From Promicromonospora panici (GTDB lineage Bacteria; Actinomycetota; Actinomycetes; Actinomycetales; Cellulomonadaceae): 64,000 nucleotides of DNA. This document shows positions 1-64,000 of the stretch, piece by piece. The stretch lies in assembly GCF_900608595.1 (NCBI RefSeq), contig NZ_UWYY01000009.1, positions 1-64,000 of the forward strand, given 5' to 3'. How positions within the stretch are numbered: the stretch's first letter is position 1; every line of letters starts with the position of its first letter. Under the pieces are notes generated by a model that searched no databases, had not been told where the DNA came from, and worked only from the letters and a program-made list of their open reading frames with translations. The position numbers and the translations under genes are program-made.

Positions 1-883
1 CCCTGGTGTCGTCCACTGCGGGTGCGCCCATGACGGCGGTGATCGCGGTCTGCACCAGCAGGCCGTGCTCATCGGTCAGGAACCCTGCCACGTGGTAGCC
101 GCCGAACGTCTTGGCCAGATCCAGGAACTCGCCCTGAGCGGCCTTGTCGTCCTCACGATCGTCGGTATCCGGGTCGGTCACCGACGCGAACGCCTTAGCC
201 ACCCTCCGGAACCGGTCCGCGTCCAACAACCGGGCCTCGCGTAGTACCACGCCTTCTCCGGTGGCCAGGGTCCCGTCCGCGACCGCACCCTCCAGCACCC
301 CCGTGATCAGCTCGCGCGTCCGGGTCCCGTCCGGGTCGTCGGCGGGGTCGGGGAAGTCCACGGCGACGGTCTGCACGAACAGCTCCGGCGTGGTCGTCTC
401 CCCGGTGCGGGTATCGATCAACCACCCCAACGCGTCCGTGCGAGTCTCGCTGGTCGGCGCGACCTCCGTCATCACCCGGGCGTGGTCTGCGCCGAGCACA
501 CCGGCGACCAGCCGTTCCCGGGTCACCGGCAGCGCGGTGTCCAGGCGGTGTGCGATGGTCAGGTCCTTGCCCACCGTGGACGCCGAGACCCCCTCACGCA
601 GCCGCAGCCAGGTCTTAAACGTCCGGGCCATGCCACCCGAACGCCAGGAACCCTCGGCCTCGATCCGCGGCAACAACGTGTACCGCACCCCGTCCAGGCG
701 ACCGGTCAACCGACGGATACGGGTGTGCGCGTCAGCCAGCCGGGACACGGCCGGCGCACCCCACCCATCCAGCACCTCCGGAGCGGTCAAGTCGGCCAGG
801 TCACCCACGGCGGCCTCGATCCGGGCCACCGCTTCCTCCACCGACGCCGCGGGAGGCAGACCACCACGCGTCGCGTTGTTCAT
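1..883 (-). CDS. DUF222 domain protein, probable HNH endonuclease (13E12-type), partial
   Basis: The frame opens at ATG 883 and runs without a stop to the left edge, so only about 294 N-terminal residues are visible. It begins MNNATRGGLPPAAS and continues with the helical DUF222 signature: a segment on testing trait-like arginine/leucine helices, then AHTRIRRLTGRLDGVRYT, GVSASTVGKDLTIAHRL, ERLVAGVLGADHARVMTE. In known members a C-terminal HNH nuclease domain follows DUF222; that part is outside the window, so the nuclease assignment is inferred. A GGTGGAG ribosome binding site sits just before the start. A LexA-like box lies about 64 bp upstream. The cellular role of this abundant actinobacterial family is not established; copies are often multiple in one genome and some mycobacterial ones are SOS-controlled. 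Confidence 0.85.
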   Translation of the reverse strand, partial: MNNATRGGLPPAASVEEAVARIEAAVGDLADLTAPEVLDGWGAPAVSRLADAHTRIRRLTGRLDGVRYTLLPRIEAEGSWRSGGMARTFKTWLRLREGVSASTVGKDLTIAHRLDTALPVTRERLVAGVLGADHARVMTEVAPTSETRTDALGWLIDTRTGETTTPELFVQTVAVDFPDPADDPDGTRTRELITGVLEGAVADGTLATGEGVVLREARLLDADRFRRVAKAFASVTDPDTDDREDDKAAQGEFLDLAKTFGGYHVAGFLTDEHGLLVQTAITAVMGAPAVDDTR

Positions 884-946
884 CGACTCCACCGGCCCCC
901 ACCCCCGCCCGTCATCCACTACCCGTTGTTCACTGCCTCCATTGTC

Positions 947-962
947 TCGAACATTCGTACGT
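947..962 (-). promoter_or_regulatory. Candidate LexA/SOS box
   Basis: Read on the minus strand the 16-mer is ACGTACGAATGTTCGA, matching 10 of 12 fixed positions of the actinobacterial SOS box TCGAAC-N4-GTTCGA. It lies 64 bp upstream of the DUF222 start, the right place for an operator. The second half-site is perfect and the first has two mismatches, so binding strength is uncertain. Confidence 0.45.
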
Positions 963-1079
963 CCTGCAGGGCGTATTTGAGATCTGTGGATAACTCTTCG
1001 GGGCACCACCGAGACGCTACCGAGGTCCTCAGACCGGACCTGAAACCTCCAGACCAAGGCGTCAGCGAACTGACACATG

Positions 1080-1140
1080 TTCAGCAGGCTTGGGCAAAGC
1101 CATAACGTCGGGGGTTACGGCTCTCCCCGAGCCTGCTGAA
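1080..1140. repeat. 61-bp imperfect palindrome
   Basis: Outer arms TTCAGCAGGCT (1080-1090) and AGCCTGCTGAA (1130-1140) are perfect complements. Inner parts also pair partly (AAAGCCaTAAC against GTTACGGCTCT). The arm end GCCTGCTGAA is repeated once more at 1146-1155. It is single-copy in this window but has the size and form of the other palindromic families described here. Confidence 0.6.
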
Positions 1141-1415
1141 TCAAGGCCTGCTGAAGCGAGGGCAGCCCCCGGCTGGCCGACCCTAGGATCTGACGACATG
1201 AGCGCCCCGGTCCGAGTCTGGTACCAGCGGCACGGCGGAGCCCAGCCCGTCGGGCCAGCGCTCCACCCGGCGCACGTCACGACGATCGATGATCCGGTAG
1301 TCCTGCACCCCGAGCCCAAGACGGGTGGACCTTGTTCCCTACCCGGCTGCGTTCAGCGGGTGCGGCTGTCGAGACAGCCCCACTCGATCGAGCAGCGGCG
1401 GTAGTCGGTCAACGG

Positions 1416-2312
1416 TCACGTCCCGGATTGAATATCGCGGCCGACGTCGACAACGTCGTCCCTTCGCCTGCGACGCAGCCACCACGTCAGCCCCGCACTC
1501 AGCGCCAGCAGCGCGCCGACCAGAGCCACCATGCCGCCGACGCCGAGCAGCGCCACGCCGTCGACCAGCCAGCGCCGGACGCTCTCCCCCGCCCCGATGA
1601 CCGGGTCGTCCAGCGCGCCGTCGCGCAGCACGCGGATGTCGTACCAGCCGTAGTACGCCACGTACGCGCCCGCGATGACGAGCAGGCCGCCGCCCAGTCG
1701 CGGGACGATCCGGCCGGCCTCCCGCAGCCAGGCCACCACCGCCGTCTGCGCCAGCGCCACTGCCAGCGATACCGCGACGATCACCAGGCCCATGCCCAGG
1801 GCGTAGGCGCCGAACACGGCCAGGCCGCCGCCCACCGTACCGGCCCGGAAGCTCGCCACCACAGTCGCGAGGAACGGCGCGATGGTGCAGCTGAGCGAGG
1901 CGGTCGCGTAGGCGACGCCGAACATCGCCATCGACGACGCCGACCGGGTCAGCGTCGGCCGCTTCACGCCGGAGATCCGCAGCCCGGGTAGATCTCGTCC
2001 GGCCAGGAGCCAGACGCCGAGCCCGAACAGCAGCACCCCGAGCACGACGGTGAACCAGGGCAGGTACCGCTGGACCGCGCCGACGCTGGAGACGAGCGTA
2101 AGCAGCAGCCCGAACAGCCCGAACACGGCGGTGAACCCGACCGTCATGGCCAGAGCGAAGGCCAGCGCCCGCCGGATGGCGACGGCCCTGCCCGGCGAGT
2201 CCTTGCCCATCACCAGCATGGACGCGTAGGCCGGCAGCATCGCGAACCCGCACGGGTTCACGACGGCGACCATCCCGGCGACCAGCGCCAGCCCGAGCGG
2301 CAGTCCGTCCAT
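1416..2312 (-). CDS. ccdA: CcdA-like thiol-disulfide electron transfer membrane protein
   Basis: A 298-residue polytopic membrane protein of the CcdA/DsbD transmembrane family, which carries reducing electrons from cytoplasmic thioredoxin across the membrane to an extracytoplasmic thioredoxin-like partner. The two signature cysteines are present: Cys21 in VVNPCGFAMLPAY and Cys142 in ASLSCTIAPF, each at the start of a related membrane bundle. I count at least six hydrophobic segments. The C-terminus ends in a basic stretch WWLRRRRR. It starts 3 bp after the stop codon of the upstream TlpA-like lipoprotein gene, so the two form one operon, and that lipoprotein is the obvious electron acceptor. 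Whether the pathway serves cytochrome c maturation or general thiol repair is not shown, since no other ccs genes are nearby. Confidence 0.9.
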   Translation of the reverse strand: MDGLPLGLALVAGMVAVVNPCGFAMLPAYASMLVMGKDSPGRAVAIRRALAFALAMTVGFTAVFGLFGLLLTLVSSVGAVQRYLPWFTVVLGVLLFGLGVWLLAGRDLPGLRISGVKRPTLTRSASSMAMFGVAYATASLSCTIAPFLATVVASFRAGTVGGGLAVFGAYALGMGLVIVAVSLAVALAQTAVVAWLREAGRIVPRLGGGLLVIAGAYVAYYGWYDIRVLRDGALDDPVIGAGESVRRWLVDGVALLGVGGMVALVGALLALSAGLTWWLRRRRRDDVVDVGRDIQSGT

Positions 2313-2315
2313 GCC

Positions 2316-2885
2316 TCAGCCGGCCAGCTCGGCGACCCGGGCGGACAGCTCGTCCGGCTCCAGGTACCCGGTGTCCGTGACCACACCGTTCTCGTCGACG
2401 ACGGCGAACGTGCTCTGCGCCGTGATCCCGAAGTGCCGCCAGACCTCACCGGACTCGTCGTTCAGATGCGTGAGGCCGTCGGTGTCGGTCTTCTCGATGA
2501 AGTCCTCCATCGCCGCGAGCTCGTCGAGCCCCGCGACACCGACCACGTTCACGTCGTCGCCGTGCTGCTCGGCGAGGTCGAGCACCTGCGGGGACTGGGA
2601 GACGCACGTGGGGCACCACGGCGCCCAGAACCAGAACACGGTGGGCTTGCCCGCCAGGTCCGCGGCGGCGAACTCCTCGCCATCGATGGTGGTCGAGGTG
2701 AACGTCAGCACCGACTCCGACGACCCGGCCGAGCCGGCGTCCGGCTCGGCGGTGTCGGACGCAGCCGAGCCCGGCTCGGTGGCGACGACGTCGTCCCCCG
2801 GCTGCGGGCTCTCGCCGGCCGCGCAACCGGCCAGGAGCAACGAACCGGCCGCCACGAACGCGGCCAGCGCTCCTCGAGTACGCAT
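2316..2885 (-). CDS. TlpA-like thioredoxin-fold lipoprotein
   Basis: A 189-residue exported thiol-redox protein. Residues 1-21 are a lipoprotein signal ending in the lipobox LLLAGC (Cys21), followed by an acidic, Ser/Gly-rich linker to about residue 57. The thioredoxin fold carries the active site FWAPWCPTC (Cys91, Cys94) and a typical later segment FGITAQSTFAVVDENG with a Ser-Thr where many homologues have a cis-Pro. I placed the start at ATG 2885 because the signal peptide begins there; an earlier in-frame start (2921) would add 12 residues without a better signal. It lies directly upstream of ccdA in one operon. Likely role: membrane-anchored disulfide reductase fed by CcdA on the outer face of the cell membrane. 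Confidence 0.88.
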   Translation of the reverse strand: MRTRGALAAFVAAGSLLLAGCAAGESPQPGDDVVATEPGSAASDTAEPDAGSAGSSESVLTFTSTTIDGEEFAAADLAGKPTVFWFWAPWCPTCVSQSPQVLDLAEQHGDDVNVVGVAGLDELAAMEDFIEKTDTDGLTHLNDESGEVWRHFGITAQSTFAVVDENGVVTDTGYLEPDELSARVAELAG

Positions 2886-3093
2886 CACGGCAACATCACT
2901 CCATCCAGGGCTGCATGGCACCCGGAAAGTGCCCGTTACCGCAACGATCGCTCACCGATCCGGCCCCGTACAGGGCGCACGCCCCTGACGACAGCTCCGT
3001 AAGGGAAAGGTAAGGACGATCACCGACCTCTGGATTCGCGCTGCCGAGCCCGGGGATTCGCCACTCCCGTACCCCGGATCCCGTCACCTGCCC

Positions 3094-3855
3094 CTACGGC
3101 CGCCCGACCCGCACGCCGTCGACGTAAAGCTCCAGGTCGGCACTCTTCTCCGGCCAGAAGCACACCAGCCCGGCGACGCGCATCGCCTCACGCAGCGGGG
3201 TCTCGTACACCCAGACCACGTCGGTCAGCTCCAGGTCACCGACGTCGAGCGTCCAGTAGGACGCCGACCCCTTGTACGGGCAGCGAGTCACGGTATCGGT
3301 AGGCGTCAGCAGATCCATCCGCACGTCGGTCCGCGGCAGGTAGTACCGGGGCCCGAGCCCGGTCTCCGTCAGGACGACCGGCCGGCGCGACTCGGCGACG
3401 ACCTCGCCCCCGGCCACCACGCGGATGTGCCGGCTCGACGGCAGCGCGTCGATGCGCACGTACGGGCTGCGCGTGTGGGTGTGCAGCACCTCGTCCTCCT
3501 CGAGCCACGTGTCGAAGGCGGACCACGTGAGCGTGAACGAGCCCCGCAGGCGCTCGGCCGGCGCCTCGGGATAGCGGCGGGCGGCGCCTTCCAGCATGCG
3601 GTCGCCGACGACGACGTCGAACACCTCGCTGATCCCGAGCGACTTCGACACCCGCCCCTGCCCCGCCGGCCGCAGCTCGGCCTTCAGGTCGTCACGCGCG
3701 AAGAAGTACCGGGGAAAGTGGGGGTTCTCCCAGACCAGCAGTGGCGGGTCGGCGTCGGCCACGAGCTCGCCCGCGCTGTACGCGCGAACCCGGGTCTGCC
3801 CGGGCTGCGCCGTCCCCGGCGGGATCACCAGAGCTCTCTGCGCGATGTCGGGCAT
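3094..3855 (-). CDS. DUF427 domain protein (two tandem domains)
   Basis: A 253-residue cytoplasmic protein with two copies of the DUF427 beta-barrel fold. The first repeat spans roughly residues 20-115 (VRAYSAGELVADADPPLLVWE, then FPRYFFARDDL) and the second roughly residues 130-240 (IRVVAGGEVVAESRRPVVLTE, then GPRYYLPRTDV and CPYKGSASYWTL). The CPYKGxxxYW motif is a hallmark of the family. The biochemical role of DUF427 proteins is not established. I chose ATG 3855 because GAGAGGTGG precedes it at good spacing; the in-frame start at 3894 lacks this. It stands alone, divergent from the ABC exporter operon that begins at 4017. Confidence 0.85.
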   Translation of the reverse strand: MPDIAQRALVIPPGTAQPGQTRVRAYSAGELVADADPPLLVWENPHFPRYFFARDDLKAELRPAGQGRVSKSLGISEVFDVVVGDRMLEGAARRYPEAPAERLRGSFTLTWSAFDTWLEEDEVLHTHTRSPYVRIDALPSSRHIRVVAGGEVVAESRRPVVLTETGLGPRYYLPRTDVRMDLLTPTDTVTRCPYKGSASYWTLDVGDLELTDVVWVYETPLREAMRVAGLVCFWPEKSADLELYVDGVRVGRP

Positions 3856-3978
3856 CCTGACCACCTCTCGCTGCGGAAACACGCCGCGGGGCATGCCCGG
3901 AACGGCGCTGGACCTCTCCTCCTGGCCAACCCGGTGAGCGGCCGTGGTTGTTCCAAGGCGACGCCGGTCGGATCAGGC

Positions 3979-4010
3979 TTGACCCTGACGCAGGGTCAAC
4001 CCGTCATCCT
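3979..4010 (+). promoter_or_regulatory. MerR-type operator-promoter of the ABC exporter operon
   Basis: TTGACCC (3979-3985) and GGGTCAA (3993-3999) form a perfect dyad with a 7-nt centre. The dyad starts with a -35-like TTGACC and is followed after a 20-bp spacer by CATCCT (4005-4010), a weak -10. A long 19-20 bp spacer containing the dyad is characteristic of promoters activated by MerR proteins, which untwist the DNA. The predicted transcription start coincides with the ATG at 4017 and no ribosome binding site is visible, so the mRNA is probably leaderless. The third gene of the operon encodes a MerR protein. Confidence 0.75.
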
Positions 4011-4016
4011 CGTCGC

Positions 4017-4898
4017 ATGAACACTCATACGGACACCGGAGCGGGTCCCGGAGCAGGCACGGGAGTGCCCGCGATCCGGGTCCGGAACATCGAGAAGTCG
4101 TACAGGGACCTGCACGTCCTGAAGGGCGTGGACTTCGAGGTCGCGAGCGGCAGCATCTTCGCGCTGCTCGGCTCCAACGGCGCAGGCAAGACCACCGCCA
4201 TCAAGATCCTGTCCACCCTCCTGAAGGCCGACGCCGGCACCGCGAGCGTCAACGGGTACGACGTCGCCACCCAGGCCGCCGACGTACGCGAGTCGATCAG
4301 CCTCACCGGGCAGTTCGCCGCCGTCGACGAAGTCCTGACCGGACGCGAGAACCTGATCCTGGTCGCGAAGCTGCGCCACCTGACCAACCCCGGCAAGATC
4401 GCCGACGACCTCCTGGCCCGCTTCTCCCTGACCGACGCCGGCGGCCGCAAGGCCGCCACCTACTCCGGCGGCATGCGGCGCCGCCTCGACATCGCCATGA
4501 GCCTGATCGGCAACCCGCCGGTCATCTTCCTCGACGTGCCGACGACGGGGCTCGACCCCGAGGCCCGCATCGAGGTGTGGCAGACCGTCAAGAACCTCGC
4601 CCAGGGCGGCACCACGGTGCTGCTGACCACCCAGTACCTGGACGAGGCGGAGCAGCTCGCCGACCGGATCGCGATCCTGCACCAGGGCCGGATCATCGTC
4701 AACGGCACCCTGGCCGAGCTCAAGGCCCTCCTGCCGCCCGCCAAGATCGAGTACGTCGAGAAGCAGCCTTCCCTGGAGGACGTCTTCTTCGCCGTCGTCG
4801 GCGAGAACGGCGCCGGCCCGGACGGCGAGGCCACCGGCCCGCATCGCGAGGCCGGCACGCCCGCAGCATCGGCACAGAACAGCGAGGACCAGCGATGA
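4017..4898 (+). CDS. ABC exporter ATP-binding protein, DrrA-like, with altered Walker B
   Basis: A 293-residue nucleotide-binding subunit of an ABC-2 type (DrrAB-like) exporter. Walker A is GSNGAGKTT, the signature is YSGGMRRRLDIAMSL, and the switch His is replaced in TTQYLDEAEQLADRIAIL by the usual Gln of this subfamily. Walker B reads VIFLDVPTTGLD: codon 174 is GTG (Val) where nearly all relatives have GAG (Glu), the catalytic base. A Pro/Ala-rich tail of about 30 residues follows the family's C-terminal region. The start ATG 4017 immediately follows the MerR-type promoter. The stop overlaps the start of the permease gene by 4 bp (ATGA). Likely exports a hydrophobic drug or lipid together with that permease; substrate unknown. 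Confidence 0.9.
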   Translation: MNTHTDTGAGPGAGTGVPAIRVRNIEKSYRDLHVLKGVDFEVASGSIFALLGSNGAGKTTAIKILSTLLKADAGTASVNGYDVATQAADVRESISLTGQFAAVDEVLTGRENLILVAKLRHLTNPGKIADDLLARFSLTDAGGRKAATYSGGMRRRLDIAMSLIGNPPVIFLDVPTTGLDPEARIEVWQTVKNLAQGGTTVLLTTQYLDEAEQLADRIAILHQGRIIVNGTLAELKALLPPAKIEYVEKQPSLEDVFFAVVGENGAGPDGEATGPHREAGTPAASAQNSEDQR

Positions 4899-5656
4899 CC
4901 AAGCATTTCTTCAGCGACACCGGCGTCCTGCTGGGACGCTCCCTGACCCACATCATGCGCAGCATGGACACGATCCTCACCACGGCGGTCACGCCGATCG
5001 CGATGATGCTGATGTTCGTCTACGTCTTCGGCGGCGCGATCGAGACCGGCACGAACAGCTACGTCGACTATCTGCTGCCGGGCATCCTGCTCATCACCAT
5101 CGCGTCCGGCATCGCCTACACAGCGTTCCGGCTGTTCATGGACATGCAGGGCGGCATCTTCGAGCGCTTCCAGTCCATGCCGATCGCTCGCTCGTCGGTC
5201 CTGTGGGCGCACGTGCTGACGTCGCTGGTCGCCAACCTCGTCTCGCTGGCCGTCGTCGTCCTGGTGGCGCTCCTGATGGGCTTCCGCTCCGGCGCGGGCA
5301 TCCTGGACTGGCTCGGCGTGGCGGGCATCCTGGTTCTGTTCACACTGGCCCTGACCTGGCTCGCCGTCATCCCCGGACTCACGGCGAAGTCTGTCGACGG
5401 CGCGAGCGCCTTCTCCTACCCGCTCATCTTCCTGCCGTTCCTCAGCTCGGCCTTCGTGCCCACGGAGACCATGCCCGGCCCGGTGCGCTGGTTCGCCGAG
5501 AACCAGCCGGTGACGTCGATCGTCGACACGATTCGCGCCCTCCTCGCCGAGCAGCCCGTGGGCACCGACATCTGGGTCGCCCTGGGCTGGTGCGTCGGCA
5601 TCCTCGTGGTCACGTACTTCTTCGCGATGGCCGCCTACCGTCGCAAGATCTCGTAG
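4895..5656 (+). CDS. ABC-2 type exporter permease, DrrB-like
   Basis: A 253-residue membrane subunit with about six hydrophobic segments, from TILTTAVTPIAMMLMFVYVF near residue 30 to GILVVTYFFAMAAYRRKIS at the C-terminus. The family pattern is clear: an N-terminal cytoplasmic helix, the conserved segment MDMQGGIFERFQSMPIARSS after the second membrane helix, and FLPFLSSAFVPTETMP before the last helices. Its start overlaps the stop of the ATPase gene, implying coupled translation and a two-subunit exporter. The MerR gene follows after 15 bp, so all three are one autoregulated unit. Confidence 0.9.
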   Translation: MTKHFFSDTGVLLGRSLTHIMRSMDTILTTAVTPIAMMLMFVYVFGGAIETGTNSYVDYLLPGILLITIASGIAYTAFRLFMDMQGGIFERFQSMPIARSSVLWAHVLTSLVANLVSLAVVVLVALLMGFRSGAGILDWLGVAGILVLFTLALTWLAVIPGLTAKSVDGASAFSYPLIFLPFLSSAFVPTETMPGPVRWFAENQPVTSIVDTIRALLAEQPVGTDIWVALGWCVGILVVTYFFAMAAYRRKIS

Positions 5657-5671
5657 GGCACGCTGGGCAGC

Positions 5672-6463
5672 ATGCTGACGATCAGCCAGGTGGCGTCGTA
5701 TGCCGGGGTGACGGTGCGGGCGGTACGGCACTATCACCAGATCGGGCTGCTTCCGGAGCCGGAGCGCGACCGCTCCGGCTACCGGTCGTACGACGCCGCC
5801 GCGCTCGTGCGGCTGATCCGGATCCACACCCTGGCCGACGCCGGAGTTCCGCTGGCCAGAGTGCAGGAGCTGCTCGATGCCGCCCCGGACGAGTTCGCCC
5901 GAAGCATCAAGGAGATCGACAGAGGGCTGCGCGCGGAGATGCGCCGGCTGCGAGAGAACCGCAAGCGGATCGCCAGGCTCGCCGACGGAGAGAGTCTGGC
6001 GCTCCCGCGGAGCGTCCTGGACTATCTCGACCGGCTACGAGGTCTCGGCGTCGACGAGGAGTACATCGCGCTCGAGCGGGACGGCTGGATCATGGTGGCC
6101 GCGCACGCACCGGACGAGATCGACGACATCATCGCGATGAAGCACCGGGAGCTGGACGACCCCGACACGGTGCTGCTCTACAAGCTGATCAACGAGGCCA
6201 TCCACTGGCCCGCCGACGATCCGCGGATCGTCGAGATCGTCGACGTCATGGAGAGGATCGTGTGGCGGGCCGCCGAGGCGGGCCAGCTGGGCGAGACGGG
6301 GGACGACGACCGGGACCAGCCCTTCGTGGACCTGTTGGACGCGCTGCCAGCCGCGTCACCGGGCGGCAGGCGGGTCATCGCCCTCCTGGAGGAGCGCGGC
6401 TGGAAGGGCTGGACCCGCATCGAGCAGGTGCCACCTCGTCGGCTGGGCGCGACGGGTGCCTGA
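5672..6463 (+). CDS. MerR family transcriptional regulator
   Basis: A 263-residue regulator. The N-terminal winged helix-turn-helix runs MLTISQVASYAGVTVRAVRHYHQIG, then LLPEPERDRSGYRSYDAAALVRL, followed by the coiled dimer helix (RVQELLDAAPDEFARSIKEIDRGLRAEMRRLRENRKR in parts). The region after about residue 130 is a larger effector domain than in metal-sensing MerR proteins and lacks a Cys cluster, so it probably senses an organic ligand. It is the last gene of the exporter operon, and the MerR-type dyad in front of that operon (3979-3999) is its likely target, giving ligand-induced autoactivation. The stop codon lies inside a 12-bp terminator stem. Confidence 0.9.
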   Translation: MLTISQVASYAGVTVRAVRHYHQIGLLPEPERDRSGYRSYDAAALVRLIRIHTLADAGVPLARVQELLDAAPDEFARSIKEIDRGLRAEMRRLRENRKRIARLADGESLALPRSVLDYLDRLRGLGVDEEYIALERDGWIMVAAHAPDEIDDIIAMKHRELDDPDTVLLYKLINEAIHWPADDPRIVEIVDVMERIVWRAAEAGQLGETGDDDRDQPFVDLLDALPAASPGGRRVIALLEERGWKGWTRIEQVPPRRLGATGA

Positions 6464-6484
6464 CGGACATCGCCGTCAGGCACC
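6455..6484. terminator. Bidirectional hairpin terminator
   Basis: GGTGCCTGACGG (6455-6466), loop ACATCG, CCGTCAGGCACC (6473-6484): a perfect 12-bp stem. It overlaps the end of the merR gene and lies just before the end of the convergent SulP gene. There is no T-run, as is common in high-GC actinobacteria. Confidence 0.7.
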
Positions 6485-6492
6485 AGCCGCGA

Positions 6493-8043
6493 TCAGTGAC
6501 CGGCGCCGAGGTTTCCGGCGAGCCGCTCGTGGCGCGCGGCGGAGTCGTCATTCATCCCGATGATCGTCACGGTCTTGCCCTTGGCCACGTACTTGGTCGT
6601 GATGGCGTCCAGCGTGGCGACGGTCGAGGCGTCCCAGATGTGGGCGTTCGTCATGTCGATCACGATGTTCTTCGGGTCGCCCGCATAGTCGAACTGGTAG
6701 ACGAGGTCGTTGGACGAGGCGAAGAACAGCTCGCCGTCGACCGCGTACACCCGCCGGTCGTCGGCGTCCGAGGTGTCCAGGCGCTTGACCGAGGTGAAGT
6801 GGGCGACCCGGTTGGCGAACAGCACCATCGCGACCAGCACGCCGACGATCACGCCGTAGGCGAGGTTGTGCGTGGCCACGGTGACGACCACCGTCGCGAC
6901 CATGACGGTGGTCTCGGACTTGGGCATGCGCCGCAGGGTGGCCGGGCGGATCGAGTGCCAGTCGAAGGTGCCGACCGAGACCATGATCATCACGGCCACC
7001 AGCGCCGCCATCGGCATGATCGCGACCACGTCGCCGAGACCCACCACGAGGATGAGCAGGAACACGCCGGCCAGGAACGTCGACAGCCGCGTGCGTGCGC
7101 CGGAGGCCTTCACGTTGATCATCGTCTGGCCGATCATGGCGCAGCCGCCCATGCCGCCGAAGAACCCGGTGACGATGTTGGCCACGCCCTGGCCCCAGGA
7201 CTCGCGGGTCTTGTTCGAGTGGGTGTCGGTGACGTCGTCGACCAGCTTGGCGGTCAGCAGCGACTCCAGGATGCCGACCAGCGCCATCGCCAGGGCGTAG
7301 GGCGCGATGATCTGCAGCGTATCGAGGTTCAGCGGGACGTTCGGGAACAGCAGGCTCGGCAGCGACTCGGGCAGCGCGCCCTCGTCGCCGACGGTCGGCA
7401 CGTTGATCCCCGCGACGACGACCGCGGCGGTCAGCAGCACGATCGCGACCAGCGGGGCCGGAACCACCTTGGTCCACCGAGGCAGCAGCACCATGATGAC
7501 GATGCCGACGGCGACGAGCGGATAGACGATCCACGGCACGTCGATCAGGTGCGGCACCTGGGACAGGAAGATGAGGATCGCCAGCGCGTTGACAAAACCG
7601 ACCATGACCGACCGGGGGATGAATCGCATGATCTTCGCGACGCCGAGCACGCCGAGGGCCACCTGGATGATGCCGCCGAGAATGACCGTCGCGATCAGGT
7701 AGTCGAGCCCGTGGTCCCGCACCACCGGGGCGATGACCAGCGCGATCGCGCCCGTCGCGGCGGAGATCATGGCGGGGCGTCCGCCGAGGAACGAGATGGT
7801 CACGGCCATCGTGAACGACGCGAAGAGCCCGATCCGGGGATCGACACCCGCGATGAGCGAGAAGGCGATCGCCTCCGGGATCAGGGCCAGCGCCACGACG
7901 AGGCCCGCGAGGACCTCGGTGCGGAGAGTGCGGACCGAGCTGAACGCCGCCCGGAACGAGCCCGAGGTCGTCGCCTCGGGGGCGCCGGTCACAGGGACCG
8001 GCGCCGGGGCAGGATCGGGCAGGTCGACAGGAGTGCGTGACAC
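6493..8043 (-). CDS. SulP family inorganic anion transporter with STAS domain
   Basis: A 516-residue member of the SulP/SLC26 family. The membrane domain (about residues 25-400) starts TEVLAGLVVALALIPEAIAF, the conserved first SulP helix, and includes GFFGGMGGCAMIGQTMINV and the GARTRLS segment. The C-terminal STAS domain (about residues 415-510) contains VYAVDGELFFASSNDL and IDMTNAHIWDASTVATLD, the nucleotide-binding-like loop of anti-sigma antagonists. Members import sulfate, bicarbonate or other anions by proton or sodium coupling; the substrate cannot be told here. The start is GTG 8043 with GAAGGA upstream. It is convergent with merR and followed upstream by 169 bp of non-coding DNA that separates it from the next minus-strand gene. 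Confidence 0.92.
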   Translation of the reverse strand: MSRTPVDLPDPAPAPVPVTGAPEATTSGSFRAAFSSVRTLRTEVLAGLVVALALIPEAIAFSLIAGVDPRIGLFASFTMAVTISFLGGRPAMISAATGAIALVIAPVVRDHGLDYLIATVILGGIIQVALGVLGVAKIMRFIPRSVMVGFVNALAILIFLSQVPHLIDVPWIVYPLVAVGIVIMVLLPRWTKVVPAPLVAIVLLTAAVVVAGINVPTVGDEGALPESLPSLLFPNVPLNLDTLQIIAPYALAMALVGILESLLTAKLVDDVTDTHSNKTRESWGQGVANIVTGFFGGMGGCAMIGQTMINVKASGARTRLSTFLAGVFLLILVVGLGDVVAIMPMAALVAVMIMVSVGTFDWHSIRPATLRRMPKSETTVMVATVVVTVATHNLAYGVIVGVLVAMVLFANRVAHFTSVKRLDTSDADDRRVYAVDGELFFASSNDLVYQFDYAGDPKNIVIDMTNAHIWDASTVATLDAITTKYVAKGKTVTIIGMNDDSAARHERLAGNLGAGH

Positions 8044-8212
8044 GCAGTGTTTCCTTCGGGCTCTGGGGCGCGCGCCCCGCGGACCGAGGCCGCGAGACCC
8101 GGTCCGGTCGGACAGGACTGAGCACGCGACACTGCGTACGAAGACAAAGAGTTGGGCGCCGAACCACCGCAGACCGGCGGCGCGCCGGGCGCAATTCTAC
8201 GGCGGGCTGCGC

Positions 8213-9385
8213 CTAGGTCGAGGCGTCCGGGTCCCGCAGCATGTGCGACTCGATCAGCTCGTGCCGCCGGAAGTAGGTGGTCGCCACCGCCTGGATCGTC
8301 GCGGCGACGGGCAGCGCCAGGAACGCGCCGAGCACCCCGAACACCGCGCCGAACGCCAGGACCACCAGCAGGCTCACGGCCGCGTTCATCTCCAGCGCCC
8401 GGGCCGACACCTTGGGGGCCAGGTACAGGTTCTCGAACTGCTGGTAGGCGATCACGAAGGCGAGCACGCCCAGCGCCTGCGGCCAGCCCTGCGCCGTCAG
8501 CGCCACCATGGTGGGCAGGGCACCACCGAGGTAGGCGCCGATCGTCGGCACGAACTGCGACACCACCCCGACGAAGACGGCGAGCGGCACCGCGTACGGC
8601 GTCTGCAGGATCGCGAGGAACGCAAAGGTGACCACCGTCGAGACGGCGGCGAGGACCACGCGGGAGCCGATGTAGTCGGACACCTTGCCCTGCGTGACCT
8701 CCCACAGGTGCAGCATCTCCTGCTGCCGGGCCGGCGTCAGCCAGCCGCAGACGGCGGCCCGGAACCGGGGCCCCGCCGCGAGCAGGTAGTAGGAGACCAG
8801 CAGGATCGTGAGGGTAGCGAGCAGCCCGCCCACCACCGTCGTCCCCACCAGCAGCGCCCCGGACGCGACGTCCTCGCCGAACCGGTCGAACGCCTGCCGC
8901 AGGAGGTTCTCGGACTCGGGGATCTCGATCCCGAAGCGCTCGACGACAAAGCCCTGCAAGCCCTCGTAGAGCCGGGGGACCGACTGCGCGAGCTCGACGA
9001 GCTGCTGCACGAACAGGTTGCCGAACAGCGCCATCAGCACGATCACCACGACGAGCGACCCGAGCAGCGTGACCGCGGCGGCCAGCCCGCGACGCCACCC
9101 CTGCCGCACCAGCCAGACCGTGCCCGGTTCTAGGGCCAGCGCGATGAAGACCGCGATGAGCACGTTGACGAAGAGCCCCTCCAGCTTCCCCATCGCGTTC
9201 CACGCGAAGATGGCGACGAACACCGCCACCACGGCCATGAACAGCGCCCGGGACAGCCAGCGCGGCGGGCGCGGGGAGTCGGGCGCGCCGGGCGGCGGGA
9301 CCGGCTCGTCGGTCGTCGGCTGATCGGGACCGGTCGGCACGCCGGAGCCGGCCCCACCGGCCTCGGACGAGCTGGGCGACGTCAT
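8213..9385 (-). CDS. AI-2E family (PerM/TqsA-like) permease
   Basis: A 390-residue polytopic membrane protein of the AI-2 exporter superfamily. A Pro-rich, acidic cytoplasmic N-terminus of about 45 residues precedes the first two helices (ALFMAVVAVFVAIFAWNAM and LFVNVLIAVFIALALEP). The diagnostic C-terminal block is present: VPLAVFVGVVSQFVPTIGAY, then GGALPTMVALTAQGWPQAL, QQFENLYLAPKVSARALEM and FGAVFGVLGAFLALPVAATI. Family members include an autoinducer-2 exporter and Na+/H+ antiporters, so the substrate is uncertain. It stands as a single gene, 58 bp downstream of prfC on the same strand. Confidence 0.9.
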   Translation of the reverse strand: MTSPSSSEAGGAGSGVPTGPDQPTTDEPVPPPGAPDSPRPPRWLSRALFMAVVAVFVAIFAWNAMGKLEGLFVNVLIAVFIALALEPGTVWLVRQGWRRGLAAAVTLLGSLVVVIVLMALFGNLFVQQLVELAQSVPRLYEGLQGFVVERFGIEIPESENLLRQAFDRFGEDVASGALLVGTTVVGGLLATLTILLVSYYLLAAGPRFRAAVCGWLTPARQQEMLHLWEVTQGKVSDYIGSRVVLAAVSTVVTFAFLAILQTPYAVPLAVFVGVVSQFVPTIGAYLGGALPTMVALTAQGWPQALGVLAFVIAYQQFENLYLAPKVSARALEMNAAVSLLVVLAFGAVFGVLGAFLALPVAATIQAVATTYFRRHELIESHMLRDPDAST

Positions 9386-9443
9386 GCCCAGACCGTAATC
9401 CTCGCTCCCCCGCGAACCCGCGCTCCTGGCCGGAGTGTCGGGC

Positions 9444-11036
9444 TCAGACGCCGCTGGCGACCAGCGGGATCAGCGGGACGTCGGGGTGCGCGCGCTCGAA
9501 CGCCCGCGCGTGCCAGACGTCGCGCAGCAGGACCAGCGGGGTCCCGTCGCCGCGGCGCACGACCTCGACGCCCGGGTAGCCGGCGATGATGTCGATGTGC
9601 TCCGGCGCCGCCTCGCGGGCCAGCGAGAGCCCGAGCGTCTCCATCCGGATCGGCGCGGAGAACTCGTGCTCCATCCGGAAGCTCGCCACCTCGAACTGCA
9701 GCGGGCCGACGGCGGCGAGGATCGGGTTGCCGTCGCCGCGCACCTCGGACACCAGGACCTGGACGACGCCCTCCTGCTCCAGCTGGGCGATGCCCTTGCG
9801 GAACTGCTTGGAGCGGCCCGGGTCGGCCACGCGCGCGGCGGCGAAGTGCTCCGGTGCGAACACCGGCATCGGCGGGAAGCGCACCTTCGGCCCGGAGGAG
9901 TCGAACACCGTGTCGCCGACGGCGAGCGTGCTGGCGTTGACCAGGCCCACCACGTCGCCCGGGTAGGCGTCCTCGACGGTCGCCCGTTCCCGGCCGAAGA
10001 CCGACAGGGCGTACTTGGTGGCGAACGGCCGGCCCGTCCGCTCGTGCGTGACCACCATGCCGCGCTCGAAGCGGCCGGAGCACACGCGGATGAACGCGAC
10101 GTGGTCGCGGTGGTTCGGGTCCATACCGGCCTGCATCTTGAACACGAAACCGCTGAACGGCTGCGTGACCTCGCGCTCGCCGTCGTCGACGTCGGGCCGC
10201 GCGGCCGGTGCGGGGGCGAGGTCGACGACGGCGTCGAGCAGCTGGCGGACGCCGATGTTGGCCAGCGCCGCGCCGAACAGCATCGGCGTCGTCGTGCCCG
10301 CGAGGAAGGAGGCGCGGTCGACCGGCTCCAGGAGCTGCACGCTCTCGACGGCCTCGGTGTGGTCGTCGCCGAGGGCGTCGGCCGCGGCCTGCGGGGAGAG
10401 CACGCTCTCCTCGGCGATCGAAGCGCCGCCCGGGGCGCGGCGGTAGGTGCGGACCTCGCCGTTCGCACGGTCGAGCAGCCCCAGGAACCGGCCGGCCTCG
10501 CCGATCGGCCAGGTGAGCGGCGTCGGGCGCAGGTTGATGCGTTCCTCGAGCTCGTCGCACAGCTCGAGCGCCTCGCGCCCGGGCCGGTCCCACTTGTTGA
10601 CGAACGTGATGACCGGCACTCCACGGCGGCGGCACACCTCGAACAGCTTGAGCGTCTGCGGCTCCAGGCCCTTCGCCGAGTCGAGCAGCATGACGGCGGC
10701 ATCGACGGCGGTCAGCACCCGGTAGGTGTCCTCGGAGAAGTCGGCGTGACCAGGAGTGTCCAGCAGATTGATCACGACGTCGCCGTAGGCGAACTGCAGA
10801 GCGGCGGAGGTGATCGAGATGCCGCGCTTCTGCTCCATCTCGAGCCAGTCGGACACGACGCCGGCGCGGTTGCCCTTGCCGTGCACCGCCCCCGCCTCCT
10901 CGATGGCGTGGGCGTGCAGCGCGAGGGCCTCGGTCAGCGTCGACTTACCGGCGTCGGGGTGCGAGATGACGGCGATGCTGCGGCGACGCGCCGCCTCGAC
11001 CGCTACCGGACGGGCGTCGGAGGCAATGATCGTCAC
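9444..11036 (-). CDS. prfC: Peptide chain release factor 3 (RF3)
   Basis: A 530-residue translational GTPase that recycles RF1/RF2 from the ribosome after termination. The G domain shows ISHPDAGKST (G1), RGISITSAALQF (G2), DTPGHADFSEDTYR (G3) and FVNKWDR (G4). The RF3-specific block VHGKGNRAGVVSDWLEMEQKRGIS identifies it against EF-G. Domain II contains FVFKMQAGMDPNHRDHVAFIR and domain III the segment QFRKGIAQLEQEGVVQVL, both typical of PrfC. Length matches the family (about 530). The start is GTG 11036. Many actinobacteria carry prfC as a solitary gene, as here. Function is cytoplasmic and non-essential in other bacteria. Confidence 0.95.
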   Translation of the reverse strand: MTIIASDARPVAVEAARRRSIAVISHPDAGKSTLTEALALHAHAIEEAGAVHGKGNRAGVVSDWLEMEQKRGISITSAALQFAYGDVVINLLDTPGHADFSEDTYRVLTAVDAAVMLLDSAKGLEPQTLKLFEVCRRRGVPVITFVNKWDRPGREALELCDELEERINLRPTPLTWPIGEAGRFLGLLDRANGEVRTYRRAPGGASIAEESVLSPQAAADALGDDHTEAVESVQLLEPVDRASFLAGTTTPMLFGAALANIGVRQLLDAVVDLAPAPAARPDVDDGEREVTQPFSGFVFKMQAGMDPNHRDHVAFIRVCSGRFERGMVVTHERTGRPFATKYALSVFGRERATVEDAYPGDVVGLVNASTLAVGDTVFDSSGPKVRFPPMPVFAPEHFAAARVADPGRSKQFRKGIAQLEQEGVVQVLVSEVRGDGNPILAAVGPLQFEVASFRMEHEFSAPIRMETLGLSLAREAAPEHIDIIAGYPGVEVVRRGDGTPLVLLRDVWHARAFERAHPDVPLIPLVASGV

Positions 11037-11141
11037 CGAGACTCACCGATCTGTTCGTGCTGCAACAACCCACCCCTGTCTGCGTTCACCAGCGCCCAAC
11101 TCTACCCCGCCACCCACGCCCTCTCCCCGCCCGCCCATTCG

Positions 11142-11200
11142 CTGAGTGCCGGATTTTCACCCCCCAACACCCCTCAAGAGGGCGAATGTCCAGCACTCAA
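11142..11200. repeat. 59-bp palindromic repeat, copy 1 (family B)
   Basis: Left arm CTGAGTGCCGGATTTTCACC and right arm GGGCGAATGTCCAGCACTCA are imperfect complements of 21 bp separated by 17 bp. Two other copies of exactly the same length lie at 28082-28140 and 55361-55419. This is the most diverged copy. It lies between the divergent prfC and padR genes, about 20 bp before the padR operator. Confidence 0.8.
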
Positions 11201-11218
11201 CAGAGTATTCTCTGGACG

Positions 11219-11237
11219 TATACATCGTGTGTATAGT
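11219..11237 (+). promoter_or_regulatory. PadR operator overlapping a -10 element
   Basis: TATAC (11219-11223) and GTATA (11231-11235) form a dyad, and TATAGT (11232-11237) is a good -10 box inside its right half. The predicted transcript would begin at or next to the ATG of the padR gene (11245), so it may be leaderless. PadR proteins bind AT-rich dyads of this kind over their own promoters, so autorepression is likely. Confidence 0.55.
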
Positions 11238-11244
11238 GCTGGGC

Positions 11245-11766
11245 ATGAGTGTGGGACACGCGTTGCTGGGTTTGCTTGAGGGCGGCCCGCGTCATGGGTA
11301 TGACCTGAAGCGGTCGTACGACGAGCGCTTCGGGCAGGACCGGCCGCTGGCCTACGGGCAGGTCTACTCGACGCTCGCCCGGCTGCTGAGGAACGGCCTC
11401 GTCGAGGTCGAGTCCGAGCCCGGCGCGGGCCCCGAGCGCAAGAAGTACGCGATCACCGACGCCGGCGTGTCCGACGTCGCCGGCTGGCTCGCCCAGCCCG
11501 AGAAGCCCGAGCCGTACCTGCAGAGCACCCTCTACACGAAGGTGGTGCTCGCCCTGCTCACGGGGCACGACGCCGCCGACGTGCTCGACGCCCAGCGCGC
11601 GGAGCACCTGCGCCTCATGCGCGAGCTCACGCGCCGCAGGGACGGCGGGGACCTGGCGGACCAGCTCATCTGCGACCACGCCCTGTTCCATCTGGAGGCC
11701 GACCTGCGCTGGCTCGAGGTCACCGCCGCGCGCATCCAGCAGCTCGCCGCCCAGGTCCGCGCCTAG
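11245..11766 (+). CDS. PadR family transcriptional regulator
   Basis: A 173-residue regulator with the PadR winged helix: ALLGLLEGGPRHGYDLKRSYDE, then YGQVYSTLARLLRNGLVEVE and a KKYAITDAG wing. The C-terminal part (from about residue 95) is helical, ending in RWLEVTAARIQQLAAQ, and forms the dimer. ATG 11245 is chosen because the preceding DNA carries the promoter and dyad. It heads an operon with the ATPase (51 bp downstream) and FtsX-type permease, a widespread actinobacterial arrangement in which PadR represses an efflux or envelope-stress ABC system. Confidence 0.9.
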   Translation: MSVGHALLGLLEGGPRHGYDLKRSYDERFGQDRPLAYGQVYSTLARLLRNGLVEVESEPGAGPERKKYAITDAGVSDVAGWLAQPEKPEPYLQSTLYTKVVLALLTGHDAADVLDAQRAEHLRLMRELTRRRDGGDLADQLICDHALFHLEADLRWLEVTAARIQQLAAQVRA

Positions 11767-11817
11767 CGCGTCGACCGTCCGCACTGGCCGAGCACGACCC
11801 TCACCCCAGGAGACCTC

Positions 11818-12501
11818 ATGGCCCCCGAACCACTGCTCACCGCCGAGAACCTGCACCTCAGCTTCGGCACCGCCACGGCGCTGGACTCCGCGTCCGTCGA
11901 GGTGCACGCCGGCGAGGTGCTGGCGCTCATGGGCCCGTCCGGGTCCGGCAAGTCCACCCTGCTGCACTGCCTGGCCGGCATCCTCCATCCCGACCAGGGC
12001 CGCGTGACCTACGCCGGGCGCGACCTGACCGCCATGCACGACGACGAGCGCAGCGCCCTGCGGCGCAGCGAGTTCGGGTTCGTCTTCCAGTTCGGCCAGC
12101 TCGTCCCGGAGCTCACCTGCCTCGAGAACGTCGCCCTCCCGCTGCGGCTGGGCGGCGCGAGCCGCCGCGCGGCCCAGCGCAGCGCGGCGGCCTGGCTGGA
12201 ACGGCTCGAGGTGTCCGACGTCGCACACAAGCGCCCCGGGCAGGCGTCGGGCGGACAGGAGCAGCGGGTCGCCGTCGCCCGCGCGCTCGTGACCCGGCCC
12301 CGGGTCGTCTTCGCCGACGAGCCGACCGGCGCCCTGGACACCCTGAACGGCGAGCGGGTCATGCAGCTCTTCGTCGCGGCCGCCCGGGAGACCGCGGCCG
12401 CCGTCGTGCTCGTCACCCACGAGCCGCGCGTCGCGGCCTACTCCGACCACGAGGCAGTCGTGCGCGACGGCCGGGTGCGGACCAGGGAGTACGCCCGATG
12501 A
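11818..12501 (+). CDS. ABC transporter ATP-binding protein, MacB/LolD type
   Basis: A 227-residue ATPase of the type VII (MacB/LolD/FtsE) ABC class. Walker A is GPSGSGKST, the Q-loop region is FVFQFGQLVPELT, the signature is SGGQEQRVAVARAL with Glu where Gln is usual (SGGQQQR), Walker B is VVFADEPTGALD and the switch is VLVTHEPRVAAYSD. The start ATG 11818 has AGGAGA at ideal spacing. The stop overlaps the permease start (ATGA). With the FtsX-like partner it would act as a mechanotransmitter or exporter at the membrane rather than a classic importer. Confidence 0.93.
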   Translation: MAPEPLLTAENLHLSFGTATALDSASVEVHAGEVLALMGPSGSGKSTLLHCLAGILHPDQGRVTYAGRDLTAMHDDERSALRRSEFGFVFQFGQLVPELTCLENVALPLRLGGASRRAAQRSAAAWLERLEVSDVAHKRPGQASGGQEQRVAVARALVTRPRVVFADEPTGALDTLNGERVMQLFVAAARETAAAVVLVTHEPRVAAYSDHEAVVRDGRVRTREYAR

Positions 12502-14837
12502 CGCGATGGGCCGCCGACCTCGCCCTCGGCATGCGCCTGAGCGTGGGCGGCGGCAGGTCCGGCTGGGCGCGCCTCACCATGATCGCCGTCGGCGTCGGGC
12601 TGGGCGTGACGATGCTGGTCGTCGCGGCCAGCATCCCGGCGGTGCTGGAGGCCCGCGCCGACCGGGCCGCCGACCGCTCCGTGGAGTCGCAGCAGCCGCT
12701 CAGCCTGAGCTCACCGACCCTGCTCACCACCGAGATCCGGTCGGTGTTCCACGACCAGGCGGTCAACGGGCGCATGCTCCAGCCCGAGGGTGACGGCGCC
12801 CCGCTGCCGCCCGGCGTCAGCCGGCAGCCCGCACCGGGCGAGGTGATCGTCTCCCCTGCGCTGGACCGGCTGCTCGCTTCGGACGACGGCGCGGCCCTCC
12901 AGGGACGCTGGGGCGACCGAGTGGTGGGCACGATCGGCGAGGAGGGTCTCGCCGGTCCCGGCGAGCTCACCTTCTACCTGGGCACCGACCGGCTCACTGC
13001 CGGCACCGCGAACCGGATCCAGTCGTTCGGCGGCGCGGAGACGTACGAGGAGGGTGTCGACGTCGTTCTCATGCTGCTCGCCCTGGTGGGCATGGTGGTG
13101 CTGCTGCTCCCGGTCGCGATCTTCGTCAGCACGGCAGTGCGGTTCGGCAGCGAGAACCGGGACCGCCGGCTCGCCGCGCTGCGGCTGGTCGGGGCCGACG
13201 TCGGGATGACGCGCCGGATCGCCGCCGGCGAGACCCTGGCGGGCACCTTGCTCGGGCTGGCGGTCGGGGCGGTGCTGTACGTGGTGGCCGGGCAGGTGGC
13301 GGGCTACGTCGTGCCCGGGAACATGAGCTTCTACCCGGGCGACTTCCGCCCCCTGCCGACCCTTGCGGTCCTGGTCGTGGTGCTGGTGCCCGTGACGACG
13401 GTGCTGGTCACGCTCTCGGCGCTGCGGCAGGTGCTGGTCGAGCCGCTCGGCGTGGTCCGGCGCGGCAGCGAGCGCCGTCGGCGGTTCTGGTGGCGGCCGG
13501 TGTTCCCCGTGCTGGGTGTCGCGCTGCTGCACCCGCTGGTCACCGGCCTGGACGACTCCCTGGGGAACCAGGTCATGATCGTGGCGGGCCTGGTGTTCCT
13601 GCTGGTGGGGGTGGCGCTGATCCTGCCGTGGCTGGTGGAGGCGGCGGTGCGGCGGCTGCACGGCGGCGGTGTCGCGTGGGACCTCGCGGTGCGTCGGCTG
13701 CAGCTCGACAGCGAGACGGCGGTGCGGGCGGTCTCCGGGATCGCGGTGTCGGTCGCCGGGCTGATCGCGCTACAGGGGCTGGTCGGGGCGATCGGGGCGC
13801 TGAGCGCCGAGTCGCAGGCCGATACCAGCAGGTTCCAGGCGAGCGTGCTGGACATCTACCCGGGGGCCGAGGCCGACGAGGTCTGGGTGCGCGAGCTGTC
13901 GCAGGCCGAGGGGGTCGAGGCGGTGGGGACGCTGACGTCGGTATGGGTGTGGCCGGATCCCGGTGCCGAGGGCGGGGCCGGGGCCGGGGACGGGCCGGCG
14001 TCCGGCGGCGAGATCCTCGTCGAGTCCGGAACCTGCGAGGTGCTGGCCCAGGAGGCACAGCTCGGTGCGTGCGCCGACGGCGATACGTTTGTCGTCGCGC
14101 CGGACGGCACCGCGGTGCCCGCGGCCGGCAGCTCGTACGTGCTGGCCGACGGCTCGGGTGAGGGCACGGGTGACGGCACGGGTGACGGCACGCTGTGGAC
14201 GCTCCCGGCGTCGGCCGAGACAGTGGCGCCGCCGAAGGGCGGCGTGGCCGCCATGGGCGGGGCTCCCGCGCGGATCCTGGTCACGCCCGCGGCCCTGGGC
14301 GGGATCAAGCTCGAACCGGAGTCGGTCACGGCGTACGCCGCGCTCGACCCGGCCGTGCCGGACGCCCTGGAGCACCTGCGCACGGCGGCCGGCGAGGTCG
14401 ACCCGCGGGCGTATGCGTCGCCGATCGCGCAGAGCACCGCGGCGCTGGGCGACATCCGGCAGGTGCTCCTGGTCGGGACTGTCGCGCTGCTGGTGATGAT
14501 CGGGGCGAGCATGCTGGTCAACGTCATCGAGCAGCTCCGGGAGCGACGCCAGCTCCTCGCGGTGCTCGTCGCGTTCGGGACGCGCCGGCGGACGCTGAGC
14601 GGTTCGGTGCTGTTCCAGGTCGCCATCCCCGTCGTACTCGGGCTGGCTCTGGCGGTGCTGACGGGTTCGGGCCTGGCCCTGGCGCTGCAGACGGCGGTCG
14701 AGGCACCGCTCACGTTCGACTGGGCGGGTGTGGGCGCGACGTCGGGCGCGGCGGCACTCGTGGTCCTGCTGACGACGGCGGCGGGCCTCCCCCTCCTGTG
14801 GCACCTGACCCGCCCGGGCAACCTCCGCAACGAGTAA
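12498..14837 (+). CDS. FtsX-like ABC permease, long actinobacterial form
   Basis: A 779-residue permease. Helix 1 is near residue 30 (LTMIAVGVGLGVTMLVVAAS). The first FtsX domain lies around residues 190-320 (VDVVLMLLALVGMVVLLLPV; then RDRRLAALRLVGADVGMTRR, the hallmark motif of the domain). Two more helices follow near residues 335-375, then a large extracytoplasmic region of about 250 residues containing a Gly/Asp-rich low-complexity tract (GEGTGDGTGDGTLW). The second FtsX domain is at residues 650-770 (ALLVMIGASMLVNVIEQLRE, RRQLLAVLVAFGTRRRTLSG). It is translationally coupled to the ATPase and forms a single-chain dimer-like permease. Substrate unknown. A 67-bp palindrome begins 8 bp after its stop. 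Confidence 0.9.
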   Translation: MTRWAADLALGMRLSVGGGRSGWARLTMIAVGVGLGVTMLVVAASIPAVLEARADRAADRSVESQQPLSLSSPTLLTTEIRSVFHDQAVNGRMLQPEGDGAPLPPGVSRQPAPGEVIVSPALDRLLASDDGAALQGRWGDRVVGTIGEEGLAGPGELTFYLGTDRLTAGTANRIQSFGGAETYEEGVDVVLMLLALVGMVVLLLPVAIFVSTAVRFGSENRDRRLAALRLVGADVGMTRRIAAGETLAGTLLGLAVGAVLYVVAGQVAGYVVPGNMSFYPGDFRPLPTLAVLVVVLVPVTTVLVTLSALRQVLVEPLGVVRRGSERRRRFWWRPVFPVLGVALLHPLVTGLDDSLGNQVMIVAGLVFLLVGVALILPWLVEAAVRRLHGGGVAWDLAVRRLQLDSETAVRAVSGIAVSVAGLIALQGLVGAIGALSAESQADTSRFQASVLDIYPGAEADEVWVRELSQAEGVEAVGTLTSVWVWPDPGAEGGAGAGDGPASGGEILVESGTCEVLAQEAQLGACADGDTFVVAPDGTAVPAAGSSYVLADGSGEGTGDGTGDGTLWTLPASAETVAPPKGGVAAMGGAPARILVTPAALGGIKLEPESVTAYAALDPAVPDALEHLRTAAGEVDPRAYASPIAQSTAALGDIRQVLLVGTVALLVMIGASMLVNVIEQLRERRQLLAVLVAFGTRRRTLSGSVLFQVAIPVVLGLALAVLTGSGLALALQTAVEAPLTFDWAGVGATSGAAALVVLLTTAAGLPLLWHLTRPGNLRNE

Positions 14838-14845
14838 CCCCCTGC

Positions 14846-14912
14846 TTGGTTGTGGGCGGGATCGTTGCGCCTAAAGCGGGCGCATAGTCGCAACGATCCC
14901 GCCCACAGCCAA
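14846..14912 (+). repeat. 67-bp palindromic repeat, copy 1 (family A)
   Basis: A 24-bp left arm beginning TTGGTTGTGGGCGGGATCGT pairs with a right arm ending CGATCCCGCCCACAGCCAA (one mismatch) around a 19-bp asymmetric loop CCTAAAGCGGGCGCATAGT. The loop gives the element an orientation. Three more copies of the same length are at 16028, 31725 and 49190. Confidence 0.9.
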
Positions 14913-14976
14913 CGGTGGAGGGGAAAGGTACTTTTGGCCGGTACCGCACTCGCACCAGGGTTACGACGATGGGCGC

Positions 14977-16023
14977 ATGTCCCGATGCTCCGTCGAACCG
15001 ACCCCCGTCACGACCACATCCCGAGAACCGTCGCGAGCCCGCGTCGTCTCCCTCGACGTCATCCGCGGCTTCGCGCTGTGCGGTATCACGCTGGCCAACA
15101 TCGTCCCTATCGCCAGCAGCGCGATCTCGGACGGCGCCGCCGGCGTCGTCGGCCCGACAACCGGCGGGCCCGACCTGCTCCACCTGCTCGTGGACCACCG
15201 GTTCTTCCCGATCCTCTCGTTCCTCTTCGGCATCGGTTTCTCGCTCATCCTGGAGTCCGCTGCGACCCGCACCCCGCGGCCCCGCGTGGTCCTCGCGCGC
15301 CGCCTGGCGGTCCTCCTCGCGATCGGTGTCGCCCACCATCTCCTGCTCTGGCCGGGGGACATCCTCGCGGTCTACGGCATCGCCGGGCTGCTCGTGCTGC
15401 TGCCGGCCACCTGGTTGCCGGAGGCGTCCGACGGCGCCGAGGCCGTCGCACTCGCCCGCCGTCTGCGGCCGGACGTGTGCCTGGTGGACATCCGGATGCC
15501 GCGCCTGGACGGCATAGCGGTCACCCGGACGCTCGCGGGGCCCGACGTCGCGGACCCGCTCCGGGTCGTCGTCGTGACGACGTTCGACGTCGACGAGTAC
15601 GTCTACGGCGCGCTGCGCGGCGGCGCCGTCGGCTTCATCCTCAAGGACGCCGGGCCCGCGCTGCTCGTCGAGGCGGTCCGGGCGGCGCACGCGGGCGACG
15701 CCCTGGTCTCGCCGTCGGTCACGGTGCGGCTGCTGCGGCATCTGACGACGTCCGGCGCTCCCGGGCTGCCGGGCCGCTTCGGCGAGAACGGACGACCGAA
15801 GCGTCCGGGCAGCGAACCCGCCGCCCAGCCGCTCTCGGAGCGGGAGACCGAGGTGGTCCGCGCCATCGCGCAGGGGCGGACCAACCTGGAGATCGGCGCC
15901 GAGATGTTCATCTCGCTCAGCACCGTCAAGGGTCACGTCGCCGCGATCCAGGCCAAGCTAGGCCTCCGTAATCGCGTGGAGATAGCAGCCTGGGCCTGGG
16001 AGACAGGCCTGGCCGCCCGCTGA
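14977..16023 (+). CDS. Chimeric protein: N-terminal DUF418 membrane part fused to a headless NarL-type response regulator
   Basis: A 348-residue open frame joining two unrelated families. Residues 20-145 match the start of DUF418 membrane proteins (VVSLDVIRGFALCGITLANI, DHRFFPILSFLFGIGFSLIL, RRLAVLLAIGVAHHLLLWPG). At about residue 148 (near base 15,420) the sequence changes to EASDGAEAVALARRLRPDVC, which is the middle of a receiver domain. The receiver keeps the phosphoacceptor region (LVDIRMPRLDGI) and the later KDAG segment, but lacks its first 45 or so residues with the acidic Mg pocket. An intact LuxR-type DNA-binding domain follows (LSERETEVVRAIAQGRTNLE). The most likely origin is a deletion that removed the rest of DUF418 and the start of the regulator in frame. 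Palindromic repeats of family A lie at both sides. Whether the fusion is expressed or functional is unknown. Confidence 0.8.
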   Translation: MSRCSVEPTPVTTTSREPSRARVVSLDVIRGFALCGITLANIVPIASSAISDGAAGVVGPTTGGPDLLHLLVDHRFFPILSFLFGIGFSLILESAATRTPRPRVVLARRLAVLLAIGVAHHLLLWPGDILAVYGIAGLLVLLPATWLPEASDGAEAVALARRLRPDVCLVDIRMPRLDGIAVTRTLAGPDVADPLRVVVVTTFDVDEYVYGALRGGAVGFILKDAGPALLVEAVRAAHAGDALVSPSVTVRLLRHLTTSGAPGLPGRFGENGRPKRPGSEPAAQPLSERETEVVRAIAQGRTNLEIGAEMFISLSTVKGHVAAIQAKLGLRNRVEIAAWAWETGLAAR

Positions 16024-16027
16024 CTCT

Positions 16028-16094
16028 TTGGTTGTGGGCGGGACCGTGGCGCCTAGAGCGGGCGCATAGTCGCAACGGTCACGCCCACAACCAA
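16028..16094 (+). repeat. 67-bp palindromic repeat, copy 2 (family A)
   Basis: Arms TTGGTTGTGGGCGGGACCGT and GGTCACGCCCACAACCAA with loop CCTAGAGCGGGCGCATAGT, same orientation as copy 1. It starts 5 bp after the stop of the chimeric gene and ends 5 bp before the stop of the convergent GH43 gene, so it may also act as a bidirectional terminator. Confidence 0.9.
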
Positions 16095-16098
16095 GCCG

Positions 16099-19000
16099 TC
16101 AGCTTCTGGATGTCACCTTTGCCGTGGCCGCCGAGTCCGCCGTACCCGGGAACGCGCCCGGCCGCGCCGCCGTCACCCGGACGGACAGGCGGTGCCCGAC
16201 GTCGGCGCCCGTCAGCCGGAGCGTCTGGCGGGTCGCACCGTCGACCGGCTCGCCGTCCCGCAGCCACTGGTAGGTGAATGTCAGGTCGTCCTTGTCCCAG
16301 GTGCCGGGCGTAGCGGTCAGCGTCGCGCCGTCGACGGTCCGGCCCAGGGCCTTCGGCGTCCGCAGTGCCGTCGGCTGGACACCGTCGTAGGGCAGCGGGT
16401 CGACGCTCGTGAGGGTCGGCACGACCTTCTTCATGGTGCCGTCCTCGTTGAACGTCAGCCGGTCGATGGTGGTCTCCCGGTGCGTCCCGTCGCCGCCCGG
16501 CATCCCGAACCGGTGGTACGCGATGTACCACTCGTCGGTCCCCGGCACCTGGACTATCGAGCTGTGCCCGGTCCCGAGGATCCCCTGGGACGGGTCCTTC
16601 TCCAGGATGACGCCGCGGTAGGTCCACGGCCCGTCGACGCTGGTGGACGTGGCGTAGCCGACCCGATAGTTGGCCGAACCGGTGTCGTCGATCGAGTAGG
16701 TCAGGTGGTAGAGCCCGTCGCGGTAGTTCAGGAACGTTCCCTCACGGAAGTCGGTCAGGCCGCCGATCCGCTTGAGCGTGTCCTGCTTGATCGACAGCAT
16801 GTCGTCGCTGAGCTCGGCGTAGACCGGCCCGTTCGACGGCCCGCCGTTGCCCCAGAACAGGTAGTACTTGCCGGTCTCAGGGTCCTGGAACGCCGCCGGG
16901 TCGATCGCCTGACCCGAGGTGATCGCCTCGTTGTTGAGGATCATCGCCGTCGGCTGCGCGGTGAACGGGCCCTCGGGGCTGTCCGCGACGGCGACGCCGA
17001 GCGTCTTGCGGTTGTACGTCGGGTTGTGGCCGGAGAAGTAGAAGTAGTACTTGCCACCCCGCTCGATGATGGTGGGCGCCCAGGCATTGCCGCTCGCCCA
17101 CGGCACGTCGCCGTTCGCGCCGTCGAGGGTCAGGAACGGCTCCTCCGAACGCTCCCAGTCGGCCAGGTTCGTCGACTTCCAGACGTAGAAGTCCTTGCCG
17201 CCCCAGCCCGCGACGCCGTCCGTCGTGGCGTAGATGTAGTAGAAGTCGCCGAACTTCACGATGTTCGGGTCGGCGTACAGGCCCGGCAGTGACGGCGACC
17301 GCATCTCGACGGCGCGCACCGTCCAGTCCCGGGTGGCGCCGTCCTGCGCGGTGACCGTGAACGTCTTCGGCGTCGACAGGTCGATCGGGCCCGTGACATC
17401 GGGTGAGACCGTCGACGTCGAGACGACCTGGAAGGCGGGCTCCAGCGCCGTCAGGTCCGTACCGGGCGTCACCGGCAGCGTCACCGTCGACGACGCGGCG
17501 TCGATGACCGCCGGGACCTTGAGGCTCGCGAGGTCCACGCCGGTGATGGCGGTCGGGTCCGCCCCGAGCTCCCGGACCTCGTCCGCCGACAGCGCACGGT
17601 TGTAGATCCGGAAGTCGCGCACCTTGCCCTTGAGGTACTTGTCGGCGGTGTAGACGGAACGGCCGATGTAGTTGGCGGTCGTCCGGCCGTCGCCGATGGC
17701 GCCGGGCTTGATGGTGACGCCGGTCTTCTCGCCGACCTTGACGCCGTCGAGGTAGAGCGTGGCGGTGCCGCCCTGGAGCGTGTAGGTGAGCGTCTTCCAG
17801 GCACCGCGCGGCAGTGCCGAGCCCGAGGCCACGGTCTGCTCCGTGGACCAGTTGCCGGTGGCGATCGAGGACCGGTAGTTGTTGCCGGTGGTGAACAAGT
17901 AGCCGTTGCCGGTGCCGCCGCCGTCCGTGTTGCCCAGCCCCCAGATGAAGTACGGCGTCGCCTGGGCGGGGTCCAGCCACACCTTCGTCGAGACCGTGAT
18001 CGCGTCGAGGCCGGCCATCATGTTGTCGGGCAGCTTGACGTGACCGTTGGTGCCGCCGAGGTTCAGCGCGCCGTCGGCCCAGGTGGCGTCGCCGCTGACG
18101 ACGCCGTCGTACCCGTGGCCGGTGCTGTCCTCCGCGGCGGTTCCGGTGGTCTCGTCGAGGTCGTACTGCGCGACCAGGCCGTTCTCGTCGGCCACGACCG
18201 GCGTGACCGGGTCCGGGATCACGATGCCCTCGCGCAGCGCCGCGAGCTCGGCCGCGGTGACCGGGATGACGGTGCCGTGGCGCGGGCTGGCGGGCAGGTC
18301 GTAGTCGGGCGCCACCTGCCAGGCCGGGTTCTCCAGGTCGTCGGTGCCGAGCGGGATGTAGCCGCGGCCTCCGTACTCGTCGACGAACAGGTAGAACGGC
18401 GAGCCCGAGGTGTCACCCGGGTTGGCCTTGAAGACCGTGGGCCCCTCGACGGCCGAGGTACCGGCGTCGCGGCCGATGCAGCCGGCCATGTACTCCCACG
18501 AGGGGTTGCCGGGCAGGTCGACGGCGGTCAGCGTCGGCGACTTCTCCTGGATGATGTCGGAGCAGCCGGTGCCGCCGCCGCCCTCGTCCTTGGTGAAGCG
18601 GTAGTAGGTGTCGTTCTCCTTGATGACCGTGGAGTCGATCCGCGACTCGCCGCGGTCCTGCCAGATCTTGGCCTCGCTGAACGTGACGAAGTCGCGGGTG
18701 GTCGCGTAGAGCATCCGGTTGTAGGCGCTGCCGGTGTGGTTCGGGTCGTCCTCGGCGTACAGCTTCGAGGCCCAGAAGACGACGTACTGCTGGAGCGACT
18801 CGTCCCAGTACGCCTCGGGCGCCCAGGTGTTGCCAGCGGTGTCGGGCGAGACCTTCACGTGCCGCTGCTGCGACCAGTTGATCAGGTCCGTGGACTCCCA
18901 GATCTCCAGGTACTTGCTGCCCTGCCGCTGCGCGACGTCCCAGTTGCCGTTGCGGCCGATCGAGAGGTCCGTGGCGATCAGGAAGAAGCGGTCACCCTCG

Positions 19001-20250
19001 GGCGAGCGGATCAGGAACGGGTCGCGCAGGCCGAGGGTGCCCTCGGTCGACTCGATCGTCGGCTGCCCGTTGTTCAGCTCGTCCCACGTCAAGGCGTCGT
19101 TGCCGCGGCTCGCCGCGAAGTAGATCTTCTCGCCGGCGATCGAGTTGCCGGTGAAGTAGCTGAACGCGTAGCCCTCGTACGGCGCGGCGGCGGGCTGCTC
19201 GCGCACGGTCAGGACGATCTCGCGAGTGGCGGTCGCGCCGCCGACCTCGGCGGTGGCGGTCAGGGTGACCTGGGTGTCCCCCGCGCCGTGCGCGGGCCGC
19301 TGGACGATGCCGTCGGTGGCGACCACGGCGGGGTCGGACGACGCCCAGGTGACCGACGCGCCGTGCAGGCCGGACGCCGGGAGGGTGAGGTGCCCCCGGA
19401 CGTCGTCGGCGTGCACGATGCTCAGCGCGGCGGCCGCGGCGTCGGCCTGCGACTGGTCGTCCGTGGCGGGCGGGGCGGTCTGTGCCAGCGTCGAGACCTC
19501 GTCAGCGCTGAGCGCGCGGTCGTAGACCCGGAAGTTGCGCAGCTTCCCCTTGAGGGCGTTGTCAGCGGCGTAGCTCGACTCGCCGAGCAGGTTGTTCGTG
19601 GTGACGCCACCGCCGACCTGGCTCGGCAGCACGGACACCGCGGTGTTCTGACCGACCTGGACGCCGTCCTCGTAGAGGGTGCCGGTGGTGCCCGTCTGGG
19701 TGTAGGTGACCGTCTTCCAGACGCCGCGCTCGAGGTTGCCGCTCGGCGACTTCGCCGTCACCTTCTCCCCTGCCCAGTTCGTCGTGGTGATCCCGGCCCG
19801 GAACGCGTTGCCGCTCGCGAAGAGGTAGCCGGTGCCTGAGCCCGATGTCGCGGTGTTGCCCAGGCCCCAGATGAAGAACGGCGTCGCCTGGTCCGGGGCA
19901 ACGAACACGTCGGTGGACACGGTGATCGACGACAGCCCGGCCGTCAGGTTGTCCGGCAGCTTGACGTGGTCGTCGACGCCGTCGAGGGACAGCTCGGACC
20001 CGGTCCAGGTGGCGCCGCCCACGAGAGTCCCGTTCCGGCTGTTGCCGGAGCTGTCGGTCACCGTGGTGCCCGAGGTCTGCGTGAGGTCGTACTTCAGCAG
20101 TAGCCCGTCGGTGACGTCTGCCGAGGCGGTCGCGACAGGCGCCGCAGCGCTGGCCGGTAGGAACGGAATCAGGCTTCCGAGCAGTGCCACGACGGCGCCT
20201 GTGGCGACCGCGCGAACAGGCAGGCGGGAACGACGAGTGCTTCTTTGCAC
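16099..20250 (-). CDS. Secreted multidomain glycoside hydrolase with two GH43 and two LamG-like domains
   Basis: A 1383-residue exported protein. Residues 1-37 are a signal peptide (basic start, AVATGAVVALLGSLIPFLP, then ASAAA). A LamG-like jelly-roll (about 45-255) opens LLLKYDLTQTSGTTVTDSSG. A bacterial Ig-like linker follows, then a first GH43 five-blade domain (about 350-690; LRDPFLIRSPEGDRFFLIAT, NTWAPEAYWDESLQQYVVFW). A second LamG (about 715-930) precedes a short beta-domain and a second GH43 (about 1010-1300; LYADPNIVKFGDFYYIYATT, GNAWAPTIIERGGKYYFYFS, GTGHSSIVQVPGTDEWYIAY). An Ig-like segment ends the protein. GH43 enzymes are mostly arabinanases, arabinofuranosidases and xylosidases with an inverting mechanism. 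Start GTG 20250 is chosen because GAGG and the signal peptide fit; an earlier ATG would add 48 unlikely residues and cross the operator. Confidence 0.9.
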   Translation of the reverse strand: MQRSTRRSRLPVRAVATGAVVALLGSLIPFLPASAAAPVATASADVTDGLLLKYDLTQTSGTTVTDSSGNSRNGTLVGGATWTGSELSLDGVDDHVKLPDNLTAGLSSITVSTDVFVAPDQATPFFIWGLGNTATSGSGTGYLFASGNAFRAGITTTNWAGEKVTAKSPSGNLERGVWKTVTYTQTGTTGTLYEDGVQVGQNTAVSVLPSQVGGGVTTNNLLGESSYAADNALKGKLRNFRVYDRALSADEVSTLAQTAPPATDDQSQADAAAAALSIVHADDVRGHLTLPASGLHGASVTWASSDPAVVATDGIVQRPAHGAGDTQVTLTATAEVGGATATREIVLTVREQPAAAPYEGYAFSYFTGNSIAGEKIYFAASRGNDALTWDELNNGQPTIESTEGTLGLRDPFLIRSPEGDRFFLIATDLSIGRNGNWDVAQRQGSKYLEIWESTDLINWSQQRHVKVSPDTAGNTWAPEAYWDESLQQYVVFWASKLYAEDDPNHTGSAYNRMLYATTRDFVTFSEAKIWQDRGESRIDSTVIKENDTYYRFTKDEGGGGTGCSDIIQEKSPTLTAVDLPGNPSWEYMAGCIGRDAGTSAVEGPTVFKANPGDTSGSPFYLFVDEYGGRGYIPLGTDDLENPAWQVAPDYDLPASPRHGTVIPVTAAELAALREGIVIPDPVTPVVADENGLVAQYDLDETTGTAAEDSTGHGYDGVVSGDATWADGALNLGGTNGHVKLPDNMMAGLDAITVSTKVWLDPAQATPYFIWGLGNTDGGGTGNGYLFTTGNNYRSSIATGNWSTEQTVASGSALPRGAWKTLTYTLQGGTATLYLDGVKVGEKTGVTIKPGAIGDGRTTANYIGRSVYTADKYLKGKVRDFRIYNRALSADEVRELGADPTAITGVDLASLKVPAVIDAASSTVTLPVTPGTDLTALEPAFQVVSTSTVSPDVTGPIDLSTPKTFTVTAQDGATRDWTVRAVEMRSPSLPGLYADPNIVKFGDFYYIYATTDGVAGWGGKDFYVWKSTNLADWERSEEPFLTLDGANGDVPWASGNAWAPTIIERGGKYYFYFSGHNPTYNRKTLGVAVADSPEGPFTAQPTAMILNNEAITSGQAIDPAAFQDPETGKYYLFWGNGGPSNGPVYAELSDDMLSIKQDTLKRIGGLTDFREGTFLNYRDGLYHLTYSIDDTGSANYRVGYATSTSVDGPWTYRGVILEKDPSQGILGTGHSSIVQVPGTDEWYIAYHRFGMPGGDGTHRETTIDRLTFNEDGTMKKVVPTLTSVDPLPYDGVQPTALRTPKALGRTVDGATLTATPGTWDKDDLTFTYQWLRDGEPVDGATRQTLRLTGADVGHRLSVRVTAARPGAFPGTADSAATAKVTSRS

Positions 20251-20265
20251 GTTGACCTCGCGAAA

Positions 20266-20279
20266 TGTGAGCGTTAACA
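20266..20279. promoter_or_regulatory. LacI-type operator upstream of the GH43 gene
   Basis: TGTGAGCGTTAACA is a dyad around a central CG (TGTgAgCG/CGtTaACA), the form bound by LacI-family sugar regulators in actinobacteria. It sits 16 bp upstream of the GTG start on the minus strand, in position to block transcription or initiation. No LacI gene is in the window, so the regulator would be encoded elsewhere. Confidence 0.55.
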
Positions 20280-20325
20280 GTGGCGTAATACGACCATCGC
20301 CGGATCGCCGTGTCAAGCCGCCTCG

Positions 20326-20363
20326 AAAAAACTTGGCCTCCCGTCGCGGGCCGCTCGTAGGGT
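20326..20363 (+). promoter_or_regulatory. WhiB7-like promoter for the erm leader
   Basis: An A6 tract (20326-20331) stands directly before TTGGCC (-35, 20333-20338), with TAGGGT (-10, 20358-20363) after a 19-bp spacer. An AT-rich tract adjoining the -35 is the hallmark of WhiB7-activated promoters of intrinsic antibiotic resistance genes in actinobacteria. The spacer is a little long. The predicted start is within a few bases of the leader ATG at 20372. Confidence 0.55.
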
Positions 20364-20371
20364 CGGCCGTG

Positions 20372-20422
20372 ATGAGCGCCATGACCATGAACACGATGAT
20401 CAGAGAGCGTTCCGCCCGCTAG
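20372..20422 (+). CDS. erm leader peptide (16 residues)
   Basis: A short ORF encodes MSAMTMNTMIRERSAR and ends in TAG. It starts about 8 bp after the -10 element, so it would be read from the 5' end of the transcript. Its last codons and stop lie in the first stem of the leader structure. Macrolide-induced stalling in such leader ORFs exposes the erm ribosome binding site in known systems; the peptide sequence here matches no leader I recognise, so function rests on position. Confidence 0.5.
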   Translation: MSAMTMNTMIRERSAR

Positions 20423-20487
20423 CGGCGCGGAACGCACACTGACACCCAGCGCGTGCCCCGCGCCGCCGGCTACCACCGGGCGGCGCG
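20407..20487 (+). promoter_or_regulatory. Two hairpins in the erm leader (candidate attenuator)
   Basis: Hairpin 1 pairs GCGTTCCGC (20407-20415) with GCGGAACGC (20427-20435), overlapping the leader stop codon. Hairpin 2 pairs CGCGCCGCC (20459-20467) with GGCGGCGCG (20479-20487). Both stems are perfect 9-mers. A ribosome stalled on the leader ORF would melt hairpin 1. I cannot show which alternative pairings control termination or the erm start. Confidence 0.45.
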
Positions 20488-20532
20488 TTCGTGCTGCCCG
20501 GACTCGAGTACCGACGACCTCCGGAGCACACC

Positions 20533-21366
20533 ATGCCGCGCAACCGTTCCTCCCGTACGTCCGCACACCCCGCGCCCGCCGACGGCGTCCCGCAGCACTC
20601 CCGTCCGGAATACCCGGGCGGCGCGCACGAGCTGGGCCAGAACCTCCTGGTCGACAGACAGGTCATCGACCGGGTGGTCGACCTCGTCCGTGGCGCCGAC
20701 CGGCCCCTGGTCGAGTGGGCCGCCGGGCGCGGCGCCCTGACCGTGCCGATGTCGCGCCTGGGCCGTCCGGTCGAGGCGGTCGAGATCGACCCGCGCTCGG
20801 TCGGCCGGCTGGGCCGGGTCGTGCCGGGCAACGTCACGGTGACGCGGGGCGACATCCTGCGCCACGCGCCGCCGTCCGACGCCTACGACCTCGTGTGCAA
20901 CGTGCCCTTCCACCTGACGACGCCGGTGCTGCGGCGCCTGTTCACCCTGGACGGCTGGCAGCGCGCCGTGCTCGTCACGCAGTGGGAGGTCGCGCGCAAG
21001 CGCGCCGCCGTCGGTGGCACGACCCTCCTGACCGCCCAGTGGTGGCCGTGGTTCTCGCCGCGCCTGGACCGGCGCATCCCCGCCGGGGCGTTCCGGCCGC
21101 GGCCGAGCGTCGACGCCGGGCTGCTTGTGATCGACCGCCGTCCGGAGCCGCTGCTGCCGCCGGCCCAGCGGCGGCACTACCAACGGTTCGCCGCCGCCGT
21201 GTTCAACGGGCGCGGCCGTGGCGTGCACGCCGTCCTGGCTCGGCAGGGCCTTGCGAGGAGCGATGTCCGGCGGTGGGCCCGCGAGCACCGCGTCGGGCCG
21301 AACGCGCTGCCGCGTGATCTGGACGCCGGTGCGTGGGTGGGCGCGTACCGACTGAGCGCCGGGTAA
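20533..21366 (+). CDS. erm: 23S rRNA (adenine-N6)-methyltransferase, Erm family
   Basis: A 277-residue S-adenosylmethionine-dependent methyltransferase predicted to methylate A2058 of 23S rRNA, giving resistance to macrolides, lincosamides and streptogramin B. The Erm N-terminal motif is ELGQNLLVDRQVIDRVV; motif I reads LVEWAAGRGALTVPM (variant of E-x-G-x-G-x-G), motif II VEAVEIDPRS, and the catalytic motif IV is NVPFHLTTP, with Phe-His as in actinobacterial Erm proteins. The C-terminal part contains GAFRPRPSVDAGLLVI and an Arg-rich helix. Start ATG 20533 has CGGAG upstream; a possible GTG/CTG extension has none. A WhiB7-like promoter, leader ORF and hairpins precede it. It is most like the intrinsic, chromosomally encoded type of producers and environmental actinobacteria. 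Confidence 0.9.
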   Translation: MPRNRSSRTSAHPAPADGVPQHSRPEYPGGAHELGQNLLVDRQVIDRVVDLVRGADRPLVEWAAGRGALTVPMSRLGRPVEAVEIDPRSVGRLGRVVPGNVTVTRGDILRHAPPSDAYDLVCNVPFHLTTPVLRRLFTLDGWQRAVLVTQWEVARKRAAVGGTTLLTAQWWPWFSPRLDRRIPAGAFRPRPSVDAGLLVIDRRPEPLLPPAQRRHYQRFAAAVFNGRGRGVHAVLARQGLARSDVRRWAREHRVGPNALPRDLDAGAWVGAYRLSAG

Positions 21367-21438
21367 CCCGACCGAACTGTCCGCGCTCATCACGGGATAC
21401 TCAGCGAACCGTCATGTCGGTCATGTCGAATGGCAGCC

Positions 21439-22035
21439 ATGACTGAGAGCACACCTCGCCGTCCCCGCCGTCGCTGGATCATCGCCGTCGCCTCCGTGGT
21501 GGGCGGGCTGCTGGTCCTCGGTGTGGTCGGCGAGGTGGTGCTGCGGGGCGTCATCGACGACCGGATCGAGAACACCGCCTCGAACCTGCCGCCGGGTGTG
21601 TCGGTGGCGCGGGACGACACCCCGGCGCTCTGGCAGCTGGCGACCGGACAGGCCACGCTGCGGATCGGAGTCACACCCGAGGCACTCACCAACACGGCAC
21701 GGGCGGCGACGGACCTGCCGGAGCTGGAGGTCACGCCCCAGTCCGGGAGCCTGGTCGCGCAGGTGCCGCTGGCCGTCGGCGGCACCGAGGAGACCGTGGA
21801 CGTGCTGCTCTCCGTGGCGGCCGAGGGCGGCCGGGCGGTGCTCCGGGCGGACACCGTCCGGTTCGCCGGGCTCAGCCTCCCGGTCGCCGCCCTGGCCGAC
21901 CAGCTCGGCATCACCCAGCTCGACCAGCTCGCCGACGGCGTGACGTTCCCCGAGGGCGAGAGCCAGGTGGCGATCTCGTCGGCGCAGGCGACCGAGGACG
22001 GCCTGGAGCTGGGGGCCGAGGTGGCGATGTGGTGA
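21439..22035 (+). CDS. DUF2993 (LmeA-like) lipid-binding protein
   Basis: A 198-residue protein with one N-terminal membrane anchor or signal (WIIAVASVVGGLLVLGVVGE after a basic start RRPRRR) and an exported beta-rich domain typical of DUF2993 (VLRGVIDDRIENTASNLPPG; VLRADTVRFAGLSLPVAALA). The mycobacterial member LmeA binds phosphatidylinositides and takes part in lipomannan elongation; whether that holds here is inference. An in-frame ATG 9 bp upstream (21430) is also possible; neither has a strong ribosome binding site. Confidence 0.75.
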   Translation: MTESTPRRPRRRWIIAVASVVGGLLVLGVVGEVVLRGVIDDRIENTASNLPPGVSVARDDTPALWQLATGQATLRIGVTPEALTNTARAATDLPELEVTPQSGSLVAQVPLAVGGTEETVDVLLSVAAEGGRAVLRADTVRFAGLSLPVAALADQLGITQLDQLADGVTFPEGESQVAISSAQATEDGLELGAEVAMW

Positions 22036-22087
22036 GCGACGGTGTGGTGAGCGACGGGACTCAGCGCTCTGCACCTGGTTGGCCACC

Positions 22088-22429
22088 TCAGCTGAGGACC
22101 AGGCTCGCGATCTTCCCGTCGCGCAGCTGGAACTTGAACGGCCCGGTCCCGTTGAACCGGTTGCTCGTCACCTTGATGTTCGCGGTGTACTCGCCGTGCG
22201 CGGCTCCGGGCAGCACCGAGATCAGCTCGAACTGGCTCTGCATGCCGATGTTGTCGGTCTCGTTCCAGCTCCGGACGCCGTCCGGTCCGCGGAACTCGCG
22301 TCCCCAGTCGTTCAGGTAGGCATCGTCCGCGAAGGTGGCGACGAATCGCTCGGTGTCGGCAGCGTTGGTGGCGTCGATGAACTCCTGGATGACGGGCGGG
22401 ACGACGGCGGGCGGGTCGGTGACAGCCAT
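22088..22429 (-). CDS. SnoaL-like/NTF2-fold protein
   Basis: A 113-residue cone-shaped alpha/beta barrel protein. The start helix PPVIQEFIDATNAADTERFV, then ATFADDAYLNDWGREFRG and the late strands GEYTANIKVTSNRFNGTG fit the SnoaL-like polyketide-cyclase/nuclear-transport-factor-2 superfamily. Members are often small stress or catabolic proteins of unknown substrate. The start ATG 22429 has GGAGG upstream. It is separated by 133 bp from the GNAT gene on the same strand and could share its transcript. Confidence 0.8.
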   Translation of the reverse strand: MAVTDPPAVVPPVIQEFIDATNAADTERFVATFADDAYLNDWGREFRGPDGVRSWNETDNIGMQSQFELISVLPGAAHGEYTANIKVTSNRFNGTGPFKFQLRDGKIASLVLS

Positions 22430-22562
22430 ACGAACCTCCGAGACACTCGGTTTCCCCGACCATAGGCACAGTTCGCTCCACCAGCCAGGGCTCGCCAGTC
22501 CTCCCCTCGCGGACGCGTCCGACGCCGGTCCGGACCGCCGTCGACCGAGCGCTGTAGCCGAC

Positions 22563-23072
22563 TCAGTCGAGGCGCAGCTCGTAGAACCGCCAGAGGTGCT
22601 GGAGCTCCGCGGGAATCTCGGAACCCTCGTACGGCGAGCGCTCCACGAACCCGCGCGACTCGTAGAGCCGGTGGGCGTCGCGCATGAAGCGGTTGCTGTC
22701 CAGCCGGACCACCGGCGCCCGAAGGTCATCGCGACACAGGTCCAGCAGCCAGTCGAGCATCTCGGAGCCCAGGTGCGCGCCGCGGTGCTCGGGGCGCACG
22801 AACATCCGCTTGATCTCGGCGGCGCCGTCGTCCTGCACGCGGAGCGCGGCGACGCCGGCGGGCGCGCCGTCGACCTCGGCAAGCCCGATCATGCCGGACG
22901 GACGTCGGAACTTGCCCAGGGCGTCAGCCGTCTGCTGCACCTCCATACCCATCGCGAAGCCGTACGTCTGCTCGAACGTGGCGAGCGCCCAGGCCATGTA
23001 CTCGGTCATCAGCTCGAGCACGACGGCGTCGTCGTGGGCCGATGCCTCGCGAATCCGGGACTGGTTCACCAC
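22563..23072 (-). CDS. GNAT family N-acetyltransferase
   Basis: A 169-residue acetyltransferase. Conserved motif A reads EIKRMFVRPEHRGAHLGSEM (the acetyl-CoA pyrophosphate loop R-x-x-G-x-G variant RGAHLG), preceded by the strand GVAALRVQDDGAAE and followed by VVRLDSNRFMRDAHRLYESR, GFVERSPY, a typical end of the fold. Substrate cannot be deduced. The start is GTG 23072 with AAAGGA upstream. It is divergent from the LPMO gene, with 136 bp between the two starts. Confidence 0.88.
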   Translation of the reverse strand: MVNQSRIREASAHDDAVVLELMTEYMAWALATFEQTYGFAMGMEVQQTADALGKFRRPSGMIGLAEVDGAPAGVAALRVQDDGAAEIKRMFVRPEHRGAHLGSEMLDWLLDLCRDDLRAPVVRLDSNRFMRDAHRLYESRGFVERSPYEGSEIPAELQHLWRFYELRLD

Positions 23073-23208
23073 TCATTCCTTTCACGACGGCGGCAGAAAC
23101 TCTAATCGTTTCACCGGGTAGTTTCGCCCGTGCCGCCTCCGCACAGTGGTCCTGCACGCGCCGTGGCGGGCTCCGCCAGGCGCACCAGCCGAGCACCTGG
23201 AGGAACCA

Positions 23209-23991
23209 ATGTCCATCCGTGCGCACAAGCGCAGTCTCACGCTCGCCATCACCGCGGCGCTGGTCGCGCCGTTCGCCATGGTCACCGCGGTCACCGTCGG
23301 CACCGTCGCAGCCGCTCCCGCCGCCGCTCATGGCTCAGTGACCGACCCACCCACCCGCAACTACGGGTGCTTCGAGCGCTGGGGCAGCGATCACCTGAAC
23401 CCGGAGATGGCCAACATCGACCCGATGTGCTGGGGCGCGTGGCAGCACGACCCCAACGCGATGTGGAACTGGAACGGCCTCTACCGGGAGAACGTCGGCG
23501 GGAACCACGAGGGCGTCATACCCAACGGGCAGCTCTGCTCGGGTGGACGCACCCAGTCACCGCGGTACGACTACATGGACACCCCTGGCCCGTGGGTCGC
23601 CAAGGACGTGCCGCAGCAGTTCCACCTCACGCTGACCGACCAGGCGCGCCACGGCGCGGACTACCTGCGCATCTACGTCTCCAAGCCCGGCTTCGACCCG
23701 ACGACGGAGGCGCTCGGCTGGGACGACGTCGACCTGGTCAAGGAGACCGGCTCCTACCCGTCGCAGGGCACCTACGAGACGGACGTCGACCTGTCCGGGC
23801 GTAGCGGTCGCGCCGTCCTGTACACGATCTGGCAGGCCTCCCACCTCGACCAGCCGTACTACCTGTGCTCGGACATCAACATCGGCGGCGGCACTGCCGA
23901 TGCCGATGCCGATGCCGATGCCGAGTCCACCGTCGAGACGGTCGCGACGACGGCCGCCACCGCCGGCCGGCTCGGCCGGTTCGCCGCCTGA
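23209..23991 (+). CDS. Secreted lytic polysaccharide monooxygenase, AA10
   Basis: A 260-residue copper enzyme that oxidatively cleaves chitin or cellulose. The signal peptide (RSLTLAITAALVAPFAMVTA...APAAA) ends so that the mature protein starts HGSVTDPPTRNYGCFERWG, giving the N-terminal His of the copper brace. The second His is in GGNHEGVIPNGQLCSGG, within the family motif. Other hallmarks are WNWNGLYREN, PRYDYMDTP and VLYTIWQASHLDQPYYLCSDI. There is no carbohydrate-binding domain: after the catalytic domain comes a short Asp-Ala repeat tail (TADADADADAES) and about 25 more residues. A GGAGG lies before ATG 23209. Substrate preference (chitin versus cellulose) cannot be decided from the sequence. 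Confidence 0.92.
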   Translation: MSIRAHKRSLTLAITAALVAPFAMVTAVTVGTVAAAPAAAHGSVTDPPTRNYGCFERWGSDHLNPEMANIDPMCWGAWQHDPNAMWNWNGLYRENVGGNHEGVIPNGQLCSGGRTQSPRYDYMDTPGPWVAKDVPQQFHLTLTDQARHGADYLRIYVSKPGFDPTTEALGWDDVDLVKETGSYPSQGTYETDVDLSGRSGRAVLYTIWQASHLDQPYYLCSDINIGGGTADADADADAESTVETVATTAATAGRLGRFAA

Positions 23992-24049
23992 CCTGCACTG
24001 AGCTGACCTGCGCCAAGCGGGCAGTCGCAGCGCCCTCCAGCAACCCGTC

Positions 24050-24077
24050 GGCCTCGGTCCTTCAGTGGACCGGGGCC
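24050..24077 (+). terminator. Hairpin terminator after the LPMO gene
   Basis: GGCCTCGGTCC (24050-24060) pairs with GGACCGGGGCC (24067-24077) around TTCAGT, with one mismatch. No T-run follows. Confidence 0.5.
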
Positions 24078-24146
24078 GATGTGGTGTCTCCCGGCGGGGC
24101 CTCGACGACCCGGGGCCGTGTCGCAAAGCATCGACATGATCGATAG

Positions 24147-24167
24147 CTGAGACAGATCTTGTCTCAG
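24147..24167. promoter_or_regulatory. Dyad in the cysK upstream region, candidate operator
   Basis: CTGAGACA (24147-24154) and TGTCTCAG (24160-24167) are perfect complements around GATCT. It lies about 100 bp upstream of the Cys-rich leader ORF. The core GAGAC-N7-GTCTC recalls sulfur-metabolism repressor sites of the McbR type (TAGAC-N6-GTCTA), but the spacing differs by one, so the regulator is unknown. A hairpin role in RNA is also possible. Confidence 0.35.
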
Positions 24168-24265
24168 AGTCCTCCCCCGCGTAATCTGCTCCAGGCGAGC
24201 CGCTGGCCCGCCAACGGAACACGCAGCCGCGCGGCCATCCGGCCGCCCCACGCAGGGAGGACGTC

Positions 24266-24361
24266 TTGAGCACCGTGCGCTCCGCACTCCCCACCGCCTT
24301 CCGTCCGGCCGCCACGCACTGGATGTGCGCAACCGGCTGCTGCCCCCGAGGCTGTCTGTAG
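24266..24361 (+). CDS. Cysteine-rich leader peptide upstream of cysK
   Basis: A 31-residue ORF starts at TTG 24266 behind a strong AGGGAGG site and ends [12 protein letters not shown] followed by TAG. Four of its last eleven residues are Cys, including a CC pair, a frequency far above any neighbour. It stops 193 bp before cysK. Cys-rich short ORFs in front of cysteine biosynthesis genes act as cysteine-responsive attenuators in mycobacteria: when cysteine is scarce the ribosome stalls on the Cys codons. The same logic is inferred here. Downstream, GAGCGTC (24361-24367) can pair with GACGCTC (24420-24426). An inner start at ATG 24323 is possible. Confidence 0.65.
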
Positions 24362-24554
24362 AGCGTCCGCTTCGCGTCCGACCACATCGGCTCCGCCGAA
24401 CGTGGCCCAGGCGCCAGCGCGACGCTCCGGCCCCGACACCAGCCCCAGACGCTCCACGCCAGACCCGAGGTTCGCATCCGCACGACCTGGGCGACGACGT
24501 CGGGCACGCACGACTCCAGCCAGCCACACCCGCCACACAGCGAAGGAAGAAACA

Positions 24555-25490
24555 ATGGCCCGCATCTACGACGACGCGACCAAGCTCATCGGCAACACCC
24601 CGCTCGTCAAGCTCAACCACCTCACCGAAGGCCTCGAGGCGACGGTTCTCGGGAAGCTCGAGTTCTACAACCCCGCCAACTCCGTGAAGGACCGCATCGG
24701 CGTGTCGATCATCGACGCCGCCGAGGCGTCCGGTGAGCTCAAGGAGGGCGGCACGATCGTCGAGGGCACCTCCGGGAACACGGGCATCGCCCTGGCCTGG
24801 GTAGGCGCGGCACGCGGTTACAAGGTGGTTCTCGCGATGCCGGAGACCATGTCCAAGGAGCGCCGCGCACTGCTGCGCGCGTACGGCGCCGAGCTCGTGC
24901 TCACGCCGGGCGCCGAGGGCATGAAGGGCGCCGTCGCGGCGGCCGAGAAGATCGCGCAGGAGCGCCCGGGCGCCATCCTGGCCCGTCAGTTCGCCAACGA
25001 GGCCAACCCGAAGATCCACCGCGAGACCACCGCCGAGGAGATCTGGGCCGACACCGACGGCCAGGTCGACATCCTGGTGTCCGGCATCGGCACGGGCGGC
25101 ACCATCACCGGTGTGGGCCAGGTGCTGAAGGACAGGAACCCCGACATCAAGGTCGTCGCGGTCGAGCCCGAGGAGTCGCCCATCCTGAACGGCGGCGCCC
25201 CCGGCCCGCACAAGATCCAGGGCATCGGCGCCAACTTCGTGCCGGAGATCCTCGACACCAAGGTGTACGACGAGGTCATCGACATCAACCTCGCCACCGC
25301 CATCGACGCCGCGCGTCGGTCGGCCAAGGAGGAGGGCCTGCTGGTCGGCACTTCGTCCGGCGCCGCCCTGGCGGCGGCCCTGCAGGTCGCGAAGCGCCCG
25401 GAGAACGCCGGCAAGACCATCGTCGTGATCATCCCCGACTTCGGCGAGCGCTACCTGTCCACCCCGCTGTTCGAGGGTCTGGTCGACTGA
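24555..25490 (+). CDS. cysK: Cysteine synthase A (O-acetylserine sulfhydrylase)
   Basis: A 311-residue PLP enzyme making L-cysteine from O-acetylserine and sulfide. The PLP lysine is Lys45 in [11 protein letters not shown]; the substrate loop is [12 protein letters not shown], the phosphate-binding loop [10 protein letters not shown], and the C-terminal GTSSGAAL is present. Length and order match CysK. Start ATG 24555 follows GGAAGA. The gene overlaps cysE by one base, forming a cysKE operon typical of actinobacteria, where the two enzymes assemble as the cysteine synthase complex through the CysE C-terminal Ile. The CysE tail here does end in Ile (EYSI). Regulation by the Cys-rich leader upstream is likely. 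Confidence 0.96.
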
Positions 25491-26086
25491 TGGCGGGGGT
25501 GCGCGGGCTGTTCCAGGTCCTCGCCGAGGACCTCGACGCCGCGCGCGCCCACGACCCGGCCGCACGGTCCCGCCTGGAGGTCGCCCTCGCCTACCCGGGC
25601 GTACACGCGCTCTGGGCGTACCGCGCGGCACACCGCCTGTGGCGGGTCCCTTCCCTTCGCCTGCCCGCGCGGCTGCTCTCGCAGTTCGCGCGGGCGGCGA
25701 CGGGAATCGAGATCCACCCGGGCGCGCGGCTGGGGCAGCGACTGTTCATCGACCACGGCATGGGTGTCGTGATCGGTGAGACGGCGGTGGTGGGTGACGA
25801 CGTCATGCTGTACCACGGCGTCACCCTGGGCGGGCGGTCGCTCAACCGGGGAAAGCGCCACCCGACCCTGGGCGACCGCGTGACGGTCGGCGCGGGCGCG
25901 AAGGTGCTCGGTCCCGTCTGGGTCGGGGACGACGCGCAGATCGGCGCCAACGCCGTCGTCGTGAAGGACGTGCCCGCCGGGGCCGTCGCGGTGGGGATAC
26001 CCGCGCGGATCCGGGTGCCGCAGGCGCCGGTGGCGGAGCGCGAACGCCACGAGGACCCGTCGGAGCTCATCGAGTACTCGATCTGA
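25490..26086 (+). CDS. cysE: Serine O-acetyltransferase
   Basis: A 198-residue left-handed beta-helix acetyltransferase that makes O-acetylserine for CysK. It has the N-terminal helical domain ([20 protein letters not shown]), the hexapeptide repeat core with catalytic His in [19 protein letters not shown], and YHGVTLGG. The C-terminus ends in Ile, which in known complexes inserts in the CysK active site. Compared with the enterobacterial enzyme (about 270) it is the short epsC-like form common in Gram-positives. Start ATG 25490 overlaps the cysK stop by one base. Confidence 0.95.
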
Positions 26087-26099
26087 CCTCGCGCGACCC

Positions 26100-26534
26100 T
26101 CAGCGCAATGTGTCCGCGTGCTGCTCCGCTAGGCGCGGCGGCGCCGTGGCGAGCCAGGCGTCGACCAGGGCCTCCCGCAGCTCGACGTCGCCGACGACGT
26201 CGAGCTGGATCAGCAGCCCGGCGAAACCGTCGAAGTGCTGGATGGTGAAAAACCCCGGCCGACCCTCGGCAAGGATCGCTTCCTTCTCGCCCAGGTCCTC
26301 GACCCGCACGCCGATGATCGGCCCCTCCGGCACGGGATCGTCCCCGAACCGCTTGAGATCGGCCTTGGTGAACGGGCGCTCCCACGCGAACGCCTTGTTG
26401 CCGACGGACCAGGCCCGGTGCTCGCGGCTGACCCCCTCGGCGGTCTCGGGCAGCGCGAGGGCGAGCCGGGCGACGTCGTCGTAGGTGGCCACGAAGCCAC
26501 CGTAGACCTCCGGTTCGACGAGCACCCGCACCAC
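26100..26534 (-). CDS. MmcQ/YjbR family protein
   Basis: A 144-residue (or 130, if GTG at the VATYDD segment is used) small protein of the MmcQ/YjbR fold. It shows [20 protein letters not shown], then [18 protein letters not shown], and [20 protein letters not shown]. The fold resembles DNA-binding regulators, but the function is unproven in any actinobacterium. It is convergent with cysE, 13 bp apart. The start is uncertain since no clear ribosome binding site precedes either candidate. Confidence 0.85.
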
Positions 26535-26969
26535 TGCACGACTAGAGTGCGGCTGGCCGTCCAGGCGGAAAGCGGAACGTGATCAATGCGGGTGCACGTG
26601 GCCCCGCTCTCGAAGGGCGTGATCCGATGGAATGCACGCACCGCAGCTCACGTGAGGCCGAGGTCCTGGCCGAGGAGGACGCGCTCCGCCGCGCCGAGAG
26701 TCTCGACCGCTCGGCATGTCCTCGCCGAGTACGAGGAGCTCCACGGCCCGATTTCACAACAGGAGATAAACGACGCCGAGGCGGAGATTCGTCGCGCCGA
26801 CGCGTTAGAGGCGGAAGTGCCGGTCAGTGGCCACAATCCGCCACGCTAACGGTAGAGGCCTCGGTGGTGGGCGGCAGCGCAGCTGCAGCCCGCGCACCCG
26901 GTAGGGTGTGGGCAGTATCTGGGACGCGCCGTCCCAGGTAAGACGTTCCCACGACGAGGTGACCCCCAC
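26535..26969. other. Intergenic region with a possible gene remnant
   Basis: This 435-bp gap precedes the LLM oxidoreductase gene. It holds the possible antitoxin-like remnant described separately (26627-26849) and, next to the downstream gene, presumably its promoter; GACGAGGTGAC at about 26951-26961 is its ribosome binding region. Nothing else is recognisable. Confidence 0.4.
26627..26849 (+). pseudogene. Possible remnant of a small antitoxin-like gene
   Basis: In one frame from ATG 26627 the DNA reads MECTHRSSREAEVLAEEDAL; from about 26715 a second frame carries ARHVLAEYEELHGPISQQEI and NDAEAEIRRADALEAE before a stop at 26849. The latter resembles the C-terminal tails of small RHH- or CopG-type antitoxins (E-H-G-P-I/F-T-x-x-E). 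The two frames together suggest a frameshifted remnant. No toxin partner lies next to it. Base composition here is visibly less GC-rich than the neighbours. Confidence 0.25.
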
Positions 26970-28085
26970 ATGCGCATCGGAATCCAGACCGGCTACTGGT
27001 CCCGCAAGCCCCCCAAGGGCATCCAGCTGTTCATCGTGGCCGCCGACAAGCTCGGCCTCGACTCGGTCTGGACGGCGGAGGCCTACGGCTCGGACGCCTT
27101 CTCGCCGCTGGCCTGGTGGGGTTCCCGCACCCGGAACGTGCGGCTGGGCACGGGCATCGCTCAGCTCTCGGCCCGCACGCCGACAGCGACCGCCATGCAG
27201 GCCCTCACGATGGACCACCTGTCGAAGGGCCGGTTCGTGCTCGGGCTCGGCGCCTCGGGCCCGCAGGTCGTCGAGGGCTGGTACGGCCAGCCGTACAAGC
27301 GGCCGCTGGCCCGGACACGCGAGTACGTCGACGTCGTGCGGCAGGTCATGCGCCGCGAGGCACCCGTGACCCACGACGGCTCGTTCTACCAGCTGCCGCT
27401 GCCCGCCGACGCGCCCGGTTCGATGGGGCTGGGCAAGGCCCTCAAGCCGACGGTGCACCCGTTCCGCCCGGAGATCCCGATCGTGCTGGCCGCGCAGGGT
27501 CCCAAGAACGTGGCCCTCGCGGCCGAGATAGCCGACGGCTGGATGGCCGGCTTCTACGCGCCCCGGATGGACGACGAGTTCCGCGCCCTGCTCGCGGAGG
27601 GCTTCGACGCGCGTTCGGAGGAGCGTTCGCCGGCTGACGGGTTCGAGGTGTGCGCGGGCGTCCCCGTCGTCGTGCGGGACGACGTCGAGGCCGCCGCCGA
27701 CGTCGTCCGCCCCTTCATCGCCCTGTACGCAGGCGGGATGGGCGCCAAGGAGGCGAACTTCCACAAGCAGTCGCTCGACCGGCTCGGCTACCAGGAGCCG
27801 CTCGACAAGGTGCAGGAGCTGTACCTTGCCGGGCGCAAGGAGGAGGCCGCGAAGGCCGTGCCGACGCAGCTCGTGGAGGAGATCGCGCTCGTCGGGCCGA
27901 TCGACAAGATCCGCCGAGAGCTGCCGACCTGGGAGAACACCGCGATCACGACGCTGCTCCTCCAGGGCGACCCGGCCTCGATGCTTGGTGTGCTGGCGGC
28001 GTCGCAGGACTCGTCGCTCGCAGGCCGCGCCCGCCAGACGGCGGGCGCCCTCCTGTCGCGGGTAGCCCCCCGACGCGTCCGTTGA
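26970..28085 (+). CDS. LLM class F420-dependent oxidoreductase (Rv3520c-like)
   Basis: A 371-residue TIM-barrel flavin/F420 oxidoreductase of the luciferase-like monooxygenase class. It begins MRIGIQTGYWSRKPP and has LGLDSVWTAEAYGSDAFSPL, VRLGTGIAQLSARTPTATAM, RFVLGLGASGPQVVEGWYG, hallmarks of the Rv3520c-type F420 subfamily. It contains PVVVRDDVEAAADVVRPFIA and the late SLAGRARQTAGALL tail. Such proteins use coenzyme F420 for hydride transfer to unknown substrates, consistent with an actinobacterial host. The stop codon TGA lies inside the left arm of a 59-bp palindrome. Confidence 0.9.
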   Translation: MRIGIQTGYWSRKPPKGIQLFIVAADKLGLDSVWTAEAYGSDAFSPLAWWGSRTRNVRLGTGIAQLSARTPTATAMQALTMDHLSKGRFVLGLGASGPQVVEGWYGQPYKRPLARTREYVDVVRQVMRREAPVTHDGSFYQLPLPADAPGSMGLGKALKPTVHPFRPEIPIVLAAQGPKNVALAAEIADGWMAGFYAPRMDDEFRALLAEGFDARSEERSPADGFEVCAGVPVVVRDDVEAAADVVRPFIALYAGGMGAKEANFHKQSLDRLGYQEPLDKVQELYLAGRKEEAAKAVPTQLVEEIALVGPIDKIRRELPTWENTAITTLLLQGDPASMLGVLAASQDSSLAGRARQTAGALLSRVAPRRVR

Positions 28086-28140
28086 GTGCTGGGTATTCGC
28101 CCTGTTTCGAGCGTTGACGGGGCGAGTATCCAGCGCTCAA
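28082..28140. repeat. 59-bp palindromic repeat, copy 2 (family B)
   Basis: Left arm TTGAGTGCTGGGTATTCGCC and right arm GGCGAGTATCCAGCGCTCAA. The arm supplies the stop codon of the LLM gene (TGA 28083-28085) and the element ends 7 bp before the convergent 5'-nucleotidase stop. It may work as a two-way terminator. Confidence 0.9.
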
Positions 28141-28147
28141 CGACGGC

Positions 28148-29743
28148 TTACGGGAGGAGGACGGTGATGCGGCCGTCCGGTTCGACATCGATCGTGCCCA
28201 GGGTGCGGGCGTGGTCGGCGATCACCTCGGCGTCCACCGGGGCTTCCCCGATCGGCACGAGCTCTTCGGCGTCCGCGAAGCCGCTGACACCGTCGCCGCC
28301 CCCGGCGACGTAGTTCGTCACCGCAACCGTGTACGACGCCGCGGGGTCGAGCGGCTGCCCGCCCACCCGGACGTCGCTCACCCGCGAGCCGACTGCGGCG
28401 CTCGGCGAGTACGCGTACGCCATGCCGGACACCTGCGGGAAGCCGCCGCCGGCGTCCTCCACCTCGGACACCGCGTCCTCCAGCGACTTGAGCAGGCCCG
28501 CCCCGGTGACCCGTACCTTCAGCACCCGGTTGCTGAAGGGCGCGATCGAGTAGGCGTCGCGGAGCGTGAACTGCGGCCCCGGCGCCTCGGCGCGCAGGCC
28601 GCCGCCGTTCACCCAGCCGACGTCGGCCTGGTGCCGCGCCCGGAACGCATCCGCCACGAAGTTGCCCAGGGCGGTCTCCTGGTTGCGACTGTCCTGGTCG
28701 GGGTCGAGCAGCGGGGTCTCGACGTCGGCCAGCACCTCGGACAGCCGCTCGTCCATCTCGGCCGCGTAGCGCTCCTCGACCTCGCGCAGCTCAGGGTCGG
28801 GGACGACCGTATGGTCCACCTCGATGACCGACGGCGCGACGACGTGCTCACCGCGCCGCTTGGTGATGTCCAGGCGGATGAGCGAGCCGATGTTCCCCTC
28901 GGACGCCATGAGCGGCACGTCCCCCTCGTACTCGATCACGGACTCGTACTCGGCCATCTCCTCGCCGAAGACGGCGTCCAGCTCCGGCACGGCCCGCGCC
29001 AGCTCATGGTTCTCGTCCATCGGGTACTGGGTCACGGCCACGACGACGTCGACCCTGGCGTGCGCCTTCAGGTCGGCGACGGCGGCGCGCGCCGCCTCCA
29101 CCGGGTCGGTCTCGACGAGGTCGCCCGCAGCCGACGTCGTCTCGATGGCATCCGTGAGGCCCACGAAACCGACGCGGACCTTGCCCACCCGCCGCACCGC
29201 CCAGGTGCCGTCCTCGACGAAGGGCGACCCCGCGGTGTCGGTCAGGTTGGACGTGATCCACGGGAACTCGGACGCCGCGACCAGCTCGCGCGCGTGGTCC
29301 ACGCCGAAGTCGAAGTCGTGCTGGCCGAAGTTCGCCAGGTCCACGCCCACCTCGTTGAGTGCGTCGACCATCGGCACACCCTTGTAGAGGCCGCCGAACA
29401 GCGTCCCGCCGGCGAGGTCCCCGCCGAAGACGAGGGCCGTGGCCGGGTTCTGCTCCTCGACCGTGCGCACCGCCGTGGCCAGGCGGGCGACGCCGCCGCG
29501 GTCCTGGCCGCCGGACAGCACCGGGCCGATCTCGTGCGCGTCGTGGAAGTACAGGAGGGTCGCGGCGCGCTTGGAGTGGTGCTGGGCGTGCGCGGCAGTG
29601 GGTGCCTCGGCGGGTGTCTCTGCCGCGGGTGTCTCAGCGGGGGGTGTCTCAGCGGCGGCGGAGGTCAGACCCGACGCGGCCAGCCCGGCAGCGAGCAGCG
29701 ACGCTCCGAAAATCCTGGCAGGACGGGAGAAGTGGCGGTGCAT
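28148..29743 (-). CDS. Secreted 5'-nucleotidase/2',3'-cyclic phosphodiesterase family protein
   Basis: A 531-residue exported metallophosphoesterase. A signal peptide (FGASLLAAGLAASGLTSAAA) is followed by an Ala/Glu/Pro-rich linker of about 30 residues. The N-terminal metallophosphatase domain shows LLYFHDAHEIGPVLSGG (usual D-x-H is here FHDAHE), ALVFGGDLAGGTLFGG, ANFGQHDFDFG (G-N/Q-H-D/E) and VAVTQYPMDENHEL. The C-terminal 5_nucleotid_C domain (from about residue 355) contains NFVADAFRARHQADVGWVNG and FSNRVLKVRVTGAGLL. It likely releases inorganic phosphate from extracellular nucleotides. The GNHE and GH-type motifs deviate slightly (GQHD, TQYPMD), so catalytic power is not certain. Confidence 0.88.
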   Translation of the reverse strand: MHRHFSRPARIFGASLLAAGLAASGLTSAAAETPPAETPAAETPAEAPTAAHAQHHSKRAATLLYFHDAHEIGPVLSGGQDRGGVARLATAVRTVEEQNPATALVFGGDLAGGTLFGGLYKGVPMVDALNEVGVDLANFGQHDFDFGVDHARELVAASEFPWITSNLTDTAGSPFVEDGTWAVRRVGKVRVGFVGLTDAIETTSAAGDLVETDPVEAARAAVADLKAHARVDVVVAVTQYPMDENHELARAVPELDAVFGEEMAEYESVIEYEGDVPLMASEGNIGSLIRLDITKRRGEHVVAPSVIEVDHTVVPDPELREVEERYAAEMDERLSEVLADVETPLLDPDQDSRNQETALGNFVADAFRARHQADVGWVNGGGLRAEAPGPQFTLRDAYSIAPFSNRVLKVRVTGAGLLKSLEDAVSEVEDAGGGFPQVSGMAYAYSPSAAVGSRVSDVRVGGQPLDPAASYTVAVTNYVAGGGDGVSGFADAEELVPIGEAPVDAEVIADHARTLGTIDVEPDGRITVLLP

Positions 29744-29876
29744 GACAGAACCTCCGGACGGATCAGTTTCGCCTCAGGACGCTAGCCCGCCGCAGTGAAC
29801 GCACCAGTCCCCGCGCGTGAACTGTGGGTGACTCCGCCCGAGGCTGCCCGATCGCCGCCCCCCGCCGTCTCCGGTC

Positions 29877-30341
29877 TCACTCGGCGTCGTGCGCCGGCTC
29901 CGCGGCGTCCTCGGGGAACCACACCGCGCGCCTCAGGTTCACGCGGGCGCCGTCGCGGGACAGCGGGCAGCCCTCCGCGCGCAGCGCGTCCAAGGCCTTG
30001 GTCAGGTGCTGCTGGGGCGGGGATCCGGCCGCGTTGACGACGCGCCACCAGGGCACGCGTCCGCCGTCGTCCGGGTCGCCGTCGCCCGCCCGGCCCGCGT
30101 CGTCGTCCGGGACCAGGTGCGCGTACCGGTCCCCCGACCCGGCCATGACGCTCCCCACCTGGCGCGGCCCGCCACGGCCGAGCTCCTCACCGACGATCTC
30201 GGCGATCAGCCCGTACGTCATCGCGCGGCCCGAGGGGATGCGCCGCACGACGTCCAGCACCGCGGCGGCGTACTCCTCGACATCGGTCAGCTGGGCTCCG
30301 GGTGGCTGGTCGGTCACGAGTGCGATCGTAGACGCGGACAC
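29877..30341 (-). CDS. Alkyltransferase-like (ATL) DNA repair protein
   Basis: A 154-residue member of the MGMT family that lacks the alkyl-accepting cysteine. The helix-turn-helix region is VVRRIPSGRAMTYGLIAEIVG and RQVGSVMAG. The active-site segment reads VPWWRVVNAAG where methyltransferases have PCHRVV; the Cys position is Trp. Such ATL proteins bind O6-alkylguanine and hand it to nucleotide excision repair. An insertion of about 20 acidic, Gly/Asp-rich residues (DDDAGRAGDGDPDDGG) lies before the motif. It is divergent from the Eis-like gene, with 50 bp between starts. Confidence 0.88.
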   Translation of the reverse strand: MSASTIALVTDQPPGAQLTDVEEYAAAVLDVVRRIPSGRAMTYGLIAEIVGEELGRGGPRQVGSVMAGSGDRYAHLVPDDDAGRAGDGDPDDGGRVPWWRVVNAAGSPPQQHLTKALDALRAEGCPLSRDGARVNLRRAVWFPEDAAEPAHDAE

Positions 30342-30391
30342 CGACAGTGCCCGGCAGATTTCCGCTTGCCCTGCGGTGCGACGATCGGCCT

Positions 30392-31708
30392 ATGGCTCTT
30401 CCCGAGATTGCCCTGCCCGCCGGCTACCGCTGGCGCACGCTGACCCCGGACGACCAGCGGCTCGTGACCGAGCTGGACACGTGGGCGTTCCCCACAGGCC
30501 TTGCCCACGACGACATCGACGCCACCCCGTCGCCCCTGACCTGGGAGCGCGCGATAGCGATCGAGGCCGAGGGATCCGACGGGCTGGTGGCGCTGCACGC
30601 GTCCTACCCCTTCGGGCACTTCCCCGTGCCCGGCGCCGAGCTGCCGACCGCAGGCCTGACCTGGGTGGGCGTGCACCCGCAGCACCGCCGCCGCGGCCTG
30701 CTGACGGCGATGATCAACCTGCACCTGGCGCGCTCCGCCGAGCGCGGCGAGGCGCTCAGCGCCCTGTTCGCCGCCGAGGCGCCGATCTACGGCCGGTTCG
30801 GTTACGGCCACGCGGCCGACGACCTCCGCCTGAAGATCCCGCGCGGCGCGGCCCTCCGGGACGTACCGGGAGCCGAGCGGCACACCGTCCGGGTCGAGGT
30901 CGCCACTCGCGAGAAGCACGGCGAGCTCGAGGACCGCCTGCATCGCGCGGCAGGCGCCGCACCCACGGGCGTGCCCGGCATCAATCGCCCGGGCTGGGTC
31001 ACGCGCGAGACCGAGGAGCTGCAGGCCTACTGGTGGGCCGACGCCCCGATCTACCGCGACGGGCGCGAGTCCCGGCGCATCATGATCGTCGAGCTCGACG
31101 GCGAACCGCGCGGCTACGTCACGTTCCGCCGCACCCTGAACTGGGAGGCCGCCGGGCCGCGCGGGCGGGTCCACGCCGGCGAGGTCGTCGCGCTCGACGC
31201 CGCCGCCGCGCGGGCCCTGTGGGGCGCGCTGCTCGACCTCGACCTGACGAACGAGGTCGCGCCGTTCGTCCTGCCCGTGGACGACGTGATCACGCACCTC
31301 CTGGTGAACCTGCGCGCCGCCGAACCGCGCACCCCGGACAACGTCTGGGTCCGGCTGGTCGACGTCGCCGCGGCGCTCGCCGGACGCCAGTACGCGGCCG
31401 ACGTCGACGTCACGCTCGCCGTGACCGACACGCGGCTGCCCGCCAACGCCGGGGTCTACCGCCTGCAGGCGGAGGCCTTCGGGCCGGCGTCGGTGGAGCG
31501 GGTGGACCCGGAGTTCGACTCCCCCGAGCTGTCCCTCGACGTCCGCGAGCTGGGCGCCGCCTATCTGGGCGGCAAGTCGCTCGCGGCGCTGGCCGCGGCC
31601 GGACTCGTCACCGAGCACCCGCGCCCCGGGCAGCGTGAGGGCGTGCTGGCCCGCGCGAGCACGGCGTTCGGCTGGCCGGTCGCGCCGGCGTCGTCCTGGG
31701 TCTTCTGA
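30392..31708 (+). CDS. GNAT family N-acetyltransferase, Eis-like
   Basis: A 438-residue acetyltransferase of the Eis architecture: an N-terminal GNAT domain, a central GNAT-like domain and a C-terminal sterol-carrier-type domain. Acetyl-CoA motif A is LTWVGVHPQHRRRGLLTAMI; the following LFAAEAPIYGRFGYGHAADD matches the Eis fingerprint (conserved Tyr-Gly-Arg-Phe-Gly). The central part begins near IYRDGRESRRIMIVELDGEP and the last residues, SSWVF, give the C-terminal carboxylate thought to act as base. Eis proteins acetylate aminoglycosides or host/own proteins; substrate here is unknown. Start ATG 30392 is preferred to 30347, as it begins at the domain. Confidence 0.88.
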   Translation: MALPEIALPAGYRWRTLTPDDQRLVTELDTWAFPTGLAHDDIDATPSPLTWERAIAIEAEGSDGLVALHASYPFGHFPVPGAELPTAGLTWVGVHPQHRRRGLLTAMINLHLARSAERGEALSALFAAEAPIYGRFGYGHAADDLRLKIPRGAALRDVPGAERHTVRVEVATREKHGELEDRLHRAAGAAPTGVPGINRPGWVTRETEELQAYWWADAPIYRDGRESRRIMIVELDGEPRGYVTFRRTLNWEAAGPRGRVHAGEVVALDAAAARALWGALLDLDLTNEVAPFVLPVDDVITHLLVNLRAAEPRTPDNVWVRLVDVAAALAGRQYAADVDVTLAVTDTRLPANAGVYRLQAEAFGPASVERVDPEFDSPELSLDVRELGAAYLGGKSLAALAAAGLVTEHPRPGQREGVLARASTAFGWPVAPASSWVF

Positions 31709-31724
31709 CAACCCCCGCCCAGGC

Positions 31725-31791
31725 TTGGTTGTGGGCGCGACCGTTGCGACTACGCGTCCGTTTTAGACGCAACGGTCACCCTCACAACCAA
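31725..31791 (-). repeat. 67-bp palindromic repeat, copy 3 (family A, inverted)
   Basis: Arms TTGGTTGTGGGCGCGACCGT and GGTCACCCTCACAACCAA. The loop ACTACGCGTCCGTTTTAGA matches the reverse complement of the copy 1 loop at 15 of 19 positions, so the element is in opposite orientation. It lies between the convergent eis-like and nei genes. Confidence 0.9.
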
Positions 31792-31813
31792 GGGCTGTCC
31801 GCGGTGTCGACGG

Positions 31814-32902
31814 TCAGGTCTGGCAGGTGTCGCACCAGAACAGGTTGCGGCCTGCCAGCTCCTTGATCAGCACCGGCGTCCCGCACACGCGGCACGGCAG
31901 ACCGTCCCGGTGGTAGACGTAGAACGCCTGGTCGGCGGGCACGGCGTCCGGCGCGCCGTCGGTGTTCTGCCGGGTCCGACGTCGCCCGTCGACATCGGGC
32001 CTGTGTTCACCTGAGCCCTGGTCAGGGTCCTGTTCTCGACGGACCGGGCGGTCCGCGGGCCGGGTCGTCACGATCGCGCCGTGCGCGGCGCCGTCGCGCA
32101 TGAGCGTCACCAGGTCGTCCCAGATGGCCCGGACCGCGGCGGCGGGGACGTCACGTCCCGGGCGCAGCGGGTCGACGCCGGCCCGGAACAGGGCCTCGGC
32201 GCGGTAGATGTTCCCGACCCCGGCGACGACAGCCTGGTCCATGAGCTGCTGCCCGATCGTCACCCGCGACCGGCCGACCGCCGCGACGAAGGCCTCGACG
32301 TCGCCGTCGTCCCGGATGGGGTCGGGGCCGAGGCGCGCCTGGACCGCCGTCTTCTCCTCGGCCGTGATCACCTCGCAGGCCGTGGGTCCGGTGAGGTCGG
32401 CGACGGCGTGGTCGCCGAGCAGGCGCACGCGTACCTGCCCGCGCGGCTCCGGCACGATCCACGTGTCAGACGTGGAGCTCACCAGGGTGACCTGTGGGTC
32501 TGACCCGTCCGACGCCGGCGGAGGCGGCGCCGTCGTCTCGCGCTCCCCGATCCGACGCCGGGGCGCGCCGATGGCATGCGCCACCTCGGGCGCGTCCGGG
32601 GCGCCCGCGAACGTCCACGCGCCGTACAGCCCGAGGTGCGTGCGCAGCCACAAGATGTCAGAGCCTGAGGTCACTCCGGTGACCCGAGCGTCTGACACGT
32701 CGGCGGGCGCCGAACGGCCGGCGGGGGCGAAGCCCAGGAACAGCTGCTTGCCCCAGGCCTCGCTCGCCACCAGACGCCGGCCGTCGAGCACGGCCGCGCC
32801 GTCGGCGAACCGTCCCTGGGGGCTGCTCACCCGCAGGATCTGGCCGGAGTACAACGAGGCGAACGTCCGCGCGAGGCGGTGGACGGTGTGACCCTCAGGC
32901 AC
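31814..32902 (-). CDS. nei: Endonuclease VIII/Fpg-family DNA glycosylase, Nei1-like, with insertions
   Basis: A 362-residue bifunctional DNA glycosylase/AP lyase for oxidised bases. The catalytic N-terminus is PEGHTVHRLA (Pro2, Glu3 after Met removal), with LRTHLGLYGAW, a helix-two-turn-helix LMDQAVVAGVGNIYRAEALF and a C-terminal zinc finger CRVCGTPVLIKELAGRNLFW followed by CDTCQT. It matches mycobacterial Nei1 (about 270 residues) but is some 90 longer. Two of the extra segments, residues 68-83 and 132-147, are encoded by copies of a 48-bp palindrome and read DVSDARVTGVTSGSDI and DGSDPQVTLVSSTSDT. A third, charged insertion is near residues 290-325. Start GTG 32902 overlaps the rpiB stop by 8 bp. 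Confidence 0.93.
   Translation of the reverse strand: MPEGHTVHRLARTFASLYSGQILRVSSPQGRFADGAAVLDGRRLVASEAWGKQLFLGFAPAGRSAPADVSDARVTGVTSGSDILWLRTHLGLYGAWTFAGAPDAPEVAHAIGAPRRRIGERETTAPPPPASDGSDPQVTLVSSTSDTWIVPEPRGQVRVRLLGDHAVADLTGPTACEVITAEEKTAVQARLGPDPIRDDGDVEAFVAAVGRSRVTIGQQLMDQAVVAGVGNIYRAEALFRAGVDPLRPGRDVPAAAVRAIWDDLVTLMRDGAAHGAIVTTRPADRPVRREQDPDQGSGEHRPDVDGRRRTRQNTDGAPDAVPADQAFYVYHRDGLPCRVCGTPVLIKELAGRNLFWCDTCQT
32461..32508. repeat. 48-bp palindromic repeat inside nei, copy C2 (family C)
   Basis: The 48-mer runs ACGTGTCAGACGTGGAGCTC to CTGTGGGTCTGACCCGT. It aligns without gaps to copy C3 (34 of 48 identical) and to the perfect palindrome at 47975-48022. In the nei frame it encodes DGSDPQVTLVSSTSDT. 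Confidence 0.85.
32653..32700. repeat. 48-bp palindromic repeat inside nei, copy C3 (family C)
   Basis: The 48-mer ends GACCCGAGCGTCTGACACGT and matches copy C1 at 36 of 48 positions. It is exactly 192 bp (64 codons) from C2, so the same frame is read; the peptide is DVSDARVTGVTSGSDI. Confidence 0.85.
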
Positions 32903-33347
32903 GCTTGCTCTCGTAGTCCGCGAGCTGGTCGATGCGGCGCTGGTGCCGCTCGTTGCCGCTGAACGACTCGGCCACGAAGGCCTCGACGAACGACGTCGCC
33001 TCCTCCACCGAGTGCATGCGGCCGCCCACGGCGATCACGTTCGCGTCGTTGTGCTGGCGGCCCAGCCTGGCGGTCTCCAGCGACCACGCGAGCACGGCGC
33101 GCACGCCCGTGACCTTGTTCGCGGCGATCTGCTCCCCGTTGCCCGAGCCGCCGATCACGATGCCGAGCGAACCCGGCTCCGCGACGACGGCCTCGCCGGC
33201 CGAGATGCAGAAGGCCGGGTAGTCGTCCAGGGGGTCGAGCTCGTGGGCCCCGTGGTCGATCACCTCGTGCCCGGCGGTGGTCAGGTGCTGCACCAGGTGC
33301 TGCTTGAGGTCGTACCCGGCGTGGTCGGCGGCGATGTGCAGGCGCAT
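32895..33347 (-). CDS. rpiB: Ribose-5-phosphate isomerase B
   Basis: A 150-residue RpiB/LacA family isomerase of the pentose phosphate pathway. It begins MRLHIAADHAGYDLKQHLVQ, with DYPAFCISAGEAV and GIVIGGSGNGEQIAANKV. As in the mycobacterial enzyme, a Glu (GNGEQ) stands where enterobacterial RpiB uses Cys as base. HNDANVIAVGGRM and the tail RHQRRIDQLADYE complete the family pattern. ATG 33347 is chosen by homology. nei starts within its last codons, so they are co-transcribed; the link of the two functions is unclear but this pairing recurs in actinobacteria. Confidence 0.95.
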   Translation of the reverse strand: MRLHIAADHAGYDLKQHLVQHLTTAGHEVIDHGAHELDPLDDYPAFCISAGEAVVAEPGSLGIVIGGSGNGEQIAANKVTGVRAVLAWSLETARLGRQHNDANVIAVGGRMHSVEEATSFVEAFVAESFSGNERHQRRIDQLADYESKRA

Positions 33348-33396
33348 GGATCTATCTTCCCTCATCCGCGGGCCAACTCTTGCGTACGCTGGCGCA

Positions 33397-35415
33397 ATGA
33401 CCACCGACGCCACGGGATTCACGTCGGGCATCGACCTCGACGCGCTCGACCCCGCAACCCGACCGCAGGACGACCTGTACCGCCACGTCAACGGGCGGTG
33501 GATCGACACCCACGAGATCCCCGCCGACCGCGCCATGGACGGCGCGTTCCGTGCCCTCTACGACCAGGCGGAGGTGCACGTCCGGGAGATCATCCAGGAT
33601 GCGCCCACCGGCTCCATGATTGGCGACCTGTACGCGAGCTTCATGGACACGGAGCGCATCGCCGGGCTCGGCGCCACGCCTCTGGACGAGGACTTCGCGC
33701 TGATCCAGGACGCCCACAGCATGGCTGACCTGACCCGCGCGCTGGGCACGCTGCAGCGCACGGGCGGTACGGCGGGTGTCCGCTTCTGGGTGGACAACGA
33801 CGCGACCGACCCGGAGAAGTACGTCGTCTACCTCCGGCAGTCCGGTCTCGGCTTGCCGGACGAGGCGTACTACCGCGAGGAGCAGTACGCCCCGATCCGC
33901 AAGAAGTACCTGCCGCACGTGGCCAGGATGCTGCGGTTCGCCAAGGTCGACGAGACGTGGGGCATCTCCTGCGACGACGCCGCGCGCCGCGTCCTCGAGC
34001 TGGAGAAGCGGCTCGCCGCCCACCACTGGGACGTCGTCCGCGACCGCGACGCGACCCTCACCTACAACCCGATGACGCTCGCCGACCTCGTCGAGTCGGC
34101 GCCCGGTTTCGACTGGGTGGCTTGGGCGGAGGCCCTCGGCGTGCCCGACGGCGCGTTCGACCACCTCGTGGTGCGCGAGCCCGACTTCGCGACCGGCTTC
34201 GCCGCCCTGTGGAGCGAGCTGTCGCTGCTGGACTGGCAGCTCTGGATGACGTACCACGTGGTCAGCGCCCGGGCGCCCTACCTGACGGACGACATCGTCG
34301 AGGCCAACTTCGACTTCTACGGCCGCACCCTCACGGGCGCGCAGGAGGTGCGCGAGCGCTGGAAGCGCGGCGTGGCGCTCGTGGAGGGCGCGCTCGGCGA
34401 GGTGGTGGGCGCCGAGTACGTGGCGCGGCACTTCCCGCCGTCGAACAAGGCCAAGATGGACCGGCTCGTGGAAGCCCTCGTCGCGGCCTACCGGGAGTCC
34501 ATCGAGGGCCTCGACTGGATGACCGACGAGACCAAGGCCAAGGCCCTGACCAAGCTCGAGAAGTTCACGCCCAAGGTCGGGTACCCGGTGAAGTGGCGCG
34601 ACTACTCCGAGCTCGGGGTCGACGCGGCCGACCTGGTGGGCAACGTCCGCCGGTCCAACGCGTTCGACCAGGACTACGAGCTGGCGAAGATCGGCAAGCC
34701 GCTGGACCGCGACGAGTGGTTCATGACGCCGCAGACCGTCAACGCGTACTACAACCCCGGGATGAACGAGATCGTGTTCCCCGCTGCGATCCTGCAGCCC
34801 CCGTTCTTCGACCCCGAGGCCGACGACGCCGTGAACTTCGGCGGGATCGGCGGCGTCATCGGGCACGAGATCGGGCACGGGTTCGACGACCAGGGCTCCA
34901 AGTACGACGGCGACGGCCGCCTCGAGGACTGGTGGACCGACGCTGACCGCACCGAGTTCGAGAAGCGCACGAGCGCGCTGATCGCGCAGTACGACGAGTT
35001 CCGCCCGGCGCAGCTGGCGGCGTCCGCCGTTGATACTGACGGCGGCGACGCCGAGGGGGCGGAGGACGCGCATGTCAACGGCAGCCTCACGATCGGCGAG
35101 AACATCGGCGACCTGGGCGGGCTGTCGATCGCGATCAAGGCGTACCGGATCGCGCTGGGCAAGCCCCTGGAGGAGGCGCCGGTCGTGGACGGGCTGACCG
35201 CCCTGGAGCGGATCTTCCTCGGCTGGGCGCAGGTGTGGCAGTCCAAGGGCCGGGACGAGGAGGTGCTCCGCCGCCTCGCGACGGACCCGCACTCCCCCAA
35301 CGAGTTCCGCTGCAACGGCGTGGTGCGCAACGTGGACGAGTTCTACACGACGTACGACGTCAAGCCGGGCGACGCCCTCTACCTCCCGGAAGCGGACCGC
35401 GTCCGCATCTGGTGA
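33397..35415 (+). CDS. M13 family zinc metallopeptidase (neprilysin-like)
   Basis: A 672-residue peptidase without a signal peptide or membrane helix, so cytoplasmic unless exported by an unknown route. The zinc site is VIGHEIGHGFDDQGSKYDGDG in parts (His490, Glu491, His494), with third ligand Glu568 in GENIGDLGG and the substrate motif NAYYNPGMNEIVFPAAILQP. The N-terminal M13 domain starts DLYRHVNGRWIDTHEIPADR. The ATG at 33397 has no ribosome binding site, but TACGCT lies 6 bp before it (33385-33390), so a leaderless transcript is likely. Actinobacterial homologues degrade oligopeptides. A tandem array of 16-bp units follows its stop. Confidence 0.93.
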   Translation: MTTDATGFTSGIDLDALDPATRPQDDLYRHVNGRWIDTHEIPADRAMDGAFRALYDQAEVHVREIIQDAPTGSMIGDLYASFMDTERIAGLGATPLDEDFALIQDAHSMADLTRALGTLQRTGGTAGVRFWVDNDATDPEKYVVYLRQSGLGLPDEAYYREEQYAPIRKKYLPHVARMLRFAKVDETWGISCDDAARRVLELEKRLAAHHWDVVRDRDATLTYNPMTLADLVESAPGFDWVAWAEALGVPDGAFDHLVVREPDFATGFAALWSELSLLDWQLWMTYHVVSARAPYLTDDIVEANFDFYGRTLTGAQEVRERWKRGVALVEGALGEVVGAEYVARHFPPSNKAKMDRLVEALVAAYRESIEGLDWMTDETKAKALTKLEKFTPKVGYPVKWRDYSELGVDAADLVGNVRRSNAFDQDYELAKIGKPLDRDEWFMTPQTVNAYYNPGMNEIVFPAAILQPPFFDPEADDAVNFGGIGGVIGHEIGHGFDDQGSKYDGDGRLEDWWTDADRTEFEKRTSALIAQYDEFRPAQLAASAVDTDGGDAEGAEDAHVNGSLTIGENIGDLGGLSIAIKAYRIALGKPLEEAPVVDGLTALERIFLGWAQVWQSKGRDEEVLRRLATDPHSPNEFRCNGVVRNVDEFYTTYDVKPGDALYLPEADRVRIW

Positions 35416-35729
35416 CCCCGCTCGACCCCCCTCTCGCCGAGGTAGAACCCTGGCGAGGTAGAACCCTGGCGAGGTAGAACCCTGGCGAGGTAGAACCCTG
35501 GCGAGGTAGAACCCTGGCGAGGTAGAACCCTGGCGAGGTAGAACCCTGGCGAGGTAGAACCCTGGCGAGGTAGGAGCCTGGCGAGGTAGAACCACAGCGG
35601 ATTTCTTCCGAGCAACTGCGGTCGCCAACGACCACGGTTCTAGGCAGCGAATGCGACCACAGGACGCGTTGTCCACAGGCGGCGGTCGGCCCGTAAACGG
35701 CCGGCCGCCGCTTCGTGCAGCATCGGCAT
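35416..35729. other. Intergenic region holding the 16-bp array
   Basis: After the array, 35599-35729 contains no gene. It should contain the promoter of the AbiEi-like gene, but I see no clear -35/-10 pair. Confidence 0.5.
35439..35598 (+). repeat. Tandem array of ten 16-bp GAGGTAG units (family D, site 1)
   Basis: Units begin at 35439 and every 16 bp to 35583. Eight are identical (GAGGTAGAACCCTGGC); the ninth reads GAGGTAGGAGCCTGGC and the tenth GAGGTAGAACCACAGC. There are no spacers. The array fills about half of the gap between the M13 peptidase stop and the next gene. It reads through on the minus strand without stops, but this is a by-product of the period. Confidence 0.95.
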
Positions 35730-36767
35730 ATGACCACGACGCCCTCGCACACCCTGGCGCTGCGGCGCATCGCTTTGCAGTTGGACGCCCTCACTGCAGG
35801 CGAGGCACCTCATTCCAGGTTCTACTCAGCTGACAGTCCGCCGCCGACAGTCCCACCCGCGCTTCAGTACGACAAGACGACCCGGCCCCTGGTTGCCGAC
35901 GCTGCAAAGAGCGAAAGGGTGGTGCGGGTACGTCGGGGTGTGTACGTCCCGACGCCGGAGTCGGTTCGTGCCTTCGACGCCGAGTTCCTCACCGAGGTGC
36001 GGGGCGTCGTCGAAGCACTGGACACGGAGTTCTGGATCAGCCACACCGCGGCGGCACGCCTCCATGGCCTGTGGACCTACCGCGATCCCGGGCACGTCCA
36101 CGTCATCCATGAATATCATCCATCCGTCCAGGACGAAGGGCGCCTGATCCGCCATTGGTCCAAGAGACTGCCTGCCAGGGATCGGACCGTGGTCGGCGGC
36201 ATACCGGTCACCACGCTTGAACGAACGATGGTCGATGTGGCCTGCAGCGCTCCACTCTCCTGCGCGCTCGTCATAGTGACGGCCGGGTTCCGCGCAGGTG
36301 CCGATCCGGTCGTCGTCGGGCAGATCCTTGACGAACGAGCCGGAGGGCGCGGCGTAGTGCAGGCGCGGAGGGTCATGGAACTGTGCGACCCGGACTGCGC
36401 GTCACCGGGCGAGGTCCTGATGCGGCTCGCAGCGATCCTGGCGGGACTGCCGCAACCACAAATCCAGGTGCCAGTCGCGATACCTGGCGGAACTGCGTGG
36501 CTCGACCTCGGATGGCCTGCGATCAGAGCAGGCCTCGAGTTCGACGGCGCTGTGAAGTTCTCGGGGCTCCTGGGGGATCCTCTCGCGGCACGCGACCGGC
36601 AATCCTCCCGCCAAGCAGGGATCGAACATGCAGGATGGCAGGTCGAGAGCGTCGTCTGGGACGAGACCGTGGAGTTCGAAGCCTTGCAGGAGCGGATATG
36701 CGCGTTCTACCGACGCGCGGCGACCCGACACTCTCGCAGTAGTAAGCCGGTGCTTGCTACCGCGTGA
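35730..36767 (+). CDS. AbiEi antitoxin-like/DUF559-like hypothetical protein
   Basis: A 345-residue cytoplasmic protein of a family common and often multicopy in actinobacteria. The N-terminal part resembles the winged-helix AbiEi antitoxin domain (RVVRVRRGVYVPTPE), the middle shows FWISHTAAARLHGLWTYRDP and a VIHEYHPSVQDEGRLIRHWS segment, and the C-terminal part (LDLGWPAIRAGLEFDGAVKF...VVWDE) looks like the Vsr/DUF559 endonuclease fold. No toxin gene partner is adjacent, so toxin-antitoxin activity is doubtful. Codon use is somewhat less GC-biased than the neighbours, hinting at transfer. ATG 35730 or GTG 35715 could be the start. Confidence 0.7.
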   Translation: MTTTPSHTLALRRIALQLDALTAGEAPHSRFYSADSPPPTVPPALQYDKTTRPLVADAAKSERVVRVRRGVYVPTPESVRAFDAEFLTEVRGVVEALDTEFWISHTAAARLHGLWTYRDPGHVHVIHEYHPSVQDEGRLIRHWSKRLPARDRTVVGGIPVTTLERTMVDVACSAPLSCALVIVTAGFRAGADPVVVGQILDERAGGRGVVQARRVMELCDPDCASPGEVLMRLAAILAGLPQPQIQVPVAIPGGTAWLDLGWPAIRAGLEFDGAVKFSGLLGDPLAARDRQSSRQAGIEHAGWQVESVVWDETVEFEALQERICAFYRRAATRHSRSSKPVLATA

Positions 36768-36784
36768 GAGCTGGAGGGACGCGC

Positions 36785-36816
36785 GGGCCCCGCCGACCGT
36801 TCGGTCGGCGGGGCCC
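36785..36816. terminator. Strong hairpin terminator
   Basis: GGGCCCCGCCGACCG (36785-36799), loop TT, CGGTCGGCGGGGCCC (36802-36816): a perfect 15-bp stem (or 14 bp with a GTTC tetraloop), followed by ACTTCTGTCCTAATTT. It ends the AbiEi-like gene. Confidence 0.85.
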
Positions 36817-36836
36817 ACTTCTGTCCTAATTTCGCC

Positions 36837-36916
36837 GCTGCGGTCCTACATCGCTGCGGTCCTACATCGCTGCGGTCCTACATCGCTGCAGTTCTACCTC
36901 GCCACAGTCCTACCTC
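36837..36916 (-). repeat. Five 16-bp units of the GAGGTAG family (family D, site 2)
   Basis: Three units GCTGCGGTCCTACATC, then GCTGCAGTTCTACCTC and GCCACAGTCCTACCTC, all in reverse orientation relative to site 1. They lie between the AbiEi-like gene and the convergent membrane-protein gene that stops at 36932. Confidence 0.85.
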
Positions 36917-36931
36917 GGCGGAGCCGGTCGG

Positions 36932-37969
36932 TCAGGCCTGGCCTATGCCTGCCCGGGCGATCGAGAAGCCCGTGCCCGTCGAGTCGGCGGTGCACGTCAT
37001 GCCGGTCTCGGCGCTCGTGCAGGTGAATCCATGGACCTTCTTGGTCTGGCCGTACTCCAGCTTCGCGGTGTCAGCCGGCGCCGCCTTCGGCTGCTCCTTC
37101 TTGCCGACGCACGGCTGCGTCACGTTGCCGCTCGGGTCGACCTTCGCCACGTAGCCGGACGCGCCGCCGCACGAGTCGTCGGGGGCGGGCTTCTGGTCGA
37201 GCTGCGCGATGCCGCACGTCGCGGCGTCCTCGGAGATCGTGCAGGTGATGTTGAGCGACGGCGCGGCGAACGTCTCGACGCCGGGTCCGCCGGCGGTCTC
37301 CAGGCCGGTCTCGGCAGACGGCTCGGCCGACTGCTCGGCGGCCGGCGTCCCGTCACCCGTCGGTGAGTTGTCGGGAGAGTTGAACAGGCTCACGGCGAAG
37401 ACGATCGCGGCGACCACGAGCAGTACGTCCAGGGCGATGAACGCGATCCAGCCCGGGCTGAGCTTCCTGCGCGCACGCTCCGGCTCGGGCGGGTAGCCAC
37501 TGCCCTGCGGCGCGTAGACCGGCTGGCCGTACTGGTCGTAGCCCTGCGGCGGGTACGGCTGCGGGGGGTACTGACCAGCCTGCGGCTGCTGGGGCGCCTG
37601 CTGAGCGTAGGGCTGCTGCGGCGCCTGCTGCGCGTAGGCCTGGGGCTGCGCATAGCCCTGCTGATACCCGTACTGCTCGGGGTAGTACTGCTGTTGCTGC
37701 GTCCCCGCGTCCCCGTTCTTGTGCACGGACTGCACCACGGGAGCACCCGGCGCGGCGGGCGCCGGGGTGACCGCCTGCGAGAACTGGCTCGCGGGCGAGA
37801 TCGCCGGTGGCATGCGTGTCGACGCGGAGACCCGCTGCACCGGTCCCTGCTGGGCAGGCGTGGGCGCGGTGGGTGGGTGCTGCTCCGGGTGCTGTTTCTG
37901 GGGCGGCGCACCCGACTCCTCGTCGGGGCCCCCGCCTGGCGGCGGTGGCGGCGGCACTGTGCCGGACAT
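36932..37969 (-). CDS. Membrane-anchored protein, Pro/Gln-rich cytoplasmic N-terminus, DUF6636-like exterior
   Basis: A 345-residue protein. Residues 1-165 are low-complexity: Pro runs (VPPPPPPGGG) and Tyr/Gln/Pro repeats (QQAPQQPYAQQAPQQPQAGQ). One membrane helix lies near residues 172-195 (GWIAFIALDVLLVVAAIVFA). An acidic/Pro/Thr linker leads to an exported domain of about 110 residues with six Cys (SLNITCTISEDAATCGIAQL ... HGFTCTSAETGMTCTADSTG) that resembles DUF6636. Function is unknown. Its Q/Y/P-rich N-terminus resembles that of actinobacterial proteins such as serine/threonine kinase substrates. It is divergent from pepN. Confidence 0.8.
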   Translation of the reverse strand: MSGTVPPPPPPGGGPDEESGAPPQKQHPEQHPPTAPTPAQQGPVQRVSASTRMPPAISPASQFSQAVTPAPAAPGAPVVQSVHKNGDAGTQQQQYYPEQYGYQQGYAQPQAYAQQAPQQPYAQQAPQQPQAGQYPPQPYPPQGYDQYGQPVYAPQGSGYPPEPERARRKLSPGWIAFIALDVLLVVAAIVFAVSLFNSPDNSPTGDGTPAAEQSAEPSAETGLETAGGPGVETFAAPSLNITCTISEDAATCGIAQLDQKPAPDDSCGGASGYVAKVDPSGNVTQPCVGKKEQPKAAPADTAKLEYGQTKKVHGFTCTSAETGMTCTADSTGTGFSIARAGIGQA

Positions 37970-38176
37970 CAGGCGACTCCCTCAGCTCAAATCGGTCGGT
38001 CGGGCGACCGCGGTCGATCGTACACAAAGGCGTTACTCGCTGTTACTCCCGCGTGGCATGATCGACGAGTCGTCGCAGGTAGTTCACAGATCGGACGACA
38101 ACCCAACCGAAGATGCGCGTTCATCGGACGCGCGGGGTGCCATCGGCGCCCACGAGAAGACAGACGTGGAGGGCCT

Positions 38177-40732
38177 GTGCCCGGAGAGAACCTGACCCGC
38201 GCCGAGGCGGTCGAACGTGCCGGCGTCGTAGCGGTCGAGTCGTACGAGATCGCGCTGGACCTGACCACTGGTCCGGAGACTTTCGCATCCGCCACGACTG
38301 TGCGCTTCACCGCGACGGAAGGCGCCTCGACTCATCTCGACCTGGTCGCCCCGTCGGTGAGGTCCGTGGTGCTGAACGGCCGCGAGCTGGACGCGGCGTC
38401 CGTCTTCGCCGACTCCCGCATCACCCTGGAAGGCCTGGCCGCCGACAACGAGCTCGTCGTCGTCGCCGACTGCGGCTACACGAACACGGGCGAGGGCCTG
38501 CACCGCTTCGTGGACCCGGTGGACGGCGAGGTCTACCTGTACACGCAGTTCGAGGTGCCCGACGCGCGCCGGGTGTTCGCCTGCTTCGAGCAGCCGGACC
38601 TCAAGGCGACGTTTCAGTTCACGGTCACCGCGCCCGCCGCGTGGGAGGTCGTGAGCAACGAGCCGACACCGGAGCCGGTCCCGGCCGGCTCGACCAGCGA
38701 GGGCGACGTCGCCACCTGGACGTTCGAGCCCACCGGCCGCATCTCGACGTACATCACGGCGCTGGTCGCCGGCCCGTACGCGGTGGTCCGTTCGTCGCTG
38801 ACGTCGTCGGACGGGCGGGAGATCCCGCTCGGCGCCTTCTGCCGCAAGTCGCTGTCGGAGCACTTCGACGCGGACTACATCTTCGAGAAGACCCGGCAGG
38901 GCTTCGAGTTCTACGAGTCGACGTTCGGCGTCCCGTACCCGTTCACCAAGTACGACCAGCTGTTCGTGCCCGAGTACAACATGGGCGCCATGGAGAACGC
39001 GGGCTGCGTGACCTTCACGGAGTCGTACGTGTTCCGTTCCAAGGTCACCGAGGCCGTGCGCGAGCGCCGCGTCGTGACGATCCTGCACGAGCTGGCGCAC
39101 ATGTGGTTCGGCGACCTGGTCACCATGAAGTGGTGGAACGACCTGTGGCTGAACGAGTCGTTCGCGGAGTACGCGTCCACGCTCGCCACGGCCGAGGCCA
39201 CCGAGTGGGAGGCCGCCTGGACCACCTTCTCGGCGATGGAGAAGTCGTGGGCCTACAAGCAGGACCAGCTGCCGTCCACGCACCCGATCGTCGCGGAGAT
39301 CAAGGACCTGGAGGACGTCCAGGTCAACTTCGACGGGATCACCTACGCCAAGGGTGCGTCCGTGCTCAAGCAGCTCGTGGCCTGGGTGGGGCGTGACGCG
39401 TTCATCGCGGGAGTCTCGGCGTACTTCGGCAAGCACGCGTGGGGCAACACCGAGCTGCCCGACCTGCTGACCGAGCTCGAGGCCACCAGCGGCCGCGACC
39501 TCAAGGCCTGGTCGAAGCTCTGGCTGGAGACCGCGGGCGTGAACACCCTGCGTCCGGTCATCGAGACGGACAGCAAGGGCCGCATCATGTCGTTCGTCGT
39601 CGAGCAGACGGCGCCCGCCGAGTGGCCCACGATCCGCCCGCACCGCCTCGGCATCGGCTTCTACAGCCTGTCCGACGCCGGAGAGCTCGTGCGCACCCAC
39701 TTCACCGAGGTGGACGTCGACGGGCCGCGGACCGACGTCAAGGAGCTCGTCGAGCTCGACCGCCCGGCGCTCGTGCTGCTCAACGACGAGGACCTCGCGT
39801 ACGCGAAGATCCGCCTCGACGCCTCGTCGCTCCGCGTCGCGCTGGAGCACCTGGCCGACATCGCGGACCCGCTGGCCCGCTCCCTGGTGTGGGGCTCGGT
39901 CTGGGACTCGGTGCGCGACGCCGAGGTCCCGGCGTCGGAGTACGTGCGTCTCGTACTCGGCGGCATCGCCCGCGAGACCGAGTCGACCACGCTCCGGACC
40001 ACGCTGAACCAGATGGTGCTGGCGGCCAAGCAGTACGTGGCGCCGTCGACCCGGACGGCGACGATCGCCGAGGTGGGCGACACGCTCTGGTCGCTCGTGG
40101 GCGACGCCGCGGCCGGCTCGGACACGCAGTTCCAGCTCGTGAAGTTCTTCGCGCACGTGGCGTCGACGCCCGAGCACGTGGCGACCCTGTCCGGGCTGCT
40201 GGACGGCTCGGTCGCGCTCGACGGGCTGACCCTCGACACCGATCTCCGCTGGGAGCTCCTGGAGGGCCTCGTGCTCAACGGCGCCGCGGGCGACACGGAG
40301 GTCGACGAGATGCTCGCCGCCGACAACACCGCCACCGGCCGCCAGGCGGCTGCTCGTGCCCGGGCCGCCAAGCCGACCGTCGAGGGCAAGCTGGCCGCGC
40401 TGTCGTCCGTGGTGGACGCCGACGTGCCGAACGCGATCATCCGGAACACGGGCCTCGGGTTCCTGCACGTGAACGACCCGGCCGCGCTGGCCGGCGTCGT
40501 GCAGCCGTACCTGGACGCCGTGCTGAAGGTGTGGAGCGAGCGGACGTACCACATCGCCGAGGAGATCATCGAAGGCTTCTACCCGGCGCCGCTGGCGTCG
40601 GCGGAGCTGCGAGACGCGACAGCCGCCTGGCTGGACACGAACGCTGACGCGCCCCCGGCCCTGCGCCGGCTGGTCGTGGAGGCCCTGGCAGGCACCGAAC
40701 GCGCGCTGAAGGCCCAGTCCACGGACGCCTGA
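38177..40732 (+). CDS. pepN: Aminopeptidase N
   Basis: An 851-residue M1 zinc aminopeptidase, cytoplasmic. The exopeptidase motif is YNMGAMENAGCVTF (GAMEN from residue 270); the zinc site is HELAHMWFGD with His304, Glu305, His308 and Glu327 in WLNESFAEYAS. The C-terminal ERAP1-like helical domain follows. It begins VPGENLTRAEAVERAGVVAV as in Streptomyces-type PepN. Start GTG 38177 has GTGGAGG upstream; the open frame extends further upstream without stops, but nothing there looks like protein. It removes N-terminal residues from peptides. Confidence 0.95.
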   Translation: MPGENLTRAEAVERAGVVAVESYEIALDLTTGPETFASATTVRFTATEGASTHLDLVAPSVRSVVLNGRELDAASVFADSRITLEGLAADNELVVVADCGYTNTGEGLHRFVDPVDGEVYLYTQFEVPDARRVFACFEQPDLKATFQFTVTAPAAWEVVSNEPTPEPVPAGSTSEGDVATWTFEPTGRISTYITALVAGPYAVVRSSLTSSDGREIPLGAFCRKSLSEHFDADYIFEKTRQGFEFYESTFGVPYPFTKYDQLFVPEYNMGAMENAGCVTFTESYVFRSKVTEAVRERRVVTILHELAHMWFGDLVTMKWWNDLWLNESFAEYASTLATAEATEWEAAWTTFSAMEKSWAYKQDQLPSTHPIVAEIKDLEDVQVNFDGITYAKGASVLKQLVAWVGRDAFIAGVSAYFGKHAWGNTELPDLLTELEATSGRDLKAWSKLWLETAGVNTLRPVIETDSKGRIMSFVVEQTAPAEWPTIRPHRLGIGFYSLSDAGELVRTHFTEVDVDGPRTDVKELVELDRPALVLLNDEDLAYAKIRLDASSLRVALEHLADIADPLARSLVWGSVWDSVRDAEVPASEYVRLVLGGIARETESTTLRTTLNQMVLAAKQYVAPSTRTATIAEVGDTLWSLVGDAAAGSDTQFQLVKFFAHVASTPEHVATLSGLLDGSVALDGLTLDTDLRWELLEGLVLNGAAGDTEVDEMLAADNTATGRQAAARARAAKPTVEGKLAALSSVVDADVPNAIIRNTGLGFLHVNDPAALAGVVQPYLDAVLKVWSERTYHIAEEIIEGFYPAPLASAELRDATAAWLDTNADAPPALRRLVVEALAGTERALKAQSTDA

Positions 40733-40745
40733 CCCCCGCTTCGCC

Positions 40746-40844
40746 GAGGTAGGACCCTGGCGAGGTAGAACTGTGGCAGCGCTGCGGTCCTACCTCGCCA
40801 GGCTCCTACCTCGCCACAGTTCTACTTCGCCACAGTTCTACTTC
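40746..40844. repeat. Six 16-bp units in opposed orientation (family D, site 3)
   Basis: Two forward units (40746-40777), a 3-bp gap, then four reverse units (40781-40844) with variants GAGGTAGGACCCTGGC, GAGGTAGAACTGTGGC and their complements. The opposed parts can fold on each other. The last unit overlaps the end of malQ and supplies its TAG stop. It lies between the convergent pepN and malQ genes. Confidence 0.9.
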
Positions 40845-43120
40845 GGCAGGGACGGGGTGGGGTCTTCCTCGTTCATGACCGTGACCAGCGAGCGCAGGCG
40901 GGCGTTGGTGAACAGGTCCTCCAGGAGCACCACCGTTCCCGCCGAGTCGGCCAGCGGCACCTTCCAGTTCGGGTACTCGGTGTCCGTGCCGGGCTGGTTC
41001 TGCGCGCGGCGCTCCCCCACGGCGTCGGTCAGGTAAACGCCGACCAGCGCCGACGGCGTGTCCTTGAGGTAGCGGTGCAGGCCCTCGACCAGCTCCCGCT
41101 CGGACGGGGCGAACGTCGTCAGGCCGCGGCGCGACAATGCTTCCACCAGCGAGTCGCGCTCCGCGCGCGCACGGCCGCGCAGCACCGTCGCTTCCTCCGT
41201 CAGCAGCCCGAGCCGCTCGCGCAGGTCCACGTGCTCGCCCGCGAGGTACCCCGCCGTCGGCGGCAGGTCGTGCGTGGTGACGGTGGCCAGGGCCGCGCTG
41301 CGGTACGCCTCCGGCTCCAGCGGCGCTCCCGCGGCGTCCCGTTCGAAGAGCAGCACCGACGTGCCCAGGATCCCGCGCTCCGCGAGGTAGTCGCGGATCC
41401 ACGGCTCGAACGTGCCGAGGTCCTCGCCGACGATCGCCACCCCGGCGCGCTGCGCCTCCAGGCACAGGATGCCGATCAGGGCCTCGTGGTCGTAGGTGAC
41501 GTACGCACCGGCCGACGCGCGTGCCCCGCCCGGGATCCACCACAGGCGGAAGAGCCCGAGCACGTGGTCGATGCGCAGCGCGCCGCAGTGCCGCAGCGTG
41601 GTGCGCAGCAGCTCGCGGTACGGCGCGTAGCCCGCCCGCGCGAGCGCGCGTGGGTGCCACGGCGGCTGGGTCCAGTTCTGGCCCTGCTGGTTGTACATGT
41701 CCGGCGGTGCGCCCACCGACACTCCGCGGGCGAGGACGCCGGAGTCCGCCCACGCGTCGGCGCCGTGCGGTGCAGAGCCTACGGCGAGGTCCTTCAGCAC
41801 CCCCAGCCGCATCCCGGCGTCGAGCCCCGCGCGGTGTGCCGCGCGCAGCTGCTCGTCGGCCACCCACTGCAGCCAGCAGTAGAACTGGACGCGCTCGGAC
41901 AGGGCGTTACGCAGCGTCGTCACGCCGGACGAGCCCGGGTCGGACAGCTCCGCCGGCCAGTCGCGGCCGTCGAGGTGCTCGGTGATCGCGCACCAGGTGG
42001 CGAAGTCGATCAGGCCCTTGCCCTGCGCCAGCACGTACTCGTCGAACGCGGTCTGCCGGGCCGCCGAGCGGGGCGCCGTGTACACGACCTCGAGCGCGGC
42101 CTTCTTGGCCTCCCAGACGGCGTCCCGGTCGATCGGCCCGGAGTCCTCGGACAGCTCGCGCACGGGCTCCGCGGCCCACTCCACGAGCGACCGGTCGGCG
42201 GCGGAAAGGTACGCCGTCTCACGGATGTCCTCGACGCGGATGTACAGCGGCGACATGAAGCGACGCGACGTCGGCAGGTACGGGCTCGGCGTCAGCGGCG
42301 TCACCGGCTCGGTGGCGTGCAGCGGGTTCACCCCGACGAAGTCGGCCCCGCCGTTGTGCGCCGTCTGCCAGGCGAGGTCGCCCAGGTCGGCGAGGTCGCC
42401 CATGCCCCAGGAGTCCCGGGACCGCACCGAGTAGAGCTGGATCATGAAGCCCCACGCCTGCTTGCGGGCCACCTTCTTGCGCAGCTCGAGCCGCTCGGGC
42501 GTCACCACGAGCGACGTCCGCGCCGTCTGCCCGCCCGACTTCGCGTGCAGCGTGTGCCAGCCCAGCGGCAGGTCGCCGGGAACGGTGAACGTCGCCCGGC
42601 CCACCTTTCGGCTGTCCACGGTGCGCGGCTCGGTGAAGACGTCCGCCTGGCGGAGCTGGACCCGCGTGCCCTTCACGGTCGCGAACGAGCCCGTGGCGGT
42701 CGACGGCGGCGCCGTCACGCGCCAGGGCGTGGCGCTCGCCGGCATGACCGGCGTCTCGGACAGCTCGAGCTCTACCCACGCGGTCACCTCCGCGCCGTCC
42801 GCGATGTGCACCGGCACCTGCACCTCGGTGCCCTCCCGCGTCACGACCGTGGGCGGCAGCATCGCGCGCCACTCGTCGTCGCGGGTCCGCTCCAGGCTCG
42901 CCGCGACGGCGGCGGGGGTCGACGCCGGCACGTCGAGCGCCTCCAGCACCGCGACGATCGTCGAGGTGCTGACCTGCTGGACGCGGCCGTCGTGGTCGGT
43001 GTACTCGCGCTGCACGCCGTGGGCGGCTGCCAGCTCGGCCAGCTCCGGCGGCACTGGGGGGCCGTCTCCGGTGGAGCCGGTCGTCGATTCGTCGGTCACA
43101 AGGAAAGATCCTGCCATCAA
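40838..43120 (-). CDS. malQ: 4-alpha-glucanotransferase (amylomaltase)
   Basis: A 760-residue GH77 enzyme transferring maltodextrin segments. An N-terminal extension of about 250 residues, typical of actinobacterial MalQ, precedes the catalytic barrel (QAWGFMIQLYSVRSRDSWGM, DFVGVNPLHATEPVTPLTPS, PYLPTSRRF). Catalytic blocks include RIDHVLGLFRLWWIPGG, AIVGEDLGTFEPWIRDYLAE, and TTHDLPPTAGYLAGE. It acts in glycogen/maltodextrin metabolism in the cytoplasm. The start is ATG 43120 or the following ATG; a GTG 21 bp further in has AGGA upstream and is also possible. The last codon and stop are inside a 16-bp repeat unit. Confidence 0.93.
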   Translation of the reverse strand: MMAGSFLVTDESTTGSTGDGPPVPPELAELAAAHGVQREYTDHDGRVQQVSTSTIVAVLEALDVPASTPAAVAASLERTRDDEWRAMLPPTVVTREGTEVQVPVHIADGAEVTAWVELELSETPVMPASATPWRVTAPPSTATGSFATVKGTRVQLRQADVFTEPRTVDSRKVGRATFTVPGDLPLGWHTLHAKSGGQTARTSLVVTPERLELRKKVARKQAWGFMIQLYSVRSRDSWGMGDLADLGDLAWQTAHNGGADFVGVNPLHATEPVTPLTPSPYLPTSRRFMSPLYIRVEDIRETAYLSAADRSLVEWAAEPVRELSEDSGPIDRDAVWEAKKAALEVVYTAPRSAARQTAFDEYVLAQGKGLIDFATWCAITEHLDGRDWPAELSDPGSSGVTTLRNALSERVQFYCWLQWVADEQLRAAHRAGLDAGMRLGVLKDLAVGSAPHGADAWADSGVLARGVSVGAPPDMYNQQGQNWTQPPWHPRALARAGYAPYRELLRTTLRHCGALRIDHVLGLFRLWWIPGGARASAGAYVTYDHEALIGILCLEAQRAGVAIVGEDLGTFEPWIRDYLAERGILGTSVLLFERDAAGAPLEPEAYRSAALATVTTHDLPPTAGYLAGEHVDLRERLGLLTEEATVLRGRARAERDSLVEALSRRGLTTFAPSERELVEGLHRYLKDTPSALVGVYLTDAVGERRAQNQPGTDTEYPNWKVPLADSAGTVVLLEDLFTNARLRSLVTVMNEEDPTPSLPK

Positions 43121-43241
43121 CCGGCGCTCACCGGGCGCAACGCGGGCGTGTCAGGCGAATTGACAGGCGGATCCCAAGCACCCCGGGCATCACGCCGGAA
43201 CCCTGGGCCCGCCCGCGAAGCCTGACGTGGATCGCTGGCCG

Positions 43242-43328
43242 GGGGCAAGGCATACCCGGCGGGGAGGGCAACGGAGAGCTAGCAATGTTCCGTCTCCGTT
43301 ACCTTCCTGGCCGGGTATGCCTTGCCCC
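43242..43328. repeat. Long hairpin with perfect 19-bp outer stem
   Basis: GGGGCAAGGCATACCCGGC (43242-43260) pairs with GCCGGGTATGCCTTGCCCC (43310-43328). Inside, ACGGAGA (43271-43277) pairs with TCTCCGT (43293-43299) and part of the DNA between also matches. It lies 3' of the mechanosensitive channel gene and upstream of malQ. It may be a strong terminator, or a single copy of another palindromic element. Confidence 0.8.
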
Positions 43329-43344
43329 GGCGGTCCAGACGGAG

Positions 43345-44385
43345 TCAGCTGACGCCGGGTGTGTCCCCGGTCGTGTTCTCGTCGAACGACACGGGCGCCG
43401 AGCGCGCGACGATCCCCGCGTTCAGCAGCTCCGCGTGGCCCGCGACGCGCAGCGATCGGGCGACCGCCCACTGCTGGGCGGGGCGCACCTGGGCGTGCAG
43501 GGTGAAGGTCAGGCCCGCCCCGTCGACGGCGTCGACGCCGCGCACCGACGGCGTCTCCAGGAGGCTGTCGGCGAGCTCCGGGTCGTTCTTCACGCGGTCG
43601 ACGGCGCGCCCGAGCGCGGCGCGGACGGCGTCGACGTCGGTCCCGAGCGGGACCTGGATCTCGGCGACCGCGCGACTCCATTCCTGGGTGCGGTTGCCCG
43701 CACGCAGGATCTCGCCGTTGCGGACGTACCAGAGGGTCCCGTCGAACGCGCGCACCTGGGTCAGCCGCAGGCCCATTGCCTCGACGGTGCCGACGACGCC
43801 CACCCCGAGGTCGACGTTGTCGCCGACGCCGAACTGGTCCTCGATGAGCAGGAAGACCCCGGAGATGAAGTCCTTGACCAGGGTCTGCGCACCGAAACCG
43901 ATGGCGACGCCCGCCACGCCCGCAGTAGCCAGCAGGGGCGCGATGTCGAACCTGAGCACCTGGAGGATGGAGAGCACCATGATCGTGCCGATCACGATAT
44001 TGACCGCCGACTTCAGCACCGAACCGACGGTTCGCGCGCGCTGGGCGCGCCGCTCCGCCGCCCGCGGATTGGCCGCGGTCAGGACGTCTGCCAGAGCCTG
44101 TGGCGACATCAGCATGTTCTTGCGGCGCCGCTTGCTGCCCCCGCCTGCTGTCGTGTTCGGGACGGCGCCGGTGGTGGTACCCACGGGGTCCGCCGACCGC
44201 TCGACCGACCTCGGCTTCTGACCGACGGCGATGCTCTCGGCGAGGGCGGTGACGACGCGCCGCAGCACGCCGATGGCGACCATCCCGATCACGAGGATCA
44301 GGATGATCTTCAGGGGCCTGTCGCCGAACCAGGACCAGAAGTCCTCGGCGCTGTTGAACACTGAGGCAGCAAGAGACTCGAACAC
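43345..44385 (-). CDS. Small-conductance mechanosensitive channel, MscS family
   Basis: A 346-residue channel if GTG 44385 is used, or 390 if the first possible start (44517) is. N-terminal helix IILILVIGMVAIGVLRRVV is followed by a charged loop (GGGSKRRRKN) and a second hydrophobic part. The pore-lining TM3 and beta-domain are typical: IAPLLATAGVAGVAIGFGAQ, TLVKDFISGVFLLIEDQFGV, GDNVDLGVGVVGTVEAMGLR. The protein protects against osmotic downshock. I prefer GTG 44385 because FESLAASVFNSAEDFWSWFG resembles known starts, while the upstream 44 residues are Arg-rich and unlike the family. Confidence 0.88.
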   Translation of the reverse strand: MFESLAASVFNSAEDFWSWFGDRPLKIILILVIGMVAIGVLRRVVTALAESIAVGQKPRSVERSADPVGTTTGAVPNTTAGGGSKRRRKNMLMSPQALADVLTAANPRAAERRAQRARTVGSVLKSAVNIVIGTIMVLSILQVLRFDIAPLLATAGVAGVAIGFGAQTLVKDFISGVFLLIEDQFGVGDNVDLGVGVVGTVEAMGLRLTQVRAFDGTLWYVRNGEILRAGNRTQEWSRAVAEIQVPLGTDVDAVRAALGRAVDRVKNDPELADSLLETPSVRGVDAVDGAGLTFTLHAQVRPAQQWAVARSLRVAGHAELLNAGIVARSAPVSFDENTTGDTPGVS

Positions 44386-44592
44386 GCGCGCAAACTTACT
44401 CGGGTCCGGGCGCCTGCTCCGCCATCTTCGGCGGGATGCGAGGGACTCCTGCGCGACCTTCACAGGCCGTTCGCGGGCAGCGGCGGGATCGTGAGGCCGG
44501 TCACGGGCCCGGAACACACCCGGGCCCGCGCGGTCATGCCGCCGAGCTCACCGTCGAGCTCGGCGTCGCTTCTCTCGTCAGACCATCTCTCG

Positions 44593-44826
44593 TCAGACTC
44601 TGAGCGTGTCGAGCTCTGCCGCGAGGTTGTCCGCCTCGGGCCCGACGATCACCTGGACCACCCGGCCGGACCGGACGACGCCGAACGCGCCGGACGACTT
44701 CAGTCCGATCTCGTCCACGAGGGACGGATCGCTCACCTCGACCCGGAGCCGCGTGATGCACGGCTCCAGCTCGACCACGTTCGAGGTCCCTCCGAGTGCC
44801 GCAAGGATCTGGTCAGCCTTGGTCAT
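44593..44826 (-). CDS. Orphan PTS EIIB domain protein (glucose/sucrose type)
   Basis: A 77-residue stand-alone EIIB. The phosphorylation site is Cys23 in ELEPCITRLRVEV, the hallmark of the glucose-superfamily EIIB (CxTRLR). It continues KSSGAFGVVRSGRVVQVIVG and ends EADNLAAELDTL. EIIB passes phosphate from EIIA to the incoming sugar, bound by EIIC. No EIIC or EIIA gene is adjacent, so the partner must be elsewhere. The protein could serve any glucose-family EIIC. Confidence 0.9.
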   Translation of the reverse strand: MTKADQILAALGGTSNVVELEPCITRLRVEVSDPSLVDEIGLKSSGAFGVVRSGRVVQVIVGPEADNLAAELDTLRV

Positions 44827-44970
44827 GTCTCAACTCCCACCGTGCGTCGCTGCAGGTCTGGCCTCAGCCTATCTGGCCTGGCAAGCGTTTCGGCCGGACT
44901 GTTGTCGAATCGATCACATGAGACTCCGTTTCACACGGGCGTCATCGGACTGTCACCGTCGGGTGGCAGG

Positions 44971-45363
44971 ATGACGAACGTGACACAGGAATCCTTCTAC
45001 GACGCGGTCGGCGGCCACGACACGTTCGTGCGCCTCGTCGACACGTTCTACGACGGCGTCGCGGACGACCCGGTGCTGCGCCCCATGTATCCCGAGGAGG
45101 ACCTGGGGCCGGCCAAGGAGCGTCTGACGATGTTTCTCGAGCAGTACTGGGGCGGACCCGGCACCTACTCCGCGCAGCGCGGGCACCCGCGGCTGCGCAT
45201 GCGCCACATGCCGTTCAAGGTGAACCCCGACGCCCGCGACCGCTGGCTCGCGCACATGCGGGCCGCCGTCGACTCGCTGGAGCTCGCGCCGATCCACGAG
45301 TCGCAGCTGTGGGACTACCTGGAGCGCGCCGCCTTCAGCATGATCAACACGTTCGAAGACTGA
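44971..45363 (+). CDS. glbO: Group II truncated haemoglobin (GlbO-like)
   Basis: A 130-residue 2-on-2 globin. It reads SFYDAVGGHDTFVRLVDTFY, then DDPVLRPMYPEEDLGPAKER, LTMFLEQYWGGPGTYSAQRG and HPRLRMRHMPFKVNP, with the proximal His in LRMRHMPF and Trp in DRWLAHM, the group II pattern with the conserved Trp-Gly segment. Such proteins bind O2 and may detoxify NO or peroxide. ATG 44971 is preceded by GGCAGG. It stands 36 bp before tesB, with which it may be co-transcribed. Confidence 0.93.
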   Translation: MTNVTQESFYDAVGGHDTFVRLVDTFYDGVADDPVLRPMYPEEDLGPAKERLTMFLEQYWGGPGTYSAQRGHPRLRMRHMPFKVNPDARDRWLAHMRAAVDSLELAPIHESQLWDYLERAAFSMINTFED

Positions 45364-45399
45364 CGAAGACTGACCAGGAACTGAAGGAGACGCCCGCTC

Positions 45400-46335
45400 G
45401 TGGACGCCACCACCCCTGACCCGACCCCGCCCGACGCCCTCGACCGCCTCCTGGAGGTGCTCGACCTGCGCCACCTCGAGGGCTGGGGCCCGCGCGGCGA
45501 GGAGGACGTGCTGCGCGGGGACAGCATGCCCGGCCCGGCGAACCGCGCCTACGGCGGGCAGGTGCTCGCGCAGGCCATCCTGGCCGCGGACCGCACGGTG
45601 CCGGAGGGCCGCCTGATCCACTCGTTGCACGGCTACTTCCTGCGCGAGGGGCGGCTCGAGGAGCCCATCGACTTCGCGGTGGAGCGGCTGCGCGACGGGC
45701 GCTCGTTCAGCGCGCGCCGCACCCACGCCATCCAGTTCGGCAAGCCGATCCTGTCGATGATCGCGTCCTTCCAGGAGGACCAGCCGGGTTACGAGCACGC
45801 CATGCCGATGCCCGACGACGTCCCGCCGCCGGACGAGGTCGGCTCCGCGTTCGACGAGCTCGCCAGCCTGCCGGAGGCATTCGCGGCCCGGGCCCAGTTC
45901 TGGACGGACTCGGCGTTCGAGCTGCGGCACGTGGGCGGCTCGCTGTACCTGCGTCCGGACGCCGCGGTGGCCCACGGCGGCACGCCGCCCGCCACCCAGC
46001 TGGTATGGATGCGCACGCGCCGTCCGCTGGAGAACAAGGAGCAGGCCATGCACCGCGCTCTGCTCGCCTTCGCGTGCGACCAGCTCATGCTCGAGCCCGC
46101 CCTGCGCGCCGCCGGCAAGTCCTGGCAGGATGCCGGCGCGTCGGTGCCGATGGCCAGCCTGGACCACGGCATGTGGTGGCACCGCGACGTCCGGGTGGAC
46201 GAGTGGATGCTGTTCGTGCAGTCCTCGCCGAGCGCGCAGGGCGGCCGCGCCCTCGGTACGGCGAAGGTCTACACACAGGACGGCGCCCTGGTGGCCTCCG
46301 CGGGCCAGGAGGGCATGATCCGGCTCCCGGCCTGA
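45400..46335 (+). CDS. tesB: Acyl-CoA thioesterase II
   Basis: A 311-residue double-hotdog thioesterase that hydrolyses acyl-CoA to free acid. N-terminal motif: RGDSMPGPANRAYGGQVLAQ, then LIHSLHGYFLREG. C-terminal domain: ASVPMASLDHGMWWHRDVRV and EWMLFVQSSPSAQGGRALG, with the Asp/Thr/Gln catalytic elements of the TesB family. GTG 45400 follows AAGGAGA. It overlaps no other gene and ends 8 bp before the convergent hypothetical gene. Confidence 0.94.
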   Translation: MDATTPDPTPPDALDRLLEVLDLRHLEGWGPRGEEDVLRGDSMPGPANRAYGGQVLAQAILAADRTVPEGRLIHSLHGYFLREGRLEEPIDFAVERLRDGRSFSARRTHAIQFGKPILSMIASFQEDQPGYEHAMPMPDDVPPPDEVGSAFDELASLPEAFAARAQFWTDSAFELRHVGGSLYLRPDAAVAHGGTPPATQLVWMRTRRPLENKEQAMHRALLAFACDQLMLEPALRAAGKSWQDAGASVPMASLDHGMWWHRDVRVDEWMLFVQSSPSAQGGRALGTAKVYTQDGALVASAGQEGMIRLPA

Positions 46336-46342
46336 GCCACCG

Positions 46343-46993
46343 CTAGGCCCCGAGCTCTGCCAGGCGGTCGCGCGTCGCCCGGACCGCCAGACGGGTGGAC
46401 TCGACCTGATCCCGGCCGGCCCGCGCCTCCGCGCGCTGTTCCAGGGCCCGGACGAACAGGGCAAGGGCCTCGCCGAGGAAGGGCCGGGCCTGGTCGGCGT
46501 GCACAGCGAGCGCCTGGTCGTACCGGCACTTGCCCCAGTGCAGCAGCGCGAGGAACTCGAGCCGGCGCGCGTGCTCGATGCTCGCGCCGTGTTCCCCGTA
46601 GTGGTGCGCGGCCTCCAGGGCCAGCCCGAACAACAGGTCCGCCTCCGAGAACCGGTGCCGCCACTGCAGCACGTGCGCGAGCCGCAGCAGGGGCGCGACG
46701 GCGCCGAGGGGCACCTCTTCGGCGTGCGAGTGCGCGGCCTCCCGACCGTCGCCCGGCCCGCCGGCCAGCCGGACGGCGAGCCAGCCGAGGTACTCGGCCT
46801 CGGCCAGCTCGGCGTCCGGATCGTCCGCGGCGGGGGCCAGCGCGCGGATCAGTGGCACGCGCACGGCCAGTGTGCCCGGCGCGTCGCCGTCCCGCCGCTG
46901 CGCCAGCTCGGCGAGGTACGCCTGGGCGGCCGGGACGTCGTCGAACACCTCGTGCAACGTGACCGGGTCGAAGTTGTGTCTGGGCAGATCCAC
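46343..46993 (-). CDS. Hypothetical helical (TPR-like) protein
   Basis: A 216-residue protein I do not recognise. It is mostly alpha-helical and acidic, with segments (LLRLAHVLQWRHRFSEADLL, FGLALEAAHHYGEH, FLALLHWGKCRYDQALAVHA) that look like tetratricopeptide repeats. It contains a GKCRYDQA motif kept in several actinobacterial hypothetical proteins. Start GTG 46993 has GGAGG upstream. It is convergent with tesB and could share the orientation with the aldo/keto reductase gene but is 73 bp from it. Confidence 0.7.
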   Translation of the reverse strand: MDLPRHNFDPVTLHEVFDDVPAAQAYLAELAQRRDGDAPGTLAVRVPLIRALAPAADDPDAELAEAEYLGWLAVRLAGGPGDGREAAHSHAEEVPLGAVAPLLRLAHVLQWRHRFSEADLLFGLALEAAHHYGEHGASIEHARRLEFLALLHWGKCRYDQALAVHADQARPFLGEALALFVRALEQRAEARAGRDQVESTRLAVRATRDRLAELGA

Positions 46994-47066
46994 AGTTCCT
47001 CCGTGGCCAGAATCGTGGCCAACACCAAGTGGGATGAACCTACCAATTCGGACACACTGAGACCAC

Positions 47067-47951
47067 TCAGCCGGCGATCTCGTCCAGCGCCGCGACGTCG
47101 TCGGAGGTGAGCCGGAGACCAGCGCCCGCGACGTTCTCGCGCAGATGCGCCGCCGACGAGGTGCCGGGGATCAGCAGGATGTTCGGCGACCGCTGCAGCA
47201 GCCAGGCCAGTGCGACGGACATCGGCGTCGCCTCCAAGCGGGTGGCCACTGCCGAGAGAGCGGCGGACTGGAGCGGGCTGAAGCCGCCGAGCGGGAAGAA
47301 CGGCACGTAGGCGATGCCGTCCGCCGCGAGCTTGTCGATGAGCTCGTCGTCGTGCCGGTGGGCGAGGTTGTACATGTTTTGCACGCAGACGATCGGTGCG
47401 ATCGCGCGCGCCTCGGCGACCTGTTCCGCCGTCGCGTTGCTCACGCCAAGGTGCCGGATCAGGCCTTGCTGCTGAAGCCCGGCGAGCGTCTCGAACGCTT
47501 CGGCGAGCGAACCCGGCTGGGGCCCCTGGGCGTTGCCGAGCCGGAGGTTCACGACGTCGAGCACCTCGACGCCCAGGCTGTCCAGGTTCTCGTGGACGGC
47601 ACGGTAGAGCGCCTCGGGCTCGCGGGCCGGGGGCCAGCCGCCCTGCTCGTCGCGGGTCGAGCCGACCTTGGTCGCGACGTGCAGAGCTTCGGGGTACGGG
47701 TGCAGCGCTTCGCGGATCAGCCGGTTGGTGACTCGCGGACCGTAGGCGTCGCTCGTGTCGATGTGGGTGATCCCGAGGTCGACGGCCTCGCGCAGTACGG
47801 CGAGTGCGCCGTCGGGGTCGGCGGGCGGGCCCATGACGCCGCGGCCGGCGAGCTGCATGGCCCCGTAGCCGAACCGGGTGACGGTCAGGTCGCCGAGGGT
47901 CCAGCTGCCGCCAGGAAGTGGCCCAGGGACTGTGGTGGAGGGCGTGCTCAT
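47067..47951 (-). CDS. Aldo/keto reductase
   Basis: A 294-residue NADPH-dependent TIM-barrel oxidoreductase. It shows VTRFGYGAMQLAGRGVMG, LREAVDLGITHIDTSDAYG (catalytic Asp and Tyr), ALHVATKVGSTRDEQGGW (catalytic Lys) and late IPGTSSAAHLRENV (NADPH phosphate). Substrate unknown; members reduce aldehydes and quinones. ATG 47951 has AAAGGA at proper spacing. It is divergent from the HxlR regulator gene, which probably controls it, with a 52-bp perfect palindrome in between. Confidence 0.93.
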   Translation of the reverse strand: MSTPSTTVPGPLPGGSWTLGDLTVTRFGYGAMQLAGRGVMGPPADPDGALAVLREAVDLGITHIDTSDAYGPRVTNRLIREALHPYPEALHVATKVGSTRDEQGGWPPAREPEALYRAVHENLDSLGVEVLDVVNLRLGNAQGPQPGSLAEAFETLAGLQQQGLIRHLGVSNATAEQVAEARAIAPIVCVQNMYNLAHRHDDELIDKLAADGIAYVPFFPLGGFSPLQSAALSAVATRLEATPMSVALAWLLQRSPNILLIPGTSSAAHLRENVAGAGLRLTSDDVAALDEIAG

Positions 47952-47972
47952 GTCTTCCTTTGTGTCGAGTGG

Positions 47973-48024
47973 CGACGTGTCCGACACACAGGTCACTCAG
48001 GTGACCTGTGTGTCGGACACGTCG
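47973..48024. repeat. 48-bp palindromic repeat, copy C1 (family C), extended perfect palindrome
   Basis: A perfect 24-bp inverted repeat around TCAG; the left arm reads CGACGTGTCCGACACACAGG. The central 48 bp (47975-48022) are the intact form of the element that is also in nei. It stands in the 5' region of the aldo/keto reductase gene, 22 bp from its start, and lacks a role in the HxlR reading frame. Confidence 0.9.
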
Positions 48025-48107
48025 GGGTTGGAGGTGTGCCGCACGGAGGTTGGTGCCGAACGGCTCCGTACACCAGGATGGTGAGGCCGCTTCCCGACGG
48101 GAAGTAG

Positions 48108-48121
48108 GCACTTGGAAGTGC
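48108..48121. promoter_or_regulatory. Candidate HxlR operator
   Basis: GCACTTGGAAGTGC is a dyad (GCACTT/AAGTGC) 30 bp upstream of the hxlR-type gene start in the divergent region. HxlR regulators often bind such dyads and control an adjacent reductase gene. Confidence 0.4.
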
Positions 48122-48151
48122 GTAACCCACCCACGGGTGAGAGGAGAGACG

Positions 48152-48616
48152 ATGCCGACGATGACGGCGGCCCAGAAGAGGGCGCATGCCAAGGCGGAGT
48201 ACGACGCGTTCCTGGCGGCCTGCCCGAGCCGCATCCTGCTCGACCGGATCTCGGACAAGTGGGTGACACTGACCGTGAGCGCGCTGGGCGGCGGCGGTTC
48301 GCCGAAGCCGGGCGGGGGCTATGGCGACGGGCCACGGCCGATGCGCTACTCGGAGCTGTCCCGCCGGCTGGCCGGCGTCAGCCAGAAGATGCTCACCCAG
48401 ACGCTGCGCTCCCTGGAACGCGACGGCCTCGTCACGCGCACGGCGACGCCGACGGTGCCCGTCACGGTCACCTATGAGCTGACCGACCTCGGCCTCTCGC
48501 TGCTCCAGCTCGTGCGCGGCATCAAGGGCTGGGCCGAGACCCACATGGACGACGTGCTCGCCCACCGCGCGAAGCACGACGCCGGGGCCTCGGACCAGGG
48601 GCCGCCTGAGCAGTAG
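48152..48616 (+). CDS. HxlR family transcriptional regulator
   Basis: A 154-residue winged-helix regulator. It shows CPSRILLDRISDKWVTLTVS (the Cys before the fold is redox-sensing in several HxlR proteins), then MRYSELSRRLAGVSQKMLTQ and TLRSLERDGLVTRTATPTVP. An insertion of Gly/Pro (GGGGSPKPGGGYGDGPR) in the loop is unusual. ATG 48152 has GAGGAGA upstream. It is divergent from the aldo/keto reductase and probably senses electrophiles or oxidants to induce it. Confidence 0.9.
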   Translation: MPTMTAAQKRAHAKAEYDAFLAACPSRILLDRISDKWVTLTVSALGGGGSPKPGGGYGDGPRPMRYSELSRRLAGVSQKMLTQTLRSLERDGLVTRTATPTVPVTVTYELTDLGLSLLQLVRGIKGWAETHMDDVLAHRAKHDAGASDQGPPEQ

Positions 48617-48688
48617 ACGCCCGAGTCGTGACCGTCCTCACGCCGCGACCGCGCCATGTCACCGGGGGCCGCGGAGGAAGATGGGCAC

Positions 48689-49183
48689 ATGACACGCCTC
48701 CATGTCCCCGTCACGCTGCGCTGGTCCGACCTCGACGCGTACGCGCACGTCAACAACGTAGCGATGTTCCGCCTGCTGGAGGACGCCCGGATCACCGCCT
48801 TCTGGCAGCATCCGGAGGCGCCGGAGGGCGAGGAATGGCCGACGGCGGTGGTACCCACCGGTCCCGAGGCCGACTCGCACACGCTGGTGGCCGGGCAGCG
48901 CATCGAGTACCTGCGCCCGCTGCTGTTCACCCGGACGCCGGTGCGCGTGGAGATGTGGCTCGGCCGGATCGGCGGCGCCAGCGCGGAGGTCTGCTACGAG
49001 GTGCACGACGGCGTCGCCAGCATGGCGAAGACCGGCCCGACGTCGGGCGGCGAGCCGTATGCCCGCGCCACCACCACGCTCGTGTTCGTCGATGCCGCCA
49101 CGAACCAGCCGCGCCGCCTCACCGAGGCGGAGCGCCTGGCGTGGAAGGAGTTCGAGGAGCCCCCGGTCACCTTCCGCCGCTGA
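48689..49183 (+). CDS. Hotdog-fold acyl-CoA thioesterase (4HBT)
   Basis: A 164-residue single-hotdog thioesterase. It shows VTLRWSDLDAYAHVNNVAMF, the active-site helix start of the 4-hydroxybenzoyl-CoA thioesterase class (Asp in WSDLD), then EYLRPLLFTRTPVRVEMWLG and TTTLVFVDAATNQPRRLTE. The substrate is unknown. ATG 48689 has GGAAGA upstream. It lies 72 bp after the regulator gene and may be independent. A family A palindrome starts 6 bp after its stop. Confidence 0.92.
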   Translation: MTRLHVPVTLRWSDLDAYAHVNNVAMFRLLEDARITAFWQHPEAPEGEEWPTAVVPTGPEADSHTLVAGQRIEYLRPLLFTRTPVRVEMWLGRIGGASAEVCYEVHDGVASMAKTGPTSGGEPYARATTTLVFVDAATNQPRRLTEAERLAWKEFEEPPVTFRR

Positions 49184-49189
49184 CCCAAC

Positions 49190-49256
49190 TTGGTTGTGAG
49201 CGCGATCGTTGCGCCTGAAACGGGCCCGTAGGCGCACAAATCACGCTCACAACAAA
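49190..49256 (+). repeat. 67-bp palindromic repeat, copy 4 (family A)
   Basis: Left arm TTGGTTGTGAGCGCGATCGT, loop CCTGAAACGGGCCCGTAGG, right arm ending AATCACGCTCACAACAAA. This copy is the most diverged. It ends 3 bp before the stop of the convergent GTPase gene. Confidence 0.85.
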
Positions 49257-49259
49257 GAG

Positions 49260-51065
49260 TCAGCTGGCGGCTACCGTGGCCGCCGTGCGGCAGCTGGCTA
49301 GCTGGGCCAGCTCCGCCTCCACCGGCTTGCGCACCAGTCGGTCGGCGACTTGGCCGACGGCCTGCCTCAGGCGCCGTCGAGCACCCAGCGCCCGACGGCG
49401 CGCGCCCAGCGCGCCGAACACCCGGCAGACGAGCGCGAGCAGCAGACCGAGCGCGAGCCCGCCCAGCACCATGAGCGTGGGCCACGGGATCCGGAAGGGG
49501 TCGACGCCGAGTCCCTCCCCGGAGCCCTGCGACGGCGCCCCGGGGAACACCACGCCGTCGCCGCCCGACCAGGTCGGCAGAGTCAGCACGGGGGTCGGCA
49601 GCGGCGGGAGCTGCAGGTACGCGAAGCCGAACAGCACGAAGAGCCACAGCAGGCCCGCGGCAACGACGGCGATCAGGGACCACTGGACGACGTTGACGAG
49701 CGACCACCAGACCGGACGCCGGGCCGCCTCGACCCGGGTGGCGGCCACCGCCTGGTCGAGCGCGTCAGGCAGCTTGTTGATGCCCGCCTGCGCCCGCGAG
49801 CGCGCCGCCAGCACCCACGGGTCCGCGACGCCGCGGGTCACCTCCTCGACGTAGCGCCGCACCGCCGACGCCGCGGCGGAGCGCACGGCCGGCTTCGCCG
49901 TCGGCAGCGACGTGCGGACCAGGTCCTCCCGGCCCGACGGCGCCCGGTGCTCCCGGTCCGCCGAACGCAGCCCGAGCCGCCGCAGCGGATCCCTGCGCAG
50001 CCGCCCGACCCAGCGGGTCAGCGGCCAGCCCGTCGCGGAGCGCGCGTCGCGGCGGGCGGAGGCGCGGACGGCGTCGACCACCGTCGGTACCCCGGCCGCC
50101 AGCTCCAGGGCGGCGACCAGGTCGCCGCGGGCCTGGCTCCCCAGGCGCGACGGCGGCGGCGTGCCGCACTCGTCGACGATCTTCTGCGCGACTGCCCGCT
50201 CGTCGGCGGCGAGCCGCGCCGTGGCGGCCTCGCGCTTCGCCGCGGCCTTCGCCAGCAGGCCGCGGAGGTCGTCCATGCCCTGCCCGGTCTTCGCCGAGAC
50301 GGCGAGCACGCGCGCGCCGGCCAGACCGTCCTCGGCGACGAGGCGCTTGAGGTCGGCGAGCATCGCCGACGTCTCGTCCGGCGTCAGGCGGTCGGCCTGG
50401 TTGAGCGCCACGACCACCACCTCGGCGTGGCCCGCGAGCGGGCGCAGGAAGCCCTCGTGGAGGGCGGCGTCCGCGTACTTCTGCGGGTCGACCACCCAGA
50501 CCAGCAGGTCGGCGCGCTGCACCAGGCGCTCGGCGCGCACCCGGTGCTCCGTGACCACCGAGTCGTGGTCGGGCAGGTCCAGCAGCACCAGCCCCGTCGT
50601 GTCCCCCGCGGGGGTCCGACGCCGGAACGGCCCGCGGCCCCGCCCAGCTGTCGAGCCGCCGCCTTCCGACGAGGGCTCGACGACCGATGAGAGCTCGATC
50701 ACCGGAGGCGCGGTCTCGGCGCCCGGCTCCCGCACCTGGTGCCGCCACCCGACCTCCAGCCAGTCCAGGAGCGGGTCCGCGCCCTCGCCCCAGACGGCGG
50801 CCATCGGATGCGACGTCGTCGGACGCCGCACGCCCGACTGCGCGATCGACACACCGGCGACCGCGTTGAGCACCGACGACTTGCCCGACCCCGTGGCGCC
50901 GGCCAGCGCCACCACCGTGTGCTCGGCGGACAGCCCGCCACGCTCGCGTGCCCGGGTGACGACGGCGCGCGCCTCGTCGAGCAGGGCGGGCTCGATGCGG
51001 CCCTCCGCGGCCTGGACGGCGGTGTCCAGGGCGGTGGTGCGGTCCGCCAGGTCGAGCCGGCTCAC
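49260..51065 (-). CDS. Membrane GTPase, YfjP-like (pair 1, second gene)
   Basis: A 601-residue protein with an N-terminal GTPase domain: LAGATGSGKSSVLNAVAG (P-loop about residues 56-64), RRPTTSHPMAAVWG, LLDLPDHDSVVTEHR (G3 region, D-x-P-D instead of D-x-x-G), and VALNQADRLTPDE (G4). A helical middle part precedes two membrane segments near the C-terminus (WSLVNVVQWSLIAVVAAGLL and TLMVLGGLALGLLLALVCRV). Start GTG 51065 overlaps the stop of the upstream dynamin-like gene (GTGA), so both are made together. It is a paralogue of the gene at 57844-59424. In actinobacteria such pairs are conserved but not functionally defined; membrane remodelling or cell-envelope stress roles are plausible. Confidence 0.85.
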   Translation of the reverse strand: MSRLDLADRTTALDTAVQAAEGRIEPALLDEARAVVTRARERGGLSAEHTVVALAGATGSGKSSVLNAVAGVSIAQSGVRRPTTSHPMAAVWGEGADPLLDWLEVGWRHQVREPGAETAPPVIELSSVVEPSSEGGGSTAGRGRGPFRRRTPAGDTTGLVLLDLPDHDSVVTEHRVRAERLVQRADLLVWVVDPQKYADAALHEGFLRPLAGHAEVVVVALNQADRLTPDETSAMLADLKRLVAEDGLAGARVLAVSAKTGQGMDDLRGLLAKAAAKREAATARLAADERAVAQKIVDECGTPPPSRLGSQARGDLVAALELAAGVPTVVDAVRASARRDARSATGWPLTRWVGRLRRDPLRRLGLRSADREHRAPSGREDLVRTSLPTAKPAVRSAAASAVRRYVEEVTRGVADPWVLAARSRAQAGINKLPDALDQAVAATRVEAARRPVWWSLVNVVQWSLIAVVAAGLLWLFVLFGFAYLQLPPLPTPVLTLPTWSGGDGVVFPGAPSQGSGEGLGVDPFRIPWPTLMVLGGLALGLLLALVCRVFGALGARRRALGARRRLRQAVGQVADRLVRKPVEAELAQLASCRTAATVAAS

Positions 51066-53212
51066 CGGTCGCCCTCCCCGAACAGCCGCTTCCAGAAGCC
51101 CTTGCGCTCCGGCTCCTCGCCCAGGTCGGGGCGGCCCGTCGCCAGGTTGTCGCCGGCCGGCCGGGCGTGCACCCCGCGCAGGCCGCGACTCTCGGTGAGG
51201 TCCTCGGTGGGTGCTCCGGCCCCGGCCCCGGCTCCGGCTCCGGCGGCCCGGCGTGCCTGCCGCTCGGCCGAGGCGGCGGAACTCACGGTGTCGGCCGCGG
51301 CGCGCACGCCCGCACCGTTCGTCTCCGCGGAGCCCAGCGCGTCCAGCTGCGCCGTGTACCGAGCGGCCTGCCCGTCCATCACCGCCTGGATGCGGGCGCG
51401 GAGCCGGTCGCGCGCCTGCAGTGCCAGCCGGCGGACGGCGTCCTCGCCGAACACCGCCTCCAGCAGCCGCTGAGCGAGCACGGCCGAACCGCCCGCGATG
51501 CCGACCTCGATGCCGGTGAGCCCGCCCGTCGACGCGAAGACGAAGATCATCAGCGCGACGCCGAGGCCGTTCACGCCGAACGACAGCGCCCGGGCCTTGC
51601 CCCGCTTCGACTCGCCCTGCTCGCGGACGAGCTCCAGGACGTCGCCCTGCCAGCCGCGGATCTGCCCGCCCACCTCGGCGCGCAACGCTGCCGGCGTCCG
51701 CGACAGCTCCAGGCCCTCGAGGAGCGCCGCACCCGCGGCGTCGCCCCGCCAGGCCTGGTAGGAGCGCTCCGCGGCCTCCTCGGCGGCGTCCAGCACCACA
51801 GACTCCAGGCCGTGCGCGATCGCCTGCTCGACCTGCGGCGCCTCCTTGGGCTTGCCGCGGAAGAACCCCGACACCGCGTCCCGGAACCGGCCGATGCCCT
51901 CCTCGACGGCCCGGAAGAACTCGCCGGTGCCCACGAAGTCCTGCCAGCGGGCGAGCACCTCGCCGCGCAGCAGCGCGCCGTCCGACGTCGCGGCCGTCAC
52001 CTGGGCGACCGCGTCCGTGTAAGCGCGGTCCACGACGTGGCGCAGCCGGGCGTCCGCCGCACGCTGCGCGTCCGCGGCGTCGGCCAGCTCGGCCGCCCGC
52101 AGGACCAGGGAGTCCACGACGCCGTCGCGCGTGGCCGAGATGACCCGCTGGCGCGCCTGAGCGTCCCCGCCCAGCCCGGTGAGCCAGCGCGACACCTCCG
52201 CGACGCCCTCCTCGGGCAGCATCCCGTCGACGAGCTCGGCCTCGGCGATGACGAACAGCGGGCTGTCGGCCAGGCCGTGCTCCACCATCATGTCCCGGAG
52301 GTCGTCGGCCGTGGCCTCGGCGCCCGGGTCCACGCGGTCCAGCACCATCGCCACCTGCGCCTTGCGCCCCGAGGCCTGCAGCAGCAGGTCCCACGGCACG
52401 GCGTCCGCGTAGCGGGCCGACGTCGTGACGAACAACCACAGGTCCGCCGCCCCGAGCAGCTGCGCCGCGAGCTCGCGGTTGGCGGTGTCGACGGAGTCGA
52501 TGTCCGGCGCGTCCAGCAGCGCCAGGCCCTTGGGCAGCGAGTCACTCGGCACCAGGCGCAGCGTGCGGCTCGGTTCGGACGGCGTCCCGCCGGGCTGGGC
52601 GCCGGCCCTGGCCGCCGCCTGCGCGGCGTTCTGCGCGGTGTTCTGCGCGGCGTTCCAAGGCCCCGCGCTGCCCGACGCCGGCGGGCCCGGGGTCGTGCCG
52701 CCCGCCGCGCCGCCGCCCGACGCCCCGCCGCCCGACACCGTCTGGCGGGCCAGGCCCGGCAGGACCCGGTCCGTGGAGAACCAGCGCGCGTCCAGCGGGT
52801 GGTGCACCAGCACCGGCGCCCTCGTGGTGGGCCGCAGCACCCCCGGCTGCGTCACCCGCTCCCCCAGGATCGAGTTCACGAGCGTCGACTTGCCCGCGCC
52901 GGTCGACCCGCCGACCACGACGAGCAGCGGCGCCTTCTGCGACCGAAGCCGCGGCAGCAGGTAGTCGTCGAGCTGATCCGTGGCGCGGCGCAGCTCGGTA
53001 CGCGCGGCCTCGGCGCCCGACGTCTCCAGCGGCAGGCGGAGCGCGCCGAGCCGGGCACGCAGCACCTCGAGCGCGCCGGTCAGGCCGGTCCAGTCGCCGG
53101 GCTCGGCGACCGGTTCTACGCCTGCTTCGGGACCCGACCCGGCAGCCGGCTCGGAGCCCGGCCCCGGGTCCGGGACGCCGGATGCCGCGTCGTCGTCGGG
53201 CTTGTCGGTCAT
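51062..53212 (-). CDS. Dynamin-like GTPase (pair 1, first gene)
   Basis: A 716-residue protein. The N-terminal 40 residues are acidic and Pro/Gly-rich. The GTPase domain holds VVVGGSTGAGKSTLVNSILG (P-loop about residues 102-110), GVLRPTTRAPVLVHHPLD (switch), LALLDAPDIDSVDTANRE (G3, D-x-P-D) and VAMVLDRVDPGAE where N-K-x-D is expected (here D-R-V-D). A Gly/Ala-rich insertion of about 45 residues lies between switch and G3 (GGGASGGGAAGGTTPG). Helical stalk regions and a hydrophobic region (ALSFGVNGLGVALMIFVFAS) near residue 560 follow. The last part is basic. It is paired with the 49260-51065 gene by overlap and is paralogous to 59421-61100. Confidence 0.85.
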   Translation of the reverse strand: MTDKPDDDAASGVPDPGPGSEPAAGSGPEAGVEPVAEPGDWTGLTGALEVLRARLGALRLPLETSGAEAARTELRRATDQLDDYLLPRLRSQKAPLLVVVGGSTGAGKSTLVNSILGERVTQPGVLRPTTRAPVLVHHPLDARWFSTDRVLPGLARQTVSGGGASGGGAAGGTTPGPPASGSAGPWNAAQNTAQNAAQAAARAGAQPGGTPSEPSRTLRLVPSDSLPKGLALLDAPDIDSVDTANRELAAQLLGAADLWLFVTTSARYADAVPWDLLLQASGRKAQVAMVLDRVDPGAEATADDLRDMMVEHGLADSPLFVIAEAELVDGMLPEEGVAEVSRWLTGLGGDAQARQRVISATRDGVVDSLVLRAAELADAADAQRAADARLRHVVDRAYTDAVAQVTAATSDGALLRGEVLARWQDFVGTGEFFRAVEEGIGRFRDAVSGFFRGKPKEAPQVEQAIAHGLESVVLDAAEEAAERSYQAWRGDAAGAALLEGLELSRTPAALRAEVGGQIRGWQGDVLELVREQGESKRGKARALSFGVNGLGVALMIFVFASTGGLTGIEVGIAGGSAVLAQRLLEAVFGEDAVRRLALQARDRLRARIQAVMDGQAARYTAQLDALGSAETNGAGVRAAADTVSSAASAERQARRAAGAGAGAGAGAPTEDLTESRGLRGVHARPAGDNLATGRPDLGEEPERKGFWKRLFGEGDR

Positions 53213-53308
53213 GGCGCACAGTCTGCCGCAACCACCCAGGTCGGGCTCGACCGCGCGGCGAGAAAACCCGACCGTTCGACGAGAAACCGCGACCGTGCCG
53301 CGAGCGGC

Positions 53309-54253
53309 TCAGCCGCCGAGGCGCATCCGCAGCCATTCGAGGGCCGCGTGCGCCACCTCGCGCTGTACGGCGCGGCCGTGCGGCAGGCCCGGCTCGGGCG
53401 GCCGCATGGACTCGAGCACGAGCGCGCCGGCGGTGACCGTCACGGCGCAGGTGAGTGCCTCTGGGTCGACGTCGGGCAGGGGGTGCCGGTCCAGGACCGC
53501 CTCGGGTGGCGGGGCGCCGTCGACCCGCAGGTGCGGCAGCAGCAGCACGACGTCGAGGAACGGCGCGCCGTGGGACGGCATGAACCAGTCGACGGCGTGG
53601 GCGCTGGTCGCGTCCCAGCCGTGGTCGGTGATCAGTATCGACTCCCGGCGCAGCGCGCCGTGCACGAGGCTCTTGCCGGACAGGGCCTCGTCCGCGTAGG
53701 AGGCGATGTCGGCGAGATGGTCGATCTTGTCGGACAGCCACGGTGTGAAGGCGGACAAGCCGGGTGGCTGCATGGCGGCGATGGTGGCCCAGGCACCGAC
53801 GTCGATCTGGTCGAGCGCGTCGGGCAGCTCCGCCGGCGCCTCGCTCGTGCCGATCTGGATGGCCAGCTCGACCGCGGCCGCGAGGTCCCCCTCGTCCCAG
53901 GGGTCGTGCGGCGGGCGGATGGGCTCGTTGCGGTAGCCGAGCACCACCCAGCGGCCCGCCCCGGGCAGCACCTCGTCGACGAACCACTCGCGCGGGAGGG
54001 TCGGGACCTCGTCGGGCAGGGTGGCCACCGACGCCGCCTCGGCGGCCATCCGGTCCTGCGTCACCGGGGCCTCGGGCCCGACCGCGCGGACTATCGACCG
54101 GCCGGACGCCGTCTGGAGCACCTCCAGCGTGCTGGCCGGAGCGGTGCCGCTCATCGGAGCGGAGCCGATCACCCGGCCTCCCATGGTCTCGCTCACACGG
54201 GAACGGACAGAGGGGGGGAGATCGGACCATGCCGGCCGCCGAACAGCACTCAT
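53309..54253 (-). CDS. Kinase-fold (APH-like) protein without catalytic Asp, paralogue 1
   Basis: A 314-residue protein with the layout of aminoglycoside-phosphotransferase-like enzymes: ATP-lobe, then FVDEVLPGAGRWVVLGYRNE hinge part, and SLVHGALRRESILITDHGWD. In active members HGDxxxxN has the catalytic Asp; here it is HGALRRES, with Ala and Ser. AVDWFMPSHGAPFLDVVLLL retains the metal-binding Asp-Trp block. The next gene upstream on the strand is a paralogue. It may be a pseudokinase, scaffold or ligand-binding regulator. Start ATG 54253 is favoured since MSAVRRPAWSDLPPSVR matches the paralogue start MSALRPGWRDLPPAL. Confidence 0.6.
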   Translation of the reverse strand: MSAVRRPAWSDLPPSVRSRVSETMGGRVIGSAPMSGTAPASTLEVLQTASGRSIVRAVGPEAPVTQDRMAAEAASVATLPDEVPTLPREWFVDEVLPGAGRWVVLGYRNEPIRPPHDPWDEGDLAAAVELAIQIGTSEAPAELPDALDQIDVGAWATIAAMQPPGLSAFTPWLSDKIDHLADIASYADEALSGKSLVHGALRRESILITDHGWDATSAHAVDWFMPSHGAPFLDVVLLLPHLRVDGAPPPEAVLDRHPLPDVDPEALTCAVTVTAGALVLESMRPPEPGLPHGRAVQREVAHAALEWLRMRLGG

Positions 54254-54329
54254 GGCCGGAGTTTGCCCAACCCGGCTTTCACCCGCAAACCACAATCGGT
54301 ATGACGCGGTTGTGCCGGCCTGGCCGGGC

Positions 54330-55280
54330 TCAGAAACCGAGCCGGGTCTTGAGCCACGAGACGGCGGCCTGCGCCAGCCGGTGCTGGTACGAACGCAGCT
54401 CCGGCATGTCGGTGGGCGGCGGCTCCATCGACGACTTCACGTAGTGCCCGGCGAGCACCGCGATCCAGCAGGTCACGGCATCCGGCTCCGTGCCGGGCGG
54501 CAGCCCGTACCGGCGCAGCGTGGCCTCGGGCGGCGGCCCGTCGTTGATCCTCGCGTGCAGCAGGATCGAGACCAGGTCGAGGTACGGAGCCCCGGCGCTG
54601 CCCCGGATCCAGTCCGAGATCAGCGCCTTCGCCCCCGGCGCCGTCGGCAGCATGACGTTCTGCACGCGCAGCGTGCCGTGCTGCAGGCTCTTGCCGGCTA
54701 TCGCGTCCGGGGCGTGCGAGGCGATCTCCGCGAGGCCTTCTAGCCGGCCGGCGAGCCACGGCGAGTGGTTCGCGAGCCTGGCGGGCAGCCTGTCCGCGAG
54801 CACCTCCCACGAGTCCGCGGGGAACACCTTCTCCTCCGGCAGGAACATCGGGTCGTCAGGGGCCTCGATCTCACCGATCGACCGCACCACCCGGAACAGC
54901 GTGGCGACGTCGTCCTCCGGCCAGCTGAGGTCGATCGGCCGCACGTCGGCGCGCATCGCGTAGGCGACCGCCACCCAGGTGCCCAGATTCGGCAGCACCT
55001 CGTCGATCGACCACAGCAGCTCGGGGTTGGGCGCGGCCTGGGGCAGCAACGGCGAGAGCGCGATCTCCTGGCGCAGGAAGTTCAGAGTGTCCGGCTGTTC
55101 CGTGCCCAGCGCCTTGACGAAGGCGTTCCCCTGCATCGTCTGCACCTGGAACTGCGCGACGGGCAGGGTCCCGGAATCTCCCGGGGTACTGGCGGCGATC
55201 ACGCGGGCGCCGAGCAGGTGGTTGATGCGTTCTTTCAGCGCAGGCGGCAGGTCACGCCATCCGGGTCGCAGGGCACTCAC
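54330..55280 (-). CDS. Kinase-fold (APH-like) protein without catalytic Asp, paralogue 2
   Basis: A 316-residue protein, paralogous to the gene at 53309-54253 over its length (MSALRPGWRDLPPALKERIN; WSIDEVLPNLGTWVAVAYAM; GKSLQHGTLRVQNVMLPTAP; ISDWIRGSAGAPYLDLVSIL). The HGD motif is HGTLRVQN: catalytic Asp is Thr, though the Asn is kept. It is 76 bp upstream of the other gene on the same strand, so they are likely co-transcribed products of a tandem duplication. Function unknown. Confidence 0.6.
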   Translation of the reverse strand: MSALRPGWRDLPPALKERINHLLGARVIAASTPGDSGTLPVAQFQVQTMQGNAFVKALGTEQPDTLNFLRQEIALSPLLPQAAPNPELLWSIDEVLPNLGTWVAVAYAMRADVRPIDLSWPEDDVATLFRVVRSIGEIEAPDDPMFLPEEKVFPADSWEVLADRLPARLANHSPWLAGRLEGLAEIASHAPDAIAGKSLQHGTLRVQNVMLPTAPGAKALISDWIRGSAGAPYLDLVSILLHARINDGPPPEATLRRYGLPPGTEPDAVTCWIAVLAGHYVKSSMEPPPTDMPELRSYQHRLAQAAVSWLKTRLGF

Positions 55281-55360
55281 TGCGGCATCTTGTCGGAGAT
55301 GTCACGTTACAGCAAGGAATGAATAAATTTCACCCTTTGCCCGCACCGCCGTCTGGATCG

Positions 55361-55419
55361 CTGAGTGCTGGATATTCGCCCCTCCAGTGCGGCCAGGAGG
55401 GCGAATATCCAGCGCTCAA
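55361..55419. repeat. 59-bp palindromic repeat, copy 3 (family B)
   Basis: Left arm CTGAGTGCTGGATATTCGCC and right arm GGCGAATATCCAGCGCTCAA: almost perfect complements, the best copy. It ends 4 bp before the ettA stop (minus strand) and may terminate it. Confidence 0.9.
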
Positions 55420-55423
55420 CGGG

Positions 55424-57106
<1,683 letters not shown>

Positions 57107-57234
57107 TGCCTGTGTTCCACCGTTCACAGTAGGTACTTCGGACGGGTGCGCTCACGCGGAGCGGGTGCCGGGAGATCCCTGCGCGGAGGTTGTCCCCCGG
57201 CACCCGCGGACCGCGGAGCACGACTGGCACCAGC

Positions 57235-57789
57235 CTACGCGTTCACCAGCTCGCGCTGCCCGACGCCGGCCTCGTCACCCGGGTCGTCTTCGTCACCCGG
57301 GAGGCCGGCGGCACTCCCGGACGTCAGTGCGTCGAGCCCGAACGGGTCGACGTCGCCCGGGCGCGCCGCGGTCAGCTCGCCGCGGTCGGCCGGGGTGACC
57401 GGGGCGCCGTCGGGCACCGTGTCGTGGTGCACCACGCGCGTGAACCCGACCTTGCCGCGCATCGCGTCGACGCCGATCGACGTCGCGACGATCACCAGGC
57501 CCGTGCGCTGCTGCCCCTCCGGGCCGGTCCACTCGTCGACCTCGAGCCGGCCCGTGACGACCACCGGGACGCCCTTGTGCACCGACTCGACCACGTTCAG
57601 CGCGGCCGTCCGCCAGGCCTTGACCGTGAACCACAGGGTCGCGCCGTCGGTCCAGTCGCCGTTCTCGTTCACGTAGCGCCGGGTGCTGGCCACGCGGAAC
57701 GTGGTCCATTCCAGATCCTTGGCCGCGTTCAGGTGCAGCACCGGGTTGTTGCCGGCGTTGCCCTGCACGGTCACCGTGACGTCGTTCAT
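57235..57789 (-). CDS. ssb: Second single-stranded DNA-binding protein (SsbB-like)
   Basis: A 184-residue protein with an N-terminal OB-fold of about 110 residues: TVTVQGNAGNNPVLHLNAAK, TTFRVASTRRYVNENGDWTD, TLWFTVKAWRTAALNVVESV, PVVVTGRLEVDEWTGPEGQQ. The C-terminal half is acidic and Gly/Asp-rich (LPGDEDDPGDEAG) but ends GQRELVNA, without the DDIPF-type tip that recruits partner proteins. That, and the position away from rpsF/rplI, mark it as a secondary Ssb like SsbB of Streptomyces, linked there to chromosome segregation. ATG 57789 has GGAGG upstream. Confidence 0.88.
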   Translation of the reverse strand: MNDVTVTVQGNAGNNPVLHLNAAKDLEWTTFRVASTRRYVNENGDWTDGATLWFTVKAWRTAALNVVESVHKGVPVVVTGRLEVDEWTGPEGQQRTGLVIVATSIGVDAMRGKVGFTRVVHHDTVPDGAPVTPADRGELTAARPGDVDPFGLDALTSGSAAGLPGDEDDPGDEAGVGQRELVNA

Positions 57790-57808
57790 TTCAGGCCTCC
57801 TGGGTGTC

Positions 57809-57835
57809 ACGGACCGGCCCGAGCGGCCGGTCCGT
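57809..57835. terminator. Hairpin terminator after the GTPase pair 2
   Basis: ACGGACCGGCC (57809-57819), loop CGAGC, GGCCGGTCCGT (57825-57835): a perfect 11-bp stem. It lies between the stop of the GTPase gene and the start of the ssb gene (same strand), so pair 2 and ssb are likely separate transcripts. Confidence 0.75.
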
Positions 57836-57843
57836 ACCCAGCA

Positions 57844-59424
57844 TCAGGCGCGAACGGTACCCAGGTCGGTGAGCCTGACCCCGCCTGGGGACGAAGCCTG
57901 GATATGGCCGCCTGTGGTCGAGTTCTCTTCCAGGCGGAGCGGTGCGGAGGGTCCGTCGTCGCGTGCACTCTGTGCGAGCTCGCGCACCGCGCGGTGCTCG
58001 TCGAGCAGCCTCTGGGTGGGCGTGCCGAGGGTCTGCTGGAGCACCCGCTCGAGCGCGGCCCGGCCCGATGCGATGACGCCCTGCTCCCGCCGCGCGGCCA
58101 GGGCGCGGCGCATCTGCATCGCCACGAGGAACACCACGAGCGCCGCCACAGCAGCCGCGACGGCGAGCACCCCGAGCACGGTGGTCCACGTTTCCCCCGC
58201 CGGCAGGATCCCCGTCGAGGCCAGCACCGTGGCGATCCCGAGCAGCACGGCGAGCAGCACGGCCCCCAGCGCGAGCCTGCGGGTCAGCCGCTGCGTCGTC
58301 GGGCCCCGGGTGTCGAGGGTGATGCCCTGCAGCGCGGTCGCCACCGCGGTGGCGACGTCCTGGGCGCTGCCGACGCTCGAGGCGAGCGACCGCCGCCAGC
58401 CGGGCTTGAGGGACTCCCCCGAACCCGTGAGCCAGCGCGACCGCGAGAGCGCTATCGAGTCCGGGTCCGGCGCGCGGAACTCGGGCGAGCCGTACCCGTT
58501 GCGTACCGCCGCGCCCACCTGGGCCGCCACCGACTCCAGGCCCGCGGCCCGCGCCAGGGCGTCCACCTCACGTTCGAGCACGGTGTCGATGTGCCAGGGC
58601 ACCTCGGCGGGGGTCTGGCCCAGCAGCAGGGTCGCCGCGGCGTCGAGCTCGCCCGCGGCACGGCCCGCCGAGACCGACCTGCGCGCCACCGTCTGCTCCA
58701 GAAGCCCGCGCAGGTCCGCGATGCCGATGTCGGTCTTGGTCGACGCCGCGACCACCGGGACGTTCTCCAGGCCGTCGTCGCGCAGGAGCCGCTTCACGTC
58801 GTTGACCAGGTTGTCGCGCTGCCCGACCGGCACCGTGTCGATCTGGTTCAGCACGACCACCGTCGAGGCCTGCATCCCCGACGAGTCACGCAGGTAGCCC
58901 GTGTGCAGGGCGTCGTCGGCGTACTTCTGCGGGTCCACCACCCACACGAGCAGGTCGACCAGCGGCAGCACCTTGTCCACCACCTCGCGGTGCCCCGGCG
59001 CCACGGAGTCGTGGTCGGGCAGGTCCAGCAGCACCAGCCCGGCCAGGCTCGCCTCGTCGGCCGAGTCCAGCTCGCCCGCCCGCGTGATGCGGCGCTCCCG
59101 CTCCACGCCGAGCCAGTCCAGCAGCTGCGTGGCGTCGTCGCTCCACGAGCAGGCGGTGACCTTGGCGGTGGTGGGGCGCTTCACGCCGACGTCGGCGAAC
59201 GTGAGGCGGGAGATCTTGTTGAAGGTGCTCGACTTGCCCGAGCCGGTACCGCCCGCGAGCGCCACGACCGTGTGGTCCACTCCGAGGGCGAGCCGCTCGC
59301 GGACACCGGCGACGGAGCTGGCGACCTTGCCGAAGACCGCGTCGTCGAGGCGTGATCCGGCGATCTGCAGCGCGCGGCCGAGGTCTTCGGTGCGAGCGCT
59401 CAGTGTCGCGTCATGGCTCGTCAT
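57844..59424 (-). CDS. Membrane GTPase, YfjP-like (pair 2, second gene)
   Basis: A 526-residue paralogue of the 49260-51065 protein. P-loop LAGGTGSGKSSTFNKIS (about residues 58-66), switch VGVKRPTTAKVTACSW, G3 LLDLPDHDSVAPGHR, the shared stretch VDLLVWVVDPQKYADDALH and G4 VVVLNQIDTVPVG. Two membrane helices are near the C-terminus (LALGAVLLAVLLGIATVLAS and TTVLGVLAVAAAVAALVVFL). The N-terminus of about 50 residues is helical. Its start overlaps the end of the upstream gene by 4 bp (ATGA). With that gene it forms a second GTPase pair. Confidence 0.85.
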   Translation of the reverse strand: MTSHDATLSARTEDLGRALQIAGSRLDDAVFGKVASSVAGVRERLALGVDHTVVALAGGTGSGKSSTFNKISRLTFADVGVKRPTTAKVTACSWSDDATQLLDWLGVERERRITRAGELDSADEASLAGLVLLDLPDHDSVAPGHREVVDKVLPLVDLLVWVVDPQKYADDALHTGYLRDSSGMQASTVVVLNQIDTVPVGQRDNLVNDVKRLLRDDGLENVPVVAASTKTDIGIADLRGLLEQTVARRSVSAGRAAGELDAAATLLLGQTPAEVPWHIDTVLEREVDALARAAGLESVAAQVGAAVRNGYGSPEFRAPDPDSIALSRSRWLTGSGESLKPGWRRSLASSVGSAQDVATAVATALQGITLDTRGPTTQRLTRRLALGAVLLAVLLGIATVLASTGILPAGETWTTVLGVLAVAAAVAALVVFLVAMQMRRALAARREQGVIASGRAALERVLQQTLGTPTQRLLDEHRAVRELAQSARDDGPSAPLRLEENSTTGGHIQASSPGGVRLTDLGTVRA

Positions 59425-61100
59425 GTCAGCCTCCTGAGCTCGGCCAGCCGCACGCGGAGCGGAGCGGCCGCGTCGTCGGCTAAGGCGGGGACGTCAAGGG
59501 CACTCTGGACAGAACGGGCCTCTTCCGCAACCGCTAGCGCTACCTTGTCGGCAAGTTCGCCCTGAAGTTCCTCAATAGCGTCGCCGGTGGTCTCGCCGAG
59601 CACACGGTCGACGAGCCGCGCGGAGTCCTCGTTCCCGAGGGCGGTGCCGAGCAGCAGGGTGGCCAGGCCCTGGTCCCCGAACGCCTTGCGGGCGCCTGCG
59701 GCACGGGCCGCGGCGTCGTGCTCGGAGCTGTCGGCGGCCAAGGTGTCCAGGCGCTCGACGATGTCGTCGGCCGTCCGGGACCAGTCGACGGCGGCCTCCT
59801 GCCCCCAGACGAGCCGCTGCTTCGCGCGGTCGGAGCCGGACGGCAGGATCGTCTCGCCGGCGGGTGGGGCGCCTGGTCCGGCGAGGGTGTCCCGCAGGCG
59901 TTCCTCGGTGCGGACGCCCGCGGCCACGAAGGCGCGCGCCGCGGTGGCCTCGACCTCCTCGCGCAGTCGCGCGAGCGCCGCGTCGCGGGCCTTGCCGGCG
60001 CGCTTGGTGGTCCGGGCGACGCCGTCGCGGACCGTGACCCGGGAGATGCGGTGGGTGCTCTCTAGCTGCGCGAACCGGGCGGCGACGGTGCCCTCGCCGG
60101 CCGCGCCGGACAAGACGGCGGTGCGCGCGGCGAGCTGCTCGTCCGGAACCACCGACTCGACGGCGTTGCGCAGGTCGAAGGCGGCGGTCCCCTGTTGCTC
60201 GACGGCGGCGGCGAGCCCCAGCACCCATTCGGGGAGCGCGCCGAGCGCGCCCTTGAGTGTGCGCAGGATGATCGTGCGGGAGCGTTCGGGCCCGGCCATG
60301 AGGCCGAGCCAGCGCTGGATGGGCTCGACCAGCTTGGGGTCGAGCAGCCCCTCGTGGGGCCCGACGTCGGGCACGATGAACAGCGGGACGTCCTTCATGC
60401 CCCGTTCCTTCATCCGCGAGTTGAGGTCCCCGCGAATGGTCGTCAGGTTCTCCTTGGGCACCCGGTTGAGCACCATGGCGACGCTCGCGCCGCGCTCCTT
60501 AGCGCGGTCGAGCGCCTGCCACGGCAGGGCGTCGCCGTAGCGGGCGGCGGTGGTGACGAACAGCCAGAGGTCGGCCGCTTCGAGGAGCTGGTGGGCGGTG
60601 GAGCGGTTCTCCGACAGGAACGAGTCCAGGTCGGGCGCGTCCATCAGCGCGGTGCCGCGGGGCACGCCCTCGTGCTTGACCAGCCGGGCCAGCTCGGTGA
60701 CGGGCCCGGGCGTGAGCGTGTCGACGTCGCGCGGGTGCACCCCCACCACGGGTTCCCGGGTGGTAGGCCGCAGCACTCCCGCCTCGGAGACCTCCTCGCG
60801 CAGCAGGCTGTTGAACAGGGTCGACTTTCCCGCGCCGGTAGAGCCCGCCAGCACGACGACGGCGGGGCTGGACAGCTCGGCGAGGCGCGGCAGCAGGTGT
60901 TCGTCGAGCTGTGCCAAGAGGCGTTCCCGAGAGGCCTCGGCCTCTTCGGCGCTGTCGATGGGGAGGGGCAGGGTCGCGGCGGCGACGTCGCGGCGCAGAT
61001 CCCGTACGACGTCGTGCACCGTGAAGCCGAGCTGCTCCGCAACGTTCGGGTCCACACCACCCCGACGGCCGAGCACTGCGGAGCGTGTTCCTTGGGTCAC
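59421..61100 (-). CDS. Dynamin-like GTPase (pair 2, first gene)
   Basis: A 559-residue paralogue of the 51062-53212 protein. It has VVLAGSTGAGKSTLFNSLLR, GVLRPTTREPVVGVHPRD, ALMDAPDLDSFLSENRSTA, LWLFVTTAARYGDALPWQAL and VAMVLNRVPKENL at G4 (Asn kept, Asp replaced by Pro). It lacks the Gly/Ala-rich insertion of paralogue 1. The C-terminal 250 residues are helical, acidic and Ala-rich with no clear membrane helix. The start is probably GTG 61100 (AGGA 9 bp upstream); the open frame continues far upstream but that part is antisense to other genes. The stop overlaps the next gene start. Confidence 0.85.
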   Translation of the reverse strand: MTQGTRSAVLGRRGGVDPNVAEQLGFTVHDVVRDLRRDVAAATLPLPIDSAEEAEASRERLLAQLDEHLLPRLAELSSPAVVVLAGSTGAGKSTLFNSLLREEVSEAGVLRPTTREPVVGVHPRDVDTLTPGPVTELARLVKHEGVPRGTALMDAPDLDSFLSENRSTAHQLLEAADLWLFVTTAARYGDALPWQALDRAKERGASVAMVLNRVPKENLTTIRGDLNSRMKERGMKDVPLFIVPDVGPHEGLLDPKLVEPIQRWLGLMAGPERSRTIILRTLKGALGALPEWVLGLAAAVEQQGTAAFDLRNAVESVVPDEQLAARTAVLSGAAGEGTVAARFAQLESTHRISRVTVRDGVARTTKRAGKARDAALARLREEVEATAARAFVAAGVRTEERLRDTLAGPGAPPAGETILPSGSDRAKQRLVWGQEAAVDWSRTADDIVERLDTLAADSSEHDAAARAAGARKAFGDQGLATLLLGTALGNEDSARLVDRVLGETTGDAIEELQGELADKVALAVAEEARSVQSALDVPALADDAAAPLRVRLAELRRLT

Positions 61101-61198
61101 GGCTTCATCCTGATAGGTCAAGAACGTTCTGCCAAGCCGTGCCGCGCTGTTGGTGTGCAGAAACACCAGGTTCGTTTGTACGGACGGACCGCGGATCG

Positions 61199-61602
61199 CT
61201 AGCTGACTCCCGCCCTGCCCTCGACGACGAGCGCCCCGGCCAGGCTCGTGAAGGCGGCGGCACTGGCGATCACGCGCACGAGGTTCCATGCCCGCCACCT
61301 CGCCTCGTCGAACGCCTCTCTGATCGCGGCGAGACGGGCCGGGTCGTCTGGCAGTCCGGCTGCTTTGATCGCGTCGTTGAGCGGCACGTTGATGCCGATC
61401 GTGATGCCGAAGACGATCGCGTAGAGGACGAGAGCGACGACGACCCAGAGCAGTGCGGGGCGGCCGAGCTGGGTGAGCGCGGCGACGAGTGTGAAGACCA
61501 GGCTGCCGATGAAGCCGGTGATCATGAACCAGGGGTTGATGATCGCCCGGTCGATTGCCTGGAAGGCGCCGACGAGCGTCCGGTCGTCGGTGGTGGCCAG
61601 TC
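61199..61602 (-). pseudogene. DUF1772 (anthrone oxygenase-like) membrane protein, 5' end missing
   Basis: From about 61602 leftwards the minus frame reads LATTDDRTLVGAFQAIDRAI, NPWFMITGFIGSLVFTLVAA and LVLYAIVFGITIGINVPLND, then a helix pair and an end LAGALVVEGRAGVS. This is the middle and end of a DUF1772 membrane protein. The first helix and start codon are missing, because the DNA at 61603 becomes the C-terminal part of an AraC-type gene on the other strand. An internal ATG (61525) would give only 108 residues. A remnant, not a working gene, in my view. Confidence 0.75.
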
Positions 61603-61758
61603 CTCACGCTGGCCGCCGACCTGCTCCGCGACACCTCGGACACCGTCGAGACGATCGCCCGCCGCGTCGGCTGTGCCAACGCGTTCGCCCTCAGCGTCGC
61701 CTTCAAACGGGTCCGCGGCACGACGCCGACCGCCCACCGGCGCGCCGCGGCCGCATAG
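61603..61758 (+). pseudogene. AraC family regulator, C-terminal remnant
   Basis: The plus frame reads LTLAADLLRDTSDTVETIAR, RVGCANAFALSVAFKRVRGT and TPTAHRRAAAA, the last helix-turn-helix of an AraC-type regulator. The first part of the gene, including the N-terminal sensing domain and start, is gone. It abuts the DUF1772 remnant head to head. In the original order the two genes would have been divergent, with the regulator controlling the DUF1772 gene. Confidence 0.75.
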
Positions 61759-61949
61759 GCGGGCGCCTGTCTGGGTCCGGCTCCAGGCCCACGAAGATTT
61801 GATGTTTGGGGACAACACGCGCCGGGGCGGGCCTCCTTTATCGAGACACCATGGGACGGTTGACCCGATACGTCATATCTTTGTAGGTTTGTCCCCACCC
61901 AGCTCACGGAGCGGGCCACTCGCGTTGTCGACGTCCAATGGAGGACGAG
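61759..61949. promoter_or_regulatory. Upstream region of the GH95 gene with spaced inverted repeat
   Basis: TGGGGACAA (61807-61815) and TTGTCCCCA (61889-61897) are perfect complements about 73 bp apart. They could be half-sites of a looping regulator or chance. No other dyad or clear promoter is recognised. Confidence 0.3.
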
Positions 61950-64000
61950 ATGCCAGACGTGACCAGAAGGCAAGCCATCCACGCCGGTGCGGCGGGCGTG
62001 GGAGGTCTGCTGCTGCCCCTGCAGTGGACGGCTGCCGCGCGGGCGTCGTCCGCTCCACCACCCGAGGTCCGGGCGGCCGGAGACCTGGCGCTCTGGTACG
62101 ACGAACCGGCGGGCGACGACTGGCTCCGCGCGCTGCCGCTGGGCAACGGGCGGCTGGGCGCCATGGTCTTCGGAAACCCCGGGACCGAGCGGCTGCAGCT
62201 CAACGAGGACACGATCTGGGCCGGCGGCCCGCACGACTCCGCGAACCCCAGGGCGCTGGCCGCGCTGCCTGAGGTGCGCCGGCTCGTCTTCGAGGACCGC
62301 TGGGTCGAGGCCCAGGACCTCATCAACCAGAACATGCTCGGCAACCCGGTGGGGCAGCTGGCCTACCAGACCGTCGGGAACCTGCGCCTCACGGTCCCCG
62401 GCACGAGCGGCGCCACCGAGTACCACCGGCAGCTCGACCTGACTACGGCCACGGCCCTGACCAGCTTCGTCGTCGGGGGCGTGCGCTACCGCCGGGAGAC
62501 CTTCGTCAGCGCCCCGGACCAGGTCGTCGTCATGCGGCTGACCGCCGACGCATCCGGTTCCATCTCGTTCACCGCCGCCTTCGACAGCGCCCAGCGGACC
62601 ACCACGGCCAGCCCCGACGCCACGGCGATCGCGCTGGACGGGGTCTCGAGCGACCAGGAGGGGATCCCCGGCCAGGTCAGGTTCCTGGCGTCGGCACGCG
62701 CCGTCGCCGACGGCGGGAGCGTCAGCAGCGTGGACGGCCGGCTGACCGTCTCGGGTGCGGACAGCGTGCTGCTCCTCGTCTCGATCGGCAGCAGCTACGT
62801 GGACCACACCGACGTCGGCGGCGACTACCAGGGGATCGCGTCGCACCACCTCGAGGCCGCCGTCGGCCGGTCGTTCGACGAGCTGCGCGGCCGGCACGTC
62901 GCCGAGTACCGGGAGCTGTTCGACCGGACGACCCTGGACCTGGGGCGCACGGCAGCGGCCGACCAGCCGACCGACGTCCGGATCGCCCAGCACGGCGGCG
63001 TCGACGACCCGCAGTTCTCCGCGCTGCTGTTCCAGTTCGGCCGGTACCTGCTGATCTCGTCGTCGCGGCCGGGCACGCAGCCGGCGAACCTCCAGGGCAT
63101 CTGGAACCACGAGCTGTTCCCCGCGTGGGACTCCAAGTACACGATCAACGCCAACTTGCCCATGAACTACTGGCCCGCGGACACGACGAACCTGTCCGAG
63201 TGCTTCCAGCCGGTGTTCTCGATGATCGACGACCTCGCGATCACCGGCGCGCGCACGGCCGAGGTGCAGTACGGCGCGGGCGGCTGGGTGACGCACCACA
63301 ACACGGACGGGTGGCGGGGCACGTCGGTCGTCGACGGCGCGTTCTGGGGGATGTGGCAGACGGGCGGAGCGTGGCTCGCCACGACGATCTGGGACCACTA
63401 CCAGTTCACCGGGGACCTGGACTTCCTCCGCGAGCACTACCCGGCGATGCGGGGTGCCGCGCAGTTCTTCCTCGACACGCTCGTGGAGGAGCCGAACCTC
63501 GGCTATCTCGTCACCAACCCGTCGAACTCGCCAGAGCTCTCCCACCACACCGACGCCAGCGTCGCGGCCGGCCCGACGATGGACAACCAGATCCTCACCG
63601 ACCTGTTCACCGGATGCGCGCGGGCGAGCGAGGTCCTCGGGGTCGACGCCGACTTCCGTGCGCGGGTGCTCGCCACCAGGGAGCGGCTGGCCCCCATGAC
63701 GATCGGCTCGCGCGGCAACATCCAGGAGTGGCTCCACGACTGGGTCGAGACCGAGCGCACGCACCGCCACGTCTCGCACCTCTACGGCCTGCATCCCAGC
63801 AACCAGATCACCAGGCGTGGCACGCCCGAGCTGTTCGAGGCGGCGAAGCGGACGCTCGAGCTCCGCGGCGACGACGGCACCGGCTGGTCCCTGGCCTGGA
63901 AGATCAACTTCTGGGCTCGGCTCGAGGAGGGCGGGCGCGCCCACGACCTCATCAAGTACCTGGTCACGCCGGCCCGGCTGGCGCCCAACATGTTCGACCT
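61950..64000 (+). CDS. GH95 family alpha-L-fucosidase/galactosidase, Tat-exported, partial
   Basis: The frame runs off the right edge after about 683 codons. A Tat signal (TRRQAIHAGAAGVGGLLLPL) is followed by the GH95 N-domain (LALWYDEPAGDDWLRALPLG, NGRLGAMVFGNPGTERLQLN, EDTIWAGGP) and the catalytic (alpha/alpha)6 barrel (RPGTQPANLQGIWNHELFPA, WDSKYTINANLPMNYWPADT, GGWVTHHNTDGWRGT, NIQEWLHDW). Substrates in the family are alpha-1,2-L-fucosides or L-galactosides of plant and host glycans. Start ATG 61950 follows GGAGGACG; the ATG at 61938 is in frame but lies in the ribosome binding site. The missing part is the C-terminal end of the barrel and a beta-domain. Confidence 0.92.
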   Translation, partial: MPDVTRRQAIHAGAAGVGGLLLPLQWTAAARASSAPPPEVRAAGDLALWYDEPAGDDWLRALPLGNGRLGAMVFGNPGTERLQLNEDTIWAGGPHDSANPRALAALPEVRRLVFEDRWVEAQDLINQNMLGNPVGQLAYQTVGNLRLTVPGTSGATEYHRQLDLTTATALTSFVVGGVRYRRETFVSAPDQVVVMRLTADASGSISFTAAFDSAQRTTTASPDATAIALDGVSSDQEGIPGQVRFLASARAVADGGSVSSVDGRLTVSGADSVLLLVSIGSSYVDHTDVGGDYQGIASHHLEAAVGRSFDELRGRHVAEYRELFDRTTLDLGRTAAADQPTDVRIAQHGGVDDPQFSALLFQFGRYLLISSSRPGTQPANLQGIWNHELFPAWDSKYTINANLPMNYWPADTTNLSECFQPVFSMIDDLAITGARTAEVQYGAGGWVTHHNTDGWRGTSVVDGAFWGMWQTGGAWLATTIWDHYQFTGDLDFLREHYPAMRGAAQFFLDTLVEEPNLGYLVTNPSNSPELSHHTDASVAAGPTMDNQILTDLFTGCARASEVLGVDADFRARVLATRERLAPMTIGSRGNIQEWLHDWVETERTHRHVSHLYGLHPSNQITRRGTPELFEAAKRTLELRGDDGTGWSLAWKINFWARLEEGGRAHDLIKYLVTPARLAPNMFD

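Follow-up and report, generated by a model that had tools for sequence, protein, structure and literature searches.

A short palindromic repeat of Promicromonospora that lies mostly behind genes and is read in frame within a minority of them

Introduction

Mobile palindromes that are read in frame within genes are best known from Rickettsia, and counterparts of these Rickettsia palindromic elements (RPEs) have been reported in Wolbachia. In the passages of two reports that describe them, RPEs are dispersed palindromes, some of which lie in frame within unrelated conserved genes, where they encode a recurrent peptide (PMC10969869, PMC2229807); their length is given as 105-146 bp (PMC2229807) or about 150 bp (PMC10969869). 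According to the same passages, nearly half of the first RPEs of R. conorii were found in ORFs (PMC10969869), and the guanylate kinase of this species, which carries an RPE insert, is active with a changed substrate affinity (PMC2229807). A related case is Cod-2 of the actinobacterium Corynebacterium diphtheriae, a 32-bp repeat with 43 members and a predicted stem-loop, which is present in various coding sequences (CDSs) and which a 2008 report compared with RPEs; it is treated there as a genic repeat, read in several frames with a different peptide in each (PMC2267715).

Other short repeats are characterized by their position relative to genes. For instance, the GTAG and CGTC REPs of Di Nocera et al. 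(2013) adjoin gene 3′ ends, both where neighbouring ORFs are co-directional and where they converge; stop codons are often provided by those of the GTAG type, and some REPs are intragenic (PMC3733652). In the same paper, CGTC REPs have no dedicated transposase and are listed in five phyla, Actinobacteria not being among them, and REP-like families of M. tuberculosis are mentioned (PMC3733652). Additionally, some bacterial MITEs are described as fused in frame to genes (passage in PMC2229807).

Here, we analyse a palindromic element of about 52 bp from Promicromonospora, starting from a stretch of 64,000 nucleotides (positions 1-64000 of contig 9, hereafter “the window”) of a genome of 6.58 Mb in 56 contigs (genome G000), for which the named relatives closest by Nei are Promicromonospora species. 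Like RPEs, the element is dispersed, has many copies and, in a minority of them, is read in frame in unrelated genes, where it gives a recurrent peptide; compared by description, it differs from them in its length of ~52 bp, outside the range of 105-146 bp, and in that 17 of 82 copies are in CDSs. The original prediction for this DNA took it for an RPE-like coding palindrome, and the core of that reading holds, given the 82 copies, the genus-wide matches and the empty orthologues, but the family has proved to be mainly intergenic, by stop codons. The accompanying statement that no such description was known from this phylum has to be withdrawn, as Cod-2 had already been likened to RPEs (PMC2267715). 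The element is set apart from Cod-2, also by description, in having one frame and one peptide and in being mostly intergenic.

As REPs do, the element adjoins gene 3′ ends, is sometimes intragenic and sometimes gives a stop codon. By contrast, where CGTC REPs are described with an unpaired CGTC at one end, a stem of 8-9 bp and a tail that is mostly CCA (passage in PMC3733652), the Promicromonospora element has paired CGTC/GACG at both ends, a 24-bp stem and no conserved CCA, and related palindromes of two genomes of another genus (G045/G053) have CTCG at that end. REPs moved by RAYTs would go with a Y1 transposase in the genome, and this was found in 0 of 13 genomes. MITEs (e.g., ERIC and Correia) share with the element that they are short, non-autonomous inverted repeats; unlike them, it is palindromic nearly throughout, and neither a parent element in 77 stretches nor a target duplication at four sites was seen. 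In kind, the element belongs with RPEs and intragenic REPs, from which it differs in sequence and architecture (RPEs and Cod-2 being set apart by description). As far as the open-access literature searched shows, the novelties are the family as such, the use of one coding frame with one peptide, and the occurrence of filled and empty orthologues across the genus, together with the finding of identical copies at unlinked sites and of sister palindromes in other genera.

Three copies in the window

The gene nei (31814-32902, minus strand), which codes for an Fpg/Nei-family DNA glycosylase of 362 aa, carries two copies of the element. In a domain search, its product matched H2TH (E=2.2e-21) and, over its cut-off, zf-FPG_IleRS, with Fapy_DNA_glyco slightly below its cut-off and every NCBIfam match under its own. 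Site 1 (32651-32702, minus strand; residues ~67-83) gives the peptide ADVSDARVTGVTSGSDI, and site 2 (32459-32510, minus strand; residues ~131-147), a decayed copy, gives DGSDPQVTLVSSTSDT, the best boundaries being those of 52 bp in both cases. The third copy (47973-48024, with no strand assigned) is intergenic and an exact palindrome, its two 24-nt arms being 100% complementary around a 4-nt loop. These three are among the five window matches of the core pattern, of which 0.17 would be expected by chance.

The covariance model R1, of which all three copies are seed members, scores them at 64.6 bits (site 1), 60.5 bits (site 2) and 75.6 bits (47973-48024). The claim made from the letters of the window that the two nei stretches belong to the same repeat family as the intergenic palindrome is borne out. 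It was also correctly seen that the nei copies are 192 bp (64 codons) apart and in the same frame, where they give the peptides DVSDARVTGVTSGSDI and DGSDPQVTLVSSTSDT.

Family size and distribution

The majority consensus of the element is CGACGTGTCAGACGCNCAGGTCACCCGGGTGACCTGTGCGTCTGACACGTCG, and its core has the conserved ends TGTCAG...CTGACA. The seed of R1 comprised seven copies, the three of the window and four from elsewhere in the genome; the latter were picked from five places matched by a first, imperfect pattern, the fifth of which (L005) was discarded as not being an element. Run on the 6.58-Mb genome, the model gave at least 150 strand-matches in at least 80 distinct places, with best E-values per place from 1.8e-15 to 4.5e-5, scores that are independent for 73 places and not for the seed copies, those of the window included. 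With two more copies in fetched flanks, the genome has at least 82 copies, so the further copies whose existence the original prediction had left to a whole-genome search are indeed present. The 82 copies that were classified exclude six further places given by a half-element pattern, which, allowing at most one mismatch, had 110 matches in G000 and 377 in the congener G006, against 0 in both for the same pattern written backwards.

At E 1e-4, R1 matched all 13 Promicromonospora genomes, with from 6 to at least 149 strand-matches per genome, the match counts per genome being lower bounds, as up to 150 candidates were scored per genome in small runs and 26 or 14 in large ones. The weakest of them was G008, with three divergent places and a best E of 2.9e-8. 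There were matches in 34 of 221 genomes of the family, the 13 of the genus included, and in 11 of 394 genomes of a class-wide sample, a count that includes the genome of the window. Beyond Promicromonospora, in three genera (G045/G053, G160 and G017; L301-L323), most of the matches inspected were what we call sister palindromes: repeats of other Cellulomonadaceae genera with TGTCAG...CTGACA-like ends and different but still paired interiors, often in pairs ~9-10 bp apart. The elements had no match in Rfam at the gathering score (10 sources searched), a 30-base element pattern had no exact match in IMG/VR, and a 78-base query had none in phage and plasmid collections at E 1e-5.

Some copies are near contig ends (G000:C51, 8593-8612 of 8616; G000:C14, 221872-221923 of 222470), and given these, perfect hairpins may break assemblies. 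The fetched DNA also holds a TPP riboswitch (L025, 1644-1748) and an Actino-pnp RNA (L029, 456-532), both ordinary and at least 1 kb from element copies. The window contains, additionally, a second palindromic family, consisting of TTGGTTGTGGGCGNGANCGTTGCGNCTA plus an inverted copy (14846-14912, 16028-16094 and 31725-31791, with a half-site at 49190-49213); it has 274 half-sites in the genome versus 0 control matches, and its window copies begin 5-17 bp after predicted stop codons. Two further inverted repeats of the window are located at 40745-40813 (27-nt arms, 93% complementary; CGAGGTAGGACCCTGGCGAGGTAGAAC) and at 55344-55436 (imperfect, with 38-nt arms at 79%), the latter overlapping a predicted gene end.

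Structure and covariation of the arms

Pairs were counted in the 54 of 82 copies that are 52 bp long without indels. In these, 87% of the arm cells are paired, and the arms differ among copies yet keep their complementarity, with some G-U pairs. Cells changed on both sides number 70, versus 31.7 in shuffles, a value that 0 of 500 shuffles reached; the covariation score is 0.186 versus 0.107 in shuffles (again reached by 0 of 500), and sliding the partner destroys the signal, leaving 0.076 at most. Changes on both sides affect 12 of the 24 pairs, which 18 of 500 shuffles equalled, and all these excesses are to be read with the proviso that related copies may exceed shuffles without selection. 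The best-paired columns are 6-12 and 19-24, with weaker pairing in the outer five and in 13-18; columns 6-12 and their partners are also among the most conserved.

As RNA, the 47973 copy has a minimum free energy of -49.9 kcal/mol (z -9.8), and the hairpin is mostly lost in nei site 2 (z -0.84). More generally, hairpins are weaker in coding copies, with a median of -28.0 kcal/mol versus -36.9 in the other copies (p=0.009).

Position relative to genes

By the calls of a home-made codon-score gene finder trained on the fetched DNA, on which all CDS assignments rest, the 82 copies in G000 comprise 59 intergenic ones, 6 that overlap the predicted start or end of a gene and 17 within a CDS, versus a coding fraction of 90% in the fetched DNA. 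The 65 non-CDS copies are divided into 42 between co-directional genes, 17 between convergent genes and 6 between divergent genes. Nearly all co-directional copies are closer to the upstream stop (40/42, p=4e-10), at a median of 9 bp from it when overlaps are scored 0, and 39 of the 42 are at most 25 bp from this stop or overlap it. All 17 convergent copies likewise are at most 25 bp from one stop or overlap it. Some copies supply the stop codon themselves, as a TGA formed with the first bases of the element. The perfect palindrome at 47973-48024 is the exception in the window, as it is between divergent genes and near a start: an apparent ATG (complement of 47949-47951; by eye) of a gene read leftwards begins ~21 bp downstream of it, and a gene start is predicted to its right, at 48152 (+).

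Similar figures were obtained in G006, where 23 of 24 co-directional copies are closer to the upstream stop, 20 of 24 are at most 25 bp from it or overlap it, and 14 of 16 convergent copies are at most 25 bp from a stop. In this sample, which was drawn from the first-listed exact half-elements on one contig and so favours young copies, 1 of 44 is in a CDS, a share that is understated because the nei place was left out. A position mostly just downstream of coding regions, which is a trait of REPs, is thus seen in both genomes.

Copies inside coding sequences

The 17 CDS copies are in 15 predicted genes and all share one phase, in which they encode peptides of the type DVSDxQVTxVTxxSDTS (for instance, DVSDPQVTRVTRASDTS, DVSDTQVTGVTSASGTS and DLSDLQVTGVTQASDTS); for L084, the phase (2, as in the other 16) was taken from the untrimmed match, as trimming cost 5 bases per end. 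This single phase is partly forced by ascertainment, since the consensus has TGA stops in the other phases. Nonetheless, it is open on 33 of 34 strands of gene copies versus 74 of 125 registrable strands elsewhere (p=7e-6).

With the insert, conserved enzymes are longer by ~16 residues. Hosts over NCBIfam cut-offs are dihydropteroate synthase (DHPS), uroporphyrinogen-III C-methyltransferase and CydC, and those under them are NagA-like, NasC-like, CynX-like, SenA-like and ThiO-like proteins. Pfam adds Mfd-like TRCF, PIG-L, PNT (PntA-like), GH3 and Helicase_C_3 proteins, and host L041 had no Pfam match. Four copies (L030, L041, L086 and L087) are ~40 nt or less from a predicted gene end.

Filled and empty orthologous sites

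Orthologues were compared for nei and 10 host genes in 6 to 10 relatives each, a set from which L030, L041, L086, L087 and the second L043 copy were left out. At nei site 1, the element is absent from G003 and G005 (LGFEGDLWLR), from G014, of another genus (LGFSGDLWLR), and from G008 (LGFGEGEPLWLR). G006 is filled at this site by LGFVPADVSDAQVPGVTCASDTLWLR, a copy better paired than that of the window, while in G001, G007, G010, G011 and G012 the loop is about as long but retains little or no resemblance to the element. Among the 17 orthologues of other genera, some have 5-7 residues at this point and others longer loops of unrelated sequence. Site 2 is a variable-length linker in every relative; related copies are found there in G006 and G009 and right-arm pieces in G010 and G011. 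In G006, the palindromes of sites 1 and 2 are both near-complete. Consequently, the proposal that Nei has extra segments exactly where the copies lie stands for site 1 within the genus (absent from G003, G005 and G008, and from G014), but not for site 2, where the linker varies in length everywhere. The C-terminal linker of Nei also varies. The third variable linker of the gene (32001-32060) contains a short palindrome-like stretch, CCTGAGCCCTGGTCAGGGTCCTG, apparently unrelated, by eye, to the 52-bp family.

The other hosts give a graded picture. In DHPS, the site is filled in G000 and in G006, a different insert occupies it in G005, and 7 of 9 relatives have the short form; the Helicase_C_3 protein is short in 5 of 6 relatives, and the NasC-like protein is empty in 2 of 9. 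Together with nei site 1, these three provide the relatives without the segment that the original prediction had looked for in orthologue alignments. The CobA-type protein is short in 2 of 10 relatives, the NagA-like protein is shorter in 8 of 9, with filler, the SenA-like protein is shorter at its first element copy in 6 of 8, and the Mfd-like protein is shorter in 9 of 10, by few residues. In L060, L078 and L084, linkers vary at the site and there is no clear empty state.

Remnants of the right arm are present in short alleles, as ACCTCTGACACATCC in the CobA gene of G005, as ACCTCTGACACGTGG in nei of G010 and also in NagA of G005, and match the expected outcome of an in-frame deletion within the palindrome. 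The genomes with a filled NagA, G000 and G006, are not adjacent on the genus tree, which was itself made from these segments and is weakly supported in places. As loop length varies in relatives that have no trace of the element, nei site 1 and several other sites appear to be generally insertion-tolerant. Another coding repeat, TCTCGACNAGCTCGACCA, read as VSTSSTS, is found in G005 at the same insertion-tolerant loops of the Mfd-like protein (L228) and DHPS (L237), and also in L219; a stretch resembling it by eye is present in nei of G004.

An AlphaFold2 model of Nei, computed from 36 sequences, has a mean pLDDT of 84.7, with 233 of 362 residues at 90 or more, and among PDB entries it most resembles E. 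coli endonuclease VIII (21% identity). Site 1 is placed between the strands E53-59 and E84-89 (block-mean pLDDT 69 and 53) and site 2 between E95-100 and E157-162 (53 and 67). The suggestion that the segments are tolerated as surface loops agrees with this model as regards low-confidence, flexible loops, in which both would lie; they would probably also be exposed to solvent.

Evidence of movement and the search for a mover

In G006, two pairs of sites have identical 52-mers, palindrome-breaking bases included, with unrelated flanks immediately outside them, and nine 42-bp cores are each common to 2 to 5 sites. Because the identity extends to the palindrome-breaking bases, particular copies must have been copied, rather than having converged on a palindrome, and their presence at unrelated sites shows that the element has moved recently. 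At the two cleanest gene sites (nei site 1 and the L026 protein), the net gain is 48 bp, not 52, other sites being blurred by linker indels.

Several candidates for the mover were considered. A RAYT was rejected, as Y1 transposase (Y1_Tnp, PF01797) had 0 matches among the 13 genus genomes at E 0.001, where 5 of 14 control genomes were positive. An autonomous element whose long terminal repeats each consist of a single arm was rejected as well, none being found in 77 stretches of G000, window included; in this fuzzy single-arm search, matches were chance-like or degraded by eye, and at 4 substitutions nearly all were chance-like. No larger element with TGTCAG...CTGACA ends was present in the 77 G000 stretches scanned, and no target-site duplication was visible by eye at four G006 sites with identical copies.

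Discussion

The element is dispersed and its arms covary, it was copied recently in at least one Promicromonospora genome, and its copies are mostly placed at gene 3′ ends, with a minority in frame in predicted genes. We consider it very probable that it is a short (~52 bp), non-autonomous mobile palindrome that is found mostly behind genes and provides conserved enzymes with new loop segments. Its hairpin or paired-end form would be copied by an enzyme acting in trans, and selection would remove most insertions in genes. Copies would persist behind stop codons, where a hairpin may be harmless or useful, and those in genes would persist if the loop they enter is exposed, their phase is the single open one and the number of bases they add is divisible by three. 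As palindromic DNA gives nearly the same hydrophilic peptide in either orientation, tolerance would be independent of orientation. Coding copies, which we infer to be neutral, would drift once fixed, through substitution and in-frame deletion, into ordinary-looking linkers.

Other explanations have to be weighed against this one. The repeat could be kept mainly for a useful hairpin behind genes, with roles in termination, mRNA 3′ end protection or insulation of convergent genes, the gene copies being by-products. Such a function agrees with the median of 9 bp to the upstream stop and the convergent placement, both repeated in G006, with a stable RNA hairpin (-49.9 kcal/mol in the 47973 copy) whose arms covary with some G-U pairs, and with the weaker hairpins of coding copies (-28.0 versus -36.9 kcal/mol, p=0.009). 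However, the same placement would result if selection removed insertions that damage promoters and reading frames, identical copies at unlinked sites indicate spread and not retention alone, and strand-matches range from 6 to at least 149 per congener; on balance, a repeat retained mainly for its hairpin seems rather unlikely. The element might also be a MITE, that is, a DNA transposon with an internal deletion, which a DDE transposase moves by recognizing the TGTCAG...CTGACA ends. We regard this as possible but doubtful: it would account for the conservation and pairing of columns 6-12 and their partners, for the same ends on palindromes with other interiors in three other genera and for the lack of a Y1 transposase in the 13 genomes of the genus, but not for a palindromy of the whole interior that exceeds the needs of end recognition, and the 77 G000 stretches contained no larger element with these ends, nor was a target duplication visible by eye at the four G006 sites.

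As regards nei in particular, the segments could have arisen by ordinary expansion of linkers and look like the repeat by chance, since in relatives the length of site 2 and of the C-terminal linker is not constant, the site-1 loop varies in other genera, and L060, L078 and L084 are without a clear empty state. Chance resemblance is nevertheless extremely improbable when both sites in nei of G006 hold near-complete palindromes, G003, G005, G008 and G014 are short at site 1, the same peptide recurs in 15 genes and 73 copies are outside the R1 seed. Finally, we would give little credence to a hairpin independent of any transposase, copied by host replication or repair, that prefers gene 3′ ends (perhaps termination sites), supplies both hairpins and loop segments and recurs in kind across Cellulomonadaceae, where the TGTCAG...CTGACA ends would be retained and the interior would vary freely while staying paired.

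If the element is, as we favour, a mobile palindrome, it would represent a simple route to new loops in conserved enzymes, because palindromic DNA, whichever strand is read, encodes a hydrophilic peptide that is almost unchanged. Rickettsia, from which such elements are best known, is obligate intracellular and hard to manipulate. Promicromonospora is a genus with strains in culture collections (ATCC, DSM), which makes it possible to test whether the insertions are neutral or change the enzymes that carry them, and what may move a palindrome without a RAYT.
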